Part shown: positions 1-64,000 of the stretch, one piece after another
Numbering within the stretch: the stretch's first letter is position 1
How the letters are laid out: every line of letters starts with the position of its first letter
Source: Corynebacterium aurimucosum
GTDB lineage: Bacteria > Actinomycetota > Actinomycetes > Mycobacteriales > Mycobacteriaceae
Direction: 5' to 3'
DNA: 64,000 nt
Assembly: GCF_030408555.1 (NCBI RefSeq)
Contig: NZ_CP047048.1
Location: forward strand, 2,046,001-2,110,000
Made by a program: the position numbers and the translations under genes
The notes under the pieces: generated by a model
The model's input: the letters and a program-made list of their open reading frames with translations, nothing else
Databases searched by the model: none
Told to the model about the DNA's origin: nothing

Positions 1-1
1 T

Positions 2-1996
2 AGCCCCGCTATGGCTGCGGATTTCGTTCTTGCCGCGCCGGAGGCGGCCTCGCTCACGGATAAGGTAACGGATGAGGCGGGGGTGCTCTCAGATTCGGAA
101 AAGGCCGAGTTGGAAGACAAGATTAGCACACTGCAGCAGGAGCACCACGTGGTCATTTTCGTGGTCTTTGCCTCCTCGCTGCCGGAGGGCGCGGAGAGCT
201 ATGCGGACAGCATTGTGAAGTCTAAGGGGCCGAACTCCGCAGCCTATGTGGTGGGCGTGGATGATTCCACCGTGGGCGTGCAGACGGGCAATGACTGGCC
301 GCGCGGGCGCCTGGATGTGATGTATGAGGCGGCCTACGCCAAGCTTGCCGACGGTCACCAGTTCGGTGCCTCCGCGCTCGCGCTTGTCGACGCTGCCGCG
401 ACCGGTTCTTCGGGTTCCTCTTCTGGCTCAGCTGGTTCATCCAGCTCTTCTGATTCCGATGGGTCGGGTGGTCTATGGCTGGCTGGCGGCGCAGGTGCCC
501 TGGCGTTGGCCGGCGGTGGCATCGCGGTGGCAAGCCGGCGCAAGACCAAGAAGGACTCGGCGGCTACGCTGGAGTCCGCGCGCCAGATTGAGCCGAGTAA
601 TACCGCACAGCTGGACCGCTTGGATGTGGACACCTTGGAGAAGCTGGCACAGGAAGAGCTGGTCTCCACGGATGAATCGATCCGCCGCGGCAAGGAGGAG
701 CTGGATATTGCGGTGGCCGAGTTCGGCCCCGAGCGCACCCGCCCGTTCACGCGCGCAATGAACCACTCCACGCTGACGTTGCAGAAGGCTTTCCAGCTGC
801 AGCAGAAGCTTCAGGACAACCTGCCGGAATCGACGGCGGAGCGCCGCCAGATGCTGGTGGAGATCATCTCCTCCTGCGGGCAGGCCGATGATGCGTTGGA
901 TGAGCAGGCGGCGGACTTTGCCAAGATGCGTGACTTGCTCATTAACGCCGGCTCTAAGCTGGATGAGCTGACTCAGCGCACCGTCGATCTGCGCGGGCGC
1001 CTGCCGCAGGCCCGCACGACTCTGTCCACGCTCAGTGGTTCCTACTCCGAGGAGGTGTTGTCCTCCATTGCGGATAACCCAGAAATGGCGGAGGTCTCGC
1101 TCGACGAGGCCGAGAAGCTGCTTTCGCGCGGCCGGGAACTGCAGTCCCAGCCCGCTGGCCAACAGGGTCCTTTAGTGGGCTATATCCGCGATGCCGAGCA
1201 CGCCTTGGAGGTCTCCGACCGCCTCCTCAATGCCGTTGAGAATGCGGAGAACTCGATCACCGCGGCGCGCGATAACCTGCCGGCGCTCATCGATGAGGTT
1301 GAGGAAGAAATTGCTGAAGCACAGCACCTCGAGCAGCGCGGCAAGGCCCAGGGCTCCCCTGCCGATTGGTCCGCGCTGGAGTCGCTGCTCGTTCAGGCGC
1401 GGGAGGCGCTCAGTGCGGCTCGCCAGCATGGCCAGGCAGACCCGCTGGGTCAGTACACAGCGCTGACGGCTCTCGATAGCAAGCTGGATGAGCAGCTCGA
1501 TACCGTGCGCGAGACCAACGCCACCCGCGAGCGCCAAATCGCGCTTTACCGCCAGCAGATTGCTGCTGCCGAGTCCGCCATCCAGGCAGCTGAAGACCTG
1601 CTGTCCTCGCGGGGTCGCGTGGTGGGCCCCGATGCGCGCGTCGCGCTTGCCGATGCCACCCGCCTCTTCGCCCAAGCCCAGAACTCCGCCTCCAAGGACT
1701 TACGCGCGGCGCTCAACTACTCCCGCGATGCCGCTTCTGCCGCGCAGACCTCGCTCAATCGCGCGAAGGAAGACCTGGAGGCTTACCGCCGCCAGGAGCA
1801 GCGCCGCCAGGCCACCGATGCCGCGGGCAACATCTTGACCGGCATGGTCATCGGCCAGATTCTCGGCGGCGGCAGCTCCCGTGGCGGCGGTTTCGGCGGT
1901 GGTTTCGGCGGCGGCTTCTCCGGTGGTGGCGGTTTCAGCGGAGGCGGCTTCTCGGGCGGCGGCGGAGGCGGCGGCTTCCGCGGCGGCTCCTTCTAG
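2..1996 (+). CDS. TPM-domain membrane protein with coiled coil and Gly-rich tail (5' partial)
   Basis: The frame is open from the first bases of the window, so the true start and probably a signal peptide lie upstream; the first in-window ATG is at 11. The first ~115 residues look like a TPM domain (extracellular, YgcG-like fold). A Ser/Gly-rich linker and one membrane segment follow at about residues 153-174. Then comes a long Ala/Glu/Gln-rich region predicted to form coiled coils (about 200-600), ending in a tail of Gly-Gly-Gly-Phe/Ser repeats. This architecture is common in uncharacterised actinobacterial envelope proteins. The biochemical role is unknown; TPM domains have been linked to membrane-protein or photosystem repair and to acid-phosphatase activity in other organisms, which is not evidence for this protein. 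Confidence 0.8.
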   Translation, partial: SPAMAADFVLAAPEAASLTDKVTDEAGVLSDSEKAELEDKISTLQQEHHVVIFVVFASSLPEGAESYADSIVKSKGPNSAAYVVGVDDSTVGVQTGNDWPRGRLDVMYEAAYAKLADGHQFGASALALVDAAATGSSGSSSGSAGSSSSSDSDGSGGLWLAGGAGALALAGGGIAVASRRKTKKDSAATLESARQIEPSNTAQLDRLDVDTLEKLAQEELVSTDESIRRGKEELDIAVAEFGPERTRPFTRAMNHSTLTLQKAFQLQQKLQDNLPESTAERRQMLVEIISSCGQADDALDEQAADFAKMRDLLINAGSKLDELTQRTVDLRGRLPQARTTLSTLSGSYSEEVLSSIADNPEMAEVSLDEAEKLLSRGRELQSQPAGQQGPLVGYIRDAEHALEVSDRLLNAVENAENSITAARDNLPALIDEVEEEIAEAQHLEQRGKAQGSPADWSALESLLVQAREALSAARQHGQADPLGQYTALTALDSKLDEQLDTVRETNATRERQIALYRQQIAAAESAIQAAEDLLSSRGRVVGPDARVALADATRLFAQAQNSASKDLRAALNYSRDAASAAQTSLNRAKEDLEAYRRQEQRRQATDAAGNILTGMVIGQILGGGSSRGGGFGGGFGGGFSGGGGFSGGGFSGGGGGGGFRGGSF

Positions 1997-2010
1997 CCGC
2001 CCTCTCCCCT

Positions 2011-2084
2011 TCCCCGCGCCAGCCCCTCCCAGCCGGCTGAACCCACTTCTCCGTCCTCTCTCCCCGCGCCAGCCCCTCCCAGCC
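2011..2084. repeat. 24-bp direct repeat pair, C-rich
   Basis: Two identical 24-bp copies at 2011-2034 and 2061-2084 start TCCCCGCGCC and end CCTCCCAGCC, with start-to-start spacing of 50 bp. They lie just after the stop codon of the TPM gene in a pyrimidine-rich tract. No function can be assigned. Confidence 0.7.
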
Positions 2085-2202
2085 CCCTCTTCCCCTTCCC
2101 GCGCCTAGGCCTCGAAGCCTGCGGCCCACATCCGGTATCGCACACCCCGGGCGGTCCTACATGGCATCTCACGAAAGGCAAGCGCCGCATTTCGCAAAAG
2201 GC

Positions 2203-2345
2203 GCCTTGCAAAAGGCATCTTCCAGAAGACGTTTTCACAGCTAAAAACGCCTTTTGCGCCCTCCACATGGCGTTTTCAGCCCCAAAGACGCCTTTTGTCA
2301 GACGCCATTTGTCAGATGCCTTCTGCTGGATGCCATTTGTGAGAT
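2203..2345. repeat. Dispersed repeat family B, copy 1
   Basis: The core is TAAAAACGCC (2242-2251), then 17 bp, then GGCGTTTTCAG (2269-2279), then 8 bp, then ACGCCTTTTG. The same blocks with the same spacings occur in copy 2 at 8957-8994. The 3' part, a GTCAGATGCC-like stretch followed by GGATGCCATTTG (2328-2339), also matches copy 2. The inverted AAAACGCC/GGCGTTTT pairs could fold into several short hairpins. It contains no coding frame. Confidence 0.75.
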
Positions 2346-2510
2346 ACCGTCTGCCACATTTCCTGTGCACACATCGGGCGACTGAACCCCGGCTCGGTAG
2401 CCGGCCAATCAGCTCCTCGGATACGGGGTGGTGCAAACACACGGTAGGCGTGAACCAGTCATGCACATGGTTCTCGGCAAAAGGCTTCTCTCAAAAGGCT
2501 GCAGTCAAAC

Positions 2511-2576
2511 GGTTTACTTGGGGGCAAGTAAACCTTCTGCACCGAGCTAGATGGTTCGTTTGGGGGCAAACAAACC
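2511..2576. repeat. Dispersed repeat family C, pair 1 of 24-bp palindromic units
   Basis: Two 24-bp imperfect palindromes occupy 2511-2534 (GGTTTACTTG...CAAGTAAACC) and 2553-2576 (GGTTCGTTTG...CAAACAAACC), each centred on GGGG and separated by 18 bp. The same unit length and the same 18-bp gap are found in the second pair at 15990-16055, in the opposite orientation. The pair is bracketed by an 8-bp inverted repeat (TGCAGTCA near 2500 and TGACTGCA near 2580). Confidence 0.8.
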
Positions 2577-2702
2577 TTATGACTGCAACCATCTAACTAG
2601 AACCCTCTACCGGCATACCAAGCCGAGCAAGGATGCTAGAAGAGCTCCCCTTTTTAATAAAATCACCCAAGTTTCCACGCCAGTTCTGGCTATATCGCGG
2701 AA

Positions 2703-2841
2703 GGTCCCTTTAGTTTGGTGCCTTCATTCTGGTCCCTTTGTCCAGTAAAGGGACCATCTATCAGACGAAAAGCTGCGCCACATGGTCCCTTTGCACACAG
2801 AAGAGACCAAAGTAGAGGGACCAAACCAGAAGGACCATCTG
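2703..2841 (-). repeat. Dispersed repeat family A, copy 1
   Basis: The block is built from GGTCCCTTT and its complement. A 25-bp palindromic unit GGTCCCTTT-N7-AAAGGGACC lies at 2731-2755, and a degenerate unit lies at 2784-2808. Read on the minus strand, the right end (from 2841) begins CAGATGGTCCTTCT, as copy 2 does at 8821. No coding potential was seen. Confidence 0.75.
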
Positions 2842-2895
2842 TGAGAGAGCGGAAAACAAGGCCTAGCAGGCGGGCAGCAAGAAGGCGAAGTGGGC

Positions 2896-3321
2896 TTAGG
2901 TGCGGAAGGGGCGGGTGGGGCCGTCGAGAAGCAGGCAACAGTAGCTGGTGAAGACGGCGTCCGTGAGGGGAAGCTCGCCCACTGCGACCTCGAGGTCGCG
3001 GCCCCGCGGGGTGGTGCGGGCGACCTCGGCCGACGTGGCATCCGAGAGAGCAAGGATGCGGCGCTGCCGGCGGAAGGGGTTCGTGCGCTCGAGCAGGTAC
3101 TCGCGGCCCTGACAGAGCGCGCGCAGCTTGTTCACCGTGAAGCTGGTCTGCTCCGCCGAAAATTCGGGCCCACGCACGGTAAAGCTGCGCGCGCCCGGGA
3201 TGTGTTCGAAGGCGATGGTGGTGCCCGTAGCAGAAAGCTGCAGGCCTGTCGGGTTCACGCGGGCGATGACCTCCCCCGCGCCATCCGCCAACGCCCCGTC
3301 GCGCCACACCCAACGTTGCAT
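2896..3321 (-). CDS. Conserved hypothetical protein (141 aa)
   Basis: I do not recognise a family. The protein begins MQRWVWRDGALADG, has no signal peptide or obvious membrane segment, and looks like a small beta-rich soluble domain. Its start overlaps the stop of the upstream 172-aa gene (TGATG arrangement at 3319-3323), so the two are probably translated together downstream of glyS. Both proteins carry short motifs about a value of a gene product's surface (AFEHIPGA, AFINEAGG), which may reflect paralogy, but this is weak. Confidence 0.65.
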   Translation of the reverse strand: MQRWVWRDGALADGAGEVIARVNPTGLQLSATGTTIAFEHIPGARSFTVRGPEFSAEQTSFTVNKLRALCQGREYLLERTNPFRRQRRILALSDATSAEVARTTPRGRDLEVAVGELPLTDAVFTSYCCLLLDGPTRPFRT

Positions 3322-3839
3322 CAGAGAAGCACCGCGATGATGGCGACGATGGTCATGAGCAGCAGCGTCGCGATAATCGGGACCGCGGTCTTCTGCGTCC
3401 GGGCCTCCAAAATGACGCGCGTAAACCAGCTTAAAGCCGCAATCTCCGAATGGCTGAGATCATCGGAATCGTCGCTGTCCTCGCCCTCAAATTCGAGGAT
3501 GGCCTTACGCACGCCAGAGTTCTTAGAGGAAAACTGGGCAATCTTCAGCCCCTCGTGGTCCTCAACAATCCAGTCCCCGCCGGCCTCGTTGATGAAGGCA
3601 AAGGTGCGTCCATCCAGCGAGGCCTCCAAACGCTTATCGCGCTTGGGGTTGCCCGCCAGGCGGTAGACACGGTCATCTTCCAAGGTCACCGACGCGCCCA
3701 GGTCATCGAGGCCCAAGCGCCAGTGCTCGCCTTCCACATCTGCCGAGCGTTCCTGGAACATGCCCAACGACGCCGGCCCCTCCCCCACGAGGAGCACCGG
3801 GTTCTTGCGGTCGCTGCGGTCCCAGCTGGTGTAGTGCAT
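3321..3839 (-). CDS. Conserved hypothetical protein with C-terminal membrane anchor (172 aa)
   Basis: The first ~115 residues form a soluble, probably beta-rich domain. An acidic stretch (EFEGEDSDDSDD) precedes a single C-terminal hydrophobic helix of about 22 residues at the very end, so this looks like a tail-anchored membrane protein. The ATG overlaps the glyS stop (TAATG at 3837-3841), and the next gene overlaps its own stop, which indicates a glyS-led operon. No function can be inferred from the sequence. Confidence 0.7.
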   Translation of the reverse strand: MHYTSWDRSDRKNPVLLVGEGPASLGMFQERSADVEGEHWRLGLDDLGASVTLEDDRVYRLAGNPKRDKRLEASLDGRTFAFINEAGGDWIVEDHEGLKIAQFSSKNSGVRKAILEFEGEDSDDSDDLSHSEIAALSWFTRVILEARTQKTAVPIIATLLLMTIVAIIAVLL

Positions 3840-5218
3840 TAGCAGCCGATCAGCCGGGCGGCCAGGTAAGCCTCAAGCTCATCGAGCTTGACGCGCTCCT
3901 GTTCCATGGAGTCACGCTCACGCACGGTGACCGCGTTGTCCTCGAGGGTGTCGAAGTCATAGGTCACGCAGAACGGAGTACCAATCTCATCCTGGCGGCG
4001 GTAGCGGCGGCCGATGGCACCAGACACATCGAACTCCACGTTCCAGTTCGCGCGCAGCTTGTTGGCCAGCTCGCGGGCCGGGGTGGACAGCTCTTCCTTC
4101 TTGGACAGCGGCAGCACGGCCACCTTGACCGGAGCCAGACGGCGGTCCAGGCGCAGCACCACGCGCTTATCGGTGCCGCCCTTGGCGTTCGGGGCTTCCT
4201 CTTCGTCGTAGGCGTCGATAAGGAAGGCCATCATGGCGCGGCCCAGGCCGGCCGCCGGCTCGATGACGTACGGGGTCCAGCGCTCGCCGGCCTCCTGGTC
4301 AAAGTAGGACAGATCCTCGCCCGAGCCCTTGGTGTGCACGGAAAGGTCGTAATCCGTACGGTTGGCCACGCCTTCCAGCTCACCCCACTTGGAGCCCTTG
4401 AAGTTGTAGGCGTATTCCACGTCCACGGTGCGCTTGGAGTAGTGGGAGAGCTTCTCCTGCGGGTGCTCGTAGAGGCGCAGGTTCTCCTTCTTGATACCGA
4501 GGTCGATGTACCAGTTGAAGCGGTCATCGATCCAATACTGGTGCCACTCTTCGTCCTCGCCCGGCTTGACGAAGAACTCCATCTCCATCTGCTCAAACTC
4601 GCGGGTGCGGAAGATGAAGTTACCCGGGGTGATCTCGTTGCGGAAAGACTTACCAATGTTCGCGATACCGAACGGCGGCTTCATACGCGCCGAGGTCATC
4701 ACGTTCTTGAAGTTCACGAAGATGCCCTGCGCGGTCTCCGGGCGCAGGTAGTGCAGGCCCTGCTCGTCGTCGACCGGCCCCAGGAAGGTCTTGAGCAAAC
4801 CGGAGAAGGCCTTCGGCTCGGTCCAGTCACCCGGCTGGCCGGTCTCCGGATCATTGATATCAGCCAGGCCGTTGGCCGGCTCGTGGCCGTGCTTTTCCTC
4901 GTAGGCCTCAATCAGGTGGTCCGCGCGGTAGCGCTTACCGGTGTGCTTGGACTCCACCAGCGGGTCGGTAAAGACCTCAACGTGGCCGGAAGAAACCCAC
5001 ACCTGGCGCGGCTGGATCACAGAAGTATCGACACCCACGACGTCATCGCGGGACTGCACCATGTGGCGCCACCACTGGCGCTTGATGTTTTCCTTGAGCT
5101 CGACGCCAAGCGGGCCATAGTCCCACGCAGAGCGGGAACCGCCATAAATCTCACCTGCCTGGTAGACCAAGCCGCGGCGCTTACACAGGCTGACGACGGT
5201 ATCAATGACGGATGCCAT
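3839..5218 (-). CDS. glyS: Glycyl-tRNA synthetase, single-chain alpha2 type
   Basis: This class II aminoacyl-tRNA synthetase charges tRNA-Gly with glycine. At 459 residues it has the usual length for the actinobacterial homodimeric enzyme. Visible features are the N-terminal [16 protein letters not shown] start, class II motif 2 (SFRNEITPG followed by [11 protein letters not shown] at about 190-215), a glycine-binding [10 protein letters not shown] stretch at about 160, and an anticodon-binding domain in the last ~120 residues. The start ATG has an AGAGGAG ribosome site at good distance. It is divergent from the znr-zur pair, as in other corynebacteria. Confidence 0.97.
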
Positions 5219-5249
5219 AGCTAATGGGACTCCTCTGGTAGGGGACAGT

Positions 5250-5258
5250 CTTTATACA
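5250..5258 (-). promoter_or_regulatory. Putative -10 element of glyS
   Basis: On the minus strand the sequence reads TGTATAAAG, with TATAAA about 32 bp upstream of the glyS ATG, followed by a purine-rich AGAGGAG ribosome site. No convincing -35 box is visible, which is common in corynebacteria. This is by eye only. Confidence 0.5.
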
Positions 5259-5347
5259 GTGCGGCCTAGTCTAGCGTGCCCCCAATCACCGCGTGCCTTC
5301 ACCCCGAAAGTGTGGTGCATTTTATACACATTTCCGCATTCTTCGGC

Positions 5348-5353
5348 TATAGT
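5348..5353 (+). promoter_or_regulatory. Putative -10 element of znr-zur
   Basis: TATAGT lies about 55 bp upstream of the preferred znr start inside an AT-rich stretch (5318-5360) between glyS and znr. ArsR-type regulators often repress their own promoter by binding AT-rich imperfect palindromes in such a place, but I could not define a clean operator. Confidence 0.4.
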
Positions 5354-5408
5354 ACCGATAGCTCTCTTTTTAACTCTCCACCGATAGAAATGACTGAAGG
5401 TGAATGGC

Positions 5409-5708
5409 GTGACCAACACCCAGACTGACACTCTCTCCTTTGATCTCGCGGCGGCCGCCACCGTCATCAGCGCTTTGGATTCACCGTTGCGCATCGACAT
5501 CATTCAGCGCCTGGCCGAGCGCGATCACTACGTCCACGAACTCGTGTCCGCGACCGGCAAGTCGCAGCCACTTATTAGCCAACACCTGCGGGTTTTGAAG
5601 CGCGCGAACATCGTCGACAGCGAGCGCACCGGCCGCGAAGTCCGCTACTCTCTGGTGGCGCCGAGGGTGCTGCCTTTGCTTCGCGACGCCTCACTGGCCA
5701 CCTCTTAA
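5409..5708 (+). CDS. znr: ArsR/SmtB-family metal-responsive repressor
   Basis: This winged-helix repressor of about 99 residues has a typical ArsR fold: the HTH (VHELVSATGKSQPLISQHLR) lies in the middle and a beta wing (RTGREVRYSLV) follows. I chose the GTG at 5409 because GAAGG lies 8-9 bp before it; a GTG at 5400 is in frame but would overlap that site. The gene is directly upstream of zur. In Corynebacterium glutamicum the equivalent pair controls zinc uptake and export genes, so zinc is the likely signal. The symbol rests on synteny. Confidence 0.85.
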   Translation: MTNTQTDTLSFDLAAAATVISALDSPLRIDIIQRLAERDHYVHELVSATGKSQPLISQHLRVLKRANIVDSERTGREVRYSLVAPRVLPLLRDASLATS

Positions 5709-5735
5709 TGGAAGTGTGTTGATAAACTAAGCCAC

Positions 5736-6155
5736 ATGGCCATCCACGACAGTATTCCCAAACTCGGCGCTCGCAACACCCGCCAGCGCACCGCCGTCGT
5801 TGAGGTTCTGCGTAGTCTCGACAAGTTCGCGTCTGCCAAGGACATTCACCAGGCGCTTCTCGACGGTAACCAGAAAGTCGGCCTCACCACCGTCTACCGC
5901 ACGCTCCAGTCACTCTCGGAGATTGACGCTGTTGATGCGCTCCACATGCCCTCCGGCGAGACCCTCTACCGCCATTGCGAGAGCGATGCGCACCACCACC
6001 ACTTGGTGTGCACCAAATGCGGCCGCACCGAAGAAATCGATGGCGGCCCGATTGAAGAGTGGGCCTCCTCGGTAGCCAAGGAGCACGACTTCGAGCTCAC
6101 CGGGCACGATGCCGAAATCTTCGGCATCTGCGCCGAGTGCCGCGCGGCGTCTTAG
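5736..6155 (+). CDS. zur: Fur-family zinc uptake regulator Zur
   Basis: This Fur-superfamily repressor has 139 residues. The N-terminal winged helix contains RNTRQRTAVVEVLR and VGLTTVYRTLQSLSE. The dimerisation domain has the histidine-rich DAHHHHLVCTKCG metal site and a second CxxC (CAEC) near the C terminus, which together give the structural zinc site. It follows znr with a 27-bp gap and is likely co-transcribed. With zinc bound it is expected to block high-affinity zinc uptake genes. Synteny with glyS and uppS supports Zur over the iron-type Fur. Confidence 0.92.
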   Translation: MAIHDSIPKLGARNTRQRTAVVEVLRSLDKFASAKDIHQALLDGNQKVGLTTVYRTLQSLSEIDAVDALHMPSGETLYRHCESDAHHHHLVCTKCGRTEEIDGGPIEEWASSVAKEHDFELTGHDAEIFGICAECRAAS

Positions 6156-6221
6156 ACACGCCACTTTTCCTGCCACATCGAGGATATCTTCATCCCCTGA
6201 CAGCACTACACAGCTCGCGCG

Positions 6222-6974
6222 CTACTTGACGCCGCCGAAGCGGCGGTCACGCCGCGCGTACTCCTCCACCGCGGCGAACAAGTCTTCCGGAGTGAAATCC
6301 GGGAAGAGCTTGTCCTGGTAAATCATCTCTGCGTAAGCCGACTGCCACAGCAGGAAGTTGGAGGTGCGCTTCTCGCCGGAGGGGCGCAAGAACAGATCCA
6401 CGTCTGGCATATCGGGGTCATACATCACCGAGCTGACCGTCTTCTCATTGATGAAGCGCGGGTCCAGCTCGCCGCGGGAGACTTGCTCGGCGAGTTTCCG
6501 GATGCCGTCGACAAGCTCGGCGCGACCACCGTAATTCACGCACATCACCAAGGTCATCTTGGTGTTGTCCTTAGTCAGCTCCTCGGCGGCCTCGAGCTCC
6601 TTGATCACAGAGCGCCACAGGCGCGGGCGGCGGCCGGCCCAGACCACGCGCACTCCCCTCTCGTTGAGCCAGTGTCGCTGGCGGCGCAGCACATCGCGGT
6701 TAAAGCCCATGAGGAAGCGGACTTCCTCCGCGCTGCGGCGCCAATTCTCGGTGGAGAAGGCATAAGCGGAAAGGTAAGGAACACCGAGGGAAAGACAGGC
6801 ATCGACGACGTCGAGAAGCACTGCTTCCCCGCGACGGTGACCTTCGGTGCGCTTCATGCCGCGCTCCTCTGCCCAGCGGCCGTTGCCGTCCATGACCAGC
6901 GCGATATGGCGCGGCAGGAACTCCTGCGGGATAGCGGGCGGATGAAGAACTCGGTTCGGGTCAGGCGTAATCAC
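6222..6974 (-). CDS. uppS: Isoprenyl (decaprenyl) diphosphate synthase
   Basis: This cis-prenyltransferase extends allylic diphosphates with isopentenyl diphosphate to give the polyprenyl carrier used for peptidoglycan and arabinogalactan. Diagnostic motifs are [11 protein letters not shown] near residue 26 (catalytic Asp), the substrate-binding YAFSTENW, and the C-terminal [19 protein letters not shown] and AYAE. The length of 250 residues is usual. It lies 10 bp after recO and close to era, forming a three-gene minus-strand unit that converges on zur. Confidence 0.96.
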
Positions 6975-6984
6975 GGGTTACAGT

Positions 6985-7701
6985 CTACTGTTCCATGATC
7001 CCCAACGCGCCAACGCTTCGCTCAAGATGCCATTGCAGGTGCGCGCGGGTGAGGCGATGGGCCTCTTGGGCTTGGGCGTTCGTTGGTTGACTGGGGTGGT
7101 CATGGGCGATGAGCCACATGTGGTGCAGGGTTTCTGGGTCTACCTCGGCGGCGCCTGGTGGGCGGCATTGGTGGCAGGCGGCCCCGCCCACGGCTGGGTG
7201 GAAGGCGTGGTGCGGGCCGGGTCTTTGGCACTGGGCGCAATCGAAAAGGCTGGGAGCCCAGCCGGCGTGGGACATGGCTTTGAGAAGGAAGGCATCGAGA
7301 AGCATGAGCGGATCGCCGTGCTGAAGCTTGTCGAGGACATCGACGCAGGCCTCATAGAGGTAGGGATCGCCGGGGGCATCAGCGGCGGCGAGGCGCTCGG
7401 CGGATTCGAGGGCAGCACACGCAGCGGTATAGCGCTCGTAGTCCTCGATGATGCGCGCGCCGAAGTAATCCACGGTATCGGCCTGGGAAATGGTGTAGAG
7501 GTTACGCCCGGGATAAAGCTGAACGTCGAGGTTAACGAAGAGCTGCAGGCGCGAGCCGAAGCGCGACTTGGCGCGGCGCACTCCCTTGGCCACCCCGCGC
7601 ACGAGGCCGTGACGACGGGTCAAGAGCACGATGATGCGGTCCGCCTCGCCAAAATCATAGGAGCGGATGACAAGGGCGCGGTCGCGGAAGTTTTCGCGCA
7701 T
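6985..7701 (-). CDS. recO: DNA repair protein RecO
   Basis: RecO loads RecA at single-stranded gaps in the RecFOR pathway and anneals ssDNA. The protein has the N-terminal OB fold (RDRALVIRSYDFGEADRIIVLLT), the central helical region and a C-terminal zinc-binding module with two CxxC pairs (CAQC and CHQC at about 178-200). The length of 238 residues is typical. The gap to era is 18 bp and to uppS 10 bp, so the three are probably one transcript. Confidence 0.95.
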   Translation of the reverse strand: MRENFRDRALVIRSYDFGEADRIIVLLTRRHGLVRGVAKGVRRAKSRFGSRLQLFVNLDVQLYPGRNLYTISQADTVDYFGARIIEDYERYTAACAALESAERLAAADAPGDPYLYEACVDVLDKLQHGDPLMLLDAFLLKAMSHAGWAPSLFDCAQCQRPGPHHAFHPAVGGAACHQCRPPGAAEVDPETLHHMWLIAHDHPSQPTNAQAQEAHRLTRAHLQWHLERSVGALGIMEQ

Positions 7702-7719
7702 GTGGAAGTTCTCCGGCTT

Positions 7720-8715
7720 TTAGAAGCCCAGGCGGCCCAGCGCCTTCGGGTCCGACTGCCAATTCTTGAGCACCTTAATACGCAGGTCAAGGTAGACGTT
7801 CTGGCCGAGCAGCTGAATGATTTCCTTGCGGGCGGTACCCACGATGCGGCGGAAGCGGCGGCCGTCCTTGCCTTCGATGATGCGCTTCTGGCCGGGGCGC
7901 TCCAGGTAGAGGATGGCGTGGACGTTGAGGACGTCCGGGCGCTCCTGGCTAGGCAGAATCTCATCGACTTCGACGGCAACCGAGTGCGGCAGCTCGTATT
8001 TCAGGCCGGAGAGCGCAGACTCGCGGATCAGCTCGGCGATGCGCTTGGACTGGTCTTCGTCGGTGACGTGGTCATCGGGGTAAAACTTGGGGCCTTCGGG
8101 CAGGTGGTCCACGATGACCTGGGTCAGCTCATCCAGCTGCACGCGCTCGGTGGCGCAAACGGGGATGACCACGGCATCGGGGTTCTCTTCCGCGAGCAGC
8201 TCGTGCAGGGCAAGCAGCTGGGCGCCGACTTGGTCCTTGGACGCTTTATCTAGCTTGGTGACGATGCCGATGATGGGGGTCTTCGGCGCGACCTTGCGGA
8301 CGTTCTCCAAGATCCAACGATCGCCGGGGCCAATCTTTTCGTCCGCGGGGATGGTCAGGCCGATGACGTCAACGTCTGCATACGTGTCTTTAACGACTTC
8401 GTTGAGGCGCTCGCCGAGCAGAGTGCGCGGGCGGTGCAGGCCAGGTGTGTCGACGAGGACGATCTGCGCATCCTCGCGGTGCACCAGGCCGCGGATGGGG
8501 TGGCGGGTGGTCTCGGGCTGGTCCGCCGTGATGGCGATCTTCTGCCCCACCAGCGCGTTGGTCAGGGTGGACTTGCCGGTGTTGGGGCGGCCGACGAAAG
8601 ACACGAAGCCGGAGCGGAAGCCCTCGGGCGTGTCGGTGTACTGCGAGTAGTCGGCGGGGTTGGCTTCGCCCTCGGCTGGTAGGTCGGCGAAGGCGGCATC
8701 GAAATCAGTGCTCAT
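7720..8715 (-). CDS. era: GTPase Era
   Basis: This essential GTPase binds 16S rRNA and helps 30S maturation. The G1 loop GRPNTGKST lies at about residues 43-51, G3 is DTPG, G4 is TKLD, and a KH RNA-binding domain occupies the last ~100 residues (ILYLERPGQKRIIEGKDG). The N-terminal extension of about 35 acidic residues is typical for corynebacteria. It is the first gene of era-recO-uppS, and the block upstream holds repeat families A and B. Confidence 0.96.
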   Translation of the reverse strand: MSTDFDAAFADLPAEGEANPADYSQYTDTPEGFRSGFVSFVGRPNTGKSTLTNALVGQKIAITADQPETTRHPIRGLVHREDAQIVLVDTPGLHRPRTLLGERLNEVVKDTYADVDVIGLTIPADEKIGPGDRWILENVRKVAPKTPIIGIVTKLDKASKDQVGAQLLALHELLAEENPDAVVIPVCATERVQLDELTQVIVDHLPEGPKFYPDDHVTDEDQSKRIAELIRESALSGLKYELPHSVAVEVDEILPSQERPDVLNVHAILYLERPGQKRIIEGKDGRRFRRIVGTARKEIIQLLGQNVYLDLRIKVLKNWQSDPKALGRLGF

Positions 8716-8820
8716 ATTGCCTCATATCATAACGCAACAGCTGCCGAGTCCCGTTCTTGTTGTATCGCTCTGCTCGGGCTCTCGCCGTTCGGCCCGCAAA
8801 GCTTCCTGCCGATGCGCTGG

Positions 8821-8885
8821 CAGATGGTCCTTCTAGTCTGGTCCCTTCTCTGCACAAAGGGACCAGACTAGGGGGACCTTCTGTG
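8821..8885 (+). repeat. Dispersed repeat family A, copy 2 (long hairpin)
   Basis: A 53-bp near-perfect inverted repeat spans 8826-8878. The left arm GGTCCTTCTAGTCTGGTCCC is answered by its complement on the right with two mismatches. The inner unit at 8840-8864 is the 25-bp GGTCCCTT...AAGGGACC palindrome that also occurs in copy 1 at 2731. The element begins CAGATGGTCC, as copy 1 does on the minus strand. It sits between the start of era and the end of pdxY. Confidence 0.8.
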
Positions 8886-8929
8886 CTTCTGCGGGGTTTA
8901 TCTGGCCTGCAGAGGGGTCGGATCAGAAG

Positions 8930-9045
8930 GCGTCTGTCAAAGGGCGTCTTTGGTGGTAAAAACGCCATCTGGACGCCGCAAAAGGCGTTTTCAGGCGTGA
9001 AAACGCCTTGTGACAGATGCCTGCTGCGGGATGCCATTTGCGGGG
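8930..9045. repeat. Dispersed repeat family B, copy 2
   Basis: TAAAAACGCC (8957-8966), a 17-bp spacer and GGCGTTTTCAG (8984-8994) are followed 8 bp later by ACGCCTTGTG and then GACAGATGCC and ATGCCATTTG (9031-9040). Motifs and spacing equal copy 1 near 2242-2339. Conservation is confined to these motifs; spacers differ, which suggests structural rather than coding constraint. Confidence 0.75.
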
Positions 9046-9081
9046 CCGCGGCAAGCACGCGAAGCTGCCGAGACGTGAAAG

Positions 9082-9930
9082 CTAGAGCTCCTCGACCTGG
9101 AATTGCAGCTGCGGGTGAGCGAAGGTGTCCTGCGATTCGATGAGGAGCAGCTCCTGCGAATCCGCCTCGTAGGTGTTCTGCAGCAAGTCGAAGACCGAAG
9201 AAGCCGTGCGCTTGAGCGCTTCCTTCGCATCGTGGGTTTCCACGTAGTGGCCGGTGAAAAGCGAGGCCGTGACGTCACCCGAACCGTTGCGCTTGAACGG
9301 CAGCTTGGGGGTGCTCACCAGGAAGGCGCGCTCGCCATCAACGGCGAGCATCTCAATCTCGTCCTCGCTGGTCTCTGGGCGCTGCACCGAGGTCACCAGC
9401 ACAGTCTTCGGACCAATCTCCTGCGCGCGCTTCACCGCGGCAAGCGTTTGCTCCAAGGTGCCCACCTCGGAGTCAGTCAGGTAGCCCAACTCGAACTGAT
9501 TCGGGGTGATGATGTCCGCGACCGGAACGACCTTATCGCGCAGCAGCGGCGGGATTTCATCGGAGACGAAACAGCCAGACTTGGCGTTGCCCATCACCGG
9601 GTCGCAGGCATAGAGGGCCTTGGGGTTGACCGCCTTGATGCGGTTCACAGCATCCACGATGGCACCGGCGATGTCCGGACCGCCCTGGTAGCCAGACAAG
9701 ATCGCATCAATGCGCGGGAAGGCGCCGCGCTTTTCGATGCCATCCACAATCGCCGTGACCTCTTCCGCCGGGATCATCGGCCCGCCCCAATCGCCGTAAC
9801 CGGTGTGGTTGGAGAAGTTCACCGTGTGGATAGGCCATACCTCATGGCCAGCGCGCTGAAGAGGAAAGACTGCTGCGGAATTGCCCACGTGGCCGAAGGT
9901 GACGTGGGACTGGATGGAGAGGATATTCAT
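9082..9930 (-). CDS. pdxY: Pyridoxal kinase
   Basis: This ribokinase-family enzyme phosphorylates pyridoxal to pyridoxal 5'-phosphate in the B6 salvage pathway. The 282 residues show HVTFGHVGNSAAVFPLQ at the N terminus, the TGYGDWGG and SGYQGG substrate-loop segments, CDPVMGNAKSG, and the anion-hole/catalytic GSGDVTASLF near residue 220. It stands alone on the minus strand between the repeat block upstream of era and ybeY. PdxK is the alternative name for the same activity; length and motifs favour PdxY. Confidence 0.93.
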   Translation of the reverse strand: MNILSIQSHVTFGHVGNSAAVFPLQRAGHEVWPIHTVNFSNHTGYGDWGGPMIPAEEVTAIVDGIEKRGAFPRIDAILSGYQGGPDIAGAIVDAVNRIKAVNPKALYACDPVMGNAKSGCFVSDEIPPLLRDKVVPVADIITPNQFELGYLTDSEVGTLEQTLAAVKRAQEIGPKTVLVTSVQRPETSEDEIEMLAVDGERAFLVSTPKLPFKRNGSGDVTASLFTGHYVETHDAKEALKRTASSVFDLLQNTYEADSQELLLIESQDTFAHPQLQFQVEEL

Positions 9931-10014
9931 AACTCTCCATTGTGCTACGCCCCACCACGCACCTCAACGATTGGCCTTATTTAGCAAACACGCTGTCTTA
10001 GCGCGGCCGTGTCA

Positions 10015-10036
10015 GGCGCGGCACCAAGCCCGCGCC
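10015..10036 (-). terminator. Possible terminator hairpin after ybeY
   Basis: A perfect 7-bp GC stem GGCGCGG / CCGCGCC with an 8-nt loop lies just past the ybeY stop codon. There is no T-run on the minus-strand side, so this is at best a weak intrinsic terminator. Confidence 0.35.
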
Positions 10037-10044
10037 GGGCCACT

Positions 10045-10620
10045 TTAGATGCCGCCGCCGGGAACTTCCTTATCCAGCTCCGCGCGCTCGGCGGCATCCG
10101 GGAAAGCCTTCGGGCCAGAAGGCTTGGGCTGGTAGCTCACACCACGGGCCGCCAAGTCCTCATACCAGTCCGCCAGCAGCTCGTTCTGCAGGCCGAACAT
10201 TTCCTTCTCTTCCGCCGCAGTGGTGTGGTCATAGCCCAGCAGGTGCAGGCAACCGTGCACGGTGAGCAGAGCCAACTCGTGGCCCAAGGAGTGGCCGGCC
10301 GCGGTGGCTTGGCGCTGCGCAAACTCTGGGCAGAGCACGATATCGCCCAGCATGGCCGGTCCGGCCTCCGCTGCGTCGGGGCGCCCGCCTGTAGCACCCG
10401 GGGTGAGCTCATCCATGGGGAAGCTCATCACGTCGGTCGGGCCTTCCAGGTCCATCCAGCGCACGTGCAGCTCCGCGATGGTGTCCAGGTCCACCGCGGT
10501 AATGGTGCACTCGGCATCCGGATTCACGTCGAGGCGGCCGAGGGCGTAGGAGCAGACGTCGATCAGCATCTCCTCGTTGACGCCGTCATAGCCGGACTCG
10601 TTGATAAACTCGATGCTCAT
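10045..10620 (-). CDS. ybeY: rRNA maturation endoribonuclease YbeY
   Basis: This zinc-dependent RNase acts in 16S rRNA 3'-end maturation and 70S quality control. The family signature [11 protein letters not shown], with its three metal-binding histidines, lies at about residues 120-130 of 191, and DVMSFPMDE precedes it. Its start overlaps the phoH stop by 4 bp (ATGA), so translation is coupled. The C-terminal tail beyond residue 160 is longer than in enterobacterial YbeY. Confidence 0.95.
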
Positions 10621-11588
10621 TTCTTCTCCTCCTGCTCAACAAAATTGTCGTAGGCCTCCACGATGCGCCCGACCAGCTGGTGGCGCACCACATCAGCAGA
10701 GCCCAGCTCCGCGAAGTGAATATCCGGCACGCCCTTGAGAATGCGGCGCACCAGGCGCAGCCCGGAGACCTGGCCACCGGGCAGATCCACCTGGGAGATA
10801 TCCCCGGTCACTACGATGGTGGAGCCAAAGCCCAAACGCGTCAGGAACATTTTCATCTGCGCCGGCGTGGTGTTTTGGGCCTCATCGAGGATGACGAAGG
10901 CATCGTTGAGCGTGCGGCCACGCATATAGGCCAAGGGGGCGACCTCAATGATGCCGGCTTCCATGAGCTTCGGAATCATCTCCGGGTCGATCATGTCCCG
11001 CAAAGCGTCGTAGAGCGGGCGCAGGTAGGGGTCAATCTTGTCGTTGAGTGTGCCAGGCAGAAAGCCCAGCTTCTCCCCCGCTTCCACGGCCGGGCGGGTC
11101 AAGATAATGCGGCTGACCTGCTTGGCGCGCAGGGCCTGCACCGCCTTGGCCACCGCCAGGTAGGTCTTACCGGTACCGGCCGGACCAATGCCGAAGACAA
11201 TCGTGTTCTCATCAATCGCCTGCACATAGCGCGATTGCCCCACCGTCTTCGGGCGCACGGCCTTGCCGCGGCGCGAGACGATATCGGCCGCGAGCGTCTC
11301 AGACACGGAGGCCGGGGCATCCACCGTGACCAGGTCCAGGGTGTGCTTCACGGTATCGGTGCTCACCGGGTGACCGCGGCGGGCAATCGCCTCGAGTTCC
11401 TCCAGGACCTTGCGCGCGCGGGCTACCTCATAATCGGGGCCGGCGGCAGTAATGGTGGTGCCGCGGGCAAAGAGGTCCACGCCCACGAGGTTGCCCAAAA
11501 CGCGCAGGTTATCGTCCGCCGGGCCGAGCACCGTGGCCAGGTAGGCGGAATCGAGATCAAACTTGGTGGTGATAATAGGCACGCCCAA
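10617..11588 (-). CDS. phoH: PhoH family ATPase
   Basis: This is a PhoH-like P-loop ATPase of 323 residues, probably an RNA helicase/RNase-associated factor given its fixed pairing with ybeY. The Walker [12 protein letters not shown] lies at about residue 135, the Walker B region is [14 protein letters not shown], and a [10 protein letters not shown] motif follows. An N-terminal KH-like segment (about 20-70) is typical for this subfamily. It overlaps ybeY by 4 bp and lies 4 bp after rsmE. Confidence 0.94.
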
Positions 11589-11592
11589 AAGG

Positions 11593-12333
11593 CTACCAGC
11601 GCGCGGTCAGGGTGCCGATGCTGGCCAAGGCCACCATGCTTGCCGACGCCGTCCGCAACACCTCCGGCCCCAACTTGATCGCCGTCGCACCGGCGTCCTG
11701 CAGGCGGGCCAGTTCCTCCGCGCCGATGCCGCCCTCCGGCCCCACCAGTAGGTAGATGGTTCCGGCGGAGTCGAGGTCCTCCAGGTCCTTGAGCCGCACT
11801 TGAGCTTCCTCGTGAAGAACCAAGGCGCGTGCACCCGAAATCTCCTGGCATAGCTGGCGGGTAGTCAGCGGGCCGCGCACCGCGGGTACGCGCACTCGGC
11901 GCGATTGCTTCGCCGCCGCCACGGCTGCAGATTCCCACTTCGCTAGCGCCTTCGGGGCCTTCTTGGCATCCCATTTGGACACGCAGCGATCCGCCTGCCA
12001 GGCGATGATCTCATCCGCCCCGGCCTGGGTAGCCAGGTCGACGGCGAGTTCGGCGCGCTCAGACTTGGGGATAGCCTGGACCACGACCACCCTCGGGGAG
12101 GGTTCGGGGAGGATCGCGAGGTCGTCGACAAGCGCGACCAGCGTGTCCTTGCCCTGCGTATCAGTGATGGTGGCGGTAGCGCGGCGCCCGGACCCATCGA
12201 TCAGGACCAAGTGCTCCCCTGGGCCCATGCGCTTGACGGTGACCGCGTGGCGGCCCTCCGCACCATCGAGGCCCACCGGCTGGCTGACCTCCGCGAGGGA
12301 AAGATCCGGGTGGAGGAAGACGGGTAAAGACAT
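11593..12333 (-). CDS. rsmE: 16S rRNA (uracil-1498-N3)-methyltransferase
   Basis: This SPOUT-class methyltransferase modifies U1498 of 16S rRNA. An N-terminal PUA-like domain (HAVTVKRMGPGEHLVL) is followed by the knotted SAM-binding domain with YLLVGPEGGIGAEEL and the C-terminal LRTASASMVALASIG. The length of 246 residues is usual. The start overlaps the dnaJ2 stop by one base (TAATG), so the two are coupled. Confidence 0.95.
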   Translation of the reverse strand: MSLPVFLHPDLSLAEVSQPVGLDGAEGRHAVTVKRMGPGEHLVLIDGSGRRATATITDTQGKDTLVALVDDLAILPEPSPRVVVVQAIPKSERAELAVDLATQAGADEIIAWQADRCVSKWDAKKAPKALAKWESAAVAAAKQSRRVRVPAVRGPLTTRQLCQEISGARALVLHEEAQVRLKDLEDLDSAGTIYLLVGPEGGIGAEELARLQDAGATAIKLGPEVLRTASASMVALASIGTLTARW

Positions 12334-13475
12334 TAGCGGCGGAACTTATCGCGGAAGCGGCTAAAAAGGGATTCGCCCTGGCCATCCCCGGCATGGTGGA
12401 CCTCGGTGCCTCCGTGGCCGGCGGCGCGGACCTTTTCGAGGGCCTCGCGGGTCTTCTTATCCAGGTCCGTCGGGATCACCACATCCACGTGAGCGTGGAG
12501 GTTGCCGAATCCGTCGGTGCGCAGGCGCGGCATGCCCTTGCCCTGGAGGGTGATGGATTCGCCCGGCTGGGTGCCCGGCGCGATATCGATGGTGAGCTCC
12601 TCGCCGTCGAGCTGCTCGACGGTGCAGGAAGAGCCCAGAGCTGCATCCACCATGGGCACGCGCACGGTCAGGTGCAGGTCATCAGCATTGCGCTCGAAAA
12701 CGGGGTGCGGCTCGGTGTGTACCTCGACGTAGAGGTCACCAGCGGGGCCGCCGCCGTGGCCGACCTCGCCCTGGGAAGCCATGCGGATGCGCATGCCATC
12801 ACCAATGCCGGCGGGGATGTTCACCGTAATATCGCGGCGCTTGCGCACGCGGCCATCGCCACCGCAGTGGCCGCAGGGATCGGTGACTACTTCGCCGAAG
12901 CCATAGCACTTCGGGCAATCGCGGGTAGTCATCATGTTGCCCAGCATGCTGCGCTGGACCTCCTGAACCTGGCCCATACCGCCACAGTGATCACAGGTCA
13001 CCGGCTTGGACTTGGACTCAGAACCAGAGCCCTCACAACGGTCACAGACCACGGCGGTATCGACCTTGACCTGCTGCTTCACTCCGCTATAAGCCTCTTC
13101 GAGGGTAATCGTGGTGCGCAGCAGCGCGTCATCGCCGGGCTGCACACGGGAACGCGGGCCGCGGGAGGCTGCTCCCCCGCCGAAGAACTCGGCGAAGATA
13201 TCCCCGAGGCCGCCGCCACCGAAACCACCAAAGCCGCCGCCCTGGGCCGCGCGCTCCTCCATGGGGTCACCACCCATGTCCACAACCCGGCGCTTCTGCG
13301 GATCCAGCAGAACCTCCTGTGCAAGGGAAGCCTCGCGGAACTTCTCCGCGGCCTCCTCATCGCCCGGGTTCACATCCGGGTGGTACTTGCGCGCCAGCTT
13401 GCGGTAAGCCTTCTTAATCTCGGCGTCGGACGCCGACTTTTCTACACCAAGAATGCCGTAGTAGTCACGAGCCAC
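12333..13475 (-). CDS. dnaJ2: Chaperone DnaJ (second, HrcA-linked copy)
   Basis: This type I Hsp40 co-chaperone stimulates DnaK. It has an N-terminal J domain with YHPDV near residue 32, a Gly/Phe-rich stretch ([11 protein letters not shown]), four zinc-finger repeats ([32 protein letters not shown]) at about 145-215, and two C-terminal beta-sandwich domains. The length is 380 residues. It follows hrcA by about 54 bp. Corynebacteria normally keep one dnaJ with dnaK-grpE and this second one beside hrcA. Confidence 0.96.
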
Positions 13476-13529
13476 GTACTGTCATCCTTCTATATCTCGT
13501 TGATACTAAATCTAATCCGACGGGCCAGC

Positions 13530-14564
13530 TTACTCGCCCGCCAAAATTTCACTCACATAGCGTGCAACGGCAGAGACCTTGGAGATTGTTCCCGAATAAT
13601 CCATATATGTCGGCCCCACCACACCAAGCCCGCCGAGTGCTGCAGCCTCCGAGCCGGTGCCGAATCCATAGCGCGTGGCCACGACGGAGGTTTGGCGCAG
13701 CTCATCGGCTTCATTTTCCTCACCAATGGAGACTGATACGTTGCCCAAGTCTGGCACGCGGGCCAGCAATTTCAGCACCACGACCTGCTCTTCAAGAGCT
13801 TCGATGATAGAGGGCAAACCCTCGGTCAGGGCCACGCGGGTGAGATTGGACGTACCCGCCATGATCAGGCGATCGGAGGGCTGCTCCACGAGGGTCTCAA
13901 TCAGCGTCGTCGCCGCCTTGAGGAGGTGGGGGCGGATATCGGCCGGGGAGTCGTCGACAAGCGCGGCCAGCTCCACCGAGGCTTCCGTGAGCGTCTTGCC
14001 CTCCAGGGCGGTGTTGAGGATATCGCGCAGGCGGTGGGTCTGCTCGGGGTCGATGACATCATCGAGCTCCACATTGCGCTGATCGACGCGCCCATTATCC
14101 GTAATCAACACCAAGAGCAGACGCACCGGTGAGAGTGCCACGACCTCGCAGTGCTTCACGCGGGAGACCTTGAGGTTAGGCATCTGCACGACGGCCGCTT
14201 GCTTAGTTACCTGGGCCAACAGCTGGACAGAGCGGCGCAGCACGTCTTCCAAATCCACGCCGCCCTCGAGGAAGGTGAGCATGGCGCGGCGCTCGGCCTT
14301 GGAAAGCGGCTTAACATCGTGCAGCGTATCGACGAACTGGCGGTAGCCCTTCTGCGTGGGCACGCGCCCGGAGCTGGCGTGCTCTTGGGCGATGAGGCCT
14401 TCGGCTTCGAGCACGGCCATGTCATTGCGAATCGTCGCCGAGGACACGCCCAGCTGGTAGCGCTCGAGCAGGGCCTTGGAGCCGACGGGCGATTGCGAGG
14501 CGATGTAGTCCGCGACGATGGCGCGCAGGACCTCTTGGCGGCGGGCATCGGTGGAGCTAGACAT
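13530..14564 (-). CDS. hrcA: Heat-inducible transcription repressor HrcA
   Basis: HrcA represses groE and related heat-shock genes through CIRCE operators. The winged helix lies at the N terminus ([24 protein letters not shown]), followed by the IDD and GAF-like domains, with [14 protein letters not shown] in the middle. I place the start at the ATG at 14564 ([10 protein letters not shown]), giving about 344 residues; a TTG at 14606 is in frame but overlaps the upstream gene. No CIRCE palindrome is visible upstream, so this copy does not look autoregulated by it. Confidence 0.93.
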
Positions 14565-14574
14565 GTCTTTAAGG

Positions 14575-15747
14575 CTATCCGTCCTGGCGGGCGATGAAGT
14601 CGTCAAAATTTGGCACAGTGTAGCTCACCCTGCCGTGTTCTGGAGCATAGATCAACCCTTTACTAATGAGCTTGGCTCGCACAGGACCCAATTTCTTCGT
14701 GTCTTTACCTAAGATGTCCGCGATGTCCTTGCTCGAGATTTCCACTCCGCCAACCTTCGCCATCGCGGTCAAGTAGTCCCGCTCAGCTGGAGTAGCGCGA
14801 TCCCACCTGGCTTGGAAAAACCCGCGGTCCAACTGCTCAATTCCAAGCCGCGCGGCGCGTCGAGCTGCATCGGAATCCATAGGTGAAGTTCGCGCAGTGC
14901 GCCACATTTGTGCACCAAATTCCTGGATGAAATACGGATACTGCCCCGATACATTTGCTAGATATTCAACTGCTTCATCGTCAAATTCCACATTCTGTGT
15001 CCGCGCAGGTTCACGGAAGGCGGCAAGTGCGGCATACATTTCGAGCCTGCCAATTTGGTGCACCTCGAACATTCGCTCTGCATAAGAGCGGGACTCCGCC
15101 AGAATCCCTGGCAGACTCGGAAGCCCAGCACCAATAATGTAAAAAGGCAAGCCCAGCTGCCCTGCTTCATGTTGTGCAGAAATGAGCGCTTCGAGCAGCT
15201 CTTCATCGAGGTCTTGCATTTCGTCGATGAAGATTCCTAAAGCTTTATCCTCCTTAAGGAGCGTCGTAGTGATGGCCTCGATCACATCGTGCAGATCAAG
15301 CTCAAGGTTTCCTGTTGCCGGAGGAATGTCTCCTACTTCAACTCCAAGGTCAATAATGCTTTGTCCTACCGAGAGCGAAAAGGATTTTACGGCCGCAGCA
15401 ATAAAGTTAAAACCCTCAGATACCTTGGCTTTCGTTCGGTAACGCAAAGAGGCCTTGGCTAAACCTTGTGCTAGAGCACGGCGTGCTCCTTCTCGTCCAC
15501 GTGCCCCCTGCGAAGCCTCAAACTTAATCGTTAGCCAGTCGGCTTGGTCAGCCTTCCTTTTTAATTGGTTGAGCAGCACGGTCTTACCCACTCCACGCAA
15601 GCCAACGAGCAGCATTGGACGGCCAAGCAATCCGTTCTGGACGCGTTTGACAAGATTGTCAAACGCATGAAGGTCTCTCTCGCGCCCAGTAAGAACTGTC
15701 GGCGCGATGCCCGAGCCAGGAGTGTAGGGGTTTAAGGCATCATCCAT
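14575..15747 (-). CDS. AAA-family ATPase with probable C-terminal winged helix
   Basis: This P-loop ATPase of about 390 residues resembles the archaeal-type/AAA_16 group. The Walker [12 protein letters not shown] lies at about residue 48, Walker B is [14 protein letters not shown], and a sensor-like [13 protein letters not shown] follows. The last ~80 residues ([27 protein letters not shown]) look like a winged helix. I prefer the ATG at 15747; the frame stays open to 15813. Its composition is visibly less GC-rich than its neighbours, and as far as I recall hrcA-hemW loci of related species lack it, which suggests transfer. Regularly spaced ACTAAC repeats lie just upstream. It ends 10 bp before hrcA. 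The function is unknown. Confidence 0.75.
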
Positions 15748-15750
15748 GCC

Positions 15751-15880
15751 ACTAATACTAGCAATATCGAGAGCGACTAACAGGTTTCTCGACGTAGAGA
15801 AAGAAACTAACACCGACTAACGCCGCTATCAAACTTTCCGACGAAAGGAGAAAAACTAACAAATTCCCAGCGGGGCTAAC
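15751..15880. promoter_or_regulatory. Helically phased ACTAAC repeats upstream of the ATPase gene
   Basis: On the plus strand ACTAAC occurs at 15776, 15806, 15816 and 15855, with GCTAAC at 15875 and ACTAAT at 15751. Distances between the five main copies are 30, 10, 39 and 20 bp, close to whole DNA turns. On the minus strand, in the direction of the ATPase gene, they read GTTAGT. An inverted repeat TTTCTC-N6-GAGAAA lies between copies at 15785-15802. The arrangement looks like a multi-site operator. Confidence 0.55.
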
Positions 15881-15989
15881 TTTAAGTCACTATGTCTCCT
15901 CGGTATCGAAAGGCCAAGGCTTGGCCACTTCTTCGCGGCTTCGCGGTTGCATCACACAGATGGTTCTACTCAGATGGCTCAGGTCATAC

Positions 15990-16055
15990 GGTTTACCTGC
16001 CCCCAAACGAACCTTCTAGCAGCCTAAGGAAGGTTTGCTTACCCCCAAACGAACC
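15990..16055. repeat. Dispersed repeat family C, pair 2 of 24-bp palindromic units
   Basis: Units at 15990-16013 (GGTTTACCTG...CAAACGAACC) and 16032-16055 (GGTTTGCTTA...CAAACGAACC) have the same length and 18-bp gap as the pair at 2511-2576 but lie in reverse orientation (CCCCC centre instead of GGGGG). They are in the 300-bp gene-free gap between the ATPase gene and the end of hemW. Two CAGATGG motifs (15957 and 15971) precede them, as in family A. Confidence 0.8.
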
Positions 16056-16178
16056 TTCCGACCGGAGCCTTTCCACTGGAACCATGTGCAGAAGGCAGGG
16101 CAGGCCACGATCAGGGTACGGCCGCTAATGAGCCAGCTGATGCGGACTCGGAGGTCGGCCCGCCGGCGGGGCAAGCCG

Positions 16179-17327
16179 CTAGCGGGCGGTGTTTTGGGCG
16201 GTGTCTTCAGCGACGAGGAGGTCCGTAATAATGCCATCCGCGAGCAGGCGGCCTGCCTTGGTCACGCGAAGGCGGTCACCGGCGCGCTCGAGCAGGCCGC
16301 GCTCGATAAAACGCGCGGCCACGGGCTCAGCCGCCGGCGCGAGCCAGGACGCAGGAATGCCCTCGCGCAGGCGCAGTCCCAGCATGATGCGCTCGGTATG
16401 ACGGTCAGCCTCCGAGAGCTGCTCGCGCTCCTTGATGGGCAACTCGCCCTCACCTACCGCCTTGATGTAGGTCCGCGGGTTCTTCACGTTATAGAAGCGC
16501 TCGTTGCCTAAGTGCGAATGCGCGCCCGGGCCCGCACCCCACCAGTTGCCGTCCACCCAGTAAATGCGGTTGTGCTGACACTCCCCGCCCGGCTTGGCCC
16601 AGTTGGACACCTCATACCACTCAAAACCTTCGGCCTCGAGCGTGGAGGAGATCATCTCATAGCGCCGGGCCAGCACGTCCTCATCCGGTGCGGGCAGGAG
16701 ACCCTTGGACACCTTGCGGGCCATACGCGTGCCATCCTCCACGATGAGCGAGTATGCGCTGATGTGGTCCACCCCGGTCTCCAGGGCGCGCTCCAAGGTC
16801 AGGGCAACGTCGGCATCTTCTTCAGTCGGCGTGCCATAAATCATGTCGAGGTTGACGTGCTCAAAGCCCGCAGCGATGGCTTCGCGCGCGGCATCGAAGG
16901 CGCGGCCCGGCGTGTGGGCTCGCTCCAACACGGCGAGCACCCCCGGCGAGGCGGATTGCATGCCCAGGGAGAGACGGGTGAAGCCGGCGTCGAGAAGCCC
17001 GGCGAAGTACTCCGGCGAAGTGGATTCCGGGTTGGATTCCGTGGTGACCTCCGCGCCCGGGGCGAGGCCAAAGGTATCGCGGACCTTCGACAAGACACGG
17101 CCCAGGCCCTCAGCACCCAGCAGACTCGGCGTGCCGCCACCGATAAAAACAGTCTCGGCTTCGCGGCCCACCTGCGCCGCCGCCATCTCCAGCTCTTTCT
17201 CCAAAGCACTTAGATAATCGCTGGTCAAATCCCCTCCCAGCTCACCCGGGGTATAGGTGTTGAAGTCGCAGTAACCGCAGCGGGAGGCACAGAAGGGGAC
17301 GTGAATGTAGAGACCAAAGGGATCCAT
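16179..17327 (-). CDS. hemW: Radical SAM heme chaperone HemW (HemN-like)
   Basis: This radical SAM protein is related to oxygen-independent coproporphyrinogen oxidase. The cluster motif CASRCGYCDF lies about 14 residues from the start, followed by FIGGGTPSLLG and a C-terminal HemN domain. The extra cysteine typical of true HemN is absent, and the length of about 382 residues fits HemW, a heme-binding chaperone. The ATG at 17327 is preferred; a TTG three codons upstream is possible. It is divergent from the CNNM pair. Confidence 0.9.
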   Translation of the reverse strand: MDPFGLYIHVPFCASRCGYCDFNTYTPGELGGDLTSDYLSALEKELEMAAAQVGREAETVFIGGGTPSLLGAEGLGRVLSKVRDTFGLAPGAEVTTESNPESTSPEYFAGLLDAGFTRLSLGMQSASPGVLAVLERAHTPGRAFDAAREAIAAGFEHVNLDMIYGTPTEEDADVALTLERALETGVDHISAYSLIVEDGTRMARKVSKGLLPAPDEDVLARRYEMISSTLEAEGFEWYEVSNWAKPGGECQHNRIYWVDGNWWGAGPGAHSHLGNERFYNVKNPRTYIKAVGEGELPIKEREQLSEADRHTERIMLGLRLREGIPASWLAPAAEPVAARFIERGLLERAGDRLRVTKAGRLLADGIITDLLVAEDTAQNTAR

Positions 17328-17367
17328 GGGGAACAAAGTATCCGACAGCGCCGTTAAAGCGGTAGTC

Positions 17368-17463
17368 TATAGTGCAGATTTGCCACCCCGATTAATGAAG
17401 AAAGGCCTCTTTTAAGTGGAACCTCCGAGTCGATGTCCCCGCCGCCGTCTTAAGGCGGTGGGG
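17368..17463 (+). promoter_or_regulatory. Promoter and structured leader of the CNNM pair
   Basis: TATAGT at 17368-17373 is a good -10 candidate. A leader of roughly 90 nt follows, ending in a hairpin at 17437-17463 (CCCCGCCGCC / GGCGGTGGGG, 9 of 10 pairs, short loop). The 3' arm includes the G-rich ribosome-binding region just before the GTG at 17470. The hairpin could mask translation initiation. I could not match it to the Mg2+ M-box or another riboswitch class. Confidence 0.45.
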
Positions 17464-17469
17464 TAAGCC

Positions 17470-18843
17470 GTGTTATCTGCCATCCTGATGATTGTGGCGG
17501 GTTTCGCCGTCATCGCTCTCATTATCGTGGCCAACGCCTACTTCGTGGCGCAGGAATTCGCCTTCATGTCGGTGGACCGCACGCAGCTGCGCCAGCGCGC
17601 CGCGACGGGGGATAAGTCCGCGGAGCGCGCCTTAAAGATCACCCAAAAGACTTCCTTCATGCTCTCCGGCGCGCAGCTGGGTATCACGATTACGGGCCTG
17701 CTCATTGGTTATGTGGCAGAGCCCCTCGTGGGCCAAGGCCTGGGCCAGCTGCTCGGCGGCGTGGGCGTGCCCACGGGTGTGTCTGTCGCCATCGGCACGG
17801 TGACCGCGCTGGCGGTGTCGACGGTTCTCACGATGCTCTTCGCCGAGCTCTTCCCGAAGAACTACACCATCGCCGCACCCATGAAGTCAGCGCTGTGGTT
17901 GTCCGCATCCACGATGTGGTACCTCAAGATCTTCGGCTGGCTCGTCCACTTCTTCGAGTATTCCTCCAATGCCCTTCTCAAGGTCTTCGGTATCGAGCCG
18001 GTGGAGGATGTCGATTCTTCGGCCACCACCGATGACCTGGAGTCCATCGTGGATGCCTCCCACGAGGCCGGCGACTTGGATGAGGACACCTACCTGGTCC
18101 TCGACCGTCTCCTCGACTTCCCCGAGCACGACGTGGAACACGCCATGATTCCGCGCTCGCGCGTGGATGTCATCGAGCCGGAGACCACCATTGGTGAGGT
18201 GCGCGAGATGATGTCGGAGAACCACACCCGCTACCCCATCATCGACGATGAGCACAATCCCATCGGCGTGGCGCACCTCTACGACGTGCTGGGCAGTCAG
18301 CTGCCCCTGGCCACCCCGGCCCGGGAAATCATGAAGGAACCCGTGGTGGTGCCGGAGCTCATGCCGCTTCCCGACGTCGTCACGGAGCTTCGTGACGCCG
18401 ACGAGAAACTCGCCTGCGTCATCGACGAATACGGCGGCTTCGTCGGGATCGTGACCATGGAGGACTTGGCCGAGGAAATCCTCGGCGATGTCACCGACGA
18501 GCACGACCTCGAAGAGACCGAGGAAATCACCGAGCAGGACGAGACGCACTGGATCGTCGACGGTGACACCCCCATCGACGAGGTCGAGCGCGCCATTGGC
18601 CACGACCTGCCGGAGGGCGATTTCGAAACCGTCGCCGGTCTGCTCATCGCGCATTCCGGGACGTTGCCGGACGAGGGTGAAAAGCTCTCCATCGAGCTCG
18701 AGGCTGAACCGGAAGATTGGGTCGATGGTGACGAAGCCCCCATCCGCACGCTCAACGTGCGCGTCGAGGAAATCGACCGCCACGTGCCCTCCGTCCTGGC
18801 ACTCGAGCTGGTAGAGGAATTCCCGGAAGGAGAGGATGACTAA
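17470..18843 (+). CDS. CNNM/CorC-type transporter with CBS domains (hemolysin-like)
   Basis: This is a CNNM-family membrane protein of 457 residues. Three to four hydrophobic helices fill the first ~190 residues (DUF21 domain). A paired CBS module comes next (VEHAMIPRSRVDVIEPE...YPIIDDEHNPIGVAHLYDVLG and the second half to about 340), followed by a C-terminal CorC/HlyC-type domain (WIVDGDTPIDEVERAIG). The family is linked to Mg2+ efflux or homeostasis (MpfA-like). The GTG start sits behind the hairpin described upstream. Its stop overlaps the next start (TAATG). Confidence 0.9.
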   Translation: MLSAILMIVAGFAVIALIIVANAYFVAQEFAFMSVDRTQLRQRAATGDKSAERALKITQKTSFMLSGAQLGITITGLLIGYVAEPLVGQGLGQLLGGVGVPTGVSVAIGTVTALAVSTVLTMLFAELFPKNYTIAAPMKSALWLSASTMWYLKIFGWLVHFFEYSSNALLKVFGIEPVEDVDSSATTDDLESIVDASHEAGDLDEDTYLVLDRLLDFPEHDVEHAMIPRSRVDVIEPETTIGEVREMMSENHTRYPIIDDEHNPIGVAHLYDVLGSQLPLATPAREIMKEPVVVPELMPLPDVVTELRDADEKLACVIDEYGGFVGIVTMEDLAEEILGDVTDEHDLEETEEITEQDETHWIVDGDTPIDEVERAIGHDLPEGDFETVAGLLIAHSGTLPDEGEKLSIELEAEPEDWVDGDEAPIRTLNVRVEEIDRHVPSVLALELVEEFPEGEDD

Positions 18844-19910
18844 TGACTGATACCTGGTGGTTTAACCTCCTTATCACTATTCTCATCATCGCTGCTTCCG
18901 CGTTCTTCGTGGTCATCGAGTTTTCCCTCATGGGGGCGCGCCGCAACCGCTTGGAGGAGACTGCGGAATCCTCGGCGGCTTCGCGTGCGGGCCTACGCTC
19001 GCTGAATGAGCTGACCGTCATGCTGGCCGGCGCCCAGCTGGGCATTACCGCAGCGACCTTCGTCCTCGGTGCGGTGACCAAACCTTGGGTCCATCACCTG
19101 CTTATGACCCCACTGGAGGCCCTTGGCCTGCCGCTGGGCGTTGCTGACGTCATTTCCTTCCTGCTGGCCCTTTTCGTGGTGACCTTCCTGCACCTGGTCA
19201 TTGGTGAGATGGCGCCGAAGTCCTGGGCCATCGCCCACCCGGAGACCGCCCTTCAGCTCATCGCGGTGCCTGCCCGCGGCTTCATTTGGCTCTTCCGTCC
19301 GCTGCTGCTCTGGATCAACAAGATGGCCAACAAGCTGGTGACGATGACCGGCGAGGAACCTGTCGACCGCGCTGGTGCGGCCGGCTATGACGCGGAGACC
19401 CTTCGCCACTTGGTCGAGCACTCGCGCCTGACGGGCACGCTTGACGATGACTCCGCCAACCAGATCACCGGCGTCATCGAACTGGAAGCCGCCACTGCGG
19501 CCCAGTTGGCCCGCGAACACGGCTCGGAAATCCTGCCGCTATCCTCCGATGCCACCGTGGCTGAGCTTCATGACCTCGTGGTGCGCAAGTCCATCATGCG
19601 TGTGCTGGTCTACCCGCGTACTTCGCGCATCCCGCGCATCGTTCACGTGCGCGATACCTTGCTCGCGGACCCGGAAACTCCGGTGCTGGATTTCTCCCGC
19701 CCCGCACTGGCGGTGGGCTCATCCTCCACCGTGCAGAAGACGCTGGACCAGATGCGCGCCCGCAACGAGCAGCTCGTCATGGTGGGCAAGCCCACCAAGG
19801 ACAAGACCGTGTGGATCCTCACCTGGGATGACATCATGGGCCAGCTGTGGCCGCAGATTACGGAGCAGTTGGACCAGGCCGCGCCGGCCACCAAGAACCC
19901 AGGGGCTTAG
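18843..19910 (+). CDS. CNNM/CorC-type transporter, second paralogue
   Basis: This 355-residue paralogue of the preceding gene has the DUF21 membrane domain (helices at about 8-28, 60-80, 95-125 and 135-155) followed by a shortened CBS region that ends near residue 340, with no CorC/HlyC tail. The ATG overlaps the stop of the first gene, so the two are probably coupled and may form a heteromer. The C-terminal codons and the stop lie inside a perfect 34-bp palindrome. Confidence 0.88.
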   Translation: MTDTWWFNLLITILIIAASAFFVVIEFSLMGARRNRLEETAESSAASRAGLRSLNELTVMLAGAQLGITAATFVLGAVTKPWVHHLLMTPLEALGLPLGVADVISFLLALFVVTFLHLVIGEMAPKSWAIAHPETALQLIAVPARGFIWLFRPLLLWINKMANKLVTMTGEEPVDRAGAAGYDAETLRHLVEHSRLTGTLDDDSANQITGVIELEAATAAQLAREHGSEILPLSSDATVAELHDLVVRKSIMRVLVYPRTSRIPRIVHVRDTLLADPETPVLDFSRPALAVGSSSTVQKTLDQMRARNEQLVMVGKPTKDKTVWILTWDDIMGQLWPQITEQLDQAAPATKNPGA

Positions 19911-19932
19911 CGCGTACGCGCTAAGCCCCTGG
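19899..19932. terminator. Perfect 34-bp palindrome across the stop codon of the second CNNM gene
   Basis: Half-site CCAGGGGCTTAGCGCGT is followed directly by its exact reverse complement, so the stop codon TAG is inside the left arm. No T-tail follows at once, but a second small hairpin and the strong hairpin at 19985-20023 come next, so this is part of a terminator cluster between convergent genes. Confidence 0.6.
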
Positions 19933-19984
19933 CACACGAAGCTAGGCGGTGGCACGCAAAATTATTCGTGCCACACTAGCAGCG

Positions 19985-20023
19985 AAGAGCGCCGCCGAGA
20001 GAGGGAATCTCGGCGGCGCTCTT
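19985..20023. terminator. Strong bidirectional terminator
   Basis: A perfect 16-bp stem (AAGAGCGCCGCCGAGA with its complement) and a 7-nt loop is followed by CTTCTT on the plus strand and by a comparable pyrimidine-poor edge on the minus strand. It sits between the convergent CNNM pair and the 226-aa hypothetical gene and can serve both. Confidence 0.8.
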
Positions 20024-20072
20024 CTTAGGTAATCCTTGTGTGTTGGCAACAAGGAAGTCTGTGATGCGGCGA

Positions 20073-20753
20073 CTATGCGGTCGTGGCGGCCTTCTTCTGG
20101 CGCTTGGCGCGCACACGGGCAACGACGGCGTCGATACGCGCACGCTCCTCCAAGAAGGGCGGCGGGTTATGCCCGCGCATGGTGCGCACGAAGGCGGGGT
20201 GCGCCTCAACGACGGTGTGACGCCAAGCCTGCACGGCGATGAGCGAGGATTCACCCGCGCGCTTGTACAGATTCGGCAGGGAGACCACATCGAGGTTGCG
20301 GGCCACGGCGTCGGTTTGCGCCAGCACGTACTCGACCAGCTCGCGCAGGTAGGCGGCCACCGCGGCGGTGCGGCCACGCAGGGTTTCCGCCAGCTCCGAG
20401 ACCACAACGGGCGGGCCGGAGATGGGCAAGCCCTCAGCCAACGCGCGGGCGGTAAGCTGCTTCGGCTCCTCCACATCATTGTCACCGGAGGAGGCAGCGG
20501 AGATGGTGCCGGACTTCAGGCCGGAGACCAGCGCGTGGCGCAGGCCGATGAGCTCGCCGACACAACGCCCAGAATCCACGCGGGCGTCTTCGACGATATC
20601 CCCCAGTTCGGCTAGGCAGTCGAGGGCGAGTTCATCGTCCCAGTCCTCGATGGCCTCGATGAGGTGCTCGATGTAGTCAACGACTTCGTCGCCGATGTTA
20701 TAGATTTCTTGGGTCAGCTCACGGTGGCGCAGCTCGGCTGCGATCTTGTGCAT
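20073..20753 (-). CDS. Conserved hypothetical protein (226 aa)
   Basis: This soluble, mainly helical protein has no recognised domain. The N terminus (HKIAAELRHRELTQEIYNIG) and several acidic helices suggest an all-alpha fold, and the C terminus is basic (RAKRQKKAATTA). It lies between the CNNM pair and fadD; a gene of this kind occupies the same site in other corynebacteria, so I treat it as a conserved genus-level protein. No signal peptide or membrane segment is present. Confidence 0.75.
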   Translation of the reverse strand: MHKIAAELRHRELTQEIYNIGDEVVDYIEHLIEAIEDWDDELALDCLAELGDIVEDARVDSGRCVGELIGLRHALVSGLKSGTISAASSGDNDVEEPKQLTARALAEGLPISGPPVVVSELAETLRGRTAAVAAYLRELVEYVLAQTDAVARNLDVVSLPNLYKRAGESSLIAVQAWRHTVVEAHPAFVRTMRGHNPPPFLEERARIDAVVARVRAKRQKKAATTA

Positions 20754-20772
20754 AGGCTGCCCTTTCCGTGAG

Positions 20773-20789
20773 AACCTCTAGTTGAGGTT
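20773..20789. promoter_or_regulatory. Short inverted repeat upstream of the 226-aa gene
   Basis: AACCTC-TAGTT-GAGGTT lies about 20 bp before the start of the minus-strand hypothetical gene and could be an operator. It has perfect 6-bp arms and a 5-bp spacer. Nothing else supports this. Confidence 0.3.
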
Positions 20790-20878
20790 TAGAGTTTTTC
20801 TGACCCCGCTGACTCTATTAGAGATCCACCCATTCGGCTGCGCGACACTCCGAAGGAATTCACAGACTCCATCCAGCC

Positions 20879-22720
20879 TTATTTCTTGCCGGCGTAGAGG
20901 CGCTCGATATCCGCTGCGTAGCGCTGCGCCACGACATAGCGCTTGACCTTCATCGTGGGGGTGAGCTCGTTACTTTCCTCGGTGAGGTCCTGGTCGAGGA
21001 TGACGAACTTCTTAATACCCTCCGCGTGGGAAACGGTGGCGTTGACCTGGTTAATGGCGTCCTGGATATCCGCGCGCAGCGCCGGATCAGCCGCTACTTC
21101 GCGCATTCCCTTGGTCGCGGAGATGTTGTGATCGGCCTTCCAGCGCTTGAGCGCATCCTCATCCAGGGTGAGCAACACGCCGACGAACGGCTTGCCGTCA
21201 CCGACCACCATGGCTTGGGAAATCAGCGGGTGGGAGCGCAGGATATCTTCCATCGGGCCAGGAGAGACGTTCTTGCCGCCAGCGGTGACGATGAGATCCT
21301 TCTTGCGGCCAGTGATGACGAGCTTGCCATCCTCATCAATCTCACCCAGGTCGCCGGTGTTGTACCAACCGTCCTGCAGGGCGTTCTCGGTGGCTTCCTC
21401 GTTCTGCCAGTAGCCCTTAAAGACGATATCGCCCTTGATCATGATCTCGCCGTCGTCGTTAATGCGCATCGTCGTTCCACCCAGTGGTGGACCAACGGTA
21501 CCGATGGATTGATCGACAAAGTCGACGGCGGCGGCCGCGGCGGTTTCCGTCAAGCCATAGCCCTCATAGATGGTCACGCCGATGCCGCGGTACCAGTGCA
21601 GCAGATCCTGCGAGATGGCCGAACCACCGGAGATGCAATATTTAACGTCGCCGCCCATGGCTTGACGGATGGCGGAGTAGACCAGCTTGTCAAAAGCCTT
21701 GTGCTTGGCCTTAAGGACACGGTTAGGCCCCTCCGGAGTATCCAGCGCCTTCGAGTACTCGATAGCGACCTTCTCCGCGCGATCGAAAATGGCGCCCTTG
21801 ACTGCAGAAGAACCGTGAGCCTTGGCGGAAGCGCCGTTGCGTACCTTCTCAAAGACGCGCGGCACGCCCAGGATCAGGTTCGGGCGGGAGCGCGCGAATT
21901 CGATGGTGATGGTACTGAAGTCGGACCAGTGGTTCTGGGAGGCACCGCCGATGGTGACCGCCAGCGACACCGCGCGGCTAAAGACGTGTGCCAAGGGCAG
22001 GAAGGTCAGAACGTGGGAACCCGGCACGGCGATGGCGCCAATGGGGTTGGTCAGCAGGCCGCGAGCTTCCGCGAGCCAGTTGCGGTGGGTCAGCATACAG
22101 CCCTTGGGGCGCCCGGTAGTGCCGGAGGTGTAGACCAACGAGGCGACGTCATCGGTGCCCGTGGCCTCGATGCGCTGGTCGACGGTATCGTCACTGACAT
22201 CGCGCCCCTCGAACTTCAGCGTATCGATGGCGGAAGAGTTGATCTCTAGGATGCGGCGCAGCTGGGAAGGAGAGCCGTGCAACTGTGGGGTGCCATCCTC
22301 TTGCAGCTTCAGGTGCTTGACCAGCTCGGAGTGCTCGCGGGTTTCCGTGATGGCGAGGATGGCACCGGAATCCTCGATAATCCACTGGACTTGGGACATC
22401 GACGAAGAGGGGTACACCGGAACGGAGATAGCACCGGCCGCCCAGATGGCGTAGTCCAGCAGGGACCACTCATAGCGGGTGGTAGAGATAAGGGCTACGC
22501 GGTCGCCCTGCTCCACGCCGAAAGCAATGAGCCCCTTGGCCACCGCGTAGACCTCCTCCACGAATTCTTTAGCGGTCACGTTGACCCACTCATAGTTCGC
22601 GGGGCGGGTAAACAGCACGCCATGTGGGCGGGCGTGCGCCGTAGCCATCATCGCGGTAAGGCAGGTTTCGCCGTCCTTGATCTCGAACTCCGCCTTCGTA
22701 TGCGCTTCATTCAAAGTCAC
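20879..22720 (-). CDS. fadD15: Long-chain acyl-CoA synthetase
   Basis: This AMP-forming ligase activates fatty acids to acyl-CoA. The 613 residues contain the P-loop LVYTSGTTGRPKGCMLTH, the substrate-binding GYGLTETAAAAAVD, and the hinge WYNTGDLGEIDEDGKLVITGRKKD. I place the start at the GTG at 22720, which has GAAAGGA 7-8 bp upstream; the open frame continues to 22855 but would overlap malQ. It is divergent from malQ, as in C. glutamicum. The number in the symbol is by synteny and less certain than the activity. Confidence 0.92.
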   Translation of the reverse strand: MTLNEAHTKAEFEIKDGETCLTAMMATAHARPHGVLFTRPANYEWVNVTAKEFVEEVYAVAKGLIAFGVEQGDRVALISTTRYEWSLLDYAIWAAGAISVPVYPSSSMSQVQWIIEDSGAILAITETREHSELVKHLKLQEDGTPQLHGSPSQLRRILEINSSAIDTLKFEGRDVSDDTVDQRIEATGTDDVASLVYTSGTTGRPKGCMLTHRNWLAEARGLLTNPIGAIAVPGSHVLTFLPLAHVFSRAVSLAVTIGGASQNHWSDFSTITIEFARSRPNLILGVPRVFEKVRNGASAKAHGSSAVKGAIFDRAEKVAIEYSKALDTPEGPNRVLKAKHKAFDKLVYSAIRQAMGGDVKYCISGGSAISQDLLHWYRGIGVTIYEGYGLTETAAAAAVDFVDQSIGTVGPPLGGTTMRINDDGEIMIKGDIVFKGYWQNEEATENALQDGWYNTGDLGEIDEDGKLVITGRKKDLIVTAGGKNVSPGPMEDILRSHPLISQAMVVGDGKPFVGVLLTLDEDALKRWKADHNISATKGMREVAADPALRADIQDAINQVNATVSHAEGIKKFVILDQDLTEESNELTPTMKVKRYVVAQRYAADIERLYAGKK

Positions 22721-22795
22721 AGTTGTGTCCTTTCCCACAAAAATTAAATTCCAGCCCACTCTACCAACCGGATTTCTCCCACGCGCAGGAAGGGC

Positions 22796-24913
22796 GTGGC
22801 ACAATTGGGGGACGTGACTACCCGTGATCTGCTTCAAGAACTTGCCCAACGCCACGGCGTGGCCTGCGAGTACACCGCCCAGAACGGACAGCCCGTGTAC
22901 GTCAGCGAGGAGACAATTACCTATACGCTGCGCGCACTCGGCGTCTCTATCTCCGACCGTCCGGACGATGAAGAGCTAACCCAGGTCTTGTTCGAGGACT
23001 ACCTCGAACGCGCCTCCCGCCCGCTGCCGCCCTGCGTGGTGGCCCGCGAAGGCGCCGAAAAGTCCTTTGCCGTCCACGTCCACGACGGCGACCCCGTCAC
23101 CGTGACCATCGAGCTGGAGAACGGCGAGACTCGGCCGACCTACCAGGATCCGAACGACGCCCCGGCTGCCGACGTCGCCGGAACCATGTGGGGCGAAGCC
23201 AGCTTCCACGTCCCCGGGGACCTGCCCTTAGGTTTCCACAAGCTGCGCTTGTCCTCGCCCGGCATCGGTGAGCACGAGTGCCCGCTCATCGTGGTGCCCA
23301 ATCACCTCAGCACTGCGGATCGCTACCTTGACCGCCCCGCGGCGGGCGCGATGGCGCAGCTGTATTCGGTGCGCTCCGAGAAGTCCTGGGGCATGGGTGA
23401 CTTCGGTGACCTCGCCGAATTGGCGGAGACCTTGGCACCGGATTATGACTTCCTCCTTATTAACCCGCTGCACGCGGGCGAGCCGATCCCGCCAGTGGAG
23501 GATTCGCCTTACCTGCCCACCACTCGGCGTTTCATCAACCCGATCTATATCCGCATCGAGGATATTCCGGAGCTGAAACAGCTCAGCCCGGAGCTTCAGG
23601 AAGACGTCGCCGAACTCGCCGCCGAGTTCCGCGAGCGCAACCGGTCTGCCGAAGAGATCGACCGTGATTCCATCTTCGAAGCCAAGCTGCAGGTCCTGCA
23701 GGAGCTCTTCAGCAAGGGGATGACCCCAGAGCGCCGCACCGCCTTCAGCGAGTACCAGCGCCGCGAGGGCCGCGGCCTGCGCAACTTCGCGCTGTGGTGT
23801 GCAGAGACTGAGCTTTCGCGCCACAGTGGACGCCGCCACGCGCTGAGCCTCGACGTCAACGACTTAGCCGAGTTCTACTCGTGGCTGCAATTCCTCTGCG
23901 ATGAGCAGCTGGATGCCGCCCAGCGCCGCGCGCTCGAGGCCGGCATGAGCATCGGCCTCATCACCGATATGGCCGTAGGTATCCACCCCGCTGGTGCCGA
24001 TGCCGTGAATCTGGCGGAATACCTCGCCCCGCAATGCTCGGTGGGCGCCCCGCCGGATGACTATAACCAGCAGGGCCAGGACTGGTCCCAGCCACCGTGG
24101 CACCCGGTCCGCCTGGCGGAAGCCGGCTACGAGCCATGGCGTGATTTGCTGCGCACAATGCTGGGCAATGCTGGTGGCCTGCGCGTCGACCACGTGCTGG
24201 GCCTGTTCCGCCTGTATTGGATCCCGCGCCAGTCCACCCCGCTCAACGGTACCTACGTGACCTATGACTGGGAGGCCATGCTCGGCATCCTCGCACTCGA
24301 GGCTGAGCGCGCCGGTGCGGTCCTCGTGGGCGAGGACCTGGGCACCCTGGAACCGTGGGTCCAAAACGCCTTGCGCGATATGGGCGTGCTGGGCACCACG
24401 ATCATCTGGTTTGAGCACGCCGAGGACGGTCCCACCCCGCGCCCGCAGGACCAATATCGCCACATGGCGATGTCCTCGGTGGGCACGCACGATCTGCCGC
24501 CGACGCTCGCCTACCTGCGCGGCGACCACATCGAGCTGCGTGCCCGCCTAGGCCTTTTGACCCGCCCCGTGGCGGAAGAAGTAGCCGAGGACCGCGCCTG
24601 GCAAGAAAAGGTCAAGGATAATCTGCAGGCCTATGGCATGTTGGAGAACCGCGAGAGCGAAGAGGACGTGCTCGTCGCCCTGCATCGTTATGTTGCGGGA
24701 ACTCCCTCGGCGCTGACGGTCACCAACGTGGTGGACATGGTCGGTGACGTGCGCGCACAGAACCAGCCGGGCACGACGAAAGATCAGTACCCGAACTGGT
24801 GCATCCCGCTGTGCGATACCGCCGGCAAGCCGGTGCTCTTGGAAGATCTACCGAAGCAGGAGCTCTACCAGCGCCTCGCCCAGGCCGCCCAACGTCCGGG
24901 CACCCAACGCTAA
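22796..24913 (+). CDS. malQ: 4-alpha-glucanotransferase (amylomaltase)
   Basis: This GH77 enzyme transfers alpha-1,4-glucan segments in maltose and maltodextrin metabolism. At 705 residues it has the long actinobacterial form with an N-terminal ~150-residue extension. The catalytic domain shows KSWGMGDFGDL, GLITDMAVGIHPAGAD, the nucleophile region GGLRVDHVLGLFRLYWIP, acid/base VLVGEDLGTLEP and SSVGTHDLPPTLAY. The GTG start has AGGAAGG shortly upstream. It is a single gene, divergent from fadD. Confidence 0.95.
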   Translation: MAQLGDVTTRDLLQELAQRHGVACEYTAQNGQPVYVSEETITYTLRALGVSISDRPDDEELTQVLFEDYLERASRPLPPCVVAREGAEKSFAVHVHDGDPVTVTIELENGETRPTYQDPNDAPAADVAGTMWGEASFHVPGDLPLGFHKLRLSSPGIGEHECPLIVVPNHLSTADRYLDRPAAGAMAQLYSVRSEKSWGMGDFGDLAELAETLAPDYDFLLINPLHAGEPIPPVEDSPYLPTTRRFINPIYIRIEDIPELKQLSPELQEDVAELAAEFRERNRSAEEIDRDSIFEAKLQVLQELFSKGMTPERRTAFSEYQRREGRGLRNFALWCAETELSRHSGRRHALSLDVNDLAEFYSWLQFLCDEQLDAAQRRALEAGMSIGLITDMAVGIHPAGADAVNLAEYLAPQCSVGAPPDDYNQQGQDWSQPPWHPVRLAEAGYEPWRDLLRTMLGNAGGLRVDHVLGLFRLYWIPRQSTPLNGTYVTYDWEAMLGILALEAERAGAVLVGEDLGTLEPWVQNALRDMGVLGTTIIWFEHAEDGPTPRPQDQYRHMAMSSVGTHDLPPTLAYLRGDHIELRARLGLLTRPVAEEVAEDRAWQEKVKDNLQAYGMLENRESEEDVLVALHRYVAGTPSALTVTNVVDMVGDVRAQNQPGTTKDQYPNWCIPLCDTAGKPVLLEDLPKQELYQRLAQAAQRPGTQR

Positions 24914-24914
24914 A

Positions 24915-24939
24915 GCGTCGTCCCTCTAAAGGACGACGC
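24915..24939. terminator. Hairpin terminator between malQ and small membrane genes
   Basis: A perfect 9-bp stem GCGTCGTCC / GGACGACGC with a 7-nt loop lies directly after the malQ stop. The loop contains the TAG stop of the convergent 53-aa gene. It probably acts on both strands. Confidence 0.65.
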
Positions 24940-25087
24940 CGACGATGGCCACCACGACGATGAGCGTGATCATCAACCAGAGGGTCACGCTCACTCGGGA
25001 TTTGGGTAGTGCGCGCTTGCGGTGAGAAGGCTGTGAGCGCTCGGGGTCCCACAGGCCTTCGCGGTGATCATCGGGAGTCATGGTCAT
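24926..25087 (-). CDS. Small membrane protein (53 aa)
   Basis: The 53-residue frame begins MTMTPDDHREGLWDPERSQP, has a basic linker (HRKRALPKSR), and ends in one hydrophobic helix (SVTLWLMITLIVVVAIVGVV) at the extreme C terminus, so it looks tail-anchored. AGGA lies just before the ATG. It overlaps the upstream 54-aa frame by 20 bp, and its stop lies in a terminator loop. I do not recognise it. The helix and the tight packing make it likely real. Confidence 0.6.
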   Translation of the reverse strand: MTMTPDDHREGLWDPERSQPSHRKRALPKSRVSVTLWLMITLIVVVAIVGVVL

Positions 25088-25232
25088 TTATCCTAGTCCG
25101 CCCCTCCACGAGTGTGTACACGCGGTCGATGGCCCACATCAACCCCCACCCCATCACGGTTGCGGCCGGCACTGCGGTGACGGCAAGCACCGCCATTTGC
25201 GCCCACACTGGCGCCTGCACGAGCCATTCCAT
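25068..25232 (-). CDS. Small membrane protein (54 aa)
   Basis: The frame begins MEWLVQAPVWAQMAVLAVTA and is almost entirely hydrophobic to about residue 36, giving one long or two short membrane helices, then a short charged tail (EGRTRINDHDSR). The 3' end overlaps the start of the 53-aa gene, so the two are probably translated together. GAGGG before the ATG is closer than ideal. It is divergent from the carboxylesterase gene, 23 bp away. The function is unknown. Confidence 0.55.
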   Translation of the reverse strand: MEWLVQAPVWAQMAVLAVTAVPAATVMGWGLMWAIDRVYTLVEGRTRINDHDSR

Positions 25233-25255
25233 GCCCTCAGGGTAGCCTGTTCACC

Positions 25256-26527
25256 ATGAGCAGTGCACCTTTCGACGTCACCTGCCCCGCGGGCACCATC
25301 ACCGGCTACCTCGATGAGGACGTGGCCCACTTTCACTCCATCGAGTACTCCCATATCCCGGGGGATTTCGAGAACCCCGAACCTGCCCCGCCCCGTGACC
25401 AGGATGCACGCACCCCGCACCCAGAGAAGGTCGCGCTCACCATCACCGCCCCCGCACCCGGCAGCCGCACCACGTCACTGGCGCCCACGTTGGTCTATAT
25501 CCACGGCGGCCGCTACGAGCACGGCTCCCACGAGGATCCCCGTGCAGAGGGCACGCCCACCGCACAGGCAGGCATCGTCCACGTGCAGCTGGGCTACCGC
25601 GTGGGCCTGCCGGGGCTTGCCCGTTTCCGTGATGATGAGCCCGACCGCTACCGCGCCATCGAGGACCTGCAGCTGGGCTTGGAATGGATCCAGCGCAATA
25701 TCGAGGCCTTCGGCGGGGATCCCACCAACGTCACCATCTTGGGCCAGTCCGCCGGCGCCAACGCCGTGCTGTGGCTGTGTCGGCGGGACCACTACCGCGG
25801 GGCCTTTCGCCGAGCACTAGCGCTCTCCCCGGGCTTCCCGCGGGAGACCTTCGAGGAGCGCAGTGCCACCCTGCGTCAGGTGATGAAGAAGCCCATCACG
25901 CGTTCCTCGCTTGCGGCGATGAGCCAAGAGGAGCTTGCCGCCGGCTACGCCAAGTTCCGCAAGAAGTACAGCCTCGATATGGCGCTGGGCCCCACGCCCC
26001 TGGAGTGTGGGCAGCTTGCCGACGTCCCCCTCATCCTCGGCAGTACCCGCGACGAGTTCTACAACATCCCGGCCACACGGAAGATTGACCGCTCCCCGTT
26101 CCGCGGCCTCATCCTGCGCTATGCGGCGCCGCGCTTTGGCTTTCCCCGCAATGGTTTCCAACCTTGGTATCAGGTGGCGCAGCACATGGACAAGGAGCGC
26201 CCAATGGGCCGGATGGTGGGTGATGCCATCATCCGCCGCTGGGCTGCAGAGGTAGCGGAGAAGGCACCGGGTAAGACCTGGATGGTGGAGTTCATCCGTT
26301 CCTCGGGCCCAGCCCTGCACTGCGAGGAGCTGCGCCCGCTCTTCGGCAGAACGCCTCTGGCCCAGTGGCTACAAGATTTTGTGCGCACCGGCGAGCCCGG
26401 CTTCGAGGCCTACCGCCCCGAGCACGCTATCTGGGAATACAACCTGGATAACGACGAGAACCGCGTGGCCTACGCCAGCTTGGATTATATTTCGGCGGCC
26501 TTCGCCCAGGATGGCAGCCTGCTCTGA
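25256..26527 (+). CDS. Type-B carboxylesterase-like hydrolase
   Basis: This alpha/beta hydrolase of 423 residues is of the carboxylesterase/lipase family. The oxyanion segment VYIHGGRYEHGS lies at about residue 80, the nucleophile elbow ILGQSAGANAV at about 165, and IQRNIEAFGGDPTNV precedes it as usual in type-B esterases. It is shorter than most family members (about 500) and has no signal peptide, so it is cytosolic. The substrate is unknown. It faces idi across only about 10 bp. Confidence 0.85.
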   Translation: MSSAPFDVTCPAGTITGYLDEDVAHFHSIEYSHIPGDFENPEPAPPRDQDARTPHPEKVALTITAPAPGSRTTSLAPTLVYIHGGRYEHGSHEDPRAEGTPTAQAGIVHVQLGYRVGLPGLARFRDDEPDRYRAIEDLQLGLEWIQRNIEAFGGDPTNVTILGQSAGANAVLWLCRRDHYRGAFRRALALSPGFPRETFEERSATLRQVMKKPITRSSLAAMSQEELAAGYAKFRKKYSLDMALGPTPLECGQLADVPLILGSTRDEFYNIPATRKIDRSPFRGLILRYAAPRFGFPRNGFQPWYQVAQHMDKERPMGRMVGDAIIRRWAAEVAEKAPGKTWMVEFIRSSGPALHCEELRPLFGRTPLAQWLQDFVRTGEPGFEAYRPEHAIWEYNLDNDENRVAYASLDYISAAFAQDGSLL

Positions 26528-26537
26528 TCCAGGGGCA

Positions 26538-27062
26538 TTAAGCCAAGAGGGCCGCGCGCAGCGGTTCGTGGGTCAGTTCCTCCACCATCCACGGGCTAAA
26601 GGCAAACGGCGTGGCGTCGACGGCGGCGAGCACATCGCGCACTGGCGCCCACGCGAAGGAATCGACTTCGTCGGGGTTGGGCGCCGGATCATCTTCAGTT
26701 TCGAAGAGATAGACCGGGCAGATTTCATTCTCCACCACGCCAGAAGAATCCACGGCACGGTAAGCAAAGTCCGGGAGCACCAAACGCGGCGTGCCGCTCA
26801 GGCCAAGCTCGAAGCGGCCGCGGCGCACGACGGCGGCGGCAGTCTCCTCATCCGGGCCCGGGTGCCCGCAGAAGGAATTGGTCCACACGCCAGGCCAGGT
26901 CAGCTTGGACAGGGCGCGGCGGGTCAGCAGCAGCTGGCCATCGCGCACCACCCACGCAGAAAAGGCGAAATGGAGCGAGGTATCCGCGGTATGTACGGCG
27001 GCCTTGTCAGCGGTGCCGGCGGGTGTGCCCTCCGGCGAAGCTAGAACGACGAGTTCCGTCAT
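26538..27062 (-). CDS. idi: Isopentenyl-diphosphate delta-isomerase
   Basis: This type I Nudix-fold isomerase interconverts isopentenyl and dimethylallyl diphosphate and so feeds uppS and other prenyl synthases. At 174 residues it shows LHFAFSAWVV, the metal-binding WTNSFCGHPGPDEE (catalytic Cys), and EICPVYLFE with the second catalytic region. The start overlaps the upstream lipoprotein stop by 4 bp (ATGA), so the two are coupled. The substitution of single His residues in the first metal site relative to E. coli could not be judged by eye. Confidence 0.94.
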   Translation of the reverse strand: MTELVVLASPEGTPAGTADKAAVHTADTSLHFAFSAWVVRDGQLLLTRRALSKLTWPGVWTNSFCGHPGPDEETAAAVVRRGRFELGLSGTPRLVLPDFAYRAVDSSGVVENEICPVYLFETEDDPAPNPDEVDSFAWAPVRDVLAAVDATPFAFSPWMVEELTHEPLRAALLA

Positions 27063-27595
27063 AGATTGAGGTCTCCTACATAGCGCACGTTGCCAATGCT
27101 AAAGCGCGCGTTCCAGAGGTTGCCTGGGGCAACGTTATAGACATATTGAAGGTTGGTGGACGCACCGGCGCCCAGCGGGTGATCCAGGCCCGGCGCGGCC
27201 ACATCCGGGTGGACAGCGGGGTCAACATCAATCGAATCCACGGTGGCCCAGCCGCCGTTGCCGTCGGCACGCTCGAGGGTGGGTTCCGGGAGGGCGTCGA
27301 CAGGCATCGGCACCTCGTTGAGGTTGTGAATCTTCACAGTCAGCACCGTTCCGCCACCGCCGGAGTACAGGCCCTGCAGCTCAAATTCCACGTTGAGGCC
27401 CTCGTCCTTAACGGGGGCTGCCAAGTCGGAGGTGACCTCGTGAGCGTCCACGTCCTTGGCCTCAAAGGTCGGCGGCTCCGAACTGGAGACCACGATGTTG
27501 TCCTGCGGGCCCACGTCCGGCGGCTGGAGGATACTGCAGCCTGACAAGGCAGCCAGGCACAGCGGGGCGCACGCTAGGGGGAGGTATTTCTTCAC
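27059..27595 (-). CDS. Predicted lipoprotein (178 aa)
   Basis: The N terminus is a lipoprotein signal (MKKYLPLACAPLCLAALSGC) with lipobox LSGC and the modified Cys at residue 20. The mature part is a beta-rich domain of about 155 residues (VEFELQGLYSGGGGTVLTVKI) resembling DUF4352/immunoglobulin-like lipoproteins of actinobacteria; I cannot assign a function. It overlaps idi by 4 bp and is divergent from the ABC exporter gene. Confidence 0.75.
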   Translation of the reverse strand: MKKYLPLACAPLCLAALSGCSILQPPDVGPQDNIVVSSSEPPTFEAKDVDAHEVTSDLAAPVKDEGLNVEFELQGLYSGGGGTVLTVKIHNLNEVPMPVDALPEPTLERADGNGGWATVDSIDVDPAVHPDVAAPGLDHPLGAGASTNLQYVYNVAPGNLWNARFSIGNVRYVGDLNL

Positions 27596-27685
27596 CGCGG
27601 ATCCTTTTCCATCACGATTTCGGTTTCTCCCCTACCTTAGTCGACGGGTTGGATATTCCTATTAAGGGCGTAACATCGGCCGGCG

Positions 27686-29518
27686 ATGAACTCTATTCTC
27701 CGCATCGTCCGCAGCGCCTCCGCTCTGTGGCCTTTCTATCTTGGCGTCCTTATCACCGCGTCAGTCACCGCGATTCTGTCGCTGCTGACACCTTTCATCC
27801 TCCGCGAAGCCACCGATACCGTCGTCGCAGGCGGACCACTGCGCACCATTCTGTGGTGGGTCGTAGCACTCTTTGTGGCGGACGCGCTGGGCAACGTGGT
27901 GAAGAATATCGGCGGCTATATCGGCGATGTGATGGTCGCACGCCTGCGCCAGATTCTTTCGACGCGCTACTTTGCCAAGCTGCTCTCCGTGCCGCAAGGT
28001 TATTACGACAACCAGGTTACCGGCACCATCATTGCGCGCTTGGACCGCTCGATTGCGAATATCACGCAATTCCTGCAGTCCTTCTCCAATAACTTCTTCG
28101 TCATGCTCATCCAGGCCGCGGCGGTGCTAGTCATCACCGCGGTGTACTACTGGCCGCTGGCCATCCTGCTGGCTGCGCTCTTCCCCATCTATATGTGGCT
28201 CACCGCGCTGACCTCGGAGCGCTGGCAAAAGTTTGAGGCCATTAAGAACGAGAACATCGACGTGGCCAATGGGCGCTTCGCGGAGGTCATCGGACAGGTG
28301 AAGGTAACCAAGTCCTTTGTCGCCGAGGCCCGTGAGCTGGCTTCCTTCGGTTCGCATTACCGCACGGTGGTGGATACCACGAAGCCGCAGTCGCGCTGGT
28401 GGCATTCCATGGACACCGCGCGCGGCGCGGCCATGGCGCTGATCTTCTTGGGCATCTATGGCCTAATCTTCTGGCGCACCTTGGAGGGCCACTTCTCCAT
28501 CGGTGACATGGTCATGCTCCTGCAGCTGGTGAACATGGCCAAGCAGCCGGTGTTCATGATGAGCTGGATCGTGGATGTCAGCCAGCGCGCCATCGCCGGC
28601 TCCAAGGACTACTTCAAGGTCATGGAGGAAATCCCGGAGCCCACGGTCAACCCGCAGCTGGTCGACGCCGCTGAAACCTCCGACGTGCCGGAGCTCGACC
28701 TCACCCCGGCCAAGCCGCTGCGCCCCGCAGAAGGCCCGGTCTTCGCCTTCGAGGACGTGTCCTTCTCCTATGAATCGGATAAGCCGGTCGTCGCCGACAT
28801 CACCTTCGCCGCCCAAGAAGGCCACAAGGTCGCGCTCGTCGGCGAGTCCGGCGGCGGCAAGTCCACCCTGGTCAACCTACTGTTAGGCCTCTACCAACCC
28901 ACGGAGGGAAAGCTGACGGTACTGGGCCACGACGCCGCGGAGCTCACCGCGGAGCGCCTGCGCGCTTCAGTCGGCGTGGTCTTCCAGGAGTCCTATCTTT
29001 TCTCCGGCACCATTCGGGAAAACATCGCTTATGGCAAGCCGGGCGCCACGATGGAGGAGATCGTGGACGTCGCCAAGCGCGCCAATGCACACGGCTTCAT
29101 CGAAGAATTCCCCGATGGCTACGACACCGTCATCGGCGAGCGCGGCCTCAAGCTCTCCGGCGGGCAGAAACAGCGCGTGGCCGTGGCGCGCGCCATGCTG
29201 AAGGACGCCCCCATCCTCGTCCTCGACGAGGCCACCTCGGCGCTGGACACCAAGGCTGAGCGCGCCGTGCAGGCCGGTCTGGACGAGCTCATGAAGAACC
29301 GCACCACGCTCATCATCGCGCACCGCCTGTCCACCATCGCGGACGTGGACACCATCATCACCCTAGACCGCGGCCGCATCTCCGAGATTGGCGCGCCAGC
29401 GGAGCTGGCGCAATCGGGCGGCATCTACGCCGAGCTGCTGCGGCTGACCCAATCCGCCTCCGCCGCCGACCGCCAACGGTTGAAAAAATACGGATTCGTC
29501 CAAGCCACCGACGAGTAA
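27686..29518 (+). CDS. ABC exporter, fused membrane and ATPase domains
   Basis: This half-transporter has 610 residues. Six membrane helices occupy about residues 12-310, and the nucleotide-binding domain follows from about 355, with Walker A GESGGGKST, Q-loop VVFQESYLFSG, signature LSGGQKQRVAVARAML, Walker B ILVLDEATSALD and switch IIAHRLSTI. It is of the MsbA/MDR group and would act as a dimer, exporting lipids, drugs or peptides. It ends 10 bp before the preferred aecD start, so read-through into aecD is likely. Confidence 0.93.
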   Translation: MNSILRIVRSASALWPFYLGVLITASVTAILSLLTPFILREATDTVVAGGPLRTILWWVVALFVADALGNVVKNIGGYIGDVMVARLRQILSTRYFAKLLSVPQGYYDNQVTGTIIARLDRSIANITQFLQSFSNNFFVMLIQAAAVLVITAVYYWPLAILLAALFPIYMWLTALTSERWQKFEAIKNENIDVANGRFAEVIGQVKVTKSFVAEARELASFGSHYRTVVDTTKPQSRWWHSMDTARGAAMALIFLGIYGLIFWRTLEGHFSIGDMVMLLQLVNMAKQPVFMMSWIVDVSQRAIAGSKDYFKVMEEIPEPTVNPQLVDAAETSDVPELDLTPAKPLRPAEGPVFAFEDVSFSYESDKPVVADITFAAQEGHKVALVGESGGGKSTLVNLLLGLYQPTEGKLTVLGHDAAELTAERLRASVGVVFQESYLFSGTIRENIAYGKPGATMEEIVDVAKRANAHGFIEEFPDGYDTVIGERGLKLSGGQKQRVAVARAMLKDAPILVLDEATSALDTKAERAVQAGLDELMKNRTTLIIAHRLSTIADVDTIITLDRGRISEIGAPAELAQSGGIYAELLRLTQSASAADRQRLKKYGFVQATDE

Positions 29519-29528
29519 GGTGGGACGC

Positions 29529-30626
29529 ATGCATTTCCCTAGCCTGAAAGAACTCTCTGCCCGCGGCACCCGCAAGTGGACCGTCTATGACGAGGACATC
29601 CTTCCACTGTGGATCGCTGAATCAGACTTCCTCACCGCACCGGCGGTCAAGGAGGCCATCCAAGAGGCTGTCGACGCCGAGTCCTTCGGCTACACCCCGG
29701 CACCCAAGGCCTCTGAGCTCAACGCGGCGCTAGCGGATTTCTATGAAGCGCGTTATGGCTGGCGCCCAGAACACGTCTTCTGGATCGGGGATGTGGTGCG
29801 CGGCCTGCTGCTCGGCGTGCAGTACTTCACCGAGGGCGCGGTGGCCGTGCCGGTCCCCTCTTACCCGCCGCTGCTGGAGCTGCCGGAGACCGCCGGGCGC
29901 GAGAAGATTGAGACCTCGCTGGAGCTCGACGATATCGAGCGCGCCTTTAAGGCCGGCGCCGGCTCCATCCTGCTCTCCCACCCCTATAACCCGCTCGGCA
30001 TTGTCTTTGATGAGGACTGGCTGCGGGGGCTCGTGGAGCTGGCAGATAAATACGATGCCCGCATCCTCTCCGACGAGATCCACGCCCCGCTCGTCTACGA
30101 AGGCCGCCACATCCCGCTCGGCGCCTTGTCCGACCGCGTTATTACCGTCACCGCCACGTCCAAGGCGTGGAACACCGCGGGCTTGAAGTGCGCGCAGGTG
30201 ATCTTCTCCAATACTGCGGATGTCGAGCGCTGGAACTCGCTGACCGGCGTGGCTAAGGACGGCACCGGCACGCTCGGTGTCTTGGCTGCGGAGGCTGCCT
30301 ACCGCCACGGTGGGGAGTTCCTTGACGAGGAGATTGAGTACCTGAAGAAGACCCGCGATTGGCTGGTGGAGGAGTTACCCAAGCGCGTTCCGGGCCTCAA
30401 GACTTCCCACCCGCAGGCCACCTACCTGCTGTGGTTGGACTTTAGCGAGACCGCCATTGGGGATAACCCGAAGCCTGCGGCCTGGGTGCGCGAGCACGCC
30501 AAGGTAGCCCTCAATGAGGGTGTCACCTTCGGCACGGGCGGTGAGCATCATGCCCGTCTTAATTTTGCAACCTCCCGTGAGCTGCTCGAAGAGGCACTCG
30601 ACCGGCTGGAGAAAGCATTTAGCTAA
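29529..30626 (+). CDS. aecD: Cystathionine beta-lyase, MalY/PatB type
   Basis: This PLP-dependent C-S beta-lyase acts on cystathionine and S-aminoethylcysteine-like substrates. Fold-type I features are SHPYNPLGIVFDEDWL, LSDEIHAPLVY and the Schiff-base lysine in TATSKAWNTAGLK at about residue 215. I prefer the ATG at 29529, with AAGG 8 bp upstream, over the GTG at 29520. The arrangement aecD-brnQ is the known C. glutamicum order, which supports the symbol. Confidence 0.92.
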   Translation: MHFPSLKELSARGTRKWTVYDEDILPLWIAESDFLTAPAVKEAIQEAVDAESFGYTPAPKASELNAALADFYEARYGWRPEHVFWIGDVVRGLLLGVQYFTEGAVAVPVPSYPPLLELPETAGREKIETSLELDDIERAFKAGAGSILLSHPYNPLGIVFDEDWLRGLVELADKYDARILSDEIHAPLVYEGRHIPLGALSDRVITVTATSKAWNTAGLKCAQVIFSNTADVERWNSLTGVAKDGTGTLGVLAAEAAYRHGGEFLDEEIEYLKKTRDWLVEELPKRVPGLKTSHPQATYLLWLDFSETAIGDNPKPAAWVREHAKVALNEGVTFGTGGEHHARLNFATSRELLEEALDRLEKAFS

Positions 30627-30643
30627 AATTTACATCTCATGTC

Positions 30644-32005
30644 ATGGGCATTATCCTTAGAAAAATGTCCATTAATGACGTTCAGGCCCCCGCCCAGTCC
30701 GCTTCGAAGACGAGCTCCCCCATCGGCATCGTCATCGTTGCCTCCCTCATGCTCTTCTCCATGTTCTTCGGAGCGGGCAACCTCATCTTCCCGCCGGAGG
30801 TCGGTGTCTCCTCCGGCACCAACTTCTGGCCGGCCACCATGGGCTTCCTCGCCGCTGGCGTAGCCCTGCCGGTCTTGGCGGTGATCGCGGTGGCCATTTC
30901 CGGCCAGTCCGTGCGGGATATCGGAAACCACGGCGGCAAGATCTTCGGAGTGGCCTTCTCCGTCATCGCCTACCTGGCCATCGGCGCGTTTTACGCCCTG
31001 CCGCGTACCGGCGCGGTATCCATGGAAACCGCGATTACCCCGCTGCTCGGCTGGGAGGGAACTTTTGCCAACGGCGCCTTCAACGTCGTCTTCTTCCTCA
31101 TCGCTTTAGCCCTGGCCTGGCGCCCCAACAACATCATTGACACCTTGGGCAAGTTCCTCACCCCGGCGCTGGTCATCCTGCTCGCCGCCCTCATTACGTT
31201 GGCCACACTGGCCAACCCCCGCGTTCCCGGCACCCCGACTGAGGAGTACGCCTCCGCGCCCTTCGTCACAGGCCTCTTCGAGGGCTACAACACCATGGAT
31301 GCCATCGCGGGCCTGGCATTCTCCATCGTCATCGTGACTTCGCTGCGCTCCAAAGGTTTCTCTACTGACCGTGCGCTGCTGCGCGGAACCATCACTTCCG
31401 CCGTCATCGCCGGCGCGCTGCTTGCCGCTATCTACCTGGGCCTGGCGTGGATCGGCCAAACCATGCCGAATGGTTCCTCCTATGATTCCGGCGCCGCCTT
31501 GCTTGCCGACGCCTCCAATCTCACCATGGGCAACGTCGGCCAGGCCGTCTTCTCCGCCATCGTCATCCTGGCATGCATGACCACCGCCGTGGGCCTGATT
31601 TCCGCCACCTCGGAGTTCTTCGCCCTGCTCGTGCCGAAGACCACCTACCACTTCTGGGCTTGCCTATTTACCGCGCTGTCCATCGCCTTCGCCTTCCAGG
31701 GCCTGGATACGGTGCTCGCCATCGCGGTCCCCTTCATCGTGTTCTTGTACCCGCCGGCTATCTCCCTGATCGCGCTGACGCTTCTGCAACCAGCAGTTAA
31801 GAAGTGGGTCACCTTCTACTGGGGCTTCCGACTGGCGCTGTGGGTTTCCGTCCTGTGGTCCGCCGCCACCTCCTTCGGCGCCCCGCTTGGCTTCTCCCCT
31901 GGCCAAGACGTTGGCCTGGGCTGGGTAGTTCCCACGCTCCTCGCATTTTCTATCGGCGTTATCATCGACGTTGTATCTACATCCTCGTCGAAGAAAAGTG
32001 AGTAG
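30644..32005 (+). CDS. brnQ: Branched-chain amino acid transporter, LIVCS family
   Basis: This secondary transporter takes up leucine, isoleucine and valine with Na+. The protein has about 12 hydrophobic helices and the family N-terminal signature LFSMFFGAGNLIFPPEVG at about residue 38. The length of 453 is slightly above usual because of an N-terminal extension; an ATG at 30665 (MSINDVQ) is also possible, and neither start has a strong ribosome site. It lies 17 bp after aecD. Confidence 0.94.
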   Translation: MGIILRKMSINDVQAPAQSASKTSSPIGIVIVASLMLFSMFFGAGNLIFPPEVGVSSGTNFWPATMGFLAAGVALPVLAVIAVAISGQSVRDIGNHGGKIFGVAFSVIAYLAIGAFYALPRTGAVSMETAITPLLGWEGTFANGAFNVVFFLIALALAWRPNNIIDTLGKFLTPALVILLAALITLATLANPRVPGTPTEEYASAPFVTGLFEGYNTMDAIAGLAFSIVIVTSLRSKGFSTDRALLRGTITSAVIAGALLAAIYLGLAWIGQTMPNGSSYDSGAALLADASNLTMGNVGQAVFSAIVILACMTTAVGLISATSEFFALLVPKTTYHFWACLFTALSIAFAFQGLDTVLAIAVPFIVFLYPPAISLIALTLLQPAVKKWVTFYWGFRLALWVSVLWSAATSFGAPLGFSPGQDVGLGWVVPTLLAFSIGVIIDVVSTSSSKKSE

Positions 32006-32008
32006 TTC

Positions 32009-32989
32009 ATGACGCCCCGCGCCGCCCTATCCATCCTCGATTTCTGCACCATCTACCCGGGGGAATCTCCTTCCCAGTCCATGGCCAGGTCGGTCGAGCT
32101 GGCGCAACAAGCGGAGGCCTTGGGCTTTGAGCGCATGTGGTACACCGAGCACCACAACATGCCCTCTATTTCCTCCTCCGCCCCGGCGGTTCTCATCGCC
32201 CACATTGGCGCGAAGACCGAGCGCATCCGATTGGGCTCCGGCGGCATCATGCTGCCGAACCACGCGCCTTATGTCATCGCTGAACAATTCGGCACCCTCG
32301 CCGAGCTCTACCCCGGCCGCATCGACTTGGGCCTGGGCCGCGCACCCGGCACCGATATGAAGACCTTGGGCCGCGCCCTGCGCCGCGATAGAAACGCCGC
32401 CGAGCGCTTCCCCGAGGACGTCAAGGAGTTGCAGGGCTACCTTTCCGGCAAATCTCTCATCCCCGGCGTGAAGGCCATCCCCGGCCACGGCACCAACGTG
32501 CCGATCTACATCCTGGGGTCCTCGCTCTTCGGCGCCTCCCTGGCCGCCAAATATGGCCTGCCTTATGCCTTCGCCTCGCACTTCGCCCCGCAGCATCTGG
32601 AAGCCGCCACGGCTTATTACCGCGAGAATTACCAGCCTTCCGAGGCCCACCCCGAGCCCTATGTCATCGCCGGCGTCAACGTCACCGCGGGGGATGACGC
32701 CGAGGAGGAATTCGAAAAGGTCTGCTTCCGCCGCGTGAAGGCTTTCGTCAGCCGCGGCAGGCAGCTCAGCGACGACGACGTCGCCCGCATCATCGACTCC
32801 CCTCAGGGCCAGCAGATCATCAGCATGCTGCAGTACTCCGCCGTTGGAAATGTAGAGCACGTGCGCGAGTACCTCACCGACTTCCAGAAGTTGGCTCAGG
32901 CGGATGAGCTCATGATCTCCCTGCAATCCACAAGCCACAAGGCAGCGTTGGGTAATATGGCAAACCTGGCACAAGCGTGGCAGATGTAG
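32009..32989 (+). CDS. Luciferase-like flavin-dependent monooxygenase
   Basis: This LLM-class oxidoreductase of 326 residues, in the MsnO8-like branch, uses reduced FMN. Typical segments are [13 protein letters not shown] at the start, [35 protein letters not shown] and [13 protein letters not shown]. It begins 3 bp after brnQ, continuing the aecD-brnQ operon; the same neighbour is found in C. glutamicum. The substrate is unknown; a role in sulfur or alkanal oxidation is only inferred from the family. Confidence 0.9.
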
Positions 32990-33013
32990 GCGTACGCGCA
33001 GGCGCGCGTACGC
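32990..33013. terminator. Palindromic hairpin after the LLM oxidoreductase
   Basis: GCGTACGCGC and GCGCGTACGC form a perfect 10-bp stem with a 4-nt loop, beginning right at the stop codon. No T-run follows. The core GCGTACGC is shared with the palindrome at 19899-19932. It probably ends the aecD-brnQ transcript before the GntR operon. Confidence 0.55.
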
Positions 33014-33059
33014 ACATCTTTGCCCGTCACAGCGTTGTTCTACATAGAGGAGAATTTCG

Positions 33060-34010
33060 GTGGCCCTTCGCCGTACACAACAACACAGCATGATCGCTGA
33101 TTACCTGCGCAACCTCATTCGCAGCAAGAAACTTTCTCCTGGTGATTTCCTGCCCAGCGAGGCCGAGCTCTGCGAGCAATTCTCCTCCTCCCGCGGCCCC
33201 GTGCGCCAAGCCGTCGCGGCACTGCGCTCGGAAGGCCTCATCTCCTCCGGCCGCGGCCGCCGCTCTGTCGTCCTCGGCCGTTTTACCTCGGAGTCCTTCG
33301 ACTCCATTTATTCCGTGACGCACTGGCTGCGCGAGCGCGGCTTCGAGCCCGGCGCGTCCACCTTGTGGCTGGGGCGCTCCTCCTCCCGCGGCCCCGTGCG
33401 CCAAGCCGTCGCGGCACTGCGCTCGGAAGGCCTCATCTCCTCCGGCCGCGGCCGCCGCTCTGTCGTCCTCGGCCGTTTTACCTCGGAGTCCTTCGACTCC
33501 ATTTATTCCGTGACGCACTGGCTGCGCGAGCGCGGCTTCGAGCCCGGCGCGTCCACCTTGTGGCTGGGGCGCTGCCCTGCTTCCGAGCAGGAAGCCGAGT
33601 TCTTGCGGGTAGAGACAGGTTCCCCCGTAATCTTTGTGCACCGAGTGCGCAGCGCCAACGGCATGCCCATCGCCATCGAGCGCATGTTCTTCCCACTGGA
33701 CGTGGGCAGCCACATCCTCAACTTCGATGCCGACAACGAGTCTGTCCACGATCACCTACGTAAGCAGGGCGTGGACTTCGACAACGTCAATCGCGAGCTC
33801 TCCCTCGCGTCCGCCAGCGAGGAAGATGCGCGCTCCCTTAATGTCGAGCCCGGCACCCCGCTGTGGCGCCTGCACTTGGACATCTCAGATCACTCTGGTC
33901 ATCCCGTCGAGTGCACCGAAATCCTGTACCTCGGGGACCGCCTGACGCTGGGCATGACGAGCGTGCGCGGAAGCACCTCCCCGCTCGAGGTCAAGTTGTC
34001 GGAAGGATGA
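33060..34010 (+). CDS. GntR/HutC-family regulator with internal 65-residue tandem duplication
   Basis: The N-terminal GntR winged helix (SMIADYLRNLIRSKKLSPGDF, PSEAELCEQF) is followed by a UTRA effector domain in the last ~150 residues. Residues of about 42-106, from the recognition helix through the wing and linker, are repeated exactly in frame at about 107-171, so the protein is 316 instead of about 251 residues. The GTG start has GAGGAG at good distance. It heads the ABC importer operon and overlaps it (ATGA), so it is the likely local regulator. Whether the duplicated form binds DNA normally is unknown. Confidence 0.9.
   Translation: MALRRTQQHSMIADYLRNLIRSKKLSPGDFLPSEAELCEQFSSSRGPVRQAVAALRSEGLISSGRGRRSVVLGRFTSESFDSIYSVTHWLRERGFEPGASTLWLGRSSSRGPVRQAVAALRSEGLISSGRGRRSVVLGRFTSESFDSIYSVTHWLRERGFEPGASTLWLGRCPASEQEAEFLRVETGSPVIFVHRVRSANGMPIAIERMFFPLDVGSHILNFDADNESVHDHLRKQGVDFDNVNRELSLASASEEDARSLNVEPGTPLWRLHLDISDHSGHPVECTEILYLGDRLTLGMTSVRGSTSPLEVKLSEG
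33182..33571 (+). repeat. Perfect 195-bp tandem duplication inside the GntR gene
   Basis: Copy 1 is 33182-33376 and copy 2 is 33377-33571, with no mismatch seen and a 2-bp extension of identity after copy 2. The unit is 65 codons, so the frame is kept. Perfect identity means the event is recent. A sequencing or assembly error is possible but less usual for such a clean in-frame unit. Confidence 0.93.
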
Positions 34011-35428
34011 TGAGAGCCTGGATTGGTGCGCTGGGGCTGGTCGTGGGGGCGTCGTTAAGCGCGTGTTCTGCCGGCTCCACGGCAGTGGTTGATTCTGACT
34101 CCTCTGCGCTGACGCTGGCCACCACGACGCCGGCGACCTCCCTGGATTTCACCACCGTCGGCGGCGCCGCCATCCCGGCAGCACTCATGAGCAACGTCTA
34201 CGAGACCCTGGTGCGCATCTCCCCGGAGGGAGAGATTGTCCCCGGGCTCGCCGAATCCTGGGAGGTCGAGTCCACACGCTATACCTTCCACCTGCGTGAG
34301 GCTTCCTTCTCCAACGGCGAGGCTTTCACCGCGCACACCGCCGCGTGGTCCATCAACGCGGTGAAGACGGAGTGGACGAACGGCATTAGCGCCCAGATGG
34401 ACGTGGTGGAATCCGCCACGGCTGTCGACGATCACACGCTCCTCGTCACCCTTAAACGGCCCTCCGCCGGGTGGTTATGGTCCATGGGCACCGCCATCGG
34501 TGCTATGCGCACTCCCACCGAAGCGGTGGGCACCGGCCCCTTTGCCGTCGCGGGCTTCTCCCCCAACGAATACATCGCGCTGCGCGCCCGCCCAGACTAC
34601 TGGGGGACCCCGGCGAAGGAAGACATCACCATCCGCTACTTCCCGGATTCGCTGACCGCGGTCAACGCCCTGCGCTCCGGCGGGGTTGATGCGGTGTGGG
34701 GCGTGCAGAACCCGGAGCTGCTCGACACGCTCGATGACTCCATCGAGACCGCCGTGGGCACCACGAACGGCGAGGTGTTGCTGTCCATGAATAACCAAGC
34801 AGCACCTTTCGACGACCCCCTCGTGCGCCGCGCCGTGGCCTATGGCATCGACCGCCGGGCCGCCAACGAGATCCTCTGGGAAGGCCGCGCGCAGGATACC
34901 GGTGGCTCACCCGTCCCGCCGACTGATCCCTGGTTTAGTGGGAAGGACTACTACCCCTTTGAACCGGCGCGCGCCCGCGCGCTGATGGAGGAGGCCGGCG
35001 CGGTGGGCACGCCGCTCACACTCACGGTACCGAGCCTGCCCTATGCGCAAACACTCTCCGAGTTCCTCTACTCCCAGCTGGAGGAGATGGGCTTTGAGGT
35101 CACGCTGGAAACTGCCGAGTTCCCCGCCGTGTGGCTGAGCCAAGTTATGGGCGCGAAAGACTATCAGATGTCGCTCGTCGCGCACGTCGAGCCGCGCGAT
35201 ATCCCCACCATCTTTGGCAACCCGGACTATTACCTCGGCTATGATTCGCCGCAGGCCCGCACGCTGTTGGAGCAGGATGACATGACGGGTGCGGTCGACC
35301 AGATCATGGAGGACATGCCCGCTCTGACGCTGATGAATATGCCCAATATCGTGCTCTACCGCGAGGGCCTGATCGGCCTGCAGCCGAACCAAATCACCGA
35401 TGCCATTGAGTTGCGGGGCGTGCGATGA
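34010..35428 (+). CDS. ABC importer substrate-binding lipoprotein, peptide/nickel family
   Basis: This is a family 5 extracellular solute-binding protein of about 472 residues. The N-terminal lipoprotein signal ends in lipobox LSAC. The mature domain shows VYETLVRISPEGEIVPGLAESWE and YTFHLREASFSNGE, typical of DppA/OppA/NikA proteins. ATGs at 34007 and 34010 are both possible; GGAAGG precedes them. It overlaps the GntR stop and the first permease (ATGA). The ligand cannot be read from sequence; short peptides or a metal chelate are the family options. Confidence 0.92.
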   Translation: MRAWIGALGLVVGASLSACSAGSTAVVDSDSSALTLATTTPATSLDFTTVGGAAIPAALMSNVYETLVRISPEGEIVPGLAESWEVESTRYTFHLREASFSNGEAFTAHTAAWSINAVKTEWTNGISAQMDVVESATAVDDHTLLVTLKRPSAGWLWSMGTAIGAMRTPTEAVGTGPFAVAGFSPNEYIALRARPDYWGTPAKEDITIRYFPDSLTAVNALRSGGVDAVWGVQNPELLDTLDDSIETAVGTTNGEVLLSMNNQAAPFDDPLVRRAVAYGIDRRAANEILWEGRAQDTGGSPVPPTDPWFSGKDYYPFEPARARALMEEAGAVGTPLTLTVPSLPYAQTLSEFLYSQLEEMGFEVTLETAEFPAVWLSQVMGAKDYQMSLVAHVEPRDIPTIFGNPDYYLGYDSPQARTLLEQDDMTGAVDQIMEDMPALTLMNMPNIVLYREGLIGLQPNQITDAIELRGVR

Positions 35429-36330
35429 GAATACTGCGCTTCCTCGGCACCATGTGGGCTGCCTCCATCATCATTTTCCTGCTCATGCGGGCCGTGCCCG
35501 GCAACCCGGCGCGCGTGGCTTTGGGCGTCAACGCCACCGATGAGGCCGTGGAAAAGCTAACGCACTCCATGGGCTTGGACCGCCCGCTTCTCGTCCAATA
35601 CCTAGAGTGGATGAAAGGGCTGTTGACCGGCAACTTCGGCATCTCCCTGTCCTCGCAGCAGGACATCACTCCGCTGGTGATTGACCGCGCGCAGGTTACG
35701 CTGTTGCTCATCGGGCTGGCCATTGTCCTCGCCCTAGCCGGGGCTATTCCCATGGGCATCCTGCTCGCCCGCTTTCGCCTCCCTGTGCTCAATGCGGCCA
35801 CGCAGCTGGGCATCGCGGTGCCCAGCTTCTTAGTCGGTATCCTGCTGGTCGCGGTCTTCTCCGTGCACCTGGGTTGGCTGCCGGCGAATGGCTGGCAGCT
35901 GCCGCGCGAGGGTTTAAGCCACCTCGTCCTGCCGGTCATCTCGTTAGCACTGGTGCAAGGCGCCATGCTCACGCGCTACGTGCGCGCCACCCTCCGCGAG
36001 GAGATGGACAAGGACTATATCCGCACCGCCCGCTCCCTGGGTGAATCCCGCACCGGGGCGCTGGTCCGCCACGGCCTGCGCAATGCCGCTTTGCCGGTGC
36101 TCACTGTCACCGGCGTGCAGTTAAGCACCTTGGTGGTGGGCGCGGTGGTCATCGAGAATGTCTTCGTCATCCCGGGTCTGGGCTCGCTGCTTCTCGACGC
36201 CGTCTCCACCCGCGACCTCACCACCGTCCAGACCCTCATCATGGTTTTCGTGACTTTCACGCTGACCGTCAACCTGCTCACGGACCTGGCCTACCGGGTC
36301 ATCGATCCGCGGCTGAAGGAGGCGCGATGA
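35425..36330 (+). CDS. ABC importer permease, DppB/OppB type
   Basis: This inner-membrane permease of 301 residues has about six helices and the family N-terminal region MRAVPGNPAR. The cytoplasmic EAA loop (DYIRTARSLGESRTGALVRHGLRN at about 192-215) contacts the ATPase. The start overlaps the substrate-binding protein stop by 4 bp, and its own stop overlaps the second permease by 4 bp. Confidence 0.94.
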   Translation: MRILRFLGTMWAASIIIFLLMRAVPGNPARVALGVNATDEAVEKLTHSMGLDRPLLVQYLEWMKGLLTGNFGISLSSQQDITPLVIDRAQVTLLLIGLAIVLALAGAIPMGILLARFRLPVLNAATQLGIAVPSFLVGILLVAVFSVHLGWLPANGWQLPREGLSHLVLPVISLALVQGAMLTRYVRATLREEMDKDYIRTARSLGESRTGALVRHGLRNAALPVLTVTGVQLSTLVVGAVVIENVFVIPGLGSLLLDAVSTRDLTTVQTLIMVFVTFTLTVNLLTDLAYRVIDPRLKEAR

Positions 36331-37085
36331 AGCCCGGCTATATTCTGGTGGGCCTGACTGTCCTATTCGCCCTGGTCTCTCTGGTGTGGACGCCCTATGA
36401 CCCGAACCTCATCTCCCCCGACCGCCTGGCCGGCCCCAGCCTGGAGCACCTCATGGGCACCGACCGCTTCGGGCGCGATACCTTCTCCCGCATCCTCGCC
36501 GGTGCCCAGATCACCGTGCTGGTGGGAGTGGTAGCGGTGGCCATCGCTGCGCTCATCGGGGTGCCACTCGGCATCATCGCCGGGATGCGCGGTGGTGGCT
36601 TCATCATGGCGGCCACCGACCTGCTACTCGCCTTCCCGGCGCTGCTGCTGGCCATCGTCGCCGGCGCGGTGTGGGGCTCGTCGACGCTCACGGCGACCAT
36701 CGCCATCGGCATCGCCGGCATCCCTTCCTTCATCCGGGTCACGCGCTCCGGCACGCTGCAGATTATGACGCAGGACTATATCGCGGCCGCCCGCATCTCA
36801 CGCGTGCCGCCGGCGCTCATCGCGTGGCGCCACGTCCTACCCAACCTCGGCGGCATCGTGGCTATCCAGGCCTCCGTCTACTTTGCGCTGGCCGTCCTCG
36901 CCGAGGCTGGCCTGTCCTACCTCGGCCTGGGCACCGCCCCGCCGACCGCCTCGTGGGGACGCATGCTGCACGACGCCCAGCCCCTCCTGGCCACCCACCC
37001 CCTCCAGGCGCTGTGGCCAGGGCTGGCCATCGCCGGCACCGTCCTCGGATTCAACCTGCTAGGAAGCCATGCTGACCGTCACTGA
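36327..37085 (+). CDS. ABC importer permease, DppC/OppC type
   Basis: This second permease has 252 residues. It begins with the DppC-type GTDRFGRDTFSRILAGAQ periplasmic motif and has five to six helices, with an EAA loop DYIAAARISRVPPALIAWRH at about 150-175. The C terminus is short (ends ADRH) and overlaps the ATPase start by 17 bp. It pairs with the preceding permease. Confidence 0.93.
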   Translation: MKPGYILVGLTVLFALVSLVWTPYDPNLISPDRLAGPSLEHLMGTDRFGRDTFSRILAGAQITVLVGVVAVAIAALIGVPLGIIAGMRGGGFIMAATDLLLAFPALLLAIVAGAVWGSSTLTATIAIGIAGIPSFIRVTRSGTLQIMTQDYIAAARISRVPPALIAWRHVLPNLGGIVAIQASVYFALAVLAEAGLSYLGLGTAPPTASWGRMLHDAQPLLATHPLQALWPGLAIAGTVLGFNLLGSHADRH

Positions 37086-38289
37086 TCTGCGCGTGGGCCC
37101 TGTCGGCCCCATCTCCTTATCCATTGCACCCGGCGAACGCGTCGGCCTCATCGGCGATTCCGGCAGCGGCAAGTCCCTCACCGCCCTAGCCATCATGGGG
37201 CTGTTGCCCGACCACCTGCAGGCCACCGGATCCATCCGCTTCAACGGCCAGGAGCTGCTGAGCATGCGCGACCGTGACCTGCGCAAGCTGCCGCTGGCCA
37301 TGGTCTTCCAAGAACCCATGACCGCGCTCGACCCGTTGATGAAGGTCCCCGGCTTCAACCGCTTCCCGCACCAGCTCTCCGGCGGGCAACGCCAGCGCGC
37401 GCTCATTGAGATGGCCATGGCCCGCCATCCCAAGCTCCTCATCTGCGATGAGCCAACCACCGCCCTGGATCCCTTCACCCAGGAGGAAATCCTCTCCACC
37501 ATCGTGGATGCCGCGGACAGCGAAGACACAGCGCTGCTGTTTATTAGTCATGACCGGGACGTCGTCAAGCGCGTGTGCGACCGCGTCGTGCGCATCGGTG
37601 AGCTCACCGCTCCCGACCTCACCCCGCCGCCCATGCCCACCCTGGGCGAGCCCGTCATCGAGCTCAAGAACGTGACCAAGACCTACCGCGGGGTGACCGC
37701 GCTGGACGACGTCTCCCTCGCCGTCCGCGAGGGCGAGCGCCTCGGCATCGTCGGCGGTTCCGGCTCCGGCAAATCCACGCTGCTCAAGCTGCTCACGGGG
37801 CTAGCGGAGCCGACCTCGGGGACGGTGGCGGTGAAGAAGCGTGTGCACATGGTCTTCCAAGACCCTAAGGGCTCGCTCAACCCGCGCATGCCTATCTGGA
37901 AGATCGTGGCCGAGGGCGGCGGGACGCGCGAAGAAGCCGAGGCGGTGCTGCGGGAGGTCGGCATCGAGGGCTTCGAGCGCTATCCCCGGGACTTCTCCGG
38001 CGGGCAGCGCCAACGCATTTCGCTGGCGCGCGCCGTGGTGGGCAAGCCGGAGATTCTGCTGGCGGACGAGGCCGTCTCGGCGCTGGACGCCACTTCGCGG
38101 GCCCAGGTCCTCGAGTTGCTACAGCACGTGACGAAGGACATGACGCTGGTCTTCGTCTCCCACGACATCGACGTCGTGCGCCACTTATGCCCCACGGTGG
38201 CGGTCCTGCAGGACGGCCGGCTCGTGGATCGCGGCGAAACGAGTAAGGTGTTCTCCCGATATGGAACACCCACTGCCGCAACGTCCTAA
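37069..38289 (+). CDS. ABC importer ATPase, two fused nucleotide-binding domains
   Basis: This DppD-DppF-type fusion of only 406 residues has two complete ATPase domains. The first has GLIGDSGSGKS, VFQEPMTALDP, LSGGQRQRALIEMAMA and LLICDEPTTALD; the second begins at about residue 195 with GIVGGSGSGKST, VFQDPKGSLNP, FSGGQRQRISLARAVVG and ILLADEAVSALD. The usual C-terminal oligopeptide-transporter regions of each domain are trimmed, which makes it shorter than two separate subunits (about 650 in total). It overlaps the next gene by 29 bp. Confidence 0.93.
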   Translation: MLTVTDLRVGPVGPISLSIAPGERVGLIGDSGSGKSLTALAIMGLLPDHLQATGSIRFNGQELLSMRDRDLRKLPLAMVFQEPMTALDPLMKVPGFNRFPHQLSGGQRQRALIEMAMARHPKLLICDEPTTALDPFTQEEILSTIVDAADSEDTALLFISHDRDVVKRVCDRVVRIGELTAPDLTPPPMPTLGEPVIELKNVTKTYRGVTALDDVSLAVREGERLGIVGGSGSGKSTLLKLLTGLAEPTSGTVAVKKRVHMVFQDPKGSLNPRMPIWKIVAEGGGTREEAEAVLREVGIEGFERYPRDFSGGQRQRISLARAVVGKPEILLADEAVSALDATSRAQVLELLQHVTKDMTLVFVSHDIDVVRHLCPTVAVLQDGRLVDRGETSKVFSRYGTPTAATS

Positions 38290-39898
38290 TGCACTTCAGC
38301 TCTTTACCGCCTTTAACACCTCCGCGCGCCGCTGGCCCGGTGCCCTGCGCGCGGCGTTGGCGATCATTATCCCCGGCGGGATCGCTGTAGCGACGGGCCA
38401 CCCGGATGCGGTACTGCTCATTTCGGCGGGCGCGTTCTCCGTCATTTATGGCGAGGGGCACCCCTACCGCACGCGACGCCGCGTGATCCTCACCGCTGGC
38501 GGACTGCTCACGCTGGCGGCCACGGCCGGTTCCCTCGTCGGCGTGCATGGGCTGGCGCTGTCCGCGGTGTTTACGGTGGCTCTAGCAACCATCGGCGCGT
38601 TCGTGCAGAATGCGCTGCGGCTGCCGCCGCCGGGTTCCTTCTTCATCGTGATGGTGGCCGGTGGTTCCACGATGCTGCGTGGGGTCTCGCCGTGGGAGGT
38701 GGCCGCGTGGAGCCTGGCCGGCGTGTTGGCCAGCTACGTGCTGGGCATGCTGCCGCGTTTCCGGGATCCGCACGGTCCGGAGACCCGCGCGGTGGCCGCG
38801 CTGGAGAAGGCCGCCGATGCCTTCGTGAACTCCGATAGCGATTTCCTGGCTCGCCACCACCAGGCGCAGTCCGCCATTTCCACGGCGTGGCAAACGCTTG
38901 CCGACGCCGGCGTCATCCGCGGCGGCCGCATCCGCCACCCCGCCCAGGCGGAGCTGGTGCACCGCGCGCTAGCCGCGCAGCAGCGCATCGTGGCTCACCA
39001 CAAGCAGGTCGGCGGCAACTCGGATGAGCTCTCTGATTCCCCCACCTACGTGGACCCGGACCGCACCAGCATCCCACACACCAAGCCGACGATGCGCTAC
39101 CGCTTCTACCGCGCCGCGGTGGGCAATTCCCACGGGGTGGTGACAGCGGAAAAGATCGCGCTTGGTGGCCTGGCCACCGCGTTCATTGGCATGGCGCTGG
39201 GGCTCAACCGGCCGGACTGGGGCGCGGTCTCGGTGCTCCTGCTCTTGCAGTGGGGGCCGGACCGGGTTCCGGGAACGATTCGCGGTGTGCAACGTATGCT
39301 GGGCTCCGTCTTAGGCGTGTGTGTCTTTGCGCTCATTGCCTCTTTCAGCCCGCACGGCTGGGGGTTGGTGCTCGCGTTGGCCTTCTGCCAGTTCTGCGCG
39401 GAGATTCTGGTGGTGAAGAACTACGCGCTATGCGTCATCTTCTCCACTCCCCTGGCACTGCTGATGGGCAATTCTTCGGAGCACATGGCCCACACCATCG
39501 GCTCGCGTATGGCGGAGATTGGGCTCTCCGTGGTCGTGGCGATGCTCTTCTTGTGGCTGTGGAAGCCGCGCGCCCAGCTGACCAACCACTACCGCCTGCA
39601 AACGCGCTGTTTCGAGGCGATGGCCGCCCTGCTCGGCGCACTACTCATCAAGACCCCCGAGGAAGCGCTGGCACAGCGGCGCGACCTGCACTACGAGTTG
39701 CTTTCGGAACGGCGCAGCATCCAGTCGCTGGCGACCAATCACTCCGATATCAGCGAGTTCTGGGAGCGCCACACCGCCTTGCAACCGGCCGGATACTTCC
39801 TCTTAGATTTCTGCGTGGTCAATCCGCTGTCGCAGCCCAGCCGCGCGGAGCTGGACACGCTCATCGCGAAAATCACCGCAGCGGAAATGCGGTCCTAA
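38261..39898 (+). CDS. FUSC-family inner-membrane transporter
   Basis: This 545-residue protein of the fusaric-acid-resistance (FUSC) type has an N-terminal set of about six helices (about 25-175), a cytoplasmic helical domain (about 175-295) and a second set of helices (about 300-430), then a soluble tail. Such proteins export aromatic acids or other small molecules. It starts inside the ATPase gene (29-bp overlap), so it is translated with the importer operon; whether it works with the importer is inference. Confidence 0.87.
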   Translation: MEHPLPQRPNALQLFTAFNTSARRWPGALRAALAIIIPGGIAVATGHPDAVLLISAGAFSVIYGEGHPYRTRRRVILTAGGLLTLAATAGSLVGVHGLALSAVFTVALATIGAFVQNALRLPPPGSFFIVMVAGGSTMLRGVSPWEVAAWSLAGVLASYVLGMLPRFRDPHGPETRAVAALEKAADAFVNSDSDFLARHHQAQSAISTAWQTLADAGVIRGGRIRHPAQAELVHRALAAQQRIVAHHKQVGGNSDELSDSPTYVDPDRTSIPHTKPTMRYRFYRAAVGNSHGVVTAEKIALGGLATAFIGMALGLNRPDWGAVSVLLLLQWGPDRVPGTIRGVQRMLGSVLGVCVFALIASFSPHGWGLVLALAFCQFCAEILVVKNYALCVIFSTPLALLMGNSSEHMAHTIGSRMAEIGLSVVVAMLFLWLWKPRAQLTNHYRLQTRCFEAMAALLGALLIKTPEEALAQRRDLHYELLSERRSIQSLATNHSDISEFWERHTALQPAGYFLLDFCVVNPLSQPSRAELDTLIAKITAAEMRS

Positions 39899-39908
39899 CC
39901 TCCTAGCA

Positions 39909-39929
39909 CGGGCAACCCCCGGTTGCCCG
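39909..39929 (+). terminator. Terminator hairpin after the importer operon
   Basis: CGGGCAACC-CCC-GGTTGCCCG forms a perfect 9-bp stem 10 bp after the FUSC stop codon, followed by AATTATTTC. It probably ends the six-gene operon and can also act on the minus strand. Confidence 0.75.
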
Positions 39930-39933
39930 CGAA

Positions 39934-40083
39934 TTATTTCACCGATAGCAACAGGTTCGGGTCGAGTACGTGTTCCTCCACGCGCTCGAAGCAAGCGAAG
40001 GCTTCCTCCAGCTCACGGACATTCTCATCAAAATTAGGCAGCGACATGACATTCCAATCGACGCAGAAATAAATGCCTTCATC
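39934..40083 (-). pseudogene. C-terminal remnant of an unknown small protein
   Basis: On the minus strand, 49 codons from 40083 to the TAA at 39934 encode a coding-like peptide (GIYFCVDWNVMSLPNFDEN then VRELEEAFACFERVEEHV). There is an in-frame stop (TAG, 40084-40086) immediately upstream and no start with a ribosome site except an internal ATG at 40047. It looks like the eroded 3' end of a former gene. The family is not recognised. Confidence 0.45.
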
Positions 40084-40180
40084 CTAGCTCACACCACTGT
40101 CATTGTGCGCACCTGCGATAATGGTGAGGGTGAACACTCGAAAATCTACAGGTCCACCCGTTGGCATCTATCCTCACGAC

Positions 40181-41986
40181 ATGCACCCCGGCTTGGTTCC
40201 GGGTATCGGTGTGGAGGATCAACGCAACGCTTTCGCCCTTGACAAGGTCCCTTTTTTCAGCACCGCTACTTTCATCGTAGCCTTCATCGTGTGGGGAATT
40301 AGCTCACCAGAATCCGTCTCGGCCGCATCCTCCACCGCCTTTTCCTGGGCCATCACCAACGCCGGCTGGCTGCTCAACATCACCATGATGATGGCCGTAG
40401 CCACCATGCTCTACATCGGTTGCTCCCGCCTAGGCCGCATCAAGCTCGGTACTGATGACGAAGAGCCCGAGTTCGGTTGGTTCAGCTGGGTTGCCATGAT
40501 GTTTGGCGCCGGCATCGGCGTCGGCATCTTCTTCTACGGCCCCTCGGAGCCGCTGTCGCACTACCTCACCCCGCCGCCCCACACAGTCGACGGCAACAGC
40601 GTCGAGGCCCTGCACCAGGCCATGGTCCAGGCGCACTACCACTGGGGAATCTCGCCCTGGGCGGCGTACGCCCTGGTCGGCGGAGCCATCGCCTATTCCT
40701 CCTACCGCCGCGGGCGCGTGCCTCTGGTGTCCTCCATTTTCAAGCCGCTGTTCGGCTCCCGCGATACCGACGGCCCGCTGGGCAAGCTTATCGACGTCCT
40801 CGCCCTCGTCGCCACGCTCTTCGGCACCGCCGCCACACTGGGTCTTTCCGCTATCCAGATCGGCCAAGGAGTATCCATCATCCGCGGCGCCGGCCCGCTG
40901 ACCAACTCCGTGCTCATCGTGATCATTGCGGTCCTTGGCTGCGGCTTCATCATCTCGGCGGTCTCGGGTGTCTCCCGCGGCGTGCGCTATCTCTCCAATT
41001 TCAACATCACGGTGACACTCGGCTTGGTCATCTTTGTCTTCTTCACCGGTCCGACCTTGCACATGCTCAACCTCGTGCCCTCCGGCATCGTGACCTACAT
41101 CGACCAGCTTTTGCCGATGATGGCCAAAGGCCTGTCCTGGGGAGATGAGACCATCGAGTTCCAGTCTTACTGGACCGCCTTCTACTGGGCATGGTGGATT
41201 GCCTGGACGCCGTTCGTCGGCATGTTCGTGGCCCGTATCTCCCGCGGCCGCACGCTACGCGAATTCACGGCAGTGACGGTCTTCGCTCCCTCCCTCATCC
41301 TCATTTTGGCCTTCACCATCTTCGGTGGCACAGCCATCACCTTTAAGCGCGAGAACCTGCCCAACTTTGATGGCTCCGCCTCCGGCGAACAGGTGCTCTT
41401 CGCCATGTTCGACAACCTGCCGCTGAGCAGCATCACACCCTTCATTTTGATCCTGGTGCTGGCGGTCTTCTTCATCACCTCCGCCGATTCCGCTTCGGTC
41501 ATCATGGGAACCATGTCCTCCAAGGGAAACCCTGCCCCCAACAAGTTCATCGTCATTTTCTGGGGCCTGTGCATGATGGGCATTGCCGTAGTCATGCTGC
41601 TGACCGGCGGCGAAGACGTACTCACCGGCCTGCAGAACCTGACCATCCTGTCTGCCCTGCCCTTCTGCATCGTGCTGCTCGTCATGATGGTGGCCTTCAT
41701 CAAGGACCTGCGCTCCGACCCGATGTTCATCCGCCGCGCCTACGCGCGTGCCGCGGTGGAAAACGCCGTCGTGCGCGGCATCGAGGAGCACGGCGATGAC
41801 TTCGAGCTCACCGTCGAGCATGCAGACGAAGGCCGCGGTGCCGGCTCCGACTTCGACTCCTCAGCGCACCGCTATACGGACTGGTACCAGCGCACCGATG
41901 AAAAGGGCGAGAATGTAGACTACGACTTCGGCACCGATACCTGGGCCGATGGCTACGAGCCAGACGCCGAGCAGAAGGAGAAATAA
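40181..41986 (+). CDS. BCCT-family compatible-solute transporter
   Basis: This betaine/carnitine/choline-type Na+ symporter has about 601 residues from the ATG at 40181; the frame is open to 40103. Twelve hydrophobic helices and the family signature around GAGIGVGIFFYGPSEPLSHY and WWIAWTPFVGMFVARISRGR are clear. The C-terminal tail of about 80 residues is acidic, unlike the basic osmosensing tail of BetP, so osmotic regulation may differ. It resembles the LcoP/EctP branch more than BetP. It is followed by a coupled 126-aa gene (TAAATG). Confidence 0.92.
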   Translation: MHPGLVPGIGVEDQRNAFALDKVPFFSTATFIVAFIVWGISSPESVSAASSTAFSWAITNAGWLLNITMMMAVATMLYIGCSRLGRIKLGTDDEEPEFGWFSWVAMMFGAGIGVGIFFYGPSEPLSHYLTPPPHTVDGNSVEALHQAMVQAHYHWGISPWAAYALVGGAIAYSSYRRGRVPLVSSIFKPLFGSRDTDGPLGKLIDVLALVATLFGTAATLGLSAIQIGQGVSIIRGAGPLTNSVLIVIIAVLGCGFIISAVSGVSRGVRYLSNFNITVTLGLVIFVFFTGPTLHMLNLVPSGIVTYIDQLLPMMAKGLSWGDETIEFQSYWTAFYWAWWIAWTPFVGMFVARISRGRTLREFTAVTVFAPSLILILAFTIFGGTAITFKRENLPNFDGSASGEQVLFAMFDNLPLSSITPFILILVLAVFFITSADSASVIMGTMSSKGNPAPNKFIVIFWGLCMMGIAVVMLLTGGEDVLTGLQNLTILSALPFCIVLLVMMVAFIKDLRSDPMFIRRAYARAAVENAVVRGIEEHGDDFELTVEHADEGRGAGSDFDSSAHRYTDWYQRTDEKGENVDYDFGTDTWADGYEPDAEQKEK

Positions 41987-42367
41987 ATGGGGTTGCCTGA
42001 AAACGTCGTCCTCGACGGCTACACCCTCATCGAGCAGCATGAAATCGACCACGAGTTTCTCATCAACGGCTCCCCGCTCACCGCGACAACTCCCGTTCTT
42101 TTCGCACTCAGCATCGGCGGCATGCTCCTCGTGGCCGCGAGCTTCTTTCTGCGCGGTACCCGCCGCTTTATCACCGGCCTCCTCGGCGCAGTGCTGACTC
42201 TCACGAAGCTGTGGTGGATGCCCATCGCGCTTGCCCGCCAGTTCGACGACGGCCAGGTCTTCGGCTATACGCTCAAGTACTACCCCCAATACTGGCCCGT
42301 AGCATCCATCATCGTGGTCGGCATCGCGTTAATCGGCCTGGTCTCCGCGTTTTTCTTCCGGCGCTAA
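41987..42367 (+). CDS. Small membrane protein coupled to the BCCT transporter (126 aa)
   Basis: The ATG directly follows the transporter stop (TAAATG). The protein has three hydrophobic segments (about 35-55, 63-82 and 103-122) with short loops and ends FFFRR. Small multi-pass partners next to BCCT genes occur in several corynebacteria, but the role is unknown. The 3' end overlaps the convergent LuxR remnant by 4 bp. Confidence 0.75.
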   Translation: MGLPENVVLDGYTLIEQHEIDHEFLINGSPLTATTPVLFALSIGGMLLVAASFFLRGTRRFITGLLGAVLTLTKLWWMPIALARQFDDGQVFGYTLKYYPQYWPVASIIVVGIALIGLVSAFFFRR

Positions 42368-42615
42368 CGCGACTCCAACACCGCGATCGCAATGTGCACC
42401 CGATTGGTACCGCCCAGTTTGTCCAAGATGTGCTTGATATGGGTCTTAACCGTGGTCACGGAGACGTAGAGCTGTCCGGCAATCTCCTGGTTGTCTAGAC
42501 CCTGGGCCACGAGTTGCGCCACGCTGTTCTTCCTGCGCCGCCGGCCGGGAATTGCGCACGGCGTGGTGTGGGACTTTGCCGTCTCCGGGCTCGCGGTGGA
42601 GCTCAATACAAACAT
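42364..42615 (-). pseudogene. LuxR-type response regulator remnant (C-terminal HTH)
   Basis: Only the C-terminal output domain is recognisable (VAQLVAQGLDNQEIAGQLY, VSVTTVKTHIKHILDKLGG, RVHIAIAVLESR). The receiver domain and the usual LTPREREV entry of the HTH are missing, replaced by an unrelated basic stretch (GRRRRKNS). The 83-codon frame starts at 42615. A two-component regulator was therefore truncated here by a deletion; the partner kinase is also absent. Confidence 0.75.
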
Positions 42616-42617
42616 GA

Positions 42618-43006
42618 CCCACCTTCTCGCGCGCGGGCCTAGAGTGGCTGGACAGTGCGGGTTACGCTCCCTTCAATGAGGAAGTTCGGATACCGCCGGC
42701 GCGATCTCAGCGGTGGTCATCCGATTGGTATCCAACCCGCTCTCCCACTCGCTGTTCACCGGTCTTAGCGCCTATGGCCGATCCCAGAAACAGCCTGTGC
42801 GCTGGCTCATTGCTGCCATCGCGGTGCACGTGACGAACAACCTCTTCCCGTCGCTAAGCACCGCGTTCGACGACGCCATCTGGCCCCTCCTCGCCGGCAT
42901 GGTCGTCGTGCTAGCCGTGTGGATAGCCACCATCTGGGGTGTTATTGCGCTGCGGAAGAAGGCGGCTGCGCATTCGCCCCTGTCCCCTGCACCGGCGCGC
43001 GCATAG
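42618..43006 (+). pseudogene. PrsW-like intramembrane protease remnant with internal deletion
   Basis: In one frame 42618-42690 reads AGLEWLDSAGYAPFNEEVR, including a Glu-Glu pair of the kind found in PrsW active sites. After a frame change, 42690-43006 reads AGAISAVVIRLVSNPLSHSL and FTGLSAYG, then two membrane helices, as in PrsW C termini. The middle of the gene is missing. The 3' end overlaps the convergent M20 hydrolase by about 65 bp. The family call is by motif only. Confidence 0.5.
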
Positions 43007-44309
43007 CCTTCGTGGCCGGGGAGGGATGAGCGTCCTCGGCGGCGAGGCGCTCAAAGGCCACCGCCGCCAGGGCTGCGGCTTGGTCTCCCAGGACCGAATC
43101 ATCGAAGCGCACCAGCGGTGAGTGGTTCCACTCGCGCATGTGCTCCGGGGTGTGCGGATCTCCCGTACCGAACCACATGAAGGTGCCCGGAACCTGGGAT
43201 AACACCGCGCCGAAGTCCTCCGAGGCCATCATCGGGGTGTCCATGGTCAGCACATTTTCCGCACCGAACATGCCTGCCCACAACGACGCCGCGAACTGAT
43301 CCTCGCGTTGTGAGGTCTTCGTCGCCGAATACAAAACCTCAAAGTCCACCTTTGCGGTACAACGATGCGAGGCCGCCACGGAGCTTGAGACCTCGATGAT
43401 CATTTGGCGGACGGCATCGATGTGTTCGTCGCGAAGCACGCGCACCGTCGCGCCCAGCTCCGCCTTGTCCGGGATGACGTTGACCGCGCCGTCGCCCGCG
43501 CGCAAGTTGGTCACCGTGATGACAATCGGCGAGTTCGCGTCGAAGCGCCGGGTCAGCGCCACCTGCAGCGCCACCTGGATCTCCGCCAAGGCCGCGACGG
43601 GATCGATAGCATCATGTGGGCGCGAGCCATGCCCACCTTTGCCGTAGACGGTAATCCCTAGGTTGGACGACGAGGCCATCATCGGGCCGGCGATGTGGTG
43701 GAAGGTGCCCCGATCCTGCGGGCCGACGTGCAAACCGTAGGCGGCGATGGGGCGGCGGCCAGCAGCGTCGAGCACGCCCTCATCAATCATCGGCTGCGCA
43801 CCACCCGGGCCTTCCTCGCCCGGCTGGAACATGAAGATGACATCGCCCAACAGCTCCTCGCGGTGGCGGCAGAGCATCTTGACCGCGCCGATCAGCCCGG
43901 CCGTGTGCAGGTCGTGGCCGCAGGCGTGCATGTTGTTATTCGTCGAAGCGAAAGGGCTGCCCGTCTGCTCGCGCACCGGAAGACCATCCATGTCCGCGCG
44001 CAGCAGCACCGAGACGGGACGCTCTCCGCGCTTGCCGCCGCGCAGCACCGCGACGACGGAGCTCAAGTCGCGCCCGAGCTGGATCTCCAGCGGTAGCCCT
44101 TTAAGAGCTTCGAGCACCTTCTCCTGCGTGCGCGGCAGGTGCAGCCCGACCTCCGGGTTCTGGTGCATATCGCGACGGAACTCCTGCAACTCCGGAAGCA
44201 GCTCCCAGCCTTCCTCCACGAACACTTGGCTGGCCAAACGCTCCCCCAGCTTGGCCGAAACCATCGGAAGCGGTGGCAGTTGCTGACGGTGGCGCGGTGC
44301 CATCTTCAT
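42942..44309 (-). CDS. M20-family amidohydrolase
   Basis: This metal-dependent amidohydrolase of about 455 residues belongs to the hippurate hydrolase/N-acyl amino acid deacylase group. Metal-binding features are RADMDGLPVRE, HACGHDLHTA (about 140), MFQPGEEGPGG (about 170, catalytic Glu) and MASEDFGAV near the C terminus. The ATG at 44309 has AAAGGA 7-8 bp upstream and is preferred to one at 44330. The last ~20 residues overlap the PrsW remnant, so the tail may be non-native. Divergent from the esterase gene. Confidence 0.9.
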   Translation of the reverse strand: MKMAPRHRQQLPPLPMVSAKLGERLASQVFVEEGWELLPELQEFRRDMHQNPEVGLHLPRTQEKVLEALKGLPLEIQLGRDLSSVVAVLRGGKRGERPVSVLLRADMDGLPVREQTGSPFASTNNNMHACGHDLHTAGLIGAVKMLCRHREELLGDVIFMFQPGEEGPGGAQPMIDEGVLDAAGRRPIAAYGLHVGPQDRGTFHHIAGPMMASSSNLGITVYGKGGHGSRPHDAIDPVAALAEIQVALQVALTRRFDANSPIVITVTNLRAGDGAVNVIPDKAELGATVRVLRDEHIDAVRQMIIEVSSSVAASHRCTAKVDFEVLYSATKTSQREDQFAASLWAGMFGAENVLTMDTPMMASEDFGAVLSQVPGTFMWFGTGDPHTPEHMREWNHSPLVRFDDSVLGDQAAALAAVAFERLAAEDAHPSPATKAMRAPVQGTGANAQPPSSAAQ

Positions 44310-44371
44310 GGTGTCATCCTTTCCGAGCATGTGCGCCGAGCATACCGGAAACTGTATTAAAGTAACGGTCT

Positions 44372-45454
44372 ATGAAGCTTCTCTCTGCGCTTTTGAGCAG
44401 CGCACTTCTCATGTCTTCTGCCCCTGCTTACCAGGAATCCAGCCGCCATGAGCAATCCTCTCGCTGGGGCGTGGACGCAACGTTCAGCATCCTCAACGCC
44501 ATGGGTTCCTCCTCGCACCTTCTCACCGATTTGTTCACATCGGAACAGGAGGGCTATCCGTACCCGGTGGATGCGTCGATAAGCACGGCGTCCGTTGTCT
44601 CCCGCACCCCGACCGATGAGCCTGGCCGGGAAAAGTGGCTCGTGGCCTCGCCGTCCATGGGACGTGAGATTCCCGTCGACGTCGTCCTCGGCAGCGGCGG
44701 CCCGGTGGTGTACTTCCTGGAAGGTGTCGACTCCCCGGAAACCTCCAACTGGATCACCAAGGGGCATGTGCAGCGCGTCTTCGGTGAGTCCGACGCCAGC
44801 ATCGTCATCCCCTCCCAAGGCGCTGGTTCCATGTGGACGGACTGGAATCAGGACGACCCCAAGCTGGGCCGCAACAAATGGAACACCTTCGTCACGCAGG
44901 AGCTTGCGCCGGTGGTTGAGGCGGAGCTGAACCACAACGGCAAGCGCGGGATCATCGGCTTGTCGATGGGCGCGTCCGGCGCGGTCATGATGGCCAACAA
45001 CCACCCGGGATTCTTCGATGCGGTGGCGGGGATTTCCGGTTGCTATTCCACGACGAGCACGGTGGGTCAAGGAACGGTTGACCTGACGGTGGGCAGCCTC
45101 GGTGGCAACCCACGGAACATGTGGGGCCCGCACGGCTCGCCGGACTGGCTGCGCAATGATGTCGCAGCGAACCCGGAGGGGCTGCGCGGTACGACGCTGT
45201 ATCTCTCCGCTGCCACTGGCGCGTGGACGGATGAGGAGATGGCGGCCTACCCCGACAAATCCCTCGACGATCGCATTGGCGGAACCTTGTTGGAGGCCGG
45301 CTCAAAGCGGTGCACGGAGGAGTTTTCCGCCGCGCTTGACGACGCCTCCCTCCCCCACACCACCGACTACCTCGACGCCGGGGTGCACGACTGGGTGATG
45401 TTTGGCAAGCAATTGCAGCCGGCGTGGGACGCGATTAAACCGGCGCTGTACTAG
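44372..45454 (+). CDS. Secreted mycolyltransferase-like esterase
   Basis: A signal peptide (MKLLSALLSSALLMSSAPAY) is followed by an esterase-D/antigen-85-type alpha/beta hydrolase. The nucleophile elbow GIIGLSMGASGAVM lies at about residue 195, the catalytic His in AGVHDWVMF near 345, and VVYFLEGVDSPETSNW carries the oxyanion side. In Corynebacteriales such proteins (Cmt/Ag85 group) move mycolic acids onto trehalose or arabinogalactan, but this short 360-residue form could be a plain esterase. No C-terminal LGFP repeats are present. Confidence 0.85.
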   Translation: MKLLSALLSSALLMSSAPAYQESSRHEQSSRWGVDATFSILNAMGSSSHLLTDLFTSEQEGYPYPVDASISTASVVSRTPTDEPGREKWLVASPSMGREIPVDVVLGSGGPVVYFLEGVDSPETSNWITKGHVQRVFGESDASIVIPSQGAGSMWTDWNQDDPKLGRNKWNTFVTQELAPVVEAELNHNGKRGIIGLSMGASGAVMMANNHPGFFDAVAGISGCYSTTSTVGQGTVDLTVGSLGGNPRNMWGPHGSPDWLRNDVAANPEGLRGTTLYLSAATGAWTDEEMAAYPDKSLDDRIGGTLLEAGSKRCTEEFSAALDDASLPHTTDYLDAGVHDWVMFGKQLQPAWDAIKPALY

Positions 45455-45652
45455 CGACGACCCCACCGCCCAAGCCTGTCGGCCCGAAAGGCTCTCCCCT
45501 TTCTGAGGCCTATCTCCCGTCCCCCCAGTCACCGTTCAGCCAGCCCTAGCCAACCCTCTCTCCGCCCTTGGTCGGTGTTTCATCCCGTCTGTGAGCAGGT
45601 TATTTGCTCTTCCGGTTGCGGGGTGGCTAGACCTGTTTTAGTCTCTGTGCCC

Positions 45653-46690
45653 ATGGGGGATATCGAAACCTACCTCCGCCTACGCAACTCGGGGATTGCG
45701 CTGGTGGAACATATACCTGGCACACCCGATGAGCTCCGCGCGCTCGGCGCGGATGCCGCCGATGCCACCGAACTTGCCGGCCTACACCAGGTCTACTTCG
45801 GCCCCACCCGCTTTAGCGGCAAACAACGCAAAGCCCGCCACGCAGCACTCGCCCAGAAACACAGCCTCGGCACCCTCACACTGATTGAAACCTACACCGC
45901 ACGCGTGAAAAAGACCCTGGATGCCTGGAACCTCCGCGCAAAACTCGCCGCCACACCCGCACACCGCATCCCACATGTTGCCGCCGCACGGCTTAAAGAA
46001 CTGCGTGCTAAAAGAACCGCCAAACCAGGCGTGCGCATCACCTACAGATCCGAAGGCCCCAACACGCTCTCCATTACCGACGATGCCACCACGATTGCCA
46101 ACATGCGCGCAATCTTAGAATCCACCAACACCACCGACCTCCTTCAAGCCGCCAATGACGTCTTCTTCAAAGAAGGCACTGGATCCACACCCGCGGTGCG
46201 CACCCAAGTCATCGTCACATTAAATGAGTTGGACCAGATCATCAGCGGCGAGGGTGATGAAATAGAGCTCAACCTGACTAACGGCGCGCGCATGACCGGG
46301 GCAGAATTCTTAACCCACACGTTTGCCGAAATAGGCTACGCCACCATCGTCCACCCTCTTGACGGGCCCATCAACACCTGGCGACTATCGCGCGGAGCAA
46401 ACCTCAACCAACGCCTTAGCCTGCACGCGGAATTCCACACCTGCTCAAGACCAGGCTGCAACAAACCAGCCGATTACTGCCAAGTCCACCACCTCATCCC
46501 CTGGCAAGCAGGTGGCTTTACCAACATCAAGAACCTGACCTTCCTGTGTGCCTACCACAACGGTATTAACGACGATGACCCTTCAAGGCCTACCGGGCGT
46601 GGCTACATGTACCGGCTGAATACCGGAGTGTCCTTCATCCCACCCTGGGGTGCACCGATAACCGCAATGCCGGAATACCAAGAAGGGACC
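45653..46690 (+). pseudogene. HNH endonuclease gene, 5' part, interrupted by an IS element
   Basis: This actinobacterial HNH-type (13E12/DUF222-like) protein has an N-terminal helical region and the HNH motif CSRPGCNKPADYCQVHHLIP with WQAGGFTNIKNLTFLCAYHN near residue 285. The likely start is the ATG at 45653 (MGDIETYLRLR), although the frame is open from 45575. After EGT the sequence enters the IS at 46691, where a TGA in its end stops translation. The missing C-terminal tail lies beyond the IS at 47987-48175. The truncated product keeps the whole HNH motif. Confidence 0.85.
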
Positions 46691-46757
46691 TGACCCCTGT
46701 TAGGTAGACACCTGATATCCAGCCCTGTTGGGTTGGGAAGAAAGGTAATCTACCACC

Positions 46758-47061
46758 ATGCCTAGGTACTCCGAACAGTTCAAACGTGATGCTGTGGCCC
46801 TCTACGAAAACAATGAGGACCTCTCACTTCACGCGGCTTCAGCAGAGCTAGGAATCAATCGTTCCTCACTTTATTCCTGGCTTAAGCAGTACGGCACCGG
46901 CAAGCGTGTCCGCACAAAAAGCATGCGCGACAAGGCACAGGCGACGACTGATTCTGAGCGGATCCGCCAGTGAGACAAAAGAAGTCTCTAAGCTTCGTGA
47001 AGAACGCGACATCCTGCGTAAGGCCGCGAAGTATTTTGCTTAAAGAGACACGCTGGTAATC
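46758..47061 (+). pseudogene. IS3 orfA, broken by two apparent single-base insertions
   Basis: The intact HTH part is 46758-46973 (MPRYSEQFKRDAVALYENNE and INRSSLYSWLKQYGTGKR), stopping at TGA. The next frame continues with the expected coiled-coil segment (SKLREERDILRKAAKYFA, to 47040), and the third frame then gives KETRW and a stop. Each step is a +1 shift. The end frame is one step from orfB, as expected for IS3 programmed frameshifting. This copy probably cannot make a full OrfA. Confidence 0.7.
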
Positions 47062-47109
47062 CGCTTCCAGTTTGTCTATGACCATCGAACCGAGTACTCG
47101 GTCAAGCGG

Positions 47110-47952
47110 ATGTGCCACGTGTTAAAGCTCAATCGCTCCTCGTTCTACAAATGGGTCAACACCCGCGAAAAACGCAGGTTAAAGATGTGTTCGGATGCTC
47201 TTATTGGTGCACGAATCAAGAGCATCTTCGATGATGAGCACGGGCTTTATGGTGCTAAACGCATCGCTGCAAGCCTTAAAGCCGATACGGACTTTCCTCC
47301 GATCAATCACAAGAAGGTCGCACGCATTATGAAATCCATGGGGCTAAAAGGCTTTACTAAACAACGTCGATGTGTCACTACCAGGCGCAAGCCTGGTCAT
47401 CGAGTCATGCCAGATTTAGTAGGCCGCAAATTCACCGCTGATAAGCCGAACCAGGTGTATGTAGGCGATATCACCTACCTGCCGTGTAAGGGAGGCAAGA
47501 ACATGTACCTTGCCACAGTCATCGACGTCTACTCGCGCAAACTTGTCGGTCATGCGCTCGCCGATCACATGCGGGTATCGCTGGTTATCGAAGCTTTGTC
47601 CCATGCCAGCAAGGTTCGCGGAAGCCTTAAAGGGGTAATTTTCCATTCTGATCATGGCAGTGTGTACACCTCACAGGCTTTTCAAGACCACTGCACCCAA
47701 CTTGGTGTTCGCCAATCCATGGGAGCAGTGGGAACGAGTGCCGATAATGCCCTGGCAGAATCGTTTAACGCCACTTTAAAGCGTGAAGTTCTGCGAGATA
47801 GGAAAGTTTTTGACAATCCCATCATCTGCCGCCAAGAAGTCTTCCGATGGTGCATGCGCTACAACACGCGCAGACGGCACTCCTGGTGCAACCTTCTAGC
47901 CCCCGATGACTTCGAAGCACTCACATCAGCTACACTGACCCAAGCAGCATAG
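47110..47952 (+). CDS. IS3 orfB, DDE transposase
   Basis: This rve-type integrase catalytic domain shows the N-terminal KRIAASLKAD and RKFTADKPNQVYVGDITYLP with the first Asp, FHSDHGSVYTS with the second Asp, and NALAESFNATLKREV with the Glu. In related elements the product starts further upstream by frameshift; here the frame is open from 47044 without an early start codon, so the in-frame ATG at 47110 is given. The catalytic residues look intact. Confidence 0.88.
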   Translation: MCHVLKLNRSSFYKWVNTREKRRLKMCSDALIGARIKSIFDDEHGLYGAKRIAASLKADTDFPPINHKKVARIMKSMGLKGFTKQRRCVTTRRKPGHRVMPDLVGRKFTADKPNQVYVGDITYLPCKGGKNMYLATVIDVYSRKLVGHALADHMRVSLVIEALSHASKVRGSLKGVIFHSDHGSVYTSQAFQDHCTQLGVRQSMGAVGTSADNALAESFNATLKREVLRDRKVFDNPIICRQEVFRWCMRYNTRRRHSWCNLLAPDDFEALTSATLTQAA

Positions 47953-47986
47953 CTAACCCCCGACGTGTCTACTTTCCGGGGGTCAG

Positions 47987-48175
47987 GCCCAAGCACTAGC
48001 CAGACTCAACACCGAAAAAGCAGCCGCAAAGGCACAGGCCACAGCCCCTGCCCAAGGATCACCGGAGCAAACCGGAAGACAGAGCCACCCAGCGCCAGAC
48101 CGGCAGGCACCGGCACAACCTCCCGGAACACAAACACCAGAACAGCCACCAGACCCACCACCCGACAGCAGCTAA
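47987..48175 (+). pseudogene. HNH endonuclease gene, 3' part beyond the IS
   Basis: The frame from 47987 reads AQALARLNTEKAAAKAQATA and then a Pro/Gln-rich tail ending PPPDSS and TAA at 48173. Such low-complexity tails are usual at the C terminus of these HNH proteins. It continues the frame of the 5' part if the IS is removed. No start codon or ribosome site is present. Confidence 0.75.
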
Positions 48176-48747
48176 CCCCAGCCACCACACACAGCAACAA
48201 CTGAAAGGAAACGGCTTACCACCAGCACCAATACCGCCACCCGCCAACCGAGGGAAGGTTCGCGGGCACATCGGCGATCCTTCAAGACAACACCACCCAC
48301 AAAACACAACAAGGCACGCAGGAAAATCGGCGAGCTTTACGCCAGCGCTACCCATCATCCAAAGCCAGACTGACGGGCAATCCGGCGACCCCAAGTCCGG
48401 CTTCACGTGCTACCGGAAGCAGCAAGAGCAACGGGGATTCTTAAGCCCTTAAAGGAGAAACCCGCCACCCAGATGCAACGGCAGTGACAGTAAGGCCGGG
48501 TTTAAGCCCTTAAAGGATGAGACGCGCCAACCAAAGCCAGACTGACGGGACCTCGGCGATCCCAGGGACAGCGCACCCGAAGACTGGAAGATGGTTGACG
48601 GAGATCTCGATGAACACCAGTTGCCTCCCGCCCACTGGCCCCATGCTGTAGGTGCACCCACAGCCCGTTAAGGGACAAGACGCACTGTCCCGCTTGTTAT
48701 CGTGTTTGTACCTGCAGGAAAGACTCTTACCCAGGAAAGGGCTATTC
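48176..48747. repeat. 570-bp gene-free region with degenerate direct repeats
   Basis: No coding frame was accepted here. CCAAAGCCAGACTGACGGG occurs at 48359-48377 and 48531-48549, each followed by a similar C-rich stretch. TTAAGCCCTTAAAGGA occurs near 48441 and 48502, containing the small inverted repeat TTAAG-CC-CTTAA. These may be the remains of a duplicated intergenic element. Confidence 0.5.
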
Positions 48748-48957
48748 GTGACCAACCCAGTAAGTTCGTGGAAGATTGTCACCACTATTGCAGTAGTGGG
48801 CGGTTTCCTCCTGCTCATCCTGTACGTGGGTCTGAGCCGCTATTACAACGCCCAAGAGCTCGACATGCTTGTGGAAGGTGCCAACGCCAACGGCCAGAGC
48901 TACTCGGTGACAATCCACAACCAGCTCACCGGCAGCTACTCATTCAACGCCGAGTAA
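48748..48957 (+). CDS. Small single-pass membrane protein (69 aa)
   Basis: The GTG at 48748 has AGGAAAGG 7 bp upstream, a strong ribosome site. The protein begins MTNPVSSWKIVTTIAVVGG, has one membrane helix (about 9-30) and an outside domain of about 38 residues ending SYSFNAE. The family is unknown. The clear translation signal and the hydrophobic pattern support it as a real gene. The 210 bp after it, to the end of lepA, show nothing I can name. Confidence 0.65.
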   Translation: MTNPVSSWKIVTTIAVVGGFLLLILYVGLSRYYNAQELDMLVEGANANGQSYSVTIHNQLTGSYSFNAE

Positions 48958-49169
48958 CCCAGCCGGAGCACCAAACTAGGTAATACGCAGAGCTAGATCA
49001 TGCAAGCTCATGCGGACCAATCCAGCCCTCGACGTGGGTGAGCCGGAGCGGGGGTGAACTTCCGCCAGCGCGTGGGCGTGGGGCCTGCGCCGTCAGTGCA
49101 ACCAGTGCCGGCCGTGACCACGCTGATGGATTTTGCAGGCCCGATGCCATGCTATGGGCGACGGCTTTC

Positions 49170-51017
49170 TTATTCAGCGTCCGTGGACAGCGCCGCGACG
49201 AAGGCCTCCTGCGGCACGGACACGGAGCCGATGGACTTCATGCGCTTCTTACCGGCCTTCTGCTTCTCCAGCAGCTTGCGCTTACGCGAAATATCGCCGC
49301 CGTAACACTTGGCCAGCACGTCCTTGCGCATGGCGCGAATGTTTTCACGCGCGATGATCTTCGAACCGATGGCCGCCTGGACGGGCACCTCGAACTGCTG
49401 ACGTGGGATGAGCTCCTTGAGCTTCTTCGTCATCTTATTGCCGTACCACTGCGCGGAATCGCGGTGCACGATGGCGGAGAAGGCATCCACCGGATCGCCG
49501 TTGAGCAGAATATCCACCTTCACCAGGTCTGCCAGCTGCTCACCGGCCTCCTCGTAGTTGAGGGAGGCGTAGCCCTTGGTGCGGGACTTCAGCATGTCGA
49601 AGAAGTCGAAGATGATTTCACCCAGCGGCATGGTGTAGCGCAGCTCCACGCGGTCCTCAGACAAGTAGTCCATGCCACCCATCTGGCCGCGCTTGGACTG
49701 GCACAGCTCCATCGTCGAGCCGACGAATTCCTCCGGCACGATGATGGTCATCTTCACAATCGGCTCGTGGACCTCACGAAGCTTGCCACCGGGCCAGTCC
49801 GACGGATTGTGCACCATGGACTCTTCGCCGTCCTCCGCCACCACGCGGTAGGTCACCGAAGGTGCTGTGGAAATCAGGTCCAAGCCGAACTCGCGCTCCA
49901 GACGGTCGCGCGTGATTTCCATATGCAGCAGACCCAAGAAGCCACAGCGGAAGCCAAAGCCTAGGGCGACGGAGGTCTCGGGCTCGAAGGTGAGGGAGGC
50001 GTCGTTAAGCTGCAGTTTCTCCAGCGCATCACGCAGGTCCGGGAAGTCTGCCTGGGAGATGGGGAACAGGCCGGAGTAGACCATAGGGTTCGGGTCGGCA
50101 TAGCCCTTGAGCGGCTCGCTCGCGCCATTCGACGCCCACGTAATCGTGTCACCCACCTTGGTCTCACGCACGTTCTTCACGCCAGTAATCAGGTAGCCCA
50201 CCTCACCCGGGCCCAGCCCCTTACACTTCTGCATGGTCGGGCTGACAATGCCCACCTCCAGCAGCTCATGGTTGGTACCCGTGGCCATCATGGTGACCTT
50301 CTGGCGCGGGGTCAGCTTGCCGTCCATCATGCGGATATAGGTCACCACGCCACGGTAGGTGTCGTAAACGGAGTCGAAGACCATCGCGCGGGCCGGGGCA
50401 TCCTCGCCGAACTCGGACGTCGGTGCCGGGATAAGCTCCGCCACCTTATCCAGCAGCTCCGGCACGCCCTCGCCGGTCTTGCCGGAAACGCGCAACACCT
50501 CTTCCGGCTCACAGCCGATGATGTGGGCAATCTCCAGGGCGTACTTCTCCGGATCGGCTGCCGGCAGGTCAATCTTGTTGAGGACCGGGATGATCTCCAG
50601 GTCATTTTCCATGGCCAGGTAGAGGTTGGCCAGGGTTTGGGCTTCGATGCCTTGGGCGGCGTCGACAAGCAGGATGGCGCCCTCACAGGCTTCGAGCGCG
50701 CGGGAGACCTCGTAGGTAAAGTCCACGTGGCCGGGAGTGTCGATCATCTGCATGACGATCTCCTCCCCCTTCATGGCACCAGATTGAGGAATCCAGGGCA
50801 GGCGCACGTTCTGCGCCTTAATGGTGATGCCGCGCTCACGCTCGATATCCATGTTGTCGAGGTATTGGTCGCGCATGTCGCGCTCCTCCACCACCTGCGA
50901 CAACTGCAGGATGCGATCAGCCAGCGTCGACTTGCCGTGGTCGATGTGGGCGATAATGCAAAAGTTTCGGATCTTGGACGGATCCGTAAACGTAGTGGCC
51001 GCGAAGTTTGTAGACAT
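49170..51017 (-). CDS. lepA: Elongation factor 4 (LepA)
   Basis: This translational GTPase acts on stalled or mis-translocated ribosomes. The 615 residues show [16 protein letters not shown] (G1), DTPGHVD (G3) and NKIDLP (G4), then the LepA-specific C-terminal domain ([38 protein letters not shown]). The ATG at 51017 is supported by family length; the open frame runs on to 51548 but is antisense to the PemK-like gene. The -10 at 51024-51029 predicts a leaderless mRNA. Confidence 0.96.
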
Positions 51018-51022
51018 GCGTT

Positions 51023-51029
51023 TAGAATA
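51023..51029. promoter_or_regulatory. Overlapping divergent -10 boxes for lepA and the PemK-like gene
   Basis: On the plus strand TAGAAT (51023-51028) lies 7 bp before the ATG at 51036. On the minus strand TATTCT (51029-51024) lies 6 bp before the lepA ATG at 51017. The two hexamers share five base pairs. The 18-bp gap between the start codons leaves no room for ribosome sites, so both messages should be leaderless. Confidence 0.65.
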
Positions 51030-51035
51030 GACGAC

Positions 51036-51557
51036 ATGTCTAGGTTGGCCCGCATTCTCGGCATCGGAGGCCCCGAGCCTGTCGACGCCGGCCTCGAGCG
51101 CATCACCGAACGCTTGGGGTTGAACCAGAACGATTCCGTGACGGAACCCCGCAAGGCGGCCGATATTCGCGTCGAGTCTGCCGACGCCCACCCGCGCAGC
51201 GTCTTCTTCACCCCCGACATGGATGGGCAGGCTGACTCCGGGGAAGTCGTCTGGGTCTGGGCACCCTCCGATGGCAAGCAATCCCCGCCGCGCGAGCGCG
51301 CCGTGCTGATTGTCTCGCGCACGCGCACCACGGTGCTCGGCCTGCTCATCTCCCCCAACCCTGGCCACGCGAACAAGGAAGAATGGCTCGATATCGGCAC
51401 CGGCGAATGGGATGAATCTGGCCGGCAGTGTTGGATCCGGATGGACCGCGTGCTGGAAATCTCCGAGGAGCAGTGCCGCCGACAGGGCACGCTCTTCCCG
51501 GAGCGACGCTTCGAGCGCATTGCCAACAGGTTGCGCTCCCGTTATCACTGGGCGTGA
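51036..51557 (+). CDS. PemK/MazF-like protein (173 aa)
   Basis: The C-terminal ~110 residues have a MazF/PemK-type small beta barrel ([40 protein letters not shown]). A ~60-residue N-terminal extension is not found in classical MazF. No antitoxin gene is adjacent; the gene is divergent from lepA, as in other corynebacteria, so it is a stable core gene rather than a mobile toxin-antitoxin pair. Toxin activity is not implied. The start codon is 18 bp from that of lepA and looks leaderless. Confidence 0.8.
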
Positions 51558-51675
51558 TTTGGGAATTCAGGCCGAGCCCTGCTAATTTTTTTGGGATGCC
51601 GGGGCACGCTGGCGGTCAGGACCTTGGGTCCGCCTTCCTCGGTAAAGAATTCCTACGACTCTAAGAGGTATATCG

Positions 51676-51939
51676 ATGGCAAACATCAAGTCCAAGCAGA
51701 AGCGCATCCTGACCAACGAGAAGTCTCGTCAGCGCAACAAGTCCGTACGCTCCGCCGTGCGTACCGAGATCCGCAAGTTCCGCGAGGCCGTCGCCGCTGG
51801 CGACAAGGCTGCAGCTGAGAAGCAGTTGCGCGTTGCTTCCCGCGCACTGGACAAGTCCGTGTCCAAGGGCGTCTTCCACCGCAACACCGCGGCTAACAAG
51901 AAGTCCGGTATGGCCAACGCCTTCAACAAGATGGCCTAA
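51676..51939 (+). CDS. rpsT: 30S ribosomal protein S20
   Basis: This small basic ribosomal protein of 87 residues binds 16S rRNA. It begins [20 protein letters not shown] and continues with the typical helical hairpin. AAGAGG lies before the ATG. In the leader (51558-51675) a stem around TCAGGACC-TTG-GGTCCGCC may be part of autoregulation, as described for S20 in other bacteria. It is followed without a gap by the DNA methyltransferase gene. Confidence 0.97.
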
Positions 51940-52749
51940 ATGAAACCGCTCCTGAAGTGGGTGGGGGGAAAGCGCCAACTGCTACCCATTATCCACTCCA
52001 TGCTGCCCGAGAGCTTCGACACTTATGTCGAGCCTTTCTTGGGCGGCGGAGCGGTTCTTTTTTCTTTGGCGCCCGAACGCGCCCGGGTCAATGACCTGAA
52101 CACCGAGCTCATCACCGTCTACGAGGTGGTCCGCGATGACGTGGACGAGCTCATTGCCCTTTTAAAGGGCTATCCGAATGATTCGGATTTCTTCTACGAG
52201 ATGCGCGCCCGCGACCGAGAGCCGGGGTTTGCGCACTTGAGTCCCGTGGAGCGGGCTGCACGCACGATCTATTTGAATAAGACCTGCTACAACGGTCTTT
52301 ATCGGGTGAATAACTCGGGCCAGTTCAACGCCCCGTTTGGCCGCTATGCCAACCCGAAGATCTGTGATGAGCCGAATCTGCGCGCGGTTTCGGAGTACCT
52401 GTCCTCCCACGACGTGACGTTCTATAACGGCGATTATGCCGCGGTGGAGGCCAACGAGGGGGATTTTGTTTACTTCGACCCGCCTTACGATCCGGTCAAC
52501 CCCACGAGCAATTTCACCGGCTATCAGTCGGGTGGCTTCGGCCGCGCGGACCAGATTCGGCTGAAGGAAACCTGCGATGCCCTTAATGCGCGCGGGGTGA
52601 AGTTCCTGCTGTCGAATTCGGCGACGGACTTCATCAAGGAGCTTTACGCGGACTATCGCATCGAGATCGTGGGGGCTACGCGCGCGGTGAATTCCGTGGC
52701 GTCGAAGCGCGGCAAGGTCGATGAGGTGCTCGTGCGAAATTATGCTTAA
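51940..52749 (+). CDS. DNA adenine methyltransferase, D12 (Dam) class
   Basis: This alpha-class N6-adenine methyltransferase of 269 residues has the order KWVGGKRQLLP (motif X), VEPFLGGGAVLF (motif I, SAM binding) and FVYFDPPYDPV (motif IV, catalytic DPPY) near residue 180. The ATG directly follows the rpsT stop (TAAATG), so it is read through from rpsT. The next gene is a probable restriction endonuclease overlapping by 8 bp. The recognition site is unknown; GATC is the family default but is frequent in this window. Confidence 0.92.
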   Translation: MKPLLKWVGGKRQLLPIIHSMLPESFDTYVEPFLGGGAVLFSLAPERARVNDLNTELITVYEVVRDDVDELIALLKGYPNDSDFFYEMRARDREPGFAHLSPVERAARTIYLNKTCYNGLYRVNNSGQFNAPFGRYANPKICDEPNLRAVSEYLSSHDVTFYNGDYAAVEANEGDFVYFDPPYDPVNPTSNFTGYQSGGFGRADQIRLKETCDALNARGVKFLLSNSATDFIKELYADYRIEIVGATRAVNSVASKRGKVDEVLVRNYA

Positions 52750-53917
52750 CGACGCCGCCTGGGACCGTGTCTATCCCCACCTCGCCGCCGACATCGCGGC
52801 TCAGGGCTATGCGGTGTTGCCTGCCGCGAAGCTCAAGGAGCTCTCCGGCCGCGAGCCGCGGTTGATGGCCAAGCATGACTATTCAGCGGCGCGCCCCGAG
52901 GTCTTTCGCCAGCACGGGTTGTCCATGCTGCCGATTCGCCGCGATGCCTACCTGATTGGCTGCTTTGACCTGTACCAGCCTTTCCCGGAGCAGGCTGGGC
53001 CGTTGAAGTCGATGCCGGTTCCGGGGCACATCCAGTCCATCGATTTTGAGAATCTGACCTCGGAAGCCGCAGCACTAACTGCTGCGAGTTTGAGTGGCAT
53101 GCTTGATGATTTCCTGGGCAGTGAGCTGGTTCCTACGGTCAGCGGGCGCATGTCGACGCTCACGCTGCCCATGTGCATCGGCGGGCGCGACGTGGTGGTG
53201 GACCGCGCGCAGATGGAGATCGACGCCGGCTTCGAATCCGCCGAGCACCTCGTGCTCGTGGAGGCGAAGAACCGCCTCTCCCCCGACTTCAACATCCGCC
53301 AGCTCTACTTTCCTTTCCGGCGCTTCTCGCTGGCTCTGGACAAAGAGGTGGTGCCGGTGTACCTGGTCTATTCCAATGGCATCTTTCACTTCTACCGCTA
53401 CGCGTTTAGGCAGCCGGAGGACTTCCGCAGCATCGAGCTGGTGAGCGCGGCGCGCTACATTTTGGGCGAGTCCGGCGTGACTGATGTGACCGTGCGCGCG
53501 GTCCTGGAGCGCACTCACGTCATGAACACCTCCGTTCCCTTCCCGCAGGCGGATTCCTTCGCCCGAGTCATCAGTCTGCTGGAGAACCCGGTGGATAAGG
53601 CTGATATGCCCGAGGAGTTCGGTTTTACCCCGCGCCAGGCGGACTATTACACCAACGCCGCCCGCTACTTGGGTCTAACCGAGCTCAGCGGCACGCGCGA
53701 CGAGCGCAACCTCGCCCTCGTTGAAGCGCTGGCCTCGCGGCCGGTGTTCCGGGAGATGGTGCGGCACGTCGTGGATACCCGCCGAGCGGTGAATAAAGAA
53801 GAGGCAATGGTCTTCATGCGCGCGGCCAGCCTGGGCCTGGGTGAAACGACCCTGCGCCGCCGCTCCGCCACGGTCGCGGCGTGGTCGCACTGGCTCGCGG
53901 AGCTGCTTCAGGCTTAG
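52742..53917 (+). CDS. Probable type II restriction endonuclease
   Basis: This protein of 391 residues follows the methyltransferase with an 8-bp overlap. A PD-(D/E)XK-like core is visible: EIDAGF at about 159-164 and VLVEAKN at 171-177, with E174 and K176. The last ~100 residues look like a helical/winged-helix domain (FTPRQADYYTNAARYLGL). Position and nuclease motif support restriction function, but I do not recognise the exact family. The pair separates rpsT from the lysE-type gene, so it is an insertion. Confidence 0.75.
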   Translation: MLNDAAWDRVYPHLAADIAAQGYAVLPAAKLKELSGREPRLMAKHDYSAARPEVFRQHGLSMLPIRRDAYLIGCFDLYQPFPEQAGPLKSMPVPGHIQSIDFENLTSEAAALTAASLSGMLDDFLGSELVPTVSGRMSTLTLPMCIGGRDVVVDRAQMEIDAGFESAEHLVLVEAKNRLSPDFNIRQLYFPFRRFSLALDKEVVPVYLVYSNGIFHFYRYAFRQPEDFRSIELVSAARYILGESGVTDVTVRAVLERTHVMNTSVPFPQADSFARVISLLENPVDKADMPEEFGFTPRQADYYTNAARYLGLTELSGTRDERNLALVEALASRPVFREMVRHVVDTRRAVNKEEAMVFMRAASLGLGETTLRRRSATVAAWSHWLAELLQA

Positions 53918-53984
53918 GCCGCTGGCACAAGCTGCCTGGCCCGCTTAAGCAATGCTCACGCACGCCTAGTCGGAAGGACGGGCA

Positions 53985-54626
53985 CTAAGCCGCCTGGATG
54001 CCGGCCCACACCAGCGCGCAGCCGGCCACCACGAAGAAGGCGCCGGAGCCGATGTCGATCCACGGGCCCGCGGCCAGGAGGCGGCGGCGAATCGCGCGGG
54101 TAGAAATCACCGTCGAGAGGATAACGAAGAGCAGGTAGCTCGACAGCGACAGGCTCAACACCAGTGCCACAGAAATCCACACCGGTGGATGCGGCGGCAG
54201 CAGCGGGGCGACCATGGCGGCGAGGAAGAGCACGATCTTGGGGTTGGACAGGTTGGTGGCCAACCCCGTGCGGAAGACCTTGCCCACCGAGCCCAAGCGG
54301 GCGGCGGCTTCCTCCTCATCCACCGGCGGCTGCTTGCGCAGCTCCAGCCCGGAGCGGATGGAGAGCACGCCCATGAACACCAGGAAGCAGCCACCAATCA
54401 CCTGAATGAGGGAAAGCACCCCTGGGAAGGCGGTGAGCAGCGCAGCGGCGCCGAACACGGTCAGCGTGCACCAGAACAGCACGCCGACCTGGATGCCCGT
54501 CGCCGCCGCAATGGCGTGGCGGCGCGAGCGCGTGGCATAACGCGTGACCAGGACGATGTCGGGGCCGGGTGCCGCCGCACCGACGAGGTTCATCAAGAGG
54601 ATGGCCGCAAACGCGGACCAGCTCAT
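53985..54626 (-). CDS. LysE/RhtB-family amino acid exporter
   Basis: This exporter of 213 residues has five to six membrane helices and the family N-terminal motif NLVGAAAPGPDIVLVTRYA. Family members export lysine, threonine, homoserine and related molecules; the substrate here is unknown. The start overlaps the ankyrin gene stop by 4 bp (ATGA). It is the last gene of a long minus-strand cluster starting with the comEA region. Confidence 0.9.
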   Translation of the reverse strand: MSWSAFAAILLMNLVGAAAPGPDIVLVTRYATRSRRHAIAAATGIQVGVLFWCTLTVFGAAALLTAFPGVLSLIQVIGGCFLVFMGVLSIRSGLELRKQPPVDEEEAAARLGSVGKVFRTGLATNLSNPKIVLFLAAMVAPLLPPHPPVWISVALVLSLSLSSYLLFVILSTVISTRAIRRRLLAAGPWIDIGSGAFFVVAGCALVWAGIQAA

Positions 54627-54991
54627 GACAGGCGCTCGAGGAGGTCCTCGCGGCCGAACATGCGGGCCGAGTCGAGTGCATTAGGCTGGCCGGCGGTGGG
54701 GTCGGCGCCGGCGTCGAGAAGCGCGTCGATCACCGCGTCTTCCTTCTTAAAAATTGCCCCGGCCAAGGGCGACTGGCCGCGATCGTTGAGGAGGTTGACG
54801 TCGGCCCCCGCCGCGGCGAGCTGGCGCACCAGCTCCGCGTGGCCGTGGTAGGCGGCAAGCATGATGAAGGACTGCCCGTCTTGGTTCACCATGTCCACGT
54901 TGACGCCCTGCTTGATGTACTCGAGCAGCGTGGCATCGCCGTTGCGGGCAAAATCGAAAAGCTTGGTGGCAAAGTTCTGGATATCATCCAT
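54623..54991 (-). CDS. Ankyrin-repeat protein (122 aa)
   Basis: Three ankyrin repeats are visible: GDATLLEYIKQGVNVDMVNQ, then FIMLAAYHGHAELVRQLAAA, then the third (SPLAGAIFKKEDAVIDALLDA), ending in DPTAGQPNALDSARMFGRED. No signal or membrane segment is present. It lies 11 bp after holA and overlaps the lysE-type gene. It should be a cytosolic protein-binding adaptor; the partner is unknown. Confidence 0.85.
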   Translation of the reverse strand: MDDIQNFATKLFDFARNGDATLLEYIKQGVNVDMVNQDGQSFIMLAAYHGHAELVRQLAAAGADVNLLNDRGQSPLAGAIFKKEDAVIDALLDAGADPTAGQPNALDSARMFGREDLLERLS

Positions 54992-55002
54992 GGAGGGTTA
55001 GT

Positions 55003-55941
55003 CTAGCGCGCCAGCTCCGCCACCCGTTTAACGGCCGCCTCGATGGCGAAGTCCTCGTCGCCGCCCTGGCCCTTAACCGCGGCATCCAGCTCCGACATGA
55101 GGATCACGGCCTTAGTGATATTCTCCCCCGACCAGCGCCGCGCCACCGGCTGCGTCAGCTTAACCGCATAGGGCGCCATCCCGGCCTGAGAAGCCAGCGA
55201 GTATTGATCCCCGCGTGCGGAGTAGAGGCGCGCGATATTACCCACCTTGCTGGCCAGCGCCGAGGCGATGGCCACCGGGCTCGCCCCCAACTGCAGCGCG
55301 CGGCGGCACGTGGACACCGCCGCCTCCACGCGGCCTGCCACGGCGGCATCCGCGATATCCCAGTTGGCCACCTCAGCCACGCCCACGTAGTACGCGTGCA
55401 CCGCCTCGCGGGTTACCTTGCCGCCTGTGTCGAAGACGAGCTGCGAGATGGCAGAGGCGAGTTCACGGAGGTCGGAGCCAACGCCGTCGAGAAGCGCCTG
55501 CACCACATCCGGGGTAGGCCGCACCCCATGCGAGGCGAACTCGCGCGTAGCCCACTGCGCGAGCTCGTTCGGATAGAGGGAGAAGACCTCATGCACCTCG
55601 GCCGTCTTGCGCAGCGCCGCGATGAGCTCCGGCGGCTTTTTCTTTTTCTTCAGCGTCTTCGCCGTCACCGAGTACAGCAAAATGAGCGTGATGCCGGGCA
55701 TGGGGTTGGCGCAGGCGTCGAGGAGGATCTTCGTGACCTCCTTGCCGGCCCTCTCCACGTCACTGATGACGATGACGCGGTCCTCCCCGAACAAGGAGGG
55801 GCTGGTGGCTTCCAGGATTTCGCCTTCGCTGACCTCGGAGGCCTTGAGCTTGGTTACCTCGCCTTGTTGGACGCTAAGGCGGGCGCGCTCGGCCAGGAAT
55901 TCATCATCGCCGAGGATGAGGTGCACGGGGGCAGAAGACAT
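55003..55941 (-). CDS. holA: DNA polymerase III delta subunit
   Basis: This clamp-loader subunit of 312 residues opens the sliding clamp. It has the N-terminal HLILGDDEFLAERARL, FGEDRVIVISDVER, a Lys-rich KKKKKPPELIA stretch and the C-terminal helical collar domain. I use the ATG at 55941; one at 55950 (MTGMSSAP) is also in frame and would overlap comEC. It follows comEC directly, which is the standard order. Confidence 0.94.
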   Translation of the reverse strand: MSSAPVHLILGDDEFLAERARLSVQQGEVTKLKASEVSEGEILEATSPSLFGEDRVIVISDVERAGKEVTKILLDACANPMPGITLILLYSVTAKTLKKKKKPPELIAALRKTAEVHEVFSLYPNELAQWATREFASHGVRPTPDVVQALLDGVGSDLRELASAISQLVFDTGGKVTREAVHAYYVGVAEVANWDIADAAVAGRVEAAVSTCRRALQLGASPVAIASALASKVGNIARLYSARGDQYSLASQAGMAPYAVKLTQPVARRWSGENITKAVILMSELDAAVKGQGGDEDFAIEAAVKRVAELAR

Positions 55942-55946
55942 GCCTG

Positions 55947-57197
55947 TCATCTTAGCAACGCCGCAATAACCCACCCGCCAAGCAGGAGCATCGCGACGGG
56001 CCCCGCCGCCACGGTGGTCACCGGCATCGAGGATGCGACGAAGTGGATCCAGTCCGCCAGCGGTTCGATGAGGATCACCAGGGGCCTGCCCCACCCCACC
56101 TGTGCCAAAACGGCGGCGATGAGCCCCACGACGGTGATGATGGGTACGACCGGGGCCACCAGCACGTTGGCGATAACAGACACCACCGAGACCCGCCCGC
56201 TCATCAGCGCGATGAGCGGCATGGTCACGATGTCCGCGGCGATGGCCACGGCGAAGGCCCGGGCAACAATACCTGTGCCCAGCACGCGCAACAGCAGCGG
56301 GGTCAGCGCCACGATGCCGGCGGTGGCCGCCACGGAGAGTGCGAAGCCGAAGCTGACGGCTAGGTCGCTGTCCGCCGCCAACAGGAAGAGCACGCCGAGG
56401 GACAGCGCATGCACTGGTTCCATCTTCGAGGAACTGAGCACCGCCGCCAGCCCCGCCAGCCCGGCGACGGTGGCGCGTTGGACGGAGGGCTCCCACCCCA
56501 CCAGTGCTACGAATAACGCCAACGCGCTTGCCGACGCCCCCACCCTCATCCGCGGCCCCGGCACCACCAACGCGGCTGCAGTGCACACGATGGCAACGTT
56601 GGAGCCGGACACAGCACTCAAATGCGATAGACCCGTGTCGATGTAGAGCTGCTGATCCTCGGGGCTTTGCAGGCTGGTATCGCCCAAGACCATGCCGGGG
56701 ATGAGGCCGTTGTCACACACGGCGCGGAAGTTTTCAGCCACCGCTGCCGTCCAGCTATGGGAGTGCGCGGTGAGTTCACCGCTGAAGACGGTTGTGCCTA
56801 CCCCGACCTGCTCCGAGGGGCCGGGGTGGCCGTGCACCGTCACCAGCGAGCCGCCAAAGGCCTCCGGTTTTTCTTTGAGGAAGACCGGCAGCTGCGCCGG
56901 GTAGCCCGGCACGCGCAGGCGCACCATCCACCCGGATGCCGTCTGAACCGGATCGGCGGCAAGCTTTCCCGTCACCTCCGAGCCGAAGTGAAAGCCCGCG
57001 GCGCGCACCGAGCGCACATAAGCCAGGGCGGCGAAGATGACTCCGCTCGCCGCACATAAAATGCCCTGCCCGCGCCACTGACCGCGCGCGAAAGCGAAAA
57101 GCACGAGCCCGCACAACAGCCACGGGTGGCCGAAAAGCACTGAGAGCGTGGCCAACCACGCCACCACCGCGGCGGGCACGAGCCGCAGCTCTCTCAC
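55947..57197 (-). CDS. comEC: ComEC/Rec2-family membrane protein, short form
   Basis: This 416-residue protein resembles the competence channel ComEC. The central Competence domain has LSHLSAVSGSNVAIV and several helices. The C-terminal metallo-beta-lactamase-like nuclease domain found in full ComEC is absent, as in other corynebacteria. An N-terminal OB-like region (about 60-150) is present. The start overlaps the comEA stop by 4 bp (ATGA). DNA uptake is not proven in such truncated systems. Confidence 0.9.
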   Translation of the reverse strand: MRELRLVPAAVVAWLATLSVLFGHPWLLCGLVLFAFARGQWRGQGILCAASGVIFAALAYVRSVRAAGFHFGSEVTGKLAADPVQTASGWMVRLRVPGYPAQLPVFLKEKPEAFGGSLVTVHGHPGPSEQVGVGTTVFSGELTAHSHSWTAAVAENFRAVCDNGLIPGMVLGDTSLQSPEDQQLYIDTGLSHLSAVSGSNVAIVCTAAALVVPGPRMRVGASASALALFVALVGWEPSVQRATVAGLAGLAAVLSSSKMEPVHALSLGVLFLLAADSDLAVSFGFALSVAATAGIVALTPLLLRVLGTGIVARAFAVAIAADIVTMPLIALMSGRVSVVSVIANVLVAPVVPIITVVGLIAAVLAQVGWGRPLVILIEPLADWIHFVASSMPVTTVAAGPVAMLLLGGWVIAALLR

Positions 57198-57796
57198 GGT
57201 CGGACCTTGTCCTTCAACTGCGCAAACTTCGCCGGGCCAATGCCGGAGACGTCCATGAGCTGTTCCACGGTGGTGAAGCTGCCGACCTCCTCGCGGTGCG
57301 CGATGATCGCCGCCGCCGTGGCCGGGCCGATGCCCGGTAGCTCCGTCAGCTCCTCCTCGCTGGCGGAGTTGAGGGAAACAAGCCCCTCCCCCGCAGCTTC
57401 TGGGGCGTTGGGTGGGCCGCCGACGGTGATCTGCTCGCCGTCGTTAAGCTTCTGCGCCAGGTTGAGGTTATCGGTGGGCACGCGCGGGCGCGCTGCCTCG
57501 AGGGCGTCGTTGATGCGCGCGCCCGGCGCCAAGGTCACCAGCCCCGGCTCCTCGACCTCGCCCACCACCGACACCACGATATCGGCCGCAACCTCGCTAC
57601 TCGGCGCGGCAACCTCATAGGGGTTTTCGACGCTGCGGCTCGTTCCCAGCCAGGCCAGGAGTGCAACGCCAGCCACGCCTACAACAGCCAGCGCCACCCA
57701 GGTCGGGACGCGCACGCGCGGAAAATCAACGTTGAGTAGTTCTTCTTCGCCGGTCGGGCGGGTGAGGTCGCGGAGGCGATCAGCAATGGCATTCAT
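57194..57796 (-). CDS. comEA: ComEA-type helix-hairpin-helix DNA-binding protein
   Basis: This protein has one N-terminal membrane helix (about 34-52), an SLBB-like segment (VVSVVGEVEEPGLVTLAPGA) and a C-terminal pair of helix-hairpin-helix motifs (LTELPGIGPATAAAIIAHR, LMDVSGIGPAKFAQLK). In competent bacteria it binds incoming DNA outside the membrane. It has 200 residues and overlaps comEC by 4 bp. The 104 bp before it, to degV, hold only a likely promoter region. Confidence 0.94.
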   Translation of the reverse strand: MNAIADRLRDLTRPTGEEELLNVDFPRVRVPTWVALAVVGVAGVALLAWLGTSRSVENPYEVAAPSSEVAADIVVSVVGEVEEPGLVTLAPGARINDALEAARPRVPTDNLNLAQKLNDGEQITVGGPPNAPEAAGEGLVSLNSASEEELTELPGIGPATAAAIIAHREEVGSFTTVEQLMDVSGIGPAKFAQLKDKVRP

Positions 57797-57900
57797 GCCC
57801 GCGACGCTACGCAGCGCCTACTGCCCCGTCGAGGGTTTAAGCCGCAGCCTGTGGATAACTTGTTGAAGGCGTCAACAACGCCCTTAGCTCGGCCCCGCCG

Positions 57901-58689
57901 TCAGCTAAAGACCGCGGAGACGCCGATGGCTCCGGGGCCGACGTGGACGGAGAGGACGTCGGTAAGCGGCACCAGCATGAAAGAGGAATCCGGCAGCGCC
58001 AAGCGCAGCAAGTCCTCCAGCCGACGGGCCGAGACCTTATCCTCGTTGTACTGCACCGCGATGAACGCCGGATTGCCCTCCGCTCGGGAGGCCACCAGGT
58101 CCACGAGCTTGGTAAAGGCCTTGGTTTGGGTGCGGGTCTTACCCACCATCTCCAGCTTGCCGCCCTGAATGGCCATGATCGGCTTGGTAGCCAGCAGCGC
58201 TGTCGACAGCATCGCCGTGGCCGCGGACATGCGCCCGGAACGGCGAAGCTCCTCCGTCGAGCTGAGGTAAACCAAGGTGTGCCCGCGCTCGAGGGTGTTG
58301 ATGGCGGCGGCGTAACACTCGTCGAGTGAGGCACCTTCCTGAGCAAGCTTGGCCGCTGCCATGGCAGCCGCGCCCATCGCCATGCCGGCGGTGCCTGAAT
58401 CGATAACACGCACGGTGTCCGGGAAAACGCCGGAAGCGATCACCGCCGCCGACCACGTCGAGGACAGCTCCTTCGACAGGTGGATGGCCAACACCCCGTC
58501 ATCGCCGGAGCGCTCCATCTGACGGCCATACAATGCAGCCAGCTCGAGGGCCGTCAGACCAGAGGTGGACAGCTCCGCGCCGTCCTTGCCGTGGCTTTCC
58601 ATGACGTGCAGATCGACGACGCAAATGTCGAGCTCCTCGACCATATCCGCCGGCAGCCCTGCGGCGGAATCGGTGACAACGCGAATCAC
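57901..58689 (-). CDS. DegV-family fatty-acid-binding protein
   Basis: This protein of 262 residues starts at the GTG at 58689 (VIRVVTDSAAGLPAD). DegV features are VVTDSAAGLP, LSKELSSTWSAA, VRVIDSGTAGMAMG and YLSSTEELRRSGRMS. In Gram-positive bacteria such proteins (FakB-like) bind fatty acids for the FakA kinase; no fakA is in this window. The start overlaps the gpgP stop by one base (TAGTG). Confidence 0.9.
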   Translation of the reverse strand: MIRVVTDSAAGLPADMVEELDICVVDLHVMESHGKDGAELSTSGLTALELAALYGRQMERSGDDGVLAIHLSKELSSTWSAAVIASGVFPDTVRVIDSGTAGMAMGAAAMAAAKLAQEGASLDECYAAAINTLERGHTLVYLSSTEELRRSGRMSAATAMLSTALLATKPIMAIQGGKLEMVGKTRTQTKAFTKLVDLVASRAEGNPAFIAVQYNEDKVSARRLEDLLRLALPDSSFMLVPLTDVLSVHVGPGAIGVSAVFS

Positions 58690-59387
58690 TAGACGTCCGC
58701 CCCTGCACCACCAACGACAGCGCCGCCCATGTTCCAACCATCGAAGTACCACTGGGCGCGAGCGACGTTCTCCGGGGTGAATTCCAGCGGGGAGAGCGGA
58801 CGAGCGGCGTCGAACTCGGGCCGCGCGGTCAGCTGCGACCAATGGGTGTTTTTCAGACCGGACAGGATCCCGTACTGGTGGTGCTCAAGGCCCAAAAGGT
58901 GGCAGGTCAGCGCGGAGATAGCACCGCCGTGCGCGACGACGAGCACCGCTCCCTCGTCCCACTGCGGGTGCCTCTGCATGAGCTCATCAATAACGGGGCG
59001 CGCGCGGTTAGCCACGTCGACGCGGCTTTCACCCTGCGGCGGGGCCCAGGTGGGGTCGTGGCGCCATAGCGCACGCGCCCCGGGAAACTGCTCATCCACC
59101 TCAGCGGAGGTCATCCCCTGCCACTCACCCAGGTGGGTTTCGCGCAGGCGCTTATCGACGGACACCTCAAGCCCCAAGCGCCGTGCAATGACCTCAGCGG
59201 TATCGCGCGCACGGATGAGATCCGAGGAGACAATCGCGGTGATGTCTTTGCCCTCAAGCAGATCGGCGGCCGCGCGGGCCTGGGAATAGCCTACGTCCGA
59301 CAGCTCTGTGTCCAAGTGCCCCTGCATCCGGCCGGTGGCGTTATACGTCGTTTGCCCGTGGCGGATGAGGAGGAGGCGGCGGGTCAT
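58689..59387 (-). CDS. gpgP: Histidine phosphatase, probable glucosyl-3-phosphoglycerate phosphatase
   Basis: This phosphoglycerate-mutase-like enzyme has 232 residues. The catalytic LLLIRHGQTTYN lies at the N terminus, and the second histidine in VVAHGGAISALT near residue 155. Position next to rsfS and nadD matches the mycobacterial GpgP (Rv2419c), which acts in methylglucose lipopolysaccharide synthesis; the same assignment here is by synteny. It overlaps rsfS by 4 bp. Confidence 0.82.
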   Translation of the reverse strand: MTRRLLLIRHGQTTYNATGRMQGHLDTELSDVGYSQARAAADLLEGKDITAIVSSDLIRARDTAEVIARRLGLEVSVDKRLRETHLGEWQGMTSAEVDEQFPGARALWRHDPTWAPPQGESRVDVANRARPVIDELMQRHPQWDEGAVLVVAHGGAISALTCHLLGLEHHQYGILSGLKNTHWSQLTARPEFDAARPLSPLEFTPENVARAQWYFDGWNMGGAVVGGAGADV

Positions 59388-59851
59388 AATTCGTCGTCTT
59401 CCGGCTCTGGCTGGGCCAGCGGAATCTCATCGATCGATTCAACGTCGCGCGGGTTCACGTCATCAGACCATTCGCCGGGGCGCTCGGGGGTCTCGACACC
59501 CGGGATGTCGAGAAGCGGGCAGTCGTGGTAGAGGCGGTCCAGGCCATAGAACTCGCGCTGATCGTTGCGCTGGACGTGGACCACGATGGGGCCATAATCG
59601 AGCAGGACCCAACGGTTCTCGCGATTGCCTTCGCGGCGCTTGGGCTCAAAGCCCTTCTTGGTGAGCTCGTCTTCGACTTCCTCCACGATGGACCCCACCT
59701 GGCGCTCGGTATCGGCGGAGGCCAAGACGAAGACCTCGGTGATCGCCAGCACGTCGGAAACGTCAATCGCGGCGATGTTGGTGGCCAACTTTTCATCCGC
59801 AGCCAGGGCGGCGGTTTCCGCCATCTGGCGTGCTTCATCAGTAATCGACAT
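59384..59851 (-). CDS. rsfS: Ribosomal silencing factor RsfS
   Basis: This Iojap-family protein binds L14 and blocks 30S-50S joining in starved cells. The core shows VSDVLAITEVFVLASADTER and EGNRENRWVLLDYGPIVVHV. The 155 residues include an acidic C-terminal tail of about 30 residues. It overlaps gpgP by 4 bp and lies 95 bp after nadD. Confidence 0.95.
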   Translation of the reverse strand: MSITDEARQMAETAALAADEKLATNIAAIDVSDVLAITEVFVLASADTERQVGSIVEEVEDELTKKGFEPKRREGNRENRWVLLDYGPIVVHVQRNDQREFYGLDRLYHDCPLLDIPGVETPERPGEWSDDVNPRDVESIDEIPLAQPEPEDDEL

Positions 59852-59946
59852 GACAATCCCTACACAGTTACGTTTTCTTAAGAACTCTAGTCTTACACGT
59901 CGAGGCTCATTTTCCTAGTCGAATTCCCCCGCCCGACTACCGGAAA

Positions 59947-60564
59947 TTACAGTGGCTTTTCCGGGTGGGGGCTATAGAGGTGGTTCTTGGCAATGTATTG
60001 CACTACCCCGTCCGGCACGAGGTACCACACCGGCTGTCCTTGCTGGGCGCGGGCCCGGCAGTCTGTGGAGGAAATGGCCATGGCGGGGATCTCAATCAGC
60101 TCAATGTCGTCTTGAGAATCCAGCGGCAGCATGTCCTTGCGCAGCTCATAGCCGGGGCGGGTCACGCCAACGAAATGGGCCATCTCCAGCATCTCTTCCC
60201 AGTTGCGCCAACTCATGATGGACGCCACCGAGTCGGCACCAGTAATGAAGAAGAGTTCGGCGTCCGGGAAGATTCCGCGCAGATCCCGCAGCGTATCGAT
60301 GGTGTAGGTGGGGCCTTCGCGGTCAATGTCCACACGCGAGACGGTGAAACGCGGGTTCGACGCCGTGGCCACCATGGTCATCAGGTAGCGGTGCTCAGCG
60401 GCGGTGACCTGTTTATCGGCCTTCTGCCAGGGCTGGCCGGTGGGGACGAAAACCACCGTGTCGAGGCGGAAGCGGTGAGCTACCTCGCTGGCGGCGACAA
60501 GGTGACCATTATGGATGGGGTCGAAGGTTCCACCCATGATGCCGATGCGTTGTGGACTAGTCAT
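59947..60564 (-). CDS. nadD: Nicotinate-nucleotide adenylyltransferase
   Basis: This enzyme makes nicotinic acid adenine dinucleotide in NAD synthesis. Adenylyltransferase motifs are [18 protein letters not shown] at the N terminus and the ISSTDCR stretch near residue 180. The ATG at 60564 gives 205 residues, a normal length. It starts within the last codons of the upstream cutinase-like gene (8-bp overlap). Confidence 0.95.
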
Positions 60565-61417
60565 GGCTGGTGAGTATACCGGCCACCGAGTCAATGACCT
60601 GCACGTCCTGCCCGGAAGGCTCCCCCAAGAAATAGGAGGCGTGGCGCTCGGCCTTGGTAGCTAAGGCGCGGTTGGCGGCGTCGAGTGAAAAGTCACAGAC
60701 GAAATCGCCGTCGAGGCAGTAATCGACATAGCGATTCCCGGGTAGCCCGGCGCGGTTCTTTGCCCACGGGACCTGATGAAGCGGATTACCGATGGTGAGC
60801 ACGGCCTGCAGGCGCCCGGTCTCGGCCAAATTCCCCTCCACGCTCGTCGCGACGAGCGCTCCCTGCGAGTAGCCGGCGGCTACCCAACGCGGGTGGCAGC
60901 CGGTGGTGGCCTCATAGTTGTCCACCACCTTCGGGGCATTGCGAGCACCAGTACGCAGACTGTCGACGGCCCCAAACGTCACCGAATATGCCATCTCTCC
61001 GAGGGAGTGCTGCTGGAGGATCCCGAAGGCTCGCTGCACCAGCTGAAGCGGGCCTAAGTCCTCGCCCTCCTGCGCCAGGGGCGGCAGGTTCATGGCCGCG
61101 GGATAGGCCTCCGGATCCAGTGCCAGGACATACACGTCATCCATAGCGCCAGGATGGCGCTCCTCTACCTGGTGAAACAGGGCGGCAAAGTTGCGTCCTT
61201 CAAAGCCCGTGGATTCTGGTGCGTGCGCGGAGTAACGCTGCGGCCCCACGTACTCGCCTTGTTCTTCGTTCTGGTCCGAACCGCGTGCGACGAGCACCAC
61301 GGTCTCGGGGCAAGTTTCGACGCCGCCGCCCGCCGACGCCACGGGCGCGCTCAAAAGAGACGCTGCCGCGCCAAGCACGGCAGCGGATACTGCAAGAGAT
61401 AAAGAAAGAGGCTTCAC
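60557..61417 (-). CDS. Secreted cutinase-like serine esterase
   Basis: A signal peptide ([20 protein letters not shown], cleaved after ASA) precedes a cutinase/CULP-type hydrolase. The nucleophile elbow is [13 protein letters not shown] at about residue 180, with conserved cysteines ([19 protein letters not shown]). The GTG at 61417 fits the signal peptide; the frame is open to 61471 but that form would add a non-signal N terminus. Family members hydrolyse lipids of the mycobacterial envelope. It is followed by nadD. Confidence 0.85.
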
Positions 61418-61520
61418 CTTTTCTGTTTTAGCGGAAAAGAATGCCGTCCACCACGCGGTTGATGAAAACACGAGCCACGTCCAAGCGGGACAGACACTAA
61501 TCCGCGTGGCGACGCTGCCT

Positions 61521-62789
61521 CTAGGGGCGGGTCTGGCCCGTGCCCTGCAGCACCCACTTGGTAGACGTCAGCTCCGGCAGCGCCATCGGGCCGCGCGCGT
61601 GCAACTTCTGGGTGGAGATGCCGATTTCTGCGCCCATGCCGTAGACCTCACCATCAGTAAACGCGGTGGAGGCGTTGAGCATGACTGCTGCGGCATCTAC
61701 CTCGTTGGCGAAGGTCAGCAGCACGTCGGCGTCCTGGGCCGCAATGGCTTCGGTGTGGCCGGTGGTGTACTCGGCAATGTGCGCGATGGCGCCATCAACG
61801 CCGTCGACCACCTTGGCGCAGATATCCATGGAGAGGAATTCTTCGCGCCACTCTTCGTCGGTGGCCTCCACGGCGTCCTTAACCCCGAAGGCTTCGAGCT
61901 CCTTCACATCGCCGTGGATGGTGACGCCTGCTTCCTGGAGGGAGGTGATGATGCGGAGCTTGGAGGCGTCGTCAAGCGCGGCGTCGATCAGAACACCTTC
62001 CGTGGCATTGCACACCGAGGTGCGGCGGGTCTTGCCGTTGACCACCATGTCGATGGCCTTGTCTAGGTCGGCGGAGGCATCGACATAGAAGTGGCAGTTG
62101 CCGGTACCGGTCTCGATTGCGGGGACGGTGGCGTTTTCTACCACGGCGTTGATAAGGCGCGCGCCGCCGCGCGGGATGACCAGGTCAACGAGGCCGCGGG
62201 CGGTGATAAGGTCCTGCACGGAATCGTGGGTCTCACAGGGCAAAAGCTGTACGCCCTCGCGCGGCAGATCGAACTCCACGAGGGTGTCCTGGAGGAGCTC
62301 GACGAGCTTGGCGTTGGAGTTCTTCGCGGACTTGGAACCGCGCAGCAGCGGCACGTTGCCGGACTTGAGGGCCAGGCCGAAGGCGTCCACGGTGACGTTC
62401 GGGCGGGCCTCGTAAACCATGCCCATCACGCCGAGCGGCACGCGGACCTGCTTCATCTGGATGCCGTTATCCATGGTGCGACCCTGCAGGATCTCCCCTA
62501 CCGGGTCCTGGAGGGAGGCCACCTGGCGCAGGCCGCCGGCAATGCCCTCGATGCGGGTGGCGTCCAGCGACAGGCGGTCGATGAGTGACTCGGACATGCC
62601 GTTGGCGCGGCCGGCCTCGATATCGAGCTGGTTGGCAGCGAGGATATCCTCGGTGTGCGCGATGAGGTTCTCGGCGGCGCGGTTGAGGATTTCATTCTTG
62701 CGCGGGGTGGGCAGCTGCGCGAACTGTGGCGCCACCGCCTTGGCGGCGCGGGCTTTGGACAGAACTTCTTCACGTTCGGTGTTGCTCAT
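61521..62789 (-). CDS. proA: Gamma-glutamyl phosphate reductase
   Basis: This enzyme reduces gamma-glutamyl phosphate to the semialdehyde in proline synthesis. At 422 residues it contains [18 protein letters not shown], the [11 protein letters not shown] segment, and the catalytic Cys in [13 protein letters not shown] at about residue 265. It has the usual position near nadD, and no proB is adjacent in this window. Confidence 0.96.
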
Positions 62790-62865
62790 GCCATACCAGC
62801 GTACGGAAGGTCTGCCCGCTTGTCAGGGATTTTGTGCAGCTATGGGCTCTTAATGAGTGCCAGTC

Positions 62866-63372
62866 TTAGGCCCCAAGCTCGCGGCGGCGCTCAGCGGCGG
62901 CACGCAGGCGCTCAGCGCGTTTTTTCTCTTCCCCTTCGGAAAGCTCATCGAAGAGCTCTTCATCCGATTCGCTGAACTTCAACACCCCGCGCGCAGCCCA
63001 GGAAGCGAAGAACGCGATGACGGGCGAGAGCCAGAAATAGCTCCAGTCGAAGACAAAAAGCCCAAGGAAGAGGGCGATCATCGCCACCGACCAGATAACG
63101 GAATCCACTATCTGCACCTTACGCCCGCGGGCAAGCATGTCCTCCAGCTCCGCCTCGTGGCGGCGTGCTGGTGTTGTGGCGCTTGGGGTGGACAGCTCCG
63201 GCAGGTCCGCAAAGAGCTTTTCGACGTCCCCGCGCGTGCGCGCCGCGGCGGCCTCGCCGGTGCGCTGCTCAAATTCATCAGGGGCCAACGTACCGTTGAC
63301 GAAGTGCTGGCTCAGTTGTTCCAGGGCCGCGGAACGCTCGGCATCACCGACGCGGATTTCGGGGTTCTCCAT
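62866..63372 (-). CDS. DUF1707-type membrane protein
   Basis: The N-terminal ~55 residues match the SHOCT/DUF1707 pattern (IRVGDAERSAALEQLSQHF, NGTLAPDEFEQRTGEAAAAR). Two membrane helices follow (about 95-135), then an acidic and finally a basic coiled-coil tail (EKKRAERLRAAAERRREL). The start overlaps the dehydrogenase stop (TAATG). The function is unknown; such genes are common in actinobacteria and appear to be envelope associated. Confidence 0.8.
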   Translation of the reverse strand: MENPEIRVGDAERSAALEQLSQHFVNGTLAPDEFEQRTGEAAAARTRGDVEKLFADLPELSTPSATTPARRHEAELEDMLARGRKVQIVDSVIWSVAMIALFLGLFVFDWSYFWLSPVIAFFASWAARGVLKFSESDEELFDELSEGEEKKRAERLRAAAERRRELGA

Positions 63373-64000
63373 TAATAGCCTGCCTTCGGGTCAACCAGAG
63401 TAGGCAGCTCCTCCCCCGCCGCGAAAGCCTTGGCCACCTTGACGGTGTGCGCGCCAATCTTCTCGCGCACGGAGCGCTGCGTATTAGCAATGTGTGGGGT
63501 GATAACCACGCGCTTATCCTGCCACAGCGGGTGATCCTCTGGCAGCGGCTCTGGATCGGTGACGTCGAGTGCCGCACCCGCGATCTCCCCTGCGTCCAGG
63601 GCTGCAACGAGATCCTCGGTCTTGATGAGCGGGCCGCGGCCCACGTTGACCACCACGGCATGCTCCGGCATCTGCTTAAAAGCCTCCGCATCCACCATAT
63701 GGCGGGTCTCCGGGGTCAGAGGGGCGATAAGCACGAAGTAATCTGCCCTCAGCCAGACCTTGTCCACCTGGGAAATCGGGTAGGTCTCCTCCGCGCCCTC
63801 AACCGGGTTGCCGGAGCGGTTGACCGCGATGATGCGCGGCCCGAAACCGGACAGCATGCTGATTAGCCGCTTGCCAATGCCACCGGCACCGATAATCGCC
63901 ACCGTCTTGTCGTCGTAGAGGTAGGAGGTGTGGGCCTCCATCTCTGCATAGGAATCAAACGTGCCATTAACGCGGCGATGCGCATGCAGCTGCGCCAACA
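63372..64000 (-). CDS. D-isomer-specific 2-hydroxyacid dehydrogenase (5' partial)
   Basis: The NAD-binding Rossmann region is visible (KTVAIIGAGGIGKRLISML), followed by the conserved VVNVGRGPLIKTEDLVAALD and DPEPLPEDHPLWQ with the catalytic His region (VVITPHIANT). The gene runs off the window end; the N-terminal catalytic half is missing, so the substrate cannot be judged. A phosphoglycerate-dehydrogenase-like gene is expected here by synteny. Confidence 0.88.
   Translation of the reverse strand, partial: LAQLHAHRRVNGTFDSYAEMEAHTSYLYDDKTVAIIGAGGIGKRLISMLSGFGPRIIAVNRSGNPVEGAEETYPISQVDKVWLRADYFVLIAPLTPETRHMVDAEAFKQMPEHAVVVNVGRGPLIKTEDLVAALDAGEIAGAALDVTDPEPLPEDHPLWQDKRVVITPHIANTQRSVREKIGAHTVKVAKAFAAGEELPTLVDPKAGY

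Follow-up and report, generated by a model that had tools for sequence, protein, structure and literature searches.

Paired palindromes of Corynebacterium aurimucosum form the core of an intergenic element on a 14-bp grid, a possible protein-binding array

Introduction

Two distant pairs of 24-bp palindromes within 64,000 nucleotides of Corynebacterium aurimucosum DNA (the stretch analysed here, referred to as the window) raise the question of what these pairs belong to and what reads them. Bacterial intergenic repeat families are usually explained as parasites or as folded RNA. The positional conservation of half-sites described below helps to separate these two readings from recognition by a protein.

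Results

The palindrome pairs recur in the genome

All four 24-mers that the first-pass annotation had grouped into two pairs matched its consensus with 0 mismatches, at 2511-2534 and 2553-2576 on the plus strand and at 15990-16013 and 16032-16055 on the minus strand. The 42-bp unit spacing and 18-bp gap that it gave for each pair were also correct, as was the opposite orientation of the two pairs (judged by the GGGG loop). These were the only window matches to the consensus at ≤3 mismatches; 100 dinucleotide shuffles averaged 0.01 matches. At the same threshold, a search of the genome returned 21 matches versus 0 for a backwards control pattern. Both counts, along with the orthologous copies carried by other genomes, argue against chance or an assembly artefact; we found no point in favor of that explanation and regard it as extremely improbable. 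The expectation of many intergenic pairs with a 42-bp period was borne out in part: six exact 42-bp pairs were present genome-wide, including the window's own two, along with one pair at 41 (627108/627149). Three matches were unpaired (C2:6088, C1:765217, and C1:1576655).

Among ten aligned loci of the genome, the second palindrome began 42 nt after the first in nine and 41 nt after it in the tenth (L010), because palindrome 1 of that copy is one base short. Three sequence classes were distinguished among the copies: class I (GGTT), class II (GGC), and class III (GGTCCC). The spacing was exactly 42 bp in 22/22 class I rows of alignment A4, a count that is partly due to selection because these rows were chosen at 130 nt. 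For class II, it was 41 in 14 of the 15 rows of alignment A5 (chosen at 128-129 nt) and 40 in the other, and it was 53 in the class III copy of the window. The exact 42-bp spacing is thus a property of class I only and, with spacings of 41 or 53 bp in related copies, the four DNA turns proposed in the first-pass annotation do not hold as a strict rule. A scan for the spacing of GGTCCC pairs over 61 genomes was swamped by GC-rich genomes and was uninformative.

The element is built on a 14-bp grid

Each pair forms the center of a larger, ∼130-nt element, an array on a 14-bp grid that consists of inward-pointing modules, a palindrome, a linker, a second palindrome, and mirror modules. Each 14-bp module carries the half-site A-N-A-N-G-G followed by T or C, with TC at its end; left modules point right and right modules point left, i.e., toward the palindromes. 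The class I palindrome spacing fits this grid (42 = 3 x 14), and the grid is the more general of the two regularities. It also continued outside the modelled 130 nt: in 40 elements, some of which are orthologues of each other, the left-flank motif ANANGG fell on the 14-nt grid in 12/25 cases and the right-flank motif CCNTNT in 10/24 (1/14 expected; binomial 4e-8 and 3e-6, respectively), whereas motifs of opposite polarity continued their own grid in just 2/13 and 0/16 flank cases.

The number of modules ranged from 1 to 6 in the left arm and from 1 to 5 in the right and was unequal between the arms in 25 of 44 rows (one element being present twice in this set). At three loci, orthologous copies from different species differed in arm length by 14 or 28 nt, precisely one or two modules. 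Together with the unequal arms, this indicates that the element can do without a closed outer stem. The ends were enriched in ACATGG/CCATGT, with ACATGG in 23/88 outermost versus 5/115 inner modules. The G-rich loops of both palindromes lay on the same strand in 20/22 class I rows; the exceptions, L104 and L078, have CCCC as the loop of the second palindrome.

The first reported pair belongs to a class I element at 2479-2608 on the plus strand (115.4 bits with model R1), read in 14-nt rows. Its left arm (2465-2506) has three inward modules, the outermost of which (2465-2478, ACATGG) lies beyond the model. This arm is followed by palindrome 1 (2511-2534, with 10-bp arms and a GGGG loop), an 18-nt linker (2535-2552) with the ends TTCT...AGAT, palindrome 2 (2553-2576), and a right arm of two mirror-orientation 14-bp modules (2581-2608, minus strand). 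On one side lies a class II element of the GGC type with 41-bp spacing (2196-2324, plus strand, 93.3 bits) that has 2 left and 5 right modules, the extra right-hand ones reaching to about 2366 with the outermost doubtful. On the other side is a class III element of the GGTCCC type (2699-2840, plus strand), to which R1 gave 47.7 bits on one strand and 49.5 on the other and which reads in 14-nt rows as modules at 2703 and 2717, a palindrome at 2731-2755, a 28-nt linker, a palindrome at 2784-2808, and right modules to 2836. Farther along the plus strand, we read from the sequence a short class III unit with a single palindrome on the 14-bp grid (8822-8885), and R1 identified a class II element (8911-9039, 84.9 bits) located upstream of one minus-strand gene and downstream of another. 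The second reported pair is part of a class I element on the minus strand (15958-16087, 106.1 bits), with palindrome 1 at 16032-16055 and palindrome 2 at 15990-16013.

Copies lie mostly at gene 3' ends

Scoring 150 of 382 first-look candidates with model R1 located the element at 19 places in the source genome (G000), and a 20th is in the window. Class II was present in 9 of 201 Corynebacterium genomes. An apparent symmetry of element positions about the G000 contig ends was dropped, being absent from the positions in genome G012.

All 16 examined sites lie between called genes, with overlaps of 8-29 nt between a gene call and the element at three of them that may reflect the choice of start codon or gene end. 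The copies are mostly at gene 3' ends, and convergent gaps were favored (9/16 sites versus 12/55 background gaps, p = 0.013). No common function was seen among the neighboring genes (20 proteins with Pfam assignments, plus the window neighbors). A T-loop-like string beside L024 was considered as a tRNA and rejected by ARAGORN.

This placement is what would be expected of a bidirectional transcript-end element, in which RNA from either side forms hairpins (a GG...CC stem followed by WTYT and preceded by ARAW) that end or protect the 3' ends of convergent transcripts. The elements at L026 and L038 nearly fill their gaps (18/13 and 32/12 nt left), strong folds occur in some copies, and the palindromes inside the element scored as terminators at 7/16 sites in a home-made scan whose GC threshold of 0.5 excludes the AT-rich class I stems. 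A canonical terminator outside the element was found at 1/9 convergent element sites, discounting a match at L025 that falls in a neighboring class II element, versus 8/16 element-free convergent gaps; this contrast is small and not significant (p = 0.09). Against this explanation, the T tracts are short and interrupted, the repeated 14-nt arm modules would be superfluous for termination, strong separate terminators are present at L027, L030, and L031, and, as described below, cross-arm pairing at free module positions is at chance and G.U is not in excess. We consider this explanation unlikely.

Folding of one RNA strand is probably not what is conserved

Cross-arm pairing at the free module positions was at the level of chance (32% at R2, 35% expected; 46% at W4, 42% expected), and G.U and A.C mismatches were equally frequent (85 versus 85). 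These results suggest that the folding of a single RNA strand is not the conserved feature, with the qualification that equal numbers of the two mismatches would also result if both RNA strands functioned symmetrically. Some positions paired more often than in shuffles: v8, v10, and v11 of palindrome 1, v8 of palindrome 2, and, within the arms, v8, v9, v11, and one A3 (nominal p of 0.001-0.03 among 56 pairs). Whole-structure covariation was 0.216 versus 0.160 in shuffles, and RNA covariation was above shuffles on both 12 and 22 copies. Some copies folded much better than their shuffles (z of -8.6 and -5.4), and the two reported copies gave z of only -2.6 and -2.2 or -1.1; this span from -8.6 to -1.1 does not correspond to a uniform RNA fold.

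Across species, the arms gave no sign of within-locus compensation (14 of 15 listed pairs usable): two double changes kept the pair, and among single changes 13 kept, 13 broke, and 14 made a pair. With gathering scores as the cutoff, no Rfam 15 family matched the window, and none matched at the element in L023, L028, L040, or L089 (E up to 0.5). The first-pass annotation had offered cooperative protein binding or a folded RNA; the former fits these tests better, and the latter is disfavored by the chance-level R2/W4 pairing and the balanced mismatches and favored by the excess pairing at several inner positions.

Half-site letters are conserved in place

By-eye reading of the locus comparison assigned same-place counterparts in genome G012 or G057 to 17 of the 20 G000 copies (9 in both). 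Some places lacked a copy in one or other species, a point against the binding-array reading favored below. The elements of 24 out of 27 pairs were more alike than their own 60-bp flanks (93.7% versus 84.7% pooled, fixed orientation; the set includes L098 with L104, for which the model orientation is a tie). Changes affected 13/448 cells at the key positions A1, A3, G5, and G6 of 14 orthologous loci, compared with 84/896 for R2, W4, and v7-v12 (p = 6e-6); the changes numbered 19/224 at v13-v14, 103/1120 over all non-key module positions, and 23/135 in the linker, the fastest-changing part. The contrast persisted with bases matched at 11 clean loci (5/342 versus 20/301, p = 8e-4), and it may be slightly inflated since the copies were found by models that reward conserved columns. 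Between species, the letters of the half-sites thus stay the same in place, and the bases that would pair at free positions change; this contrast suggests that the 14-bp lattice is read by its sequence. Recognition of half-sites by a transposase would conserve the motif equally well from copy to copy, but it would not do so in place.

The conservation in place also bears on whether the element descends from a REP/BIME- or MITE-like mobile repeat, non-autonomous and spread by a module-recognising enzyme, of which the present copies are decaying remnants. Consistent with such an origin, ∼20 dispersed copies fall into three sequence classes and have distinctive ACATGG ends, and a 381-bp sequence common to L032 and L036 indicates that at least one of the two was moved or duplicated along with flanking sequence. 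At one site, G012 and G057 carry the element, flanked by a short direct repeat around CTAG, and G000 does not. When five loci were compared with a genome without a model hit there, one showed a CTAG-containing short direct repeat, one an 8-nt remnant suggesting deletion, and three were not clean; a clean target-site duplication was not found. Other results run against this origin: most copies have same-place counterparts with key positions conserved in place, PF01797 (Y1 transposase) gave 0 matches in the source genome at E up to 0.001 (the control was positive in 5/14 known genomes), and phage, plasmid, and viral-contig collections contained no match to the element. On balance, we view a decaying mobile repeat as rather unlikely.

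Discussion

We tentatively favor, at somewhat less than an even chance, the view that a clade-specific intergenic element, with the pairs at its core, acts as a binding-site array for a putative sequence-specific protein on double-stranded DNA. Such a protein would dock on two palindromic double sites 41-42 bp apart (about four helical turns) and extend outward from them along the 14-bp grid, where three modules equal four turns, presumably binding the duplex cooperatively. At 3' ends or between convergent genes, the bound array might serve as a local transcription boundary or stop or as a chromosome-organising site. A bolder version, which we consider quite doubtful, is that of a new Corynebacterium DNA-binding system on a strict 14-bp lattice. 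Here, the putative protein would dock on two palindromes set four helical turns apart and polymerise outward over the inward-pointing half-sites to set a boundary where genes converge. The lattice would be kept as the half-sites drift into GGTT, GGC, and GGTCCC dialects, with element and reader co-evolving across species.

No description of the element was found in the literature searched. Should a binder exist, it would represent a gene-end organiser in Corynebacterium for which we found no description, and copies with naturally differing numbers of modules would offer a dosage series of arm lengths.

Among known systems, REP/BIME sequences usually exceed 100 copies per genome, bind several proteins, and have suggested roles in chromosome organisation and transcription termination, according to excerpts of PMC2817692. 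Both they and the present element are extragenic mosaics of palindromic units with short linkers. The element differs in having ∼20 copies, palindromes mostly in the same orientation rather than alternating, additional inward 14-bp modules, and a source genome in which the REP/BIME-associated tyrosine transposase (RAYT, Y1 family) was not found. Within the genus, the Corynebacterium diphtheriae stem-loop families include Cod-1 (140 nt, 17 intergenic copies) and Cod-3 (excerpts of PMC2267715). Compared by description rather than by sequence, these families are similar in length, copy number, and intergenic place, and the excerpted description does not mention a 14-bp module grid. The element resembles MITEs in being short, non-coding, dispersed, and composed of inverted repeats, and it differs from them in that its arms are 14-bp modules of variable number and it shows no clear target duplication. 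With intrinsic bidirectional terminators it shares the A-rich/stem/T-rich layout of its palindromes and a frequent position between convergent genes; it is set apart by its repeated arm half-sites, its weak T tracts, and the conservation of motif rather than pairing.

Recurrence of the paired palindromes

The first-pass annotation had described four 24-mers forming two pairs (window 2511/2553 and 15990/16032) with a 42-bp period and opposite orientations. All four are present at these places with no mismatch to the proposed consensus (0.01 expected by chance in the window), and both the spacing and the orientations were borne out. When the 2.74-Mb Corynebacterium aurimucosum genome (G000, in which the window is C1:2046001-2110000) was searched with a looser pattern (≤3 mismatches), 21 matches were obtained, compared with none for a backwards control pattern. 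These were neither confined to the known copies nor randomly spaced: 42-bp pairs occurred at C1 149818/149860, 615570/615612, 1906250/1906292, 2048511/2048553, 2061990/2062032, and 2511465/2511507, along with a 41-bp pair at 627108/627149, where palindrome 1 is one base short, and weak unpaired matches at C2:6088, C1:765217, and C1:1576655. Palindrome 2 starts 42 nt after palindrome 1 in nine of ten aligned G000 loci and 41 nt after it in the other.

The palindromes belong to an array on a 14-nt grid

The surroundings of the palindromes come into register when written as 14-nt rows (the right half of copy L009 is ruined), and 42 corresponds to three such modules. In class I elements, at least one module of ANANGG-N6-TC precedes palindrome 1 (10-bp arms, GGGG loop), which is followed by an 18-nt linker ending WTYT...ARAW, palindrome 2, and modules of the reverse type. 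Class II shares this layout but has GGC half-sites, and its linker measures 17 nt in 14 of 15 rows; class III has GGTCCC, 25-nt palindromes, and a 28-nt linker. A profile search of the window with a model revealed five elements within 14 kb, two of class I (2479-2608 and 15958-16087), two of class II (2196-2324 and 8911-9039), and one of class III (2699-2840). A short class III unit (8822-8885) was read from the sequence. In the self-match profile of the window, the only lags above 0.5 that are not multiples of 3 were 14, 28, 49, 50, and 55; lag 50 fits two identical 24-nt copies of TCCCCGCGCCAGCCCCTCCCAGCC (2011-2034 and 2061-2084), located 50 bp apart in one shared intergenic region.

The grid also holds beyond the part covered by the model. 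Within 70 nt past each end of 40 elements, some of which are mutual orthologues, 12 of 25 ANANGG occurrences on the left and 10 of 24 CCNTNT occurrences on the right continued the grid (1/14 expected), and motifs of opposite polarity continued their own grid in 2/13 and 0/16 cases. Among 44 rows, not all independent (L041 is present twice), ACATGG was the outermost module in 23 of 88 cases versus 5 of 115 inner modules, and left and right module numbers were equal in 19.

Conservation, pairing, and the nature of the element

Changes were counted at 14 orthologous loci (15 were prepared, and one was skipped for length). Module positions A1, A3, G5, and G6 had changed in 13/448 cells versus 84/896 for R2, W4, and v7-v12; the counts were 19/224 for v13-v14, 8/112 for loops, and 23/135 for the linker. 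With A and G alone compared at 11 clean loci, 5/342 cells had changed at key positions versus 20/301. Cross-arm pairing was assessed in a set of 23 class I copies, made up of 20 with less than 85% identity, minus a truncated one, plus four added by hand. At the free positions it was no better than in shuffles (R2, 32% versus 35%; W4, 46% versus 42%). Pairing exceeded shuffles at arm positions v8, v9, and v11, for v8 in both palindromes, and palindrome 1 gave 57% versus 26% at v10 and 70% versus 46% at v11. Mismatches comprised 85 G·U and 85 A·C in class I, and 60 G·U versus 44 A·C in class II (shuffles, 57 versus 43).

The module letters, 14-bp register, and inward polarity are kept, whereas the linker, the module number, and the cross-arm partner at free positions vary, as expected if a protein reads a series of sites on double-stranded DNA. 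Of the two readings offered at first pass, protein binding fits this pattern better than a folded RNA: the array would be a putative series of such sites, in which the two palindromes would act as double sites spaced 41-42 bp, and we infer a binder, its oligomeric state, and a boundary role. A selected one-strand RNA stem predicts a different pattern, but given the covariation at inner positions the palindromes themselves may fold. A function that requires the RNA of both strands, with which the G·U counts are compatible, is conceivable. Template-switch correction of palindromes is a known mutational process, and the residual symmetry could derive from it or from selection.

Evolution of the copies

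By our reading, 17 of 20 G000 copies have same-place counterparts in two other genomes, G012 or G057 (9 in both), and 24 of 27 pairs showed higher identity in the element than in its 60-bp flanks (pooled, 93.7% versus 84.7%). Descent from a mobile repeat would account for copy number and dispersal, but it leaves this in-place conservation unexplained, and no Y1 transposase was found in the genome. Copies differ in length by exactly 14 nt (L105 versus L031 and L094; L032 versus L090 and L058) or 28 nt (L089 versus L097, L108, and L066). The L023 copy is inverted in place in G012, where the flanks align plus/plus and the model matches the element on the opposite strand. One site carries class I in G000 and class II in G012; another carries class II in G000, class I in G012, and both in G057. 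The element is absent from one genome at five places, three of them not clean. An 8-nt remnant at one suggests deletion, and a short direct repeat at another may reflect insertion or deletion. Class II copies L032 and L036 share 381 bp, flanks included, at 81% identity, and L032 has a gene for an IS3-like transposase (rve, HTH_21) nearby.

Placement and neighboring genes

With adjacent copies merged and weak place 326547 excluded, 16 G000 sites had 9 convergent, 6 same-strand, and 1 divergent neighbors, versus 12, 31, and 12 for 55 background gaps of ≥100 bp (p = 0.013 for convergent, p = 0.27 for divergent). Genes were called by a home-made GC-position scorer, and the calls at L028 and L034, at least, are uncertain. 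A terminator reading has some support, as another canonical terminator was present at 1/9 convergent element sites versus 8/16 without an element (p = 0.09). No common function was seen among neighboring genes. Class I elements L024 and L038 (G000:C1:614344-615667) lie either side of a lower-GC3 gene with DUF559/REase-type endonuclease matches; G012 similarity ends just before the element, and G012 has a class II copy there. CTAAC strings are repeated at window 15750-15890, near the second element and next to a minus-strand AAA-ATPase gene of low GC3 (14575-15813), and a biotin-protein-ligase-like gene contains about eight KAEIN-type peptide repeats mid-gene (L023:501-1421).

Distribution and comparison with known systems

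Search model R1, built from 12 copies, identified at least 19 places in G000 (one short and weak), a lower bound because 150 of 382 candidates were scored; the class III copy, from the window search, is additional. These places cluster ∼580-670 kb from either contig end, a symmetry not seen in the listed G012 positions. Across 101 genomes, R1 matched five including G000, two weakly. Multiple copies were also scored by R1 in each of G105, G207, and G140. The class II search model R2 matched 9 of 201 Corynebacterium genomes, G000 among them, with copy counts being lower bounds (17 candidates scored per genome). A pattern scan of named genomes gave matches in Corynebacterium only: C. aurimucosum DE0410, C. 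minutissimum (two strains), HMSC036D02, HMSC078H07, and Candidatus C. faecipullorum. GGTCCC elements also occur in two other species (G036 and G051) with modules on the 14-nt grid at the four loci examined; the plan is therefore wider than the sequence. In another species, L042 (G029:C1:2165718-2165789), a near-perfect 72-nt hairpin that matches the model without its inner part, may be either a reduced relative or simply a terminator.

No element match was found in Rfam or in plasmid, phage, and viral-contig collections, and our search of open-licence papers, with incomplete coverage, found no description. REP/BIMEs are closest in style, but the element differs from them in abundance, transposase, and alternating orientation. 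Cod-1 of C. diphtheriae is 140 nt, intergenic, and present in 17 copies (PMC2267715); compared by description, it and the element are alike in size and number and may or may not be related.
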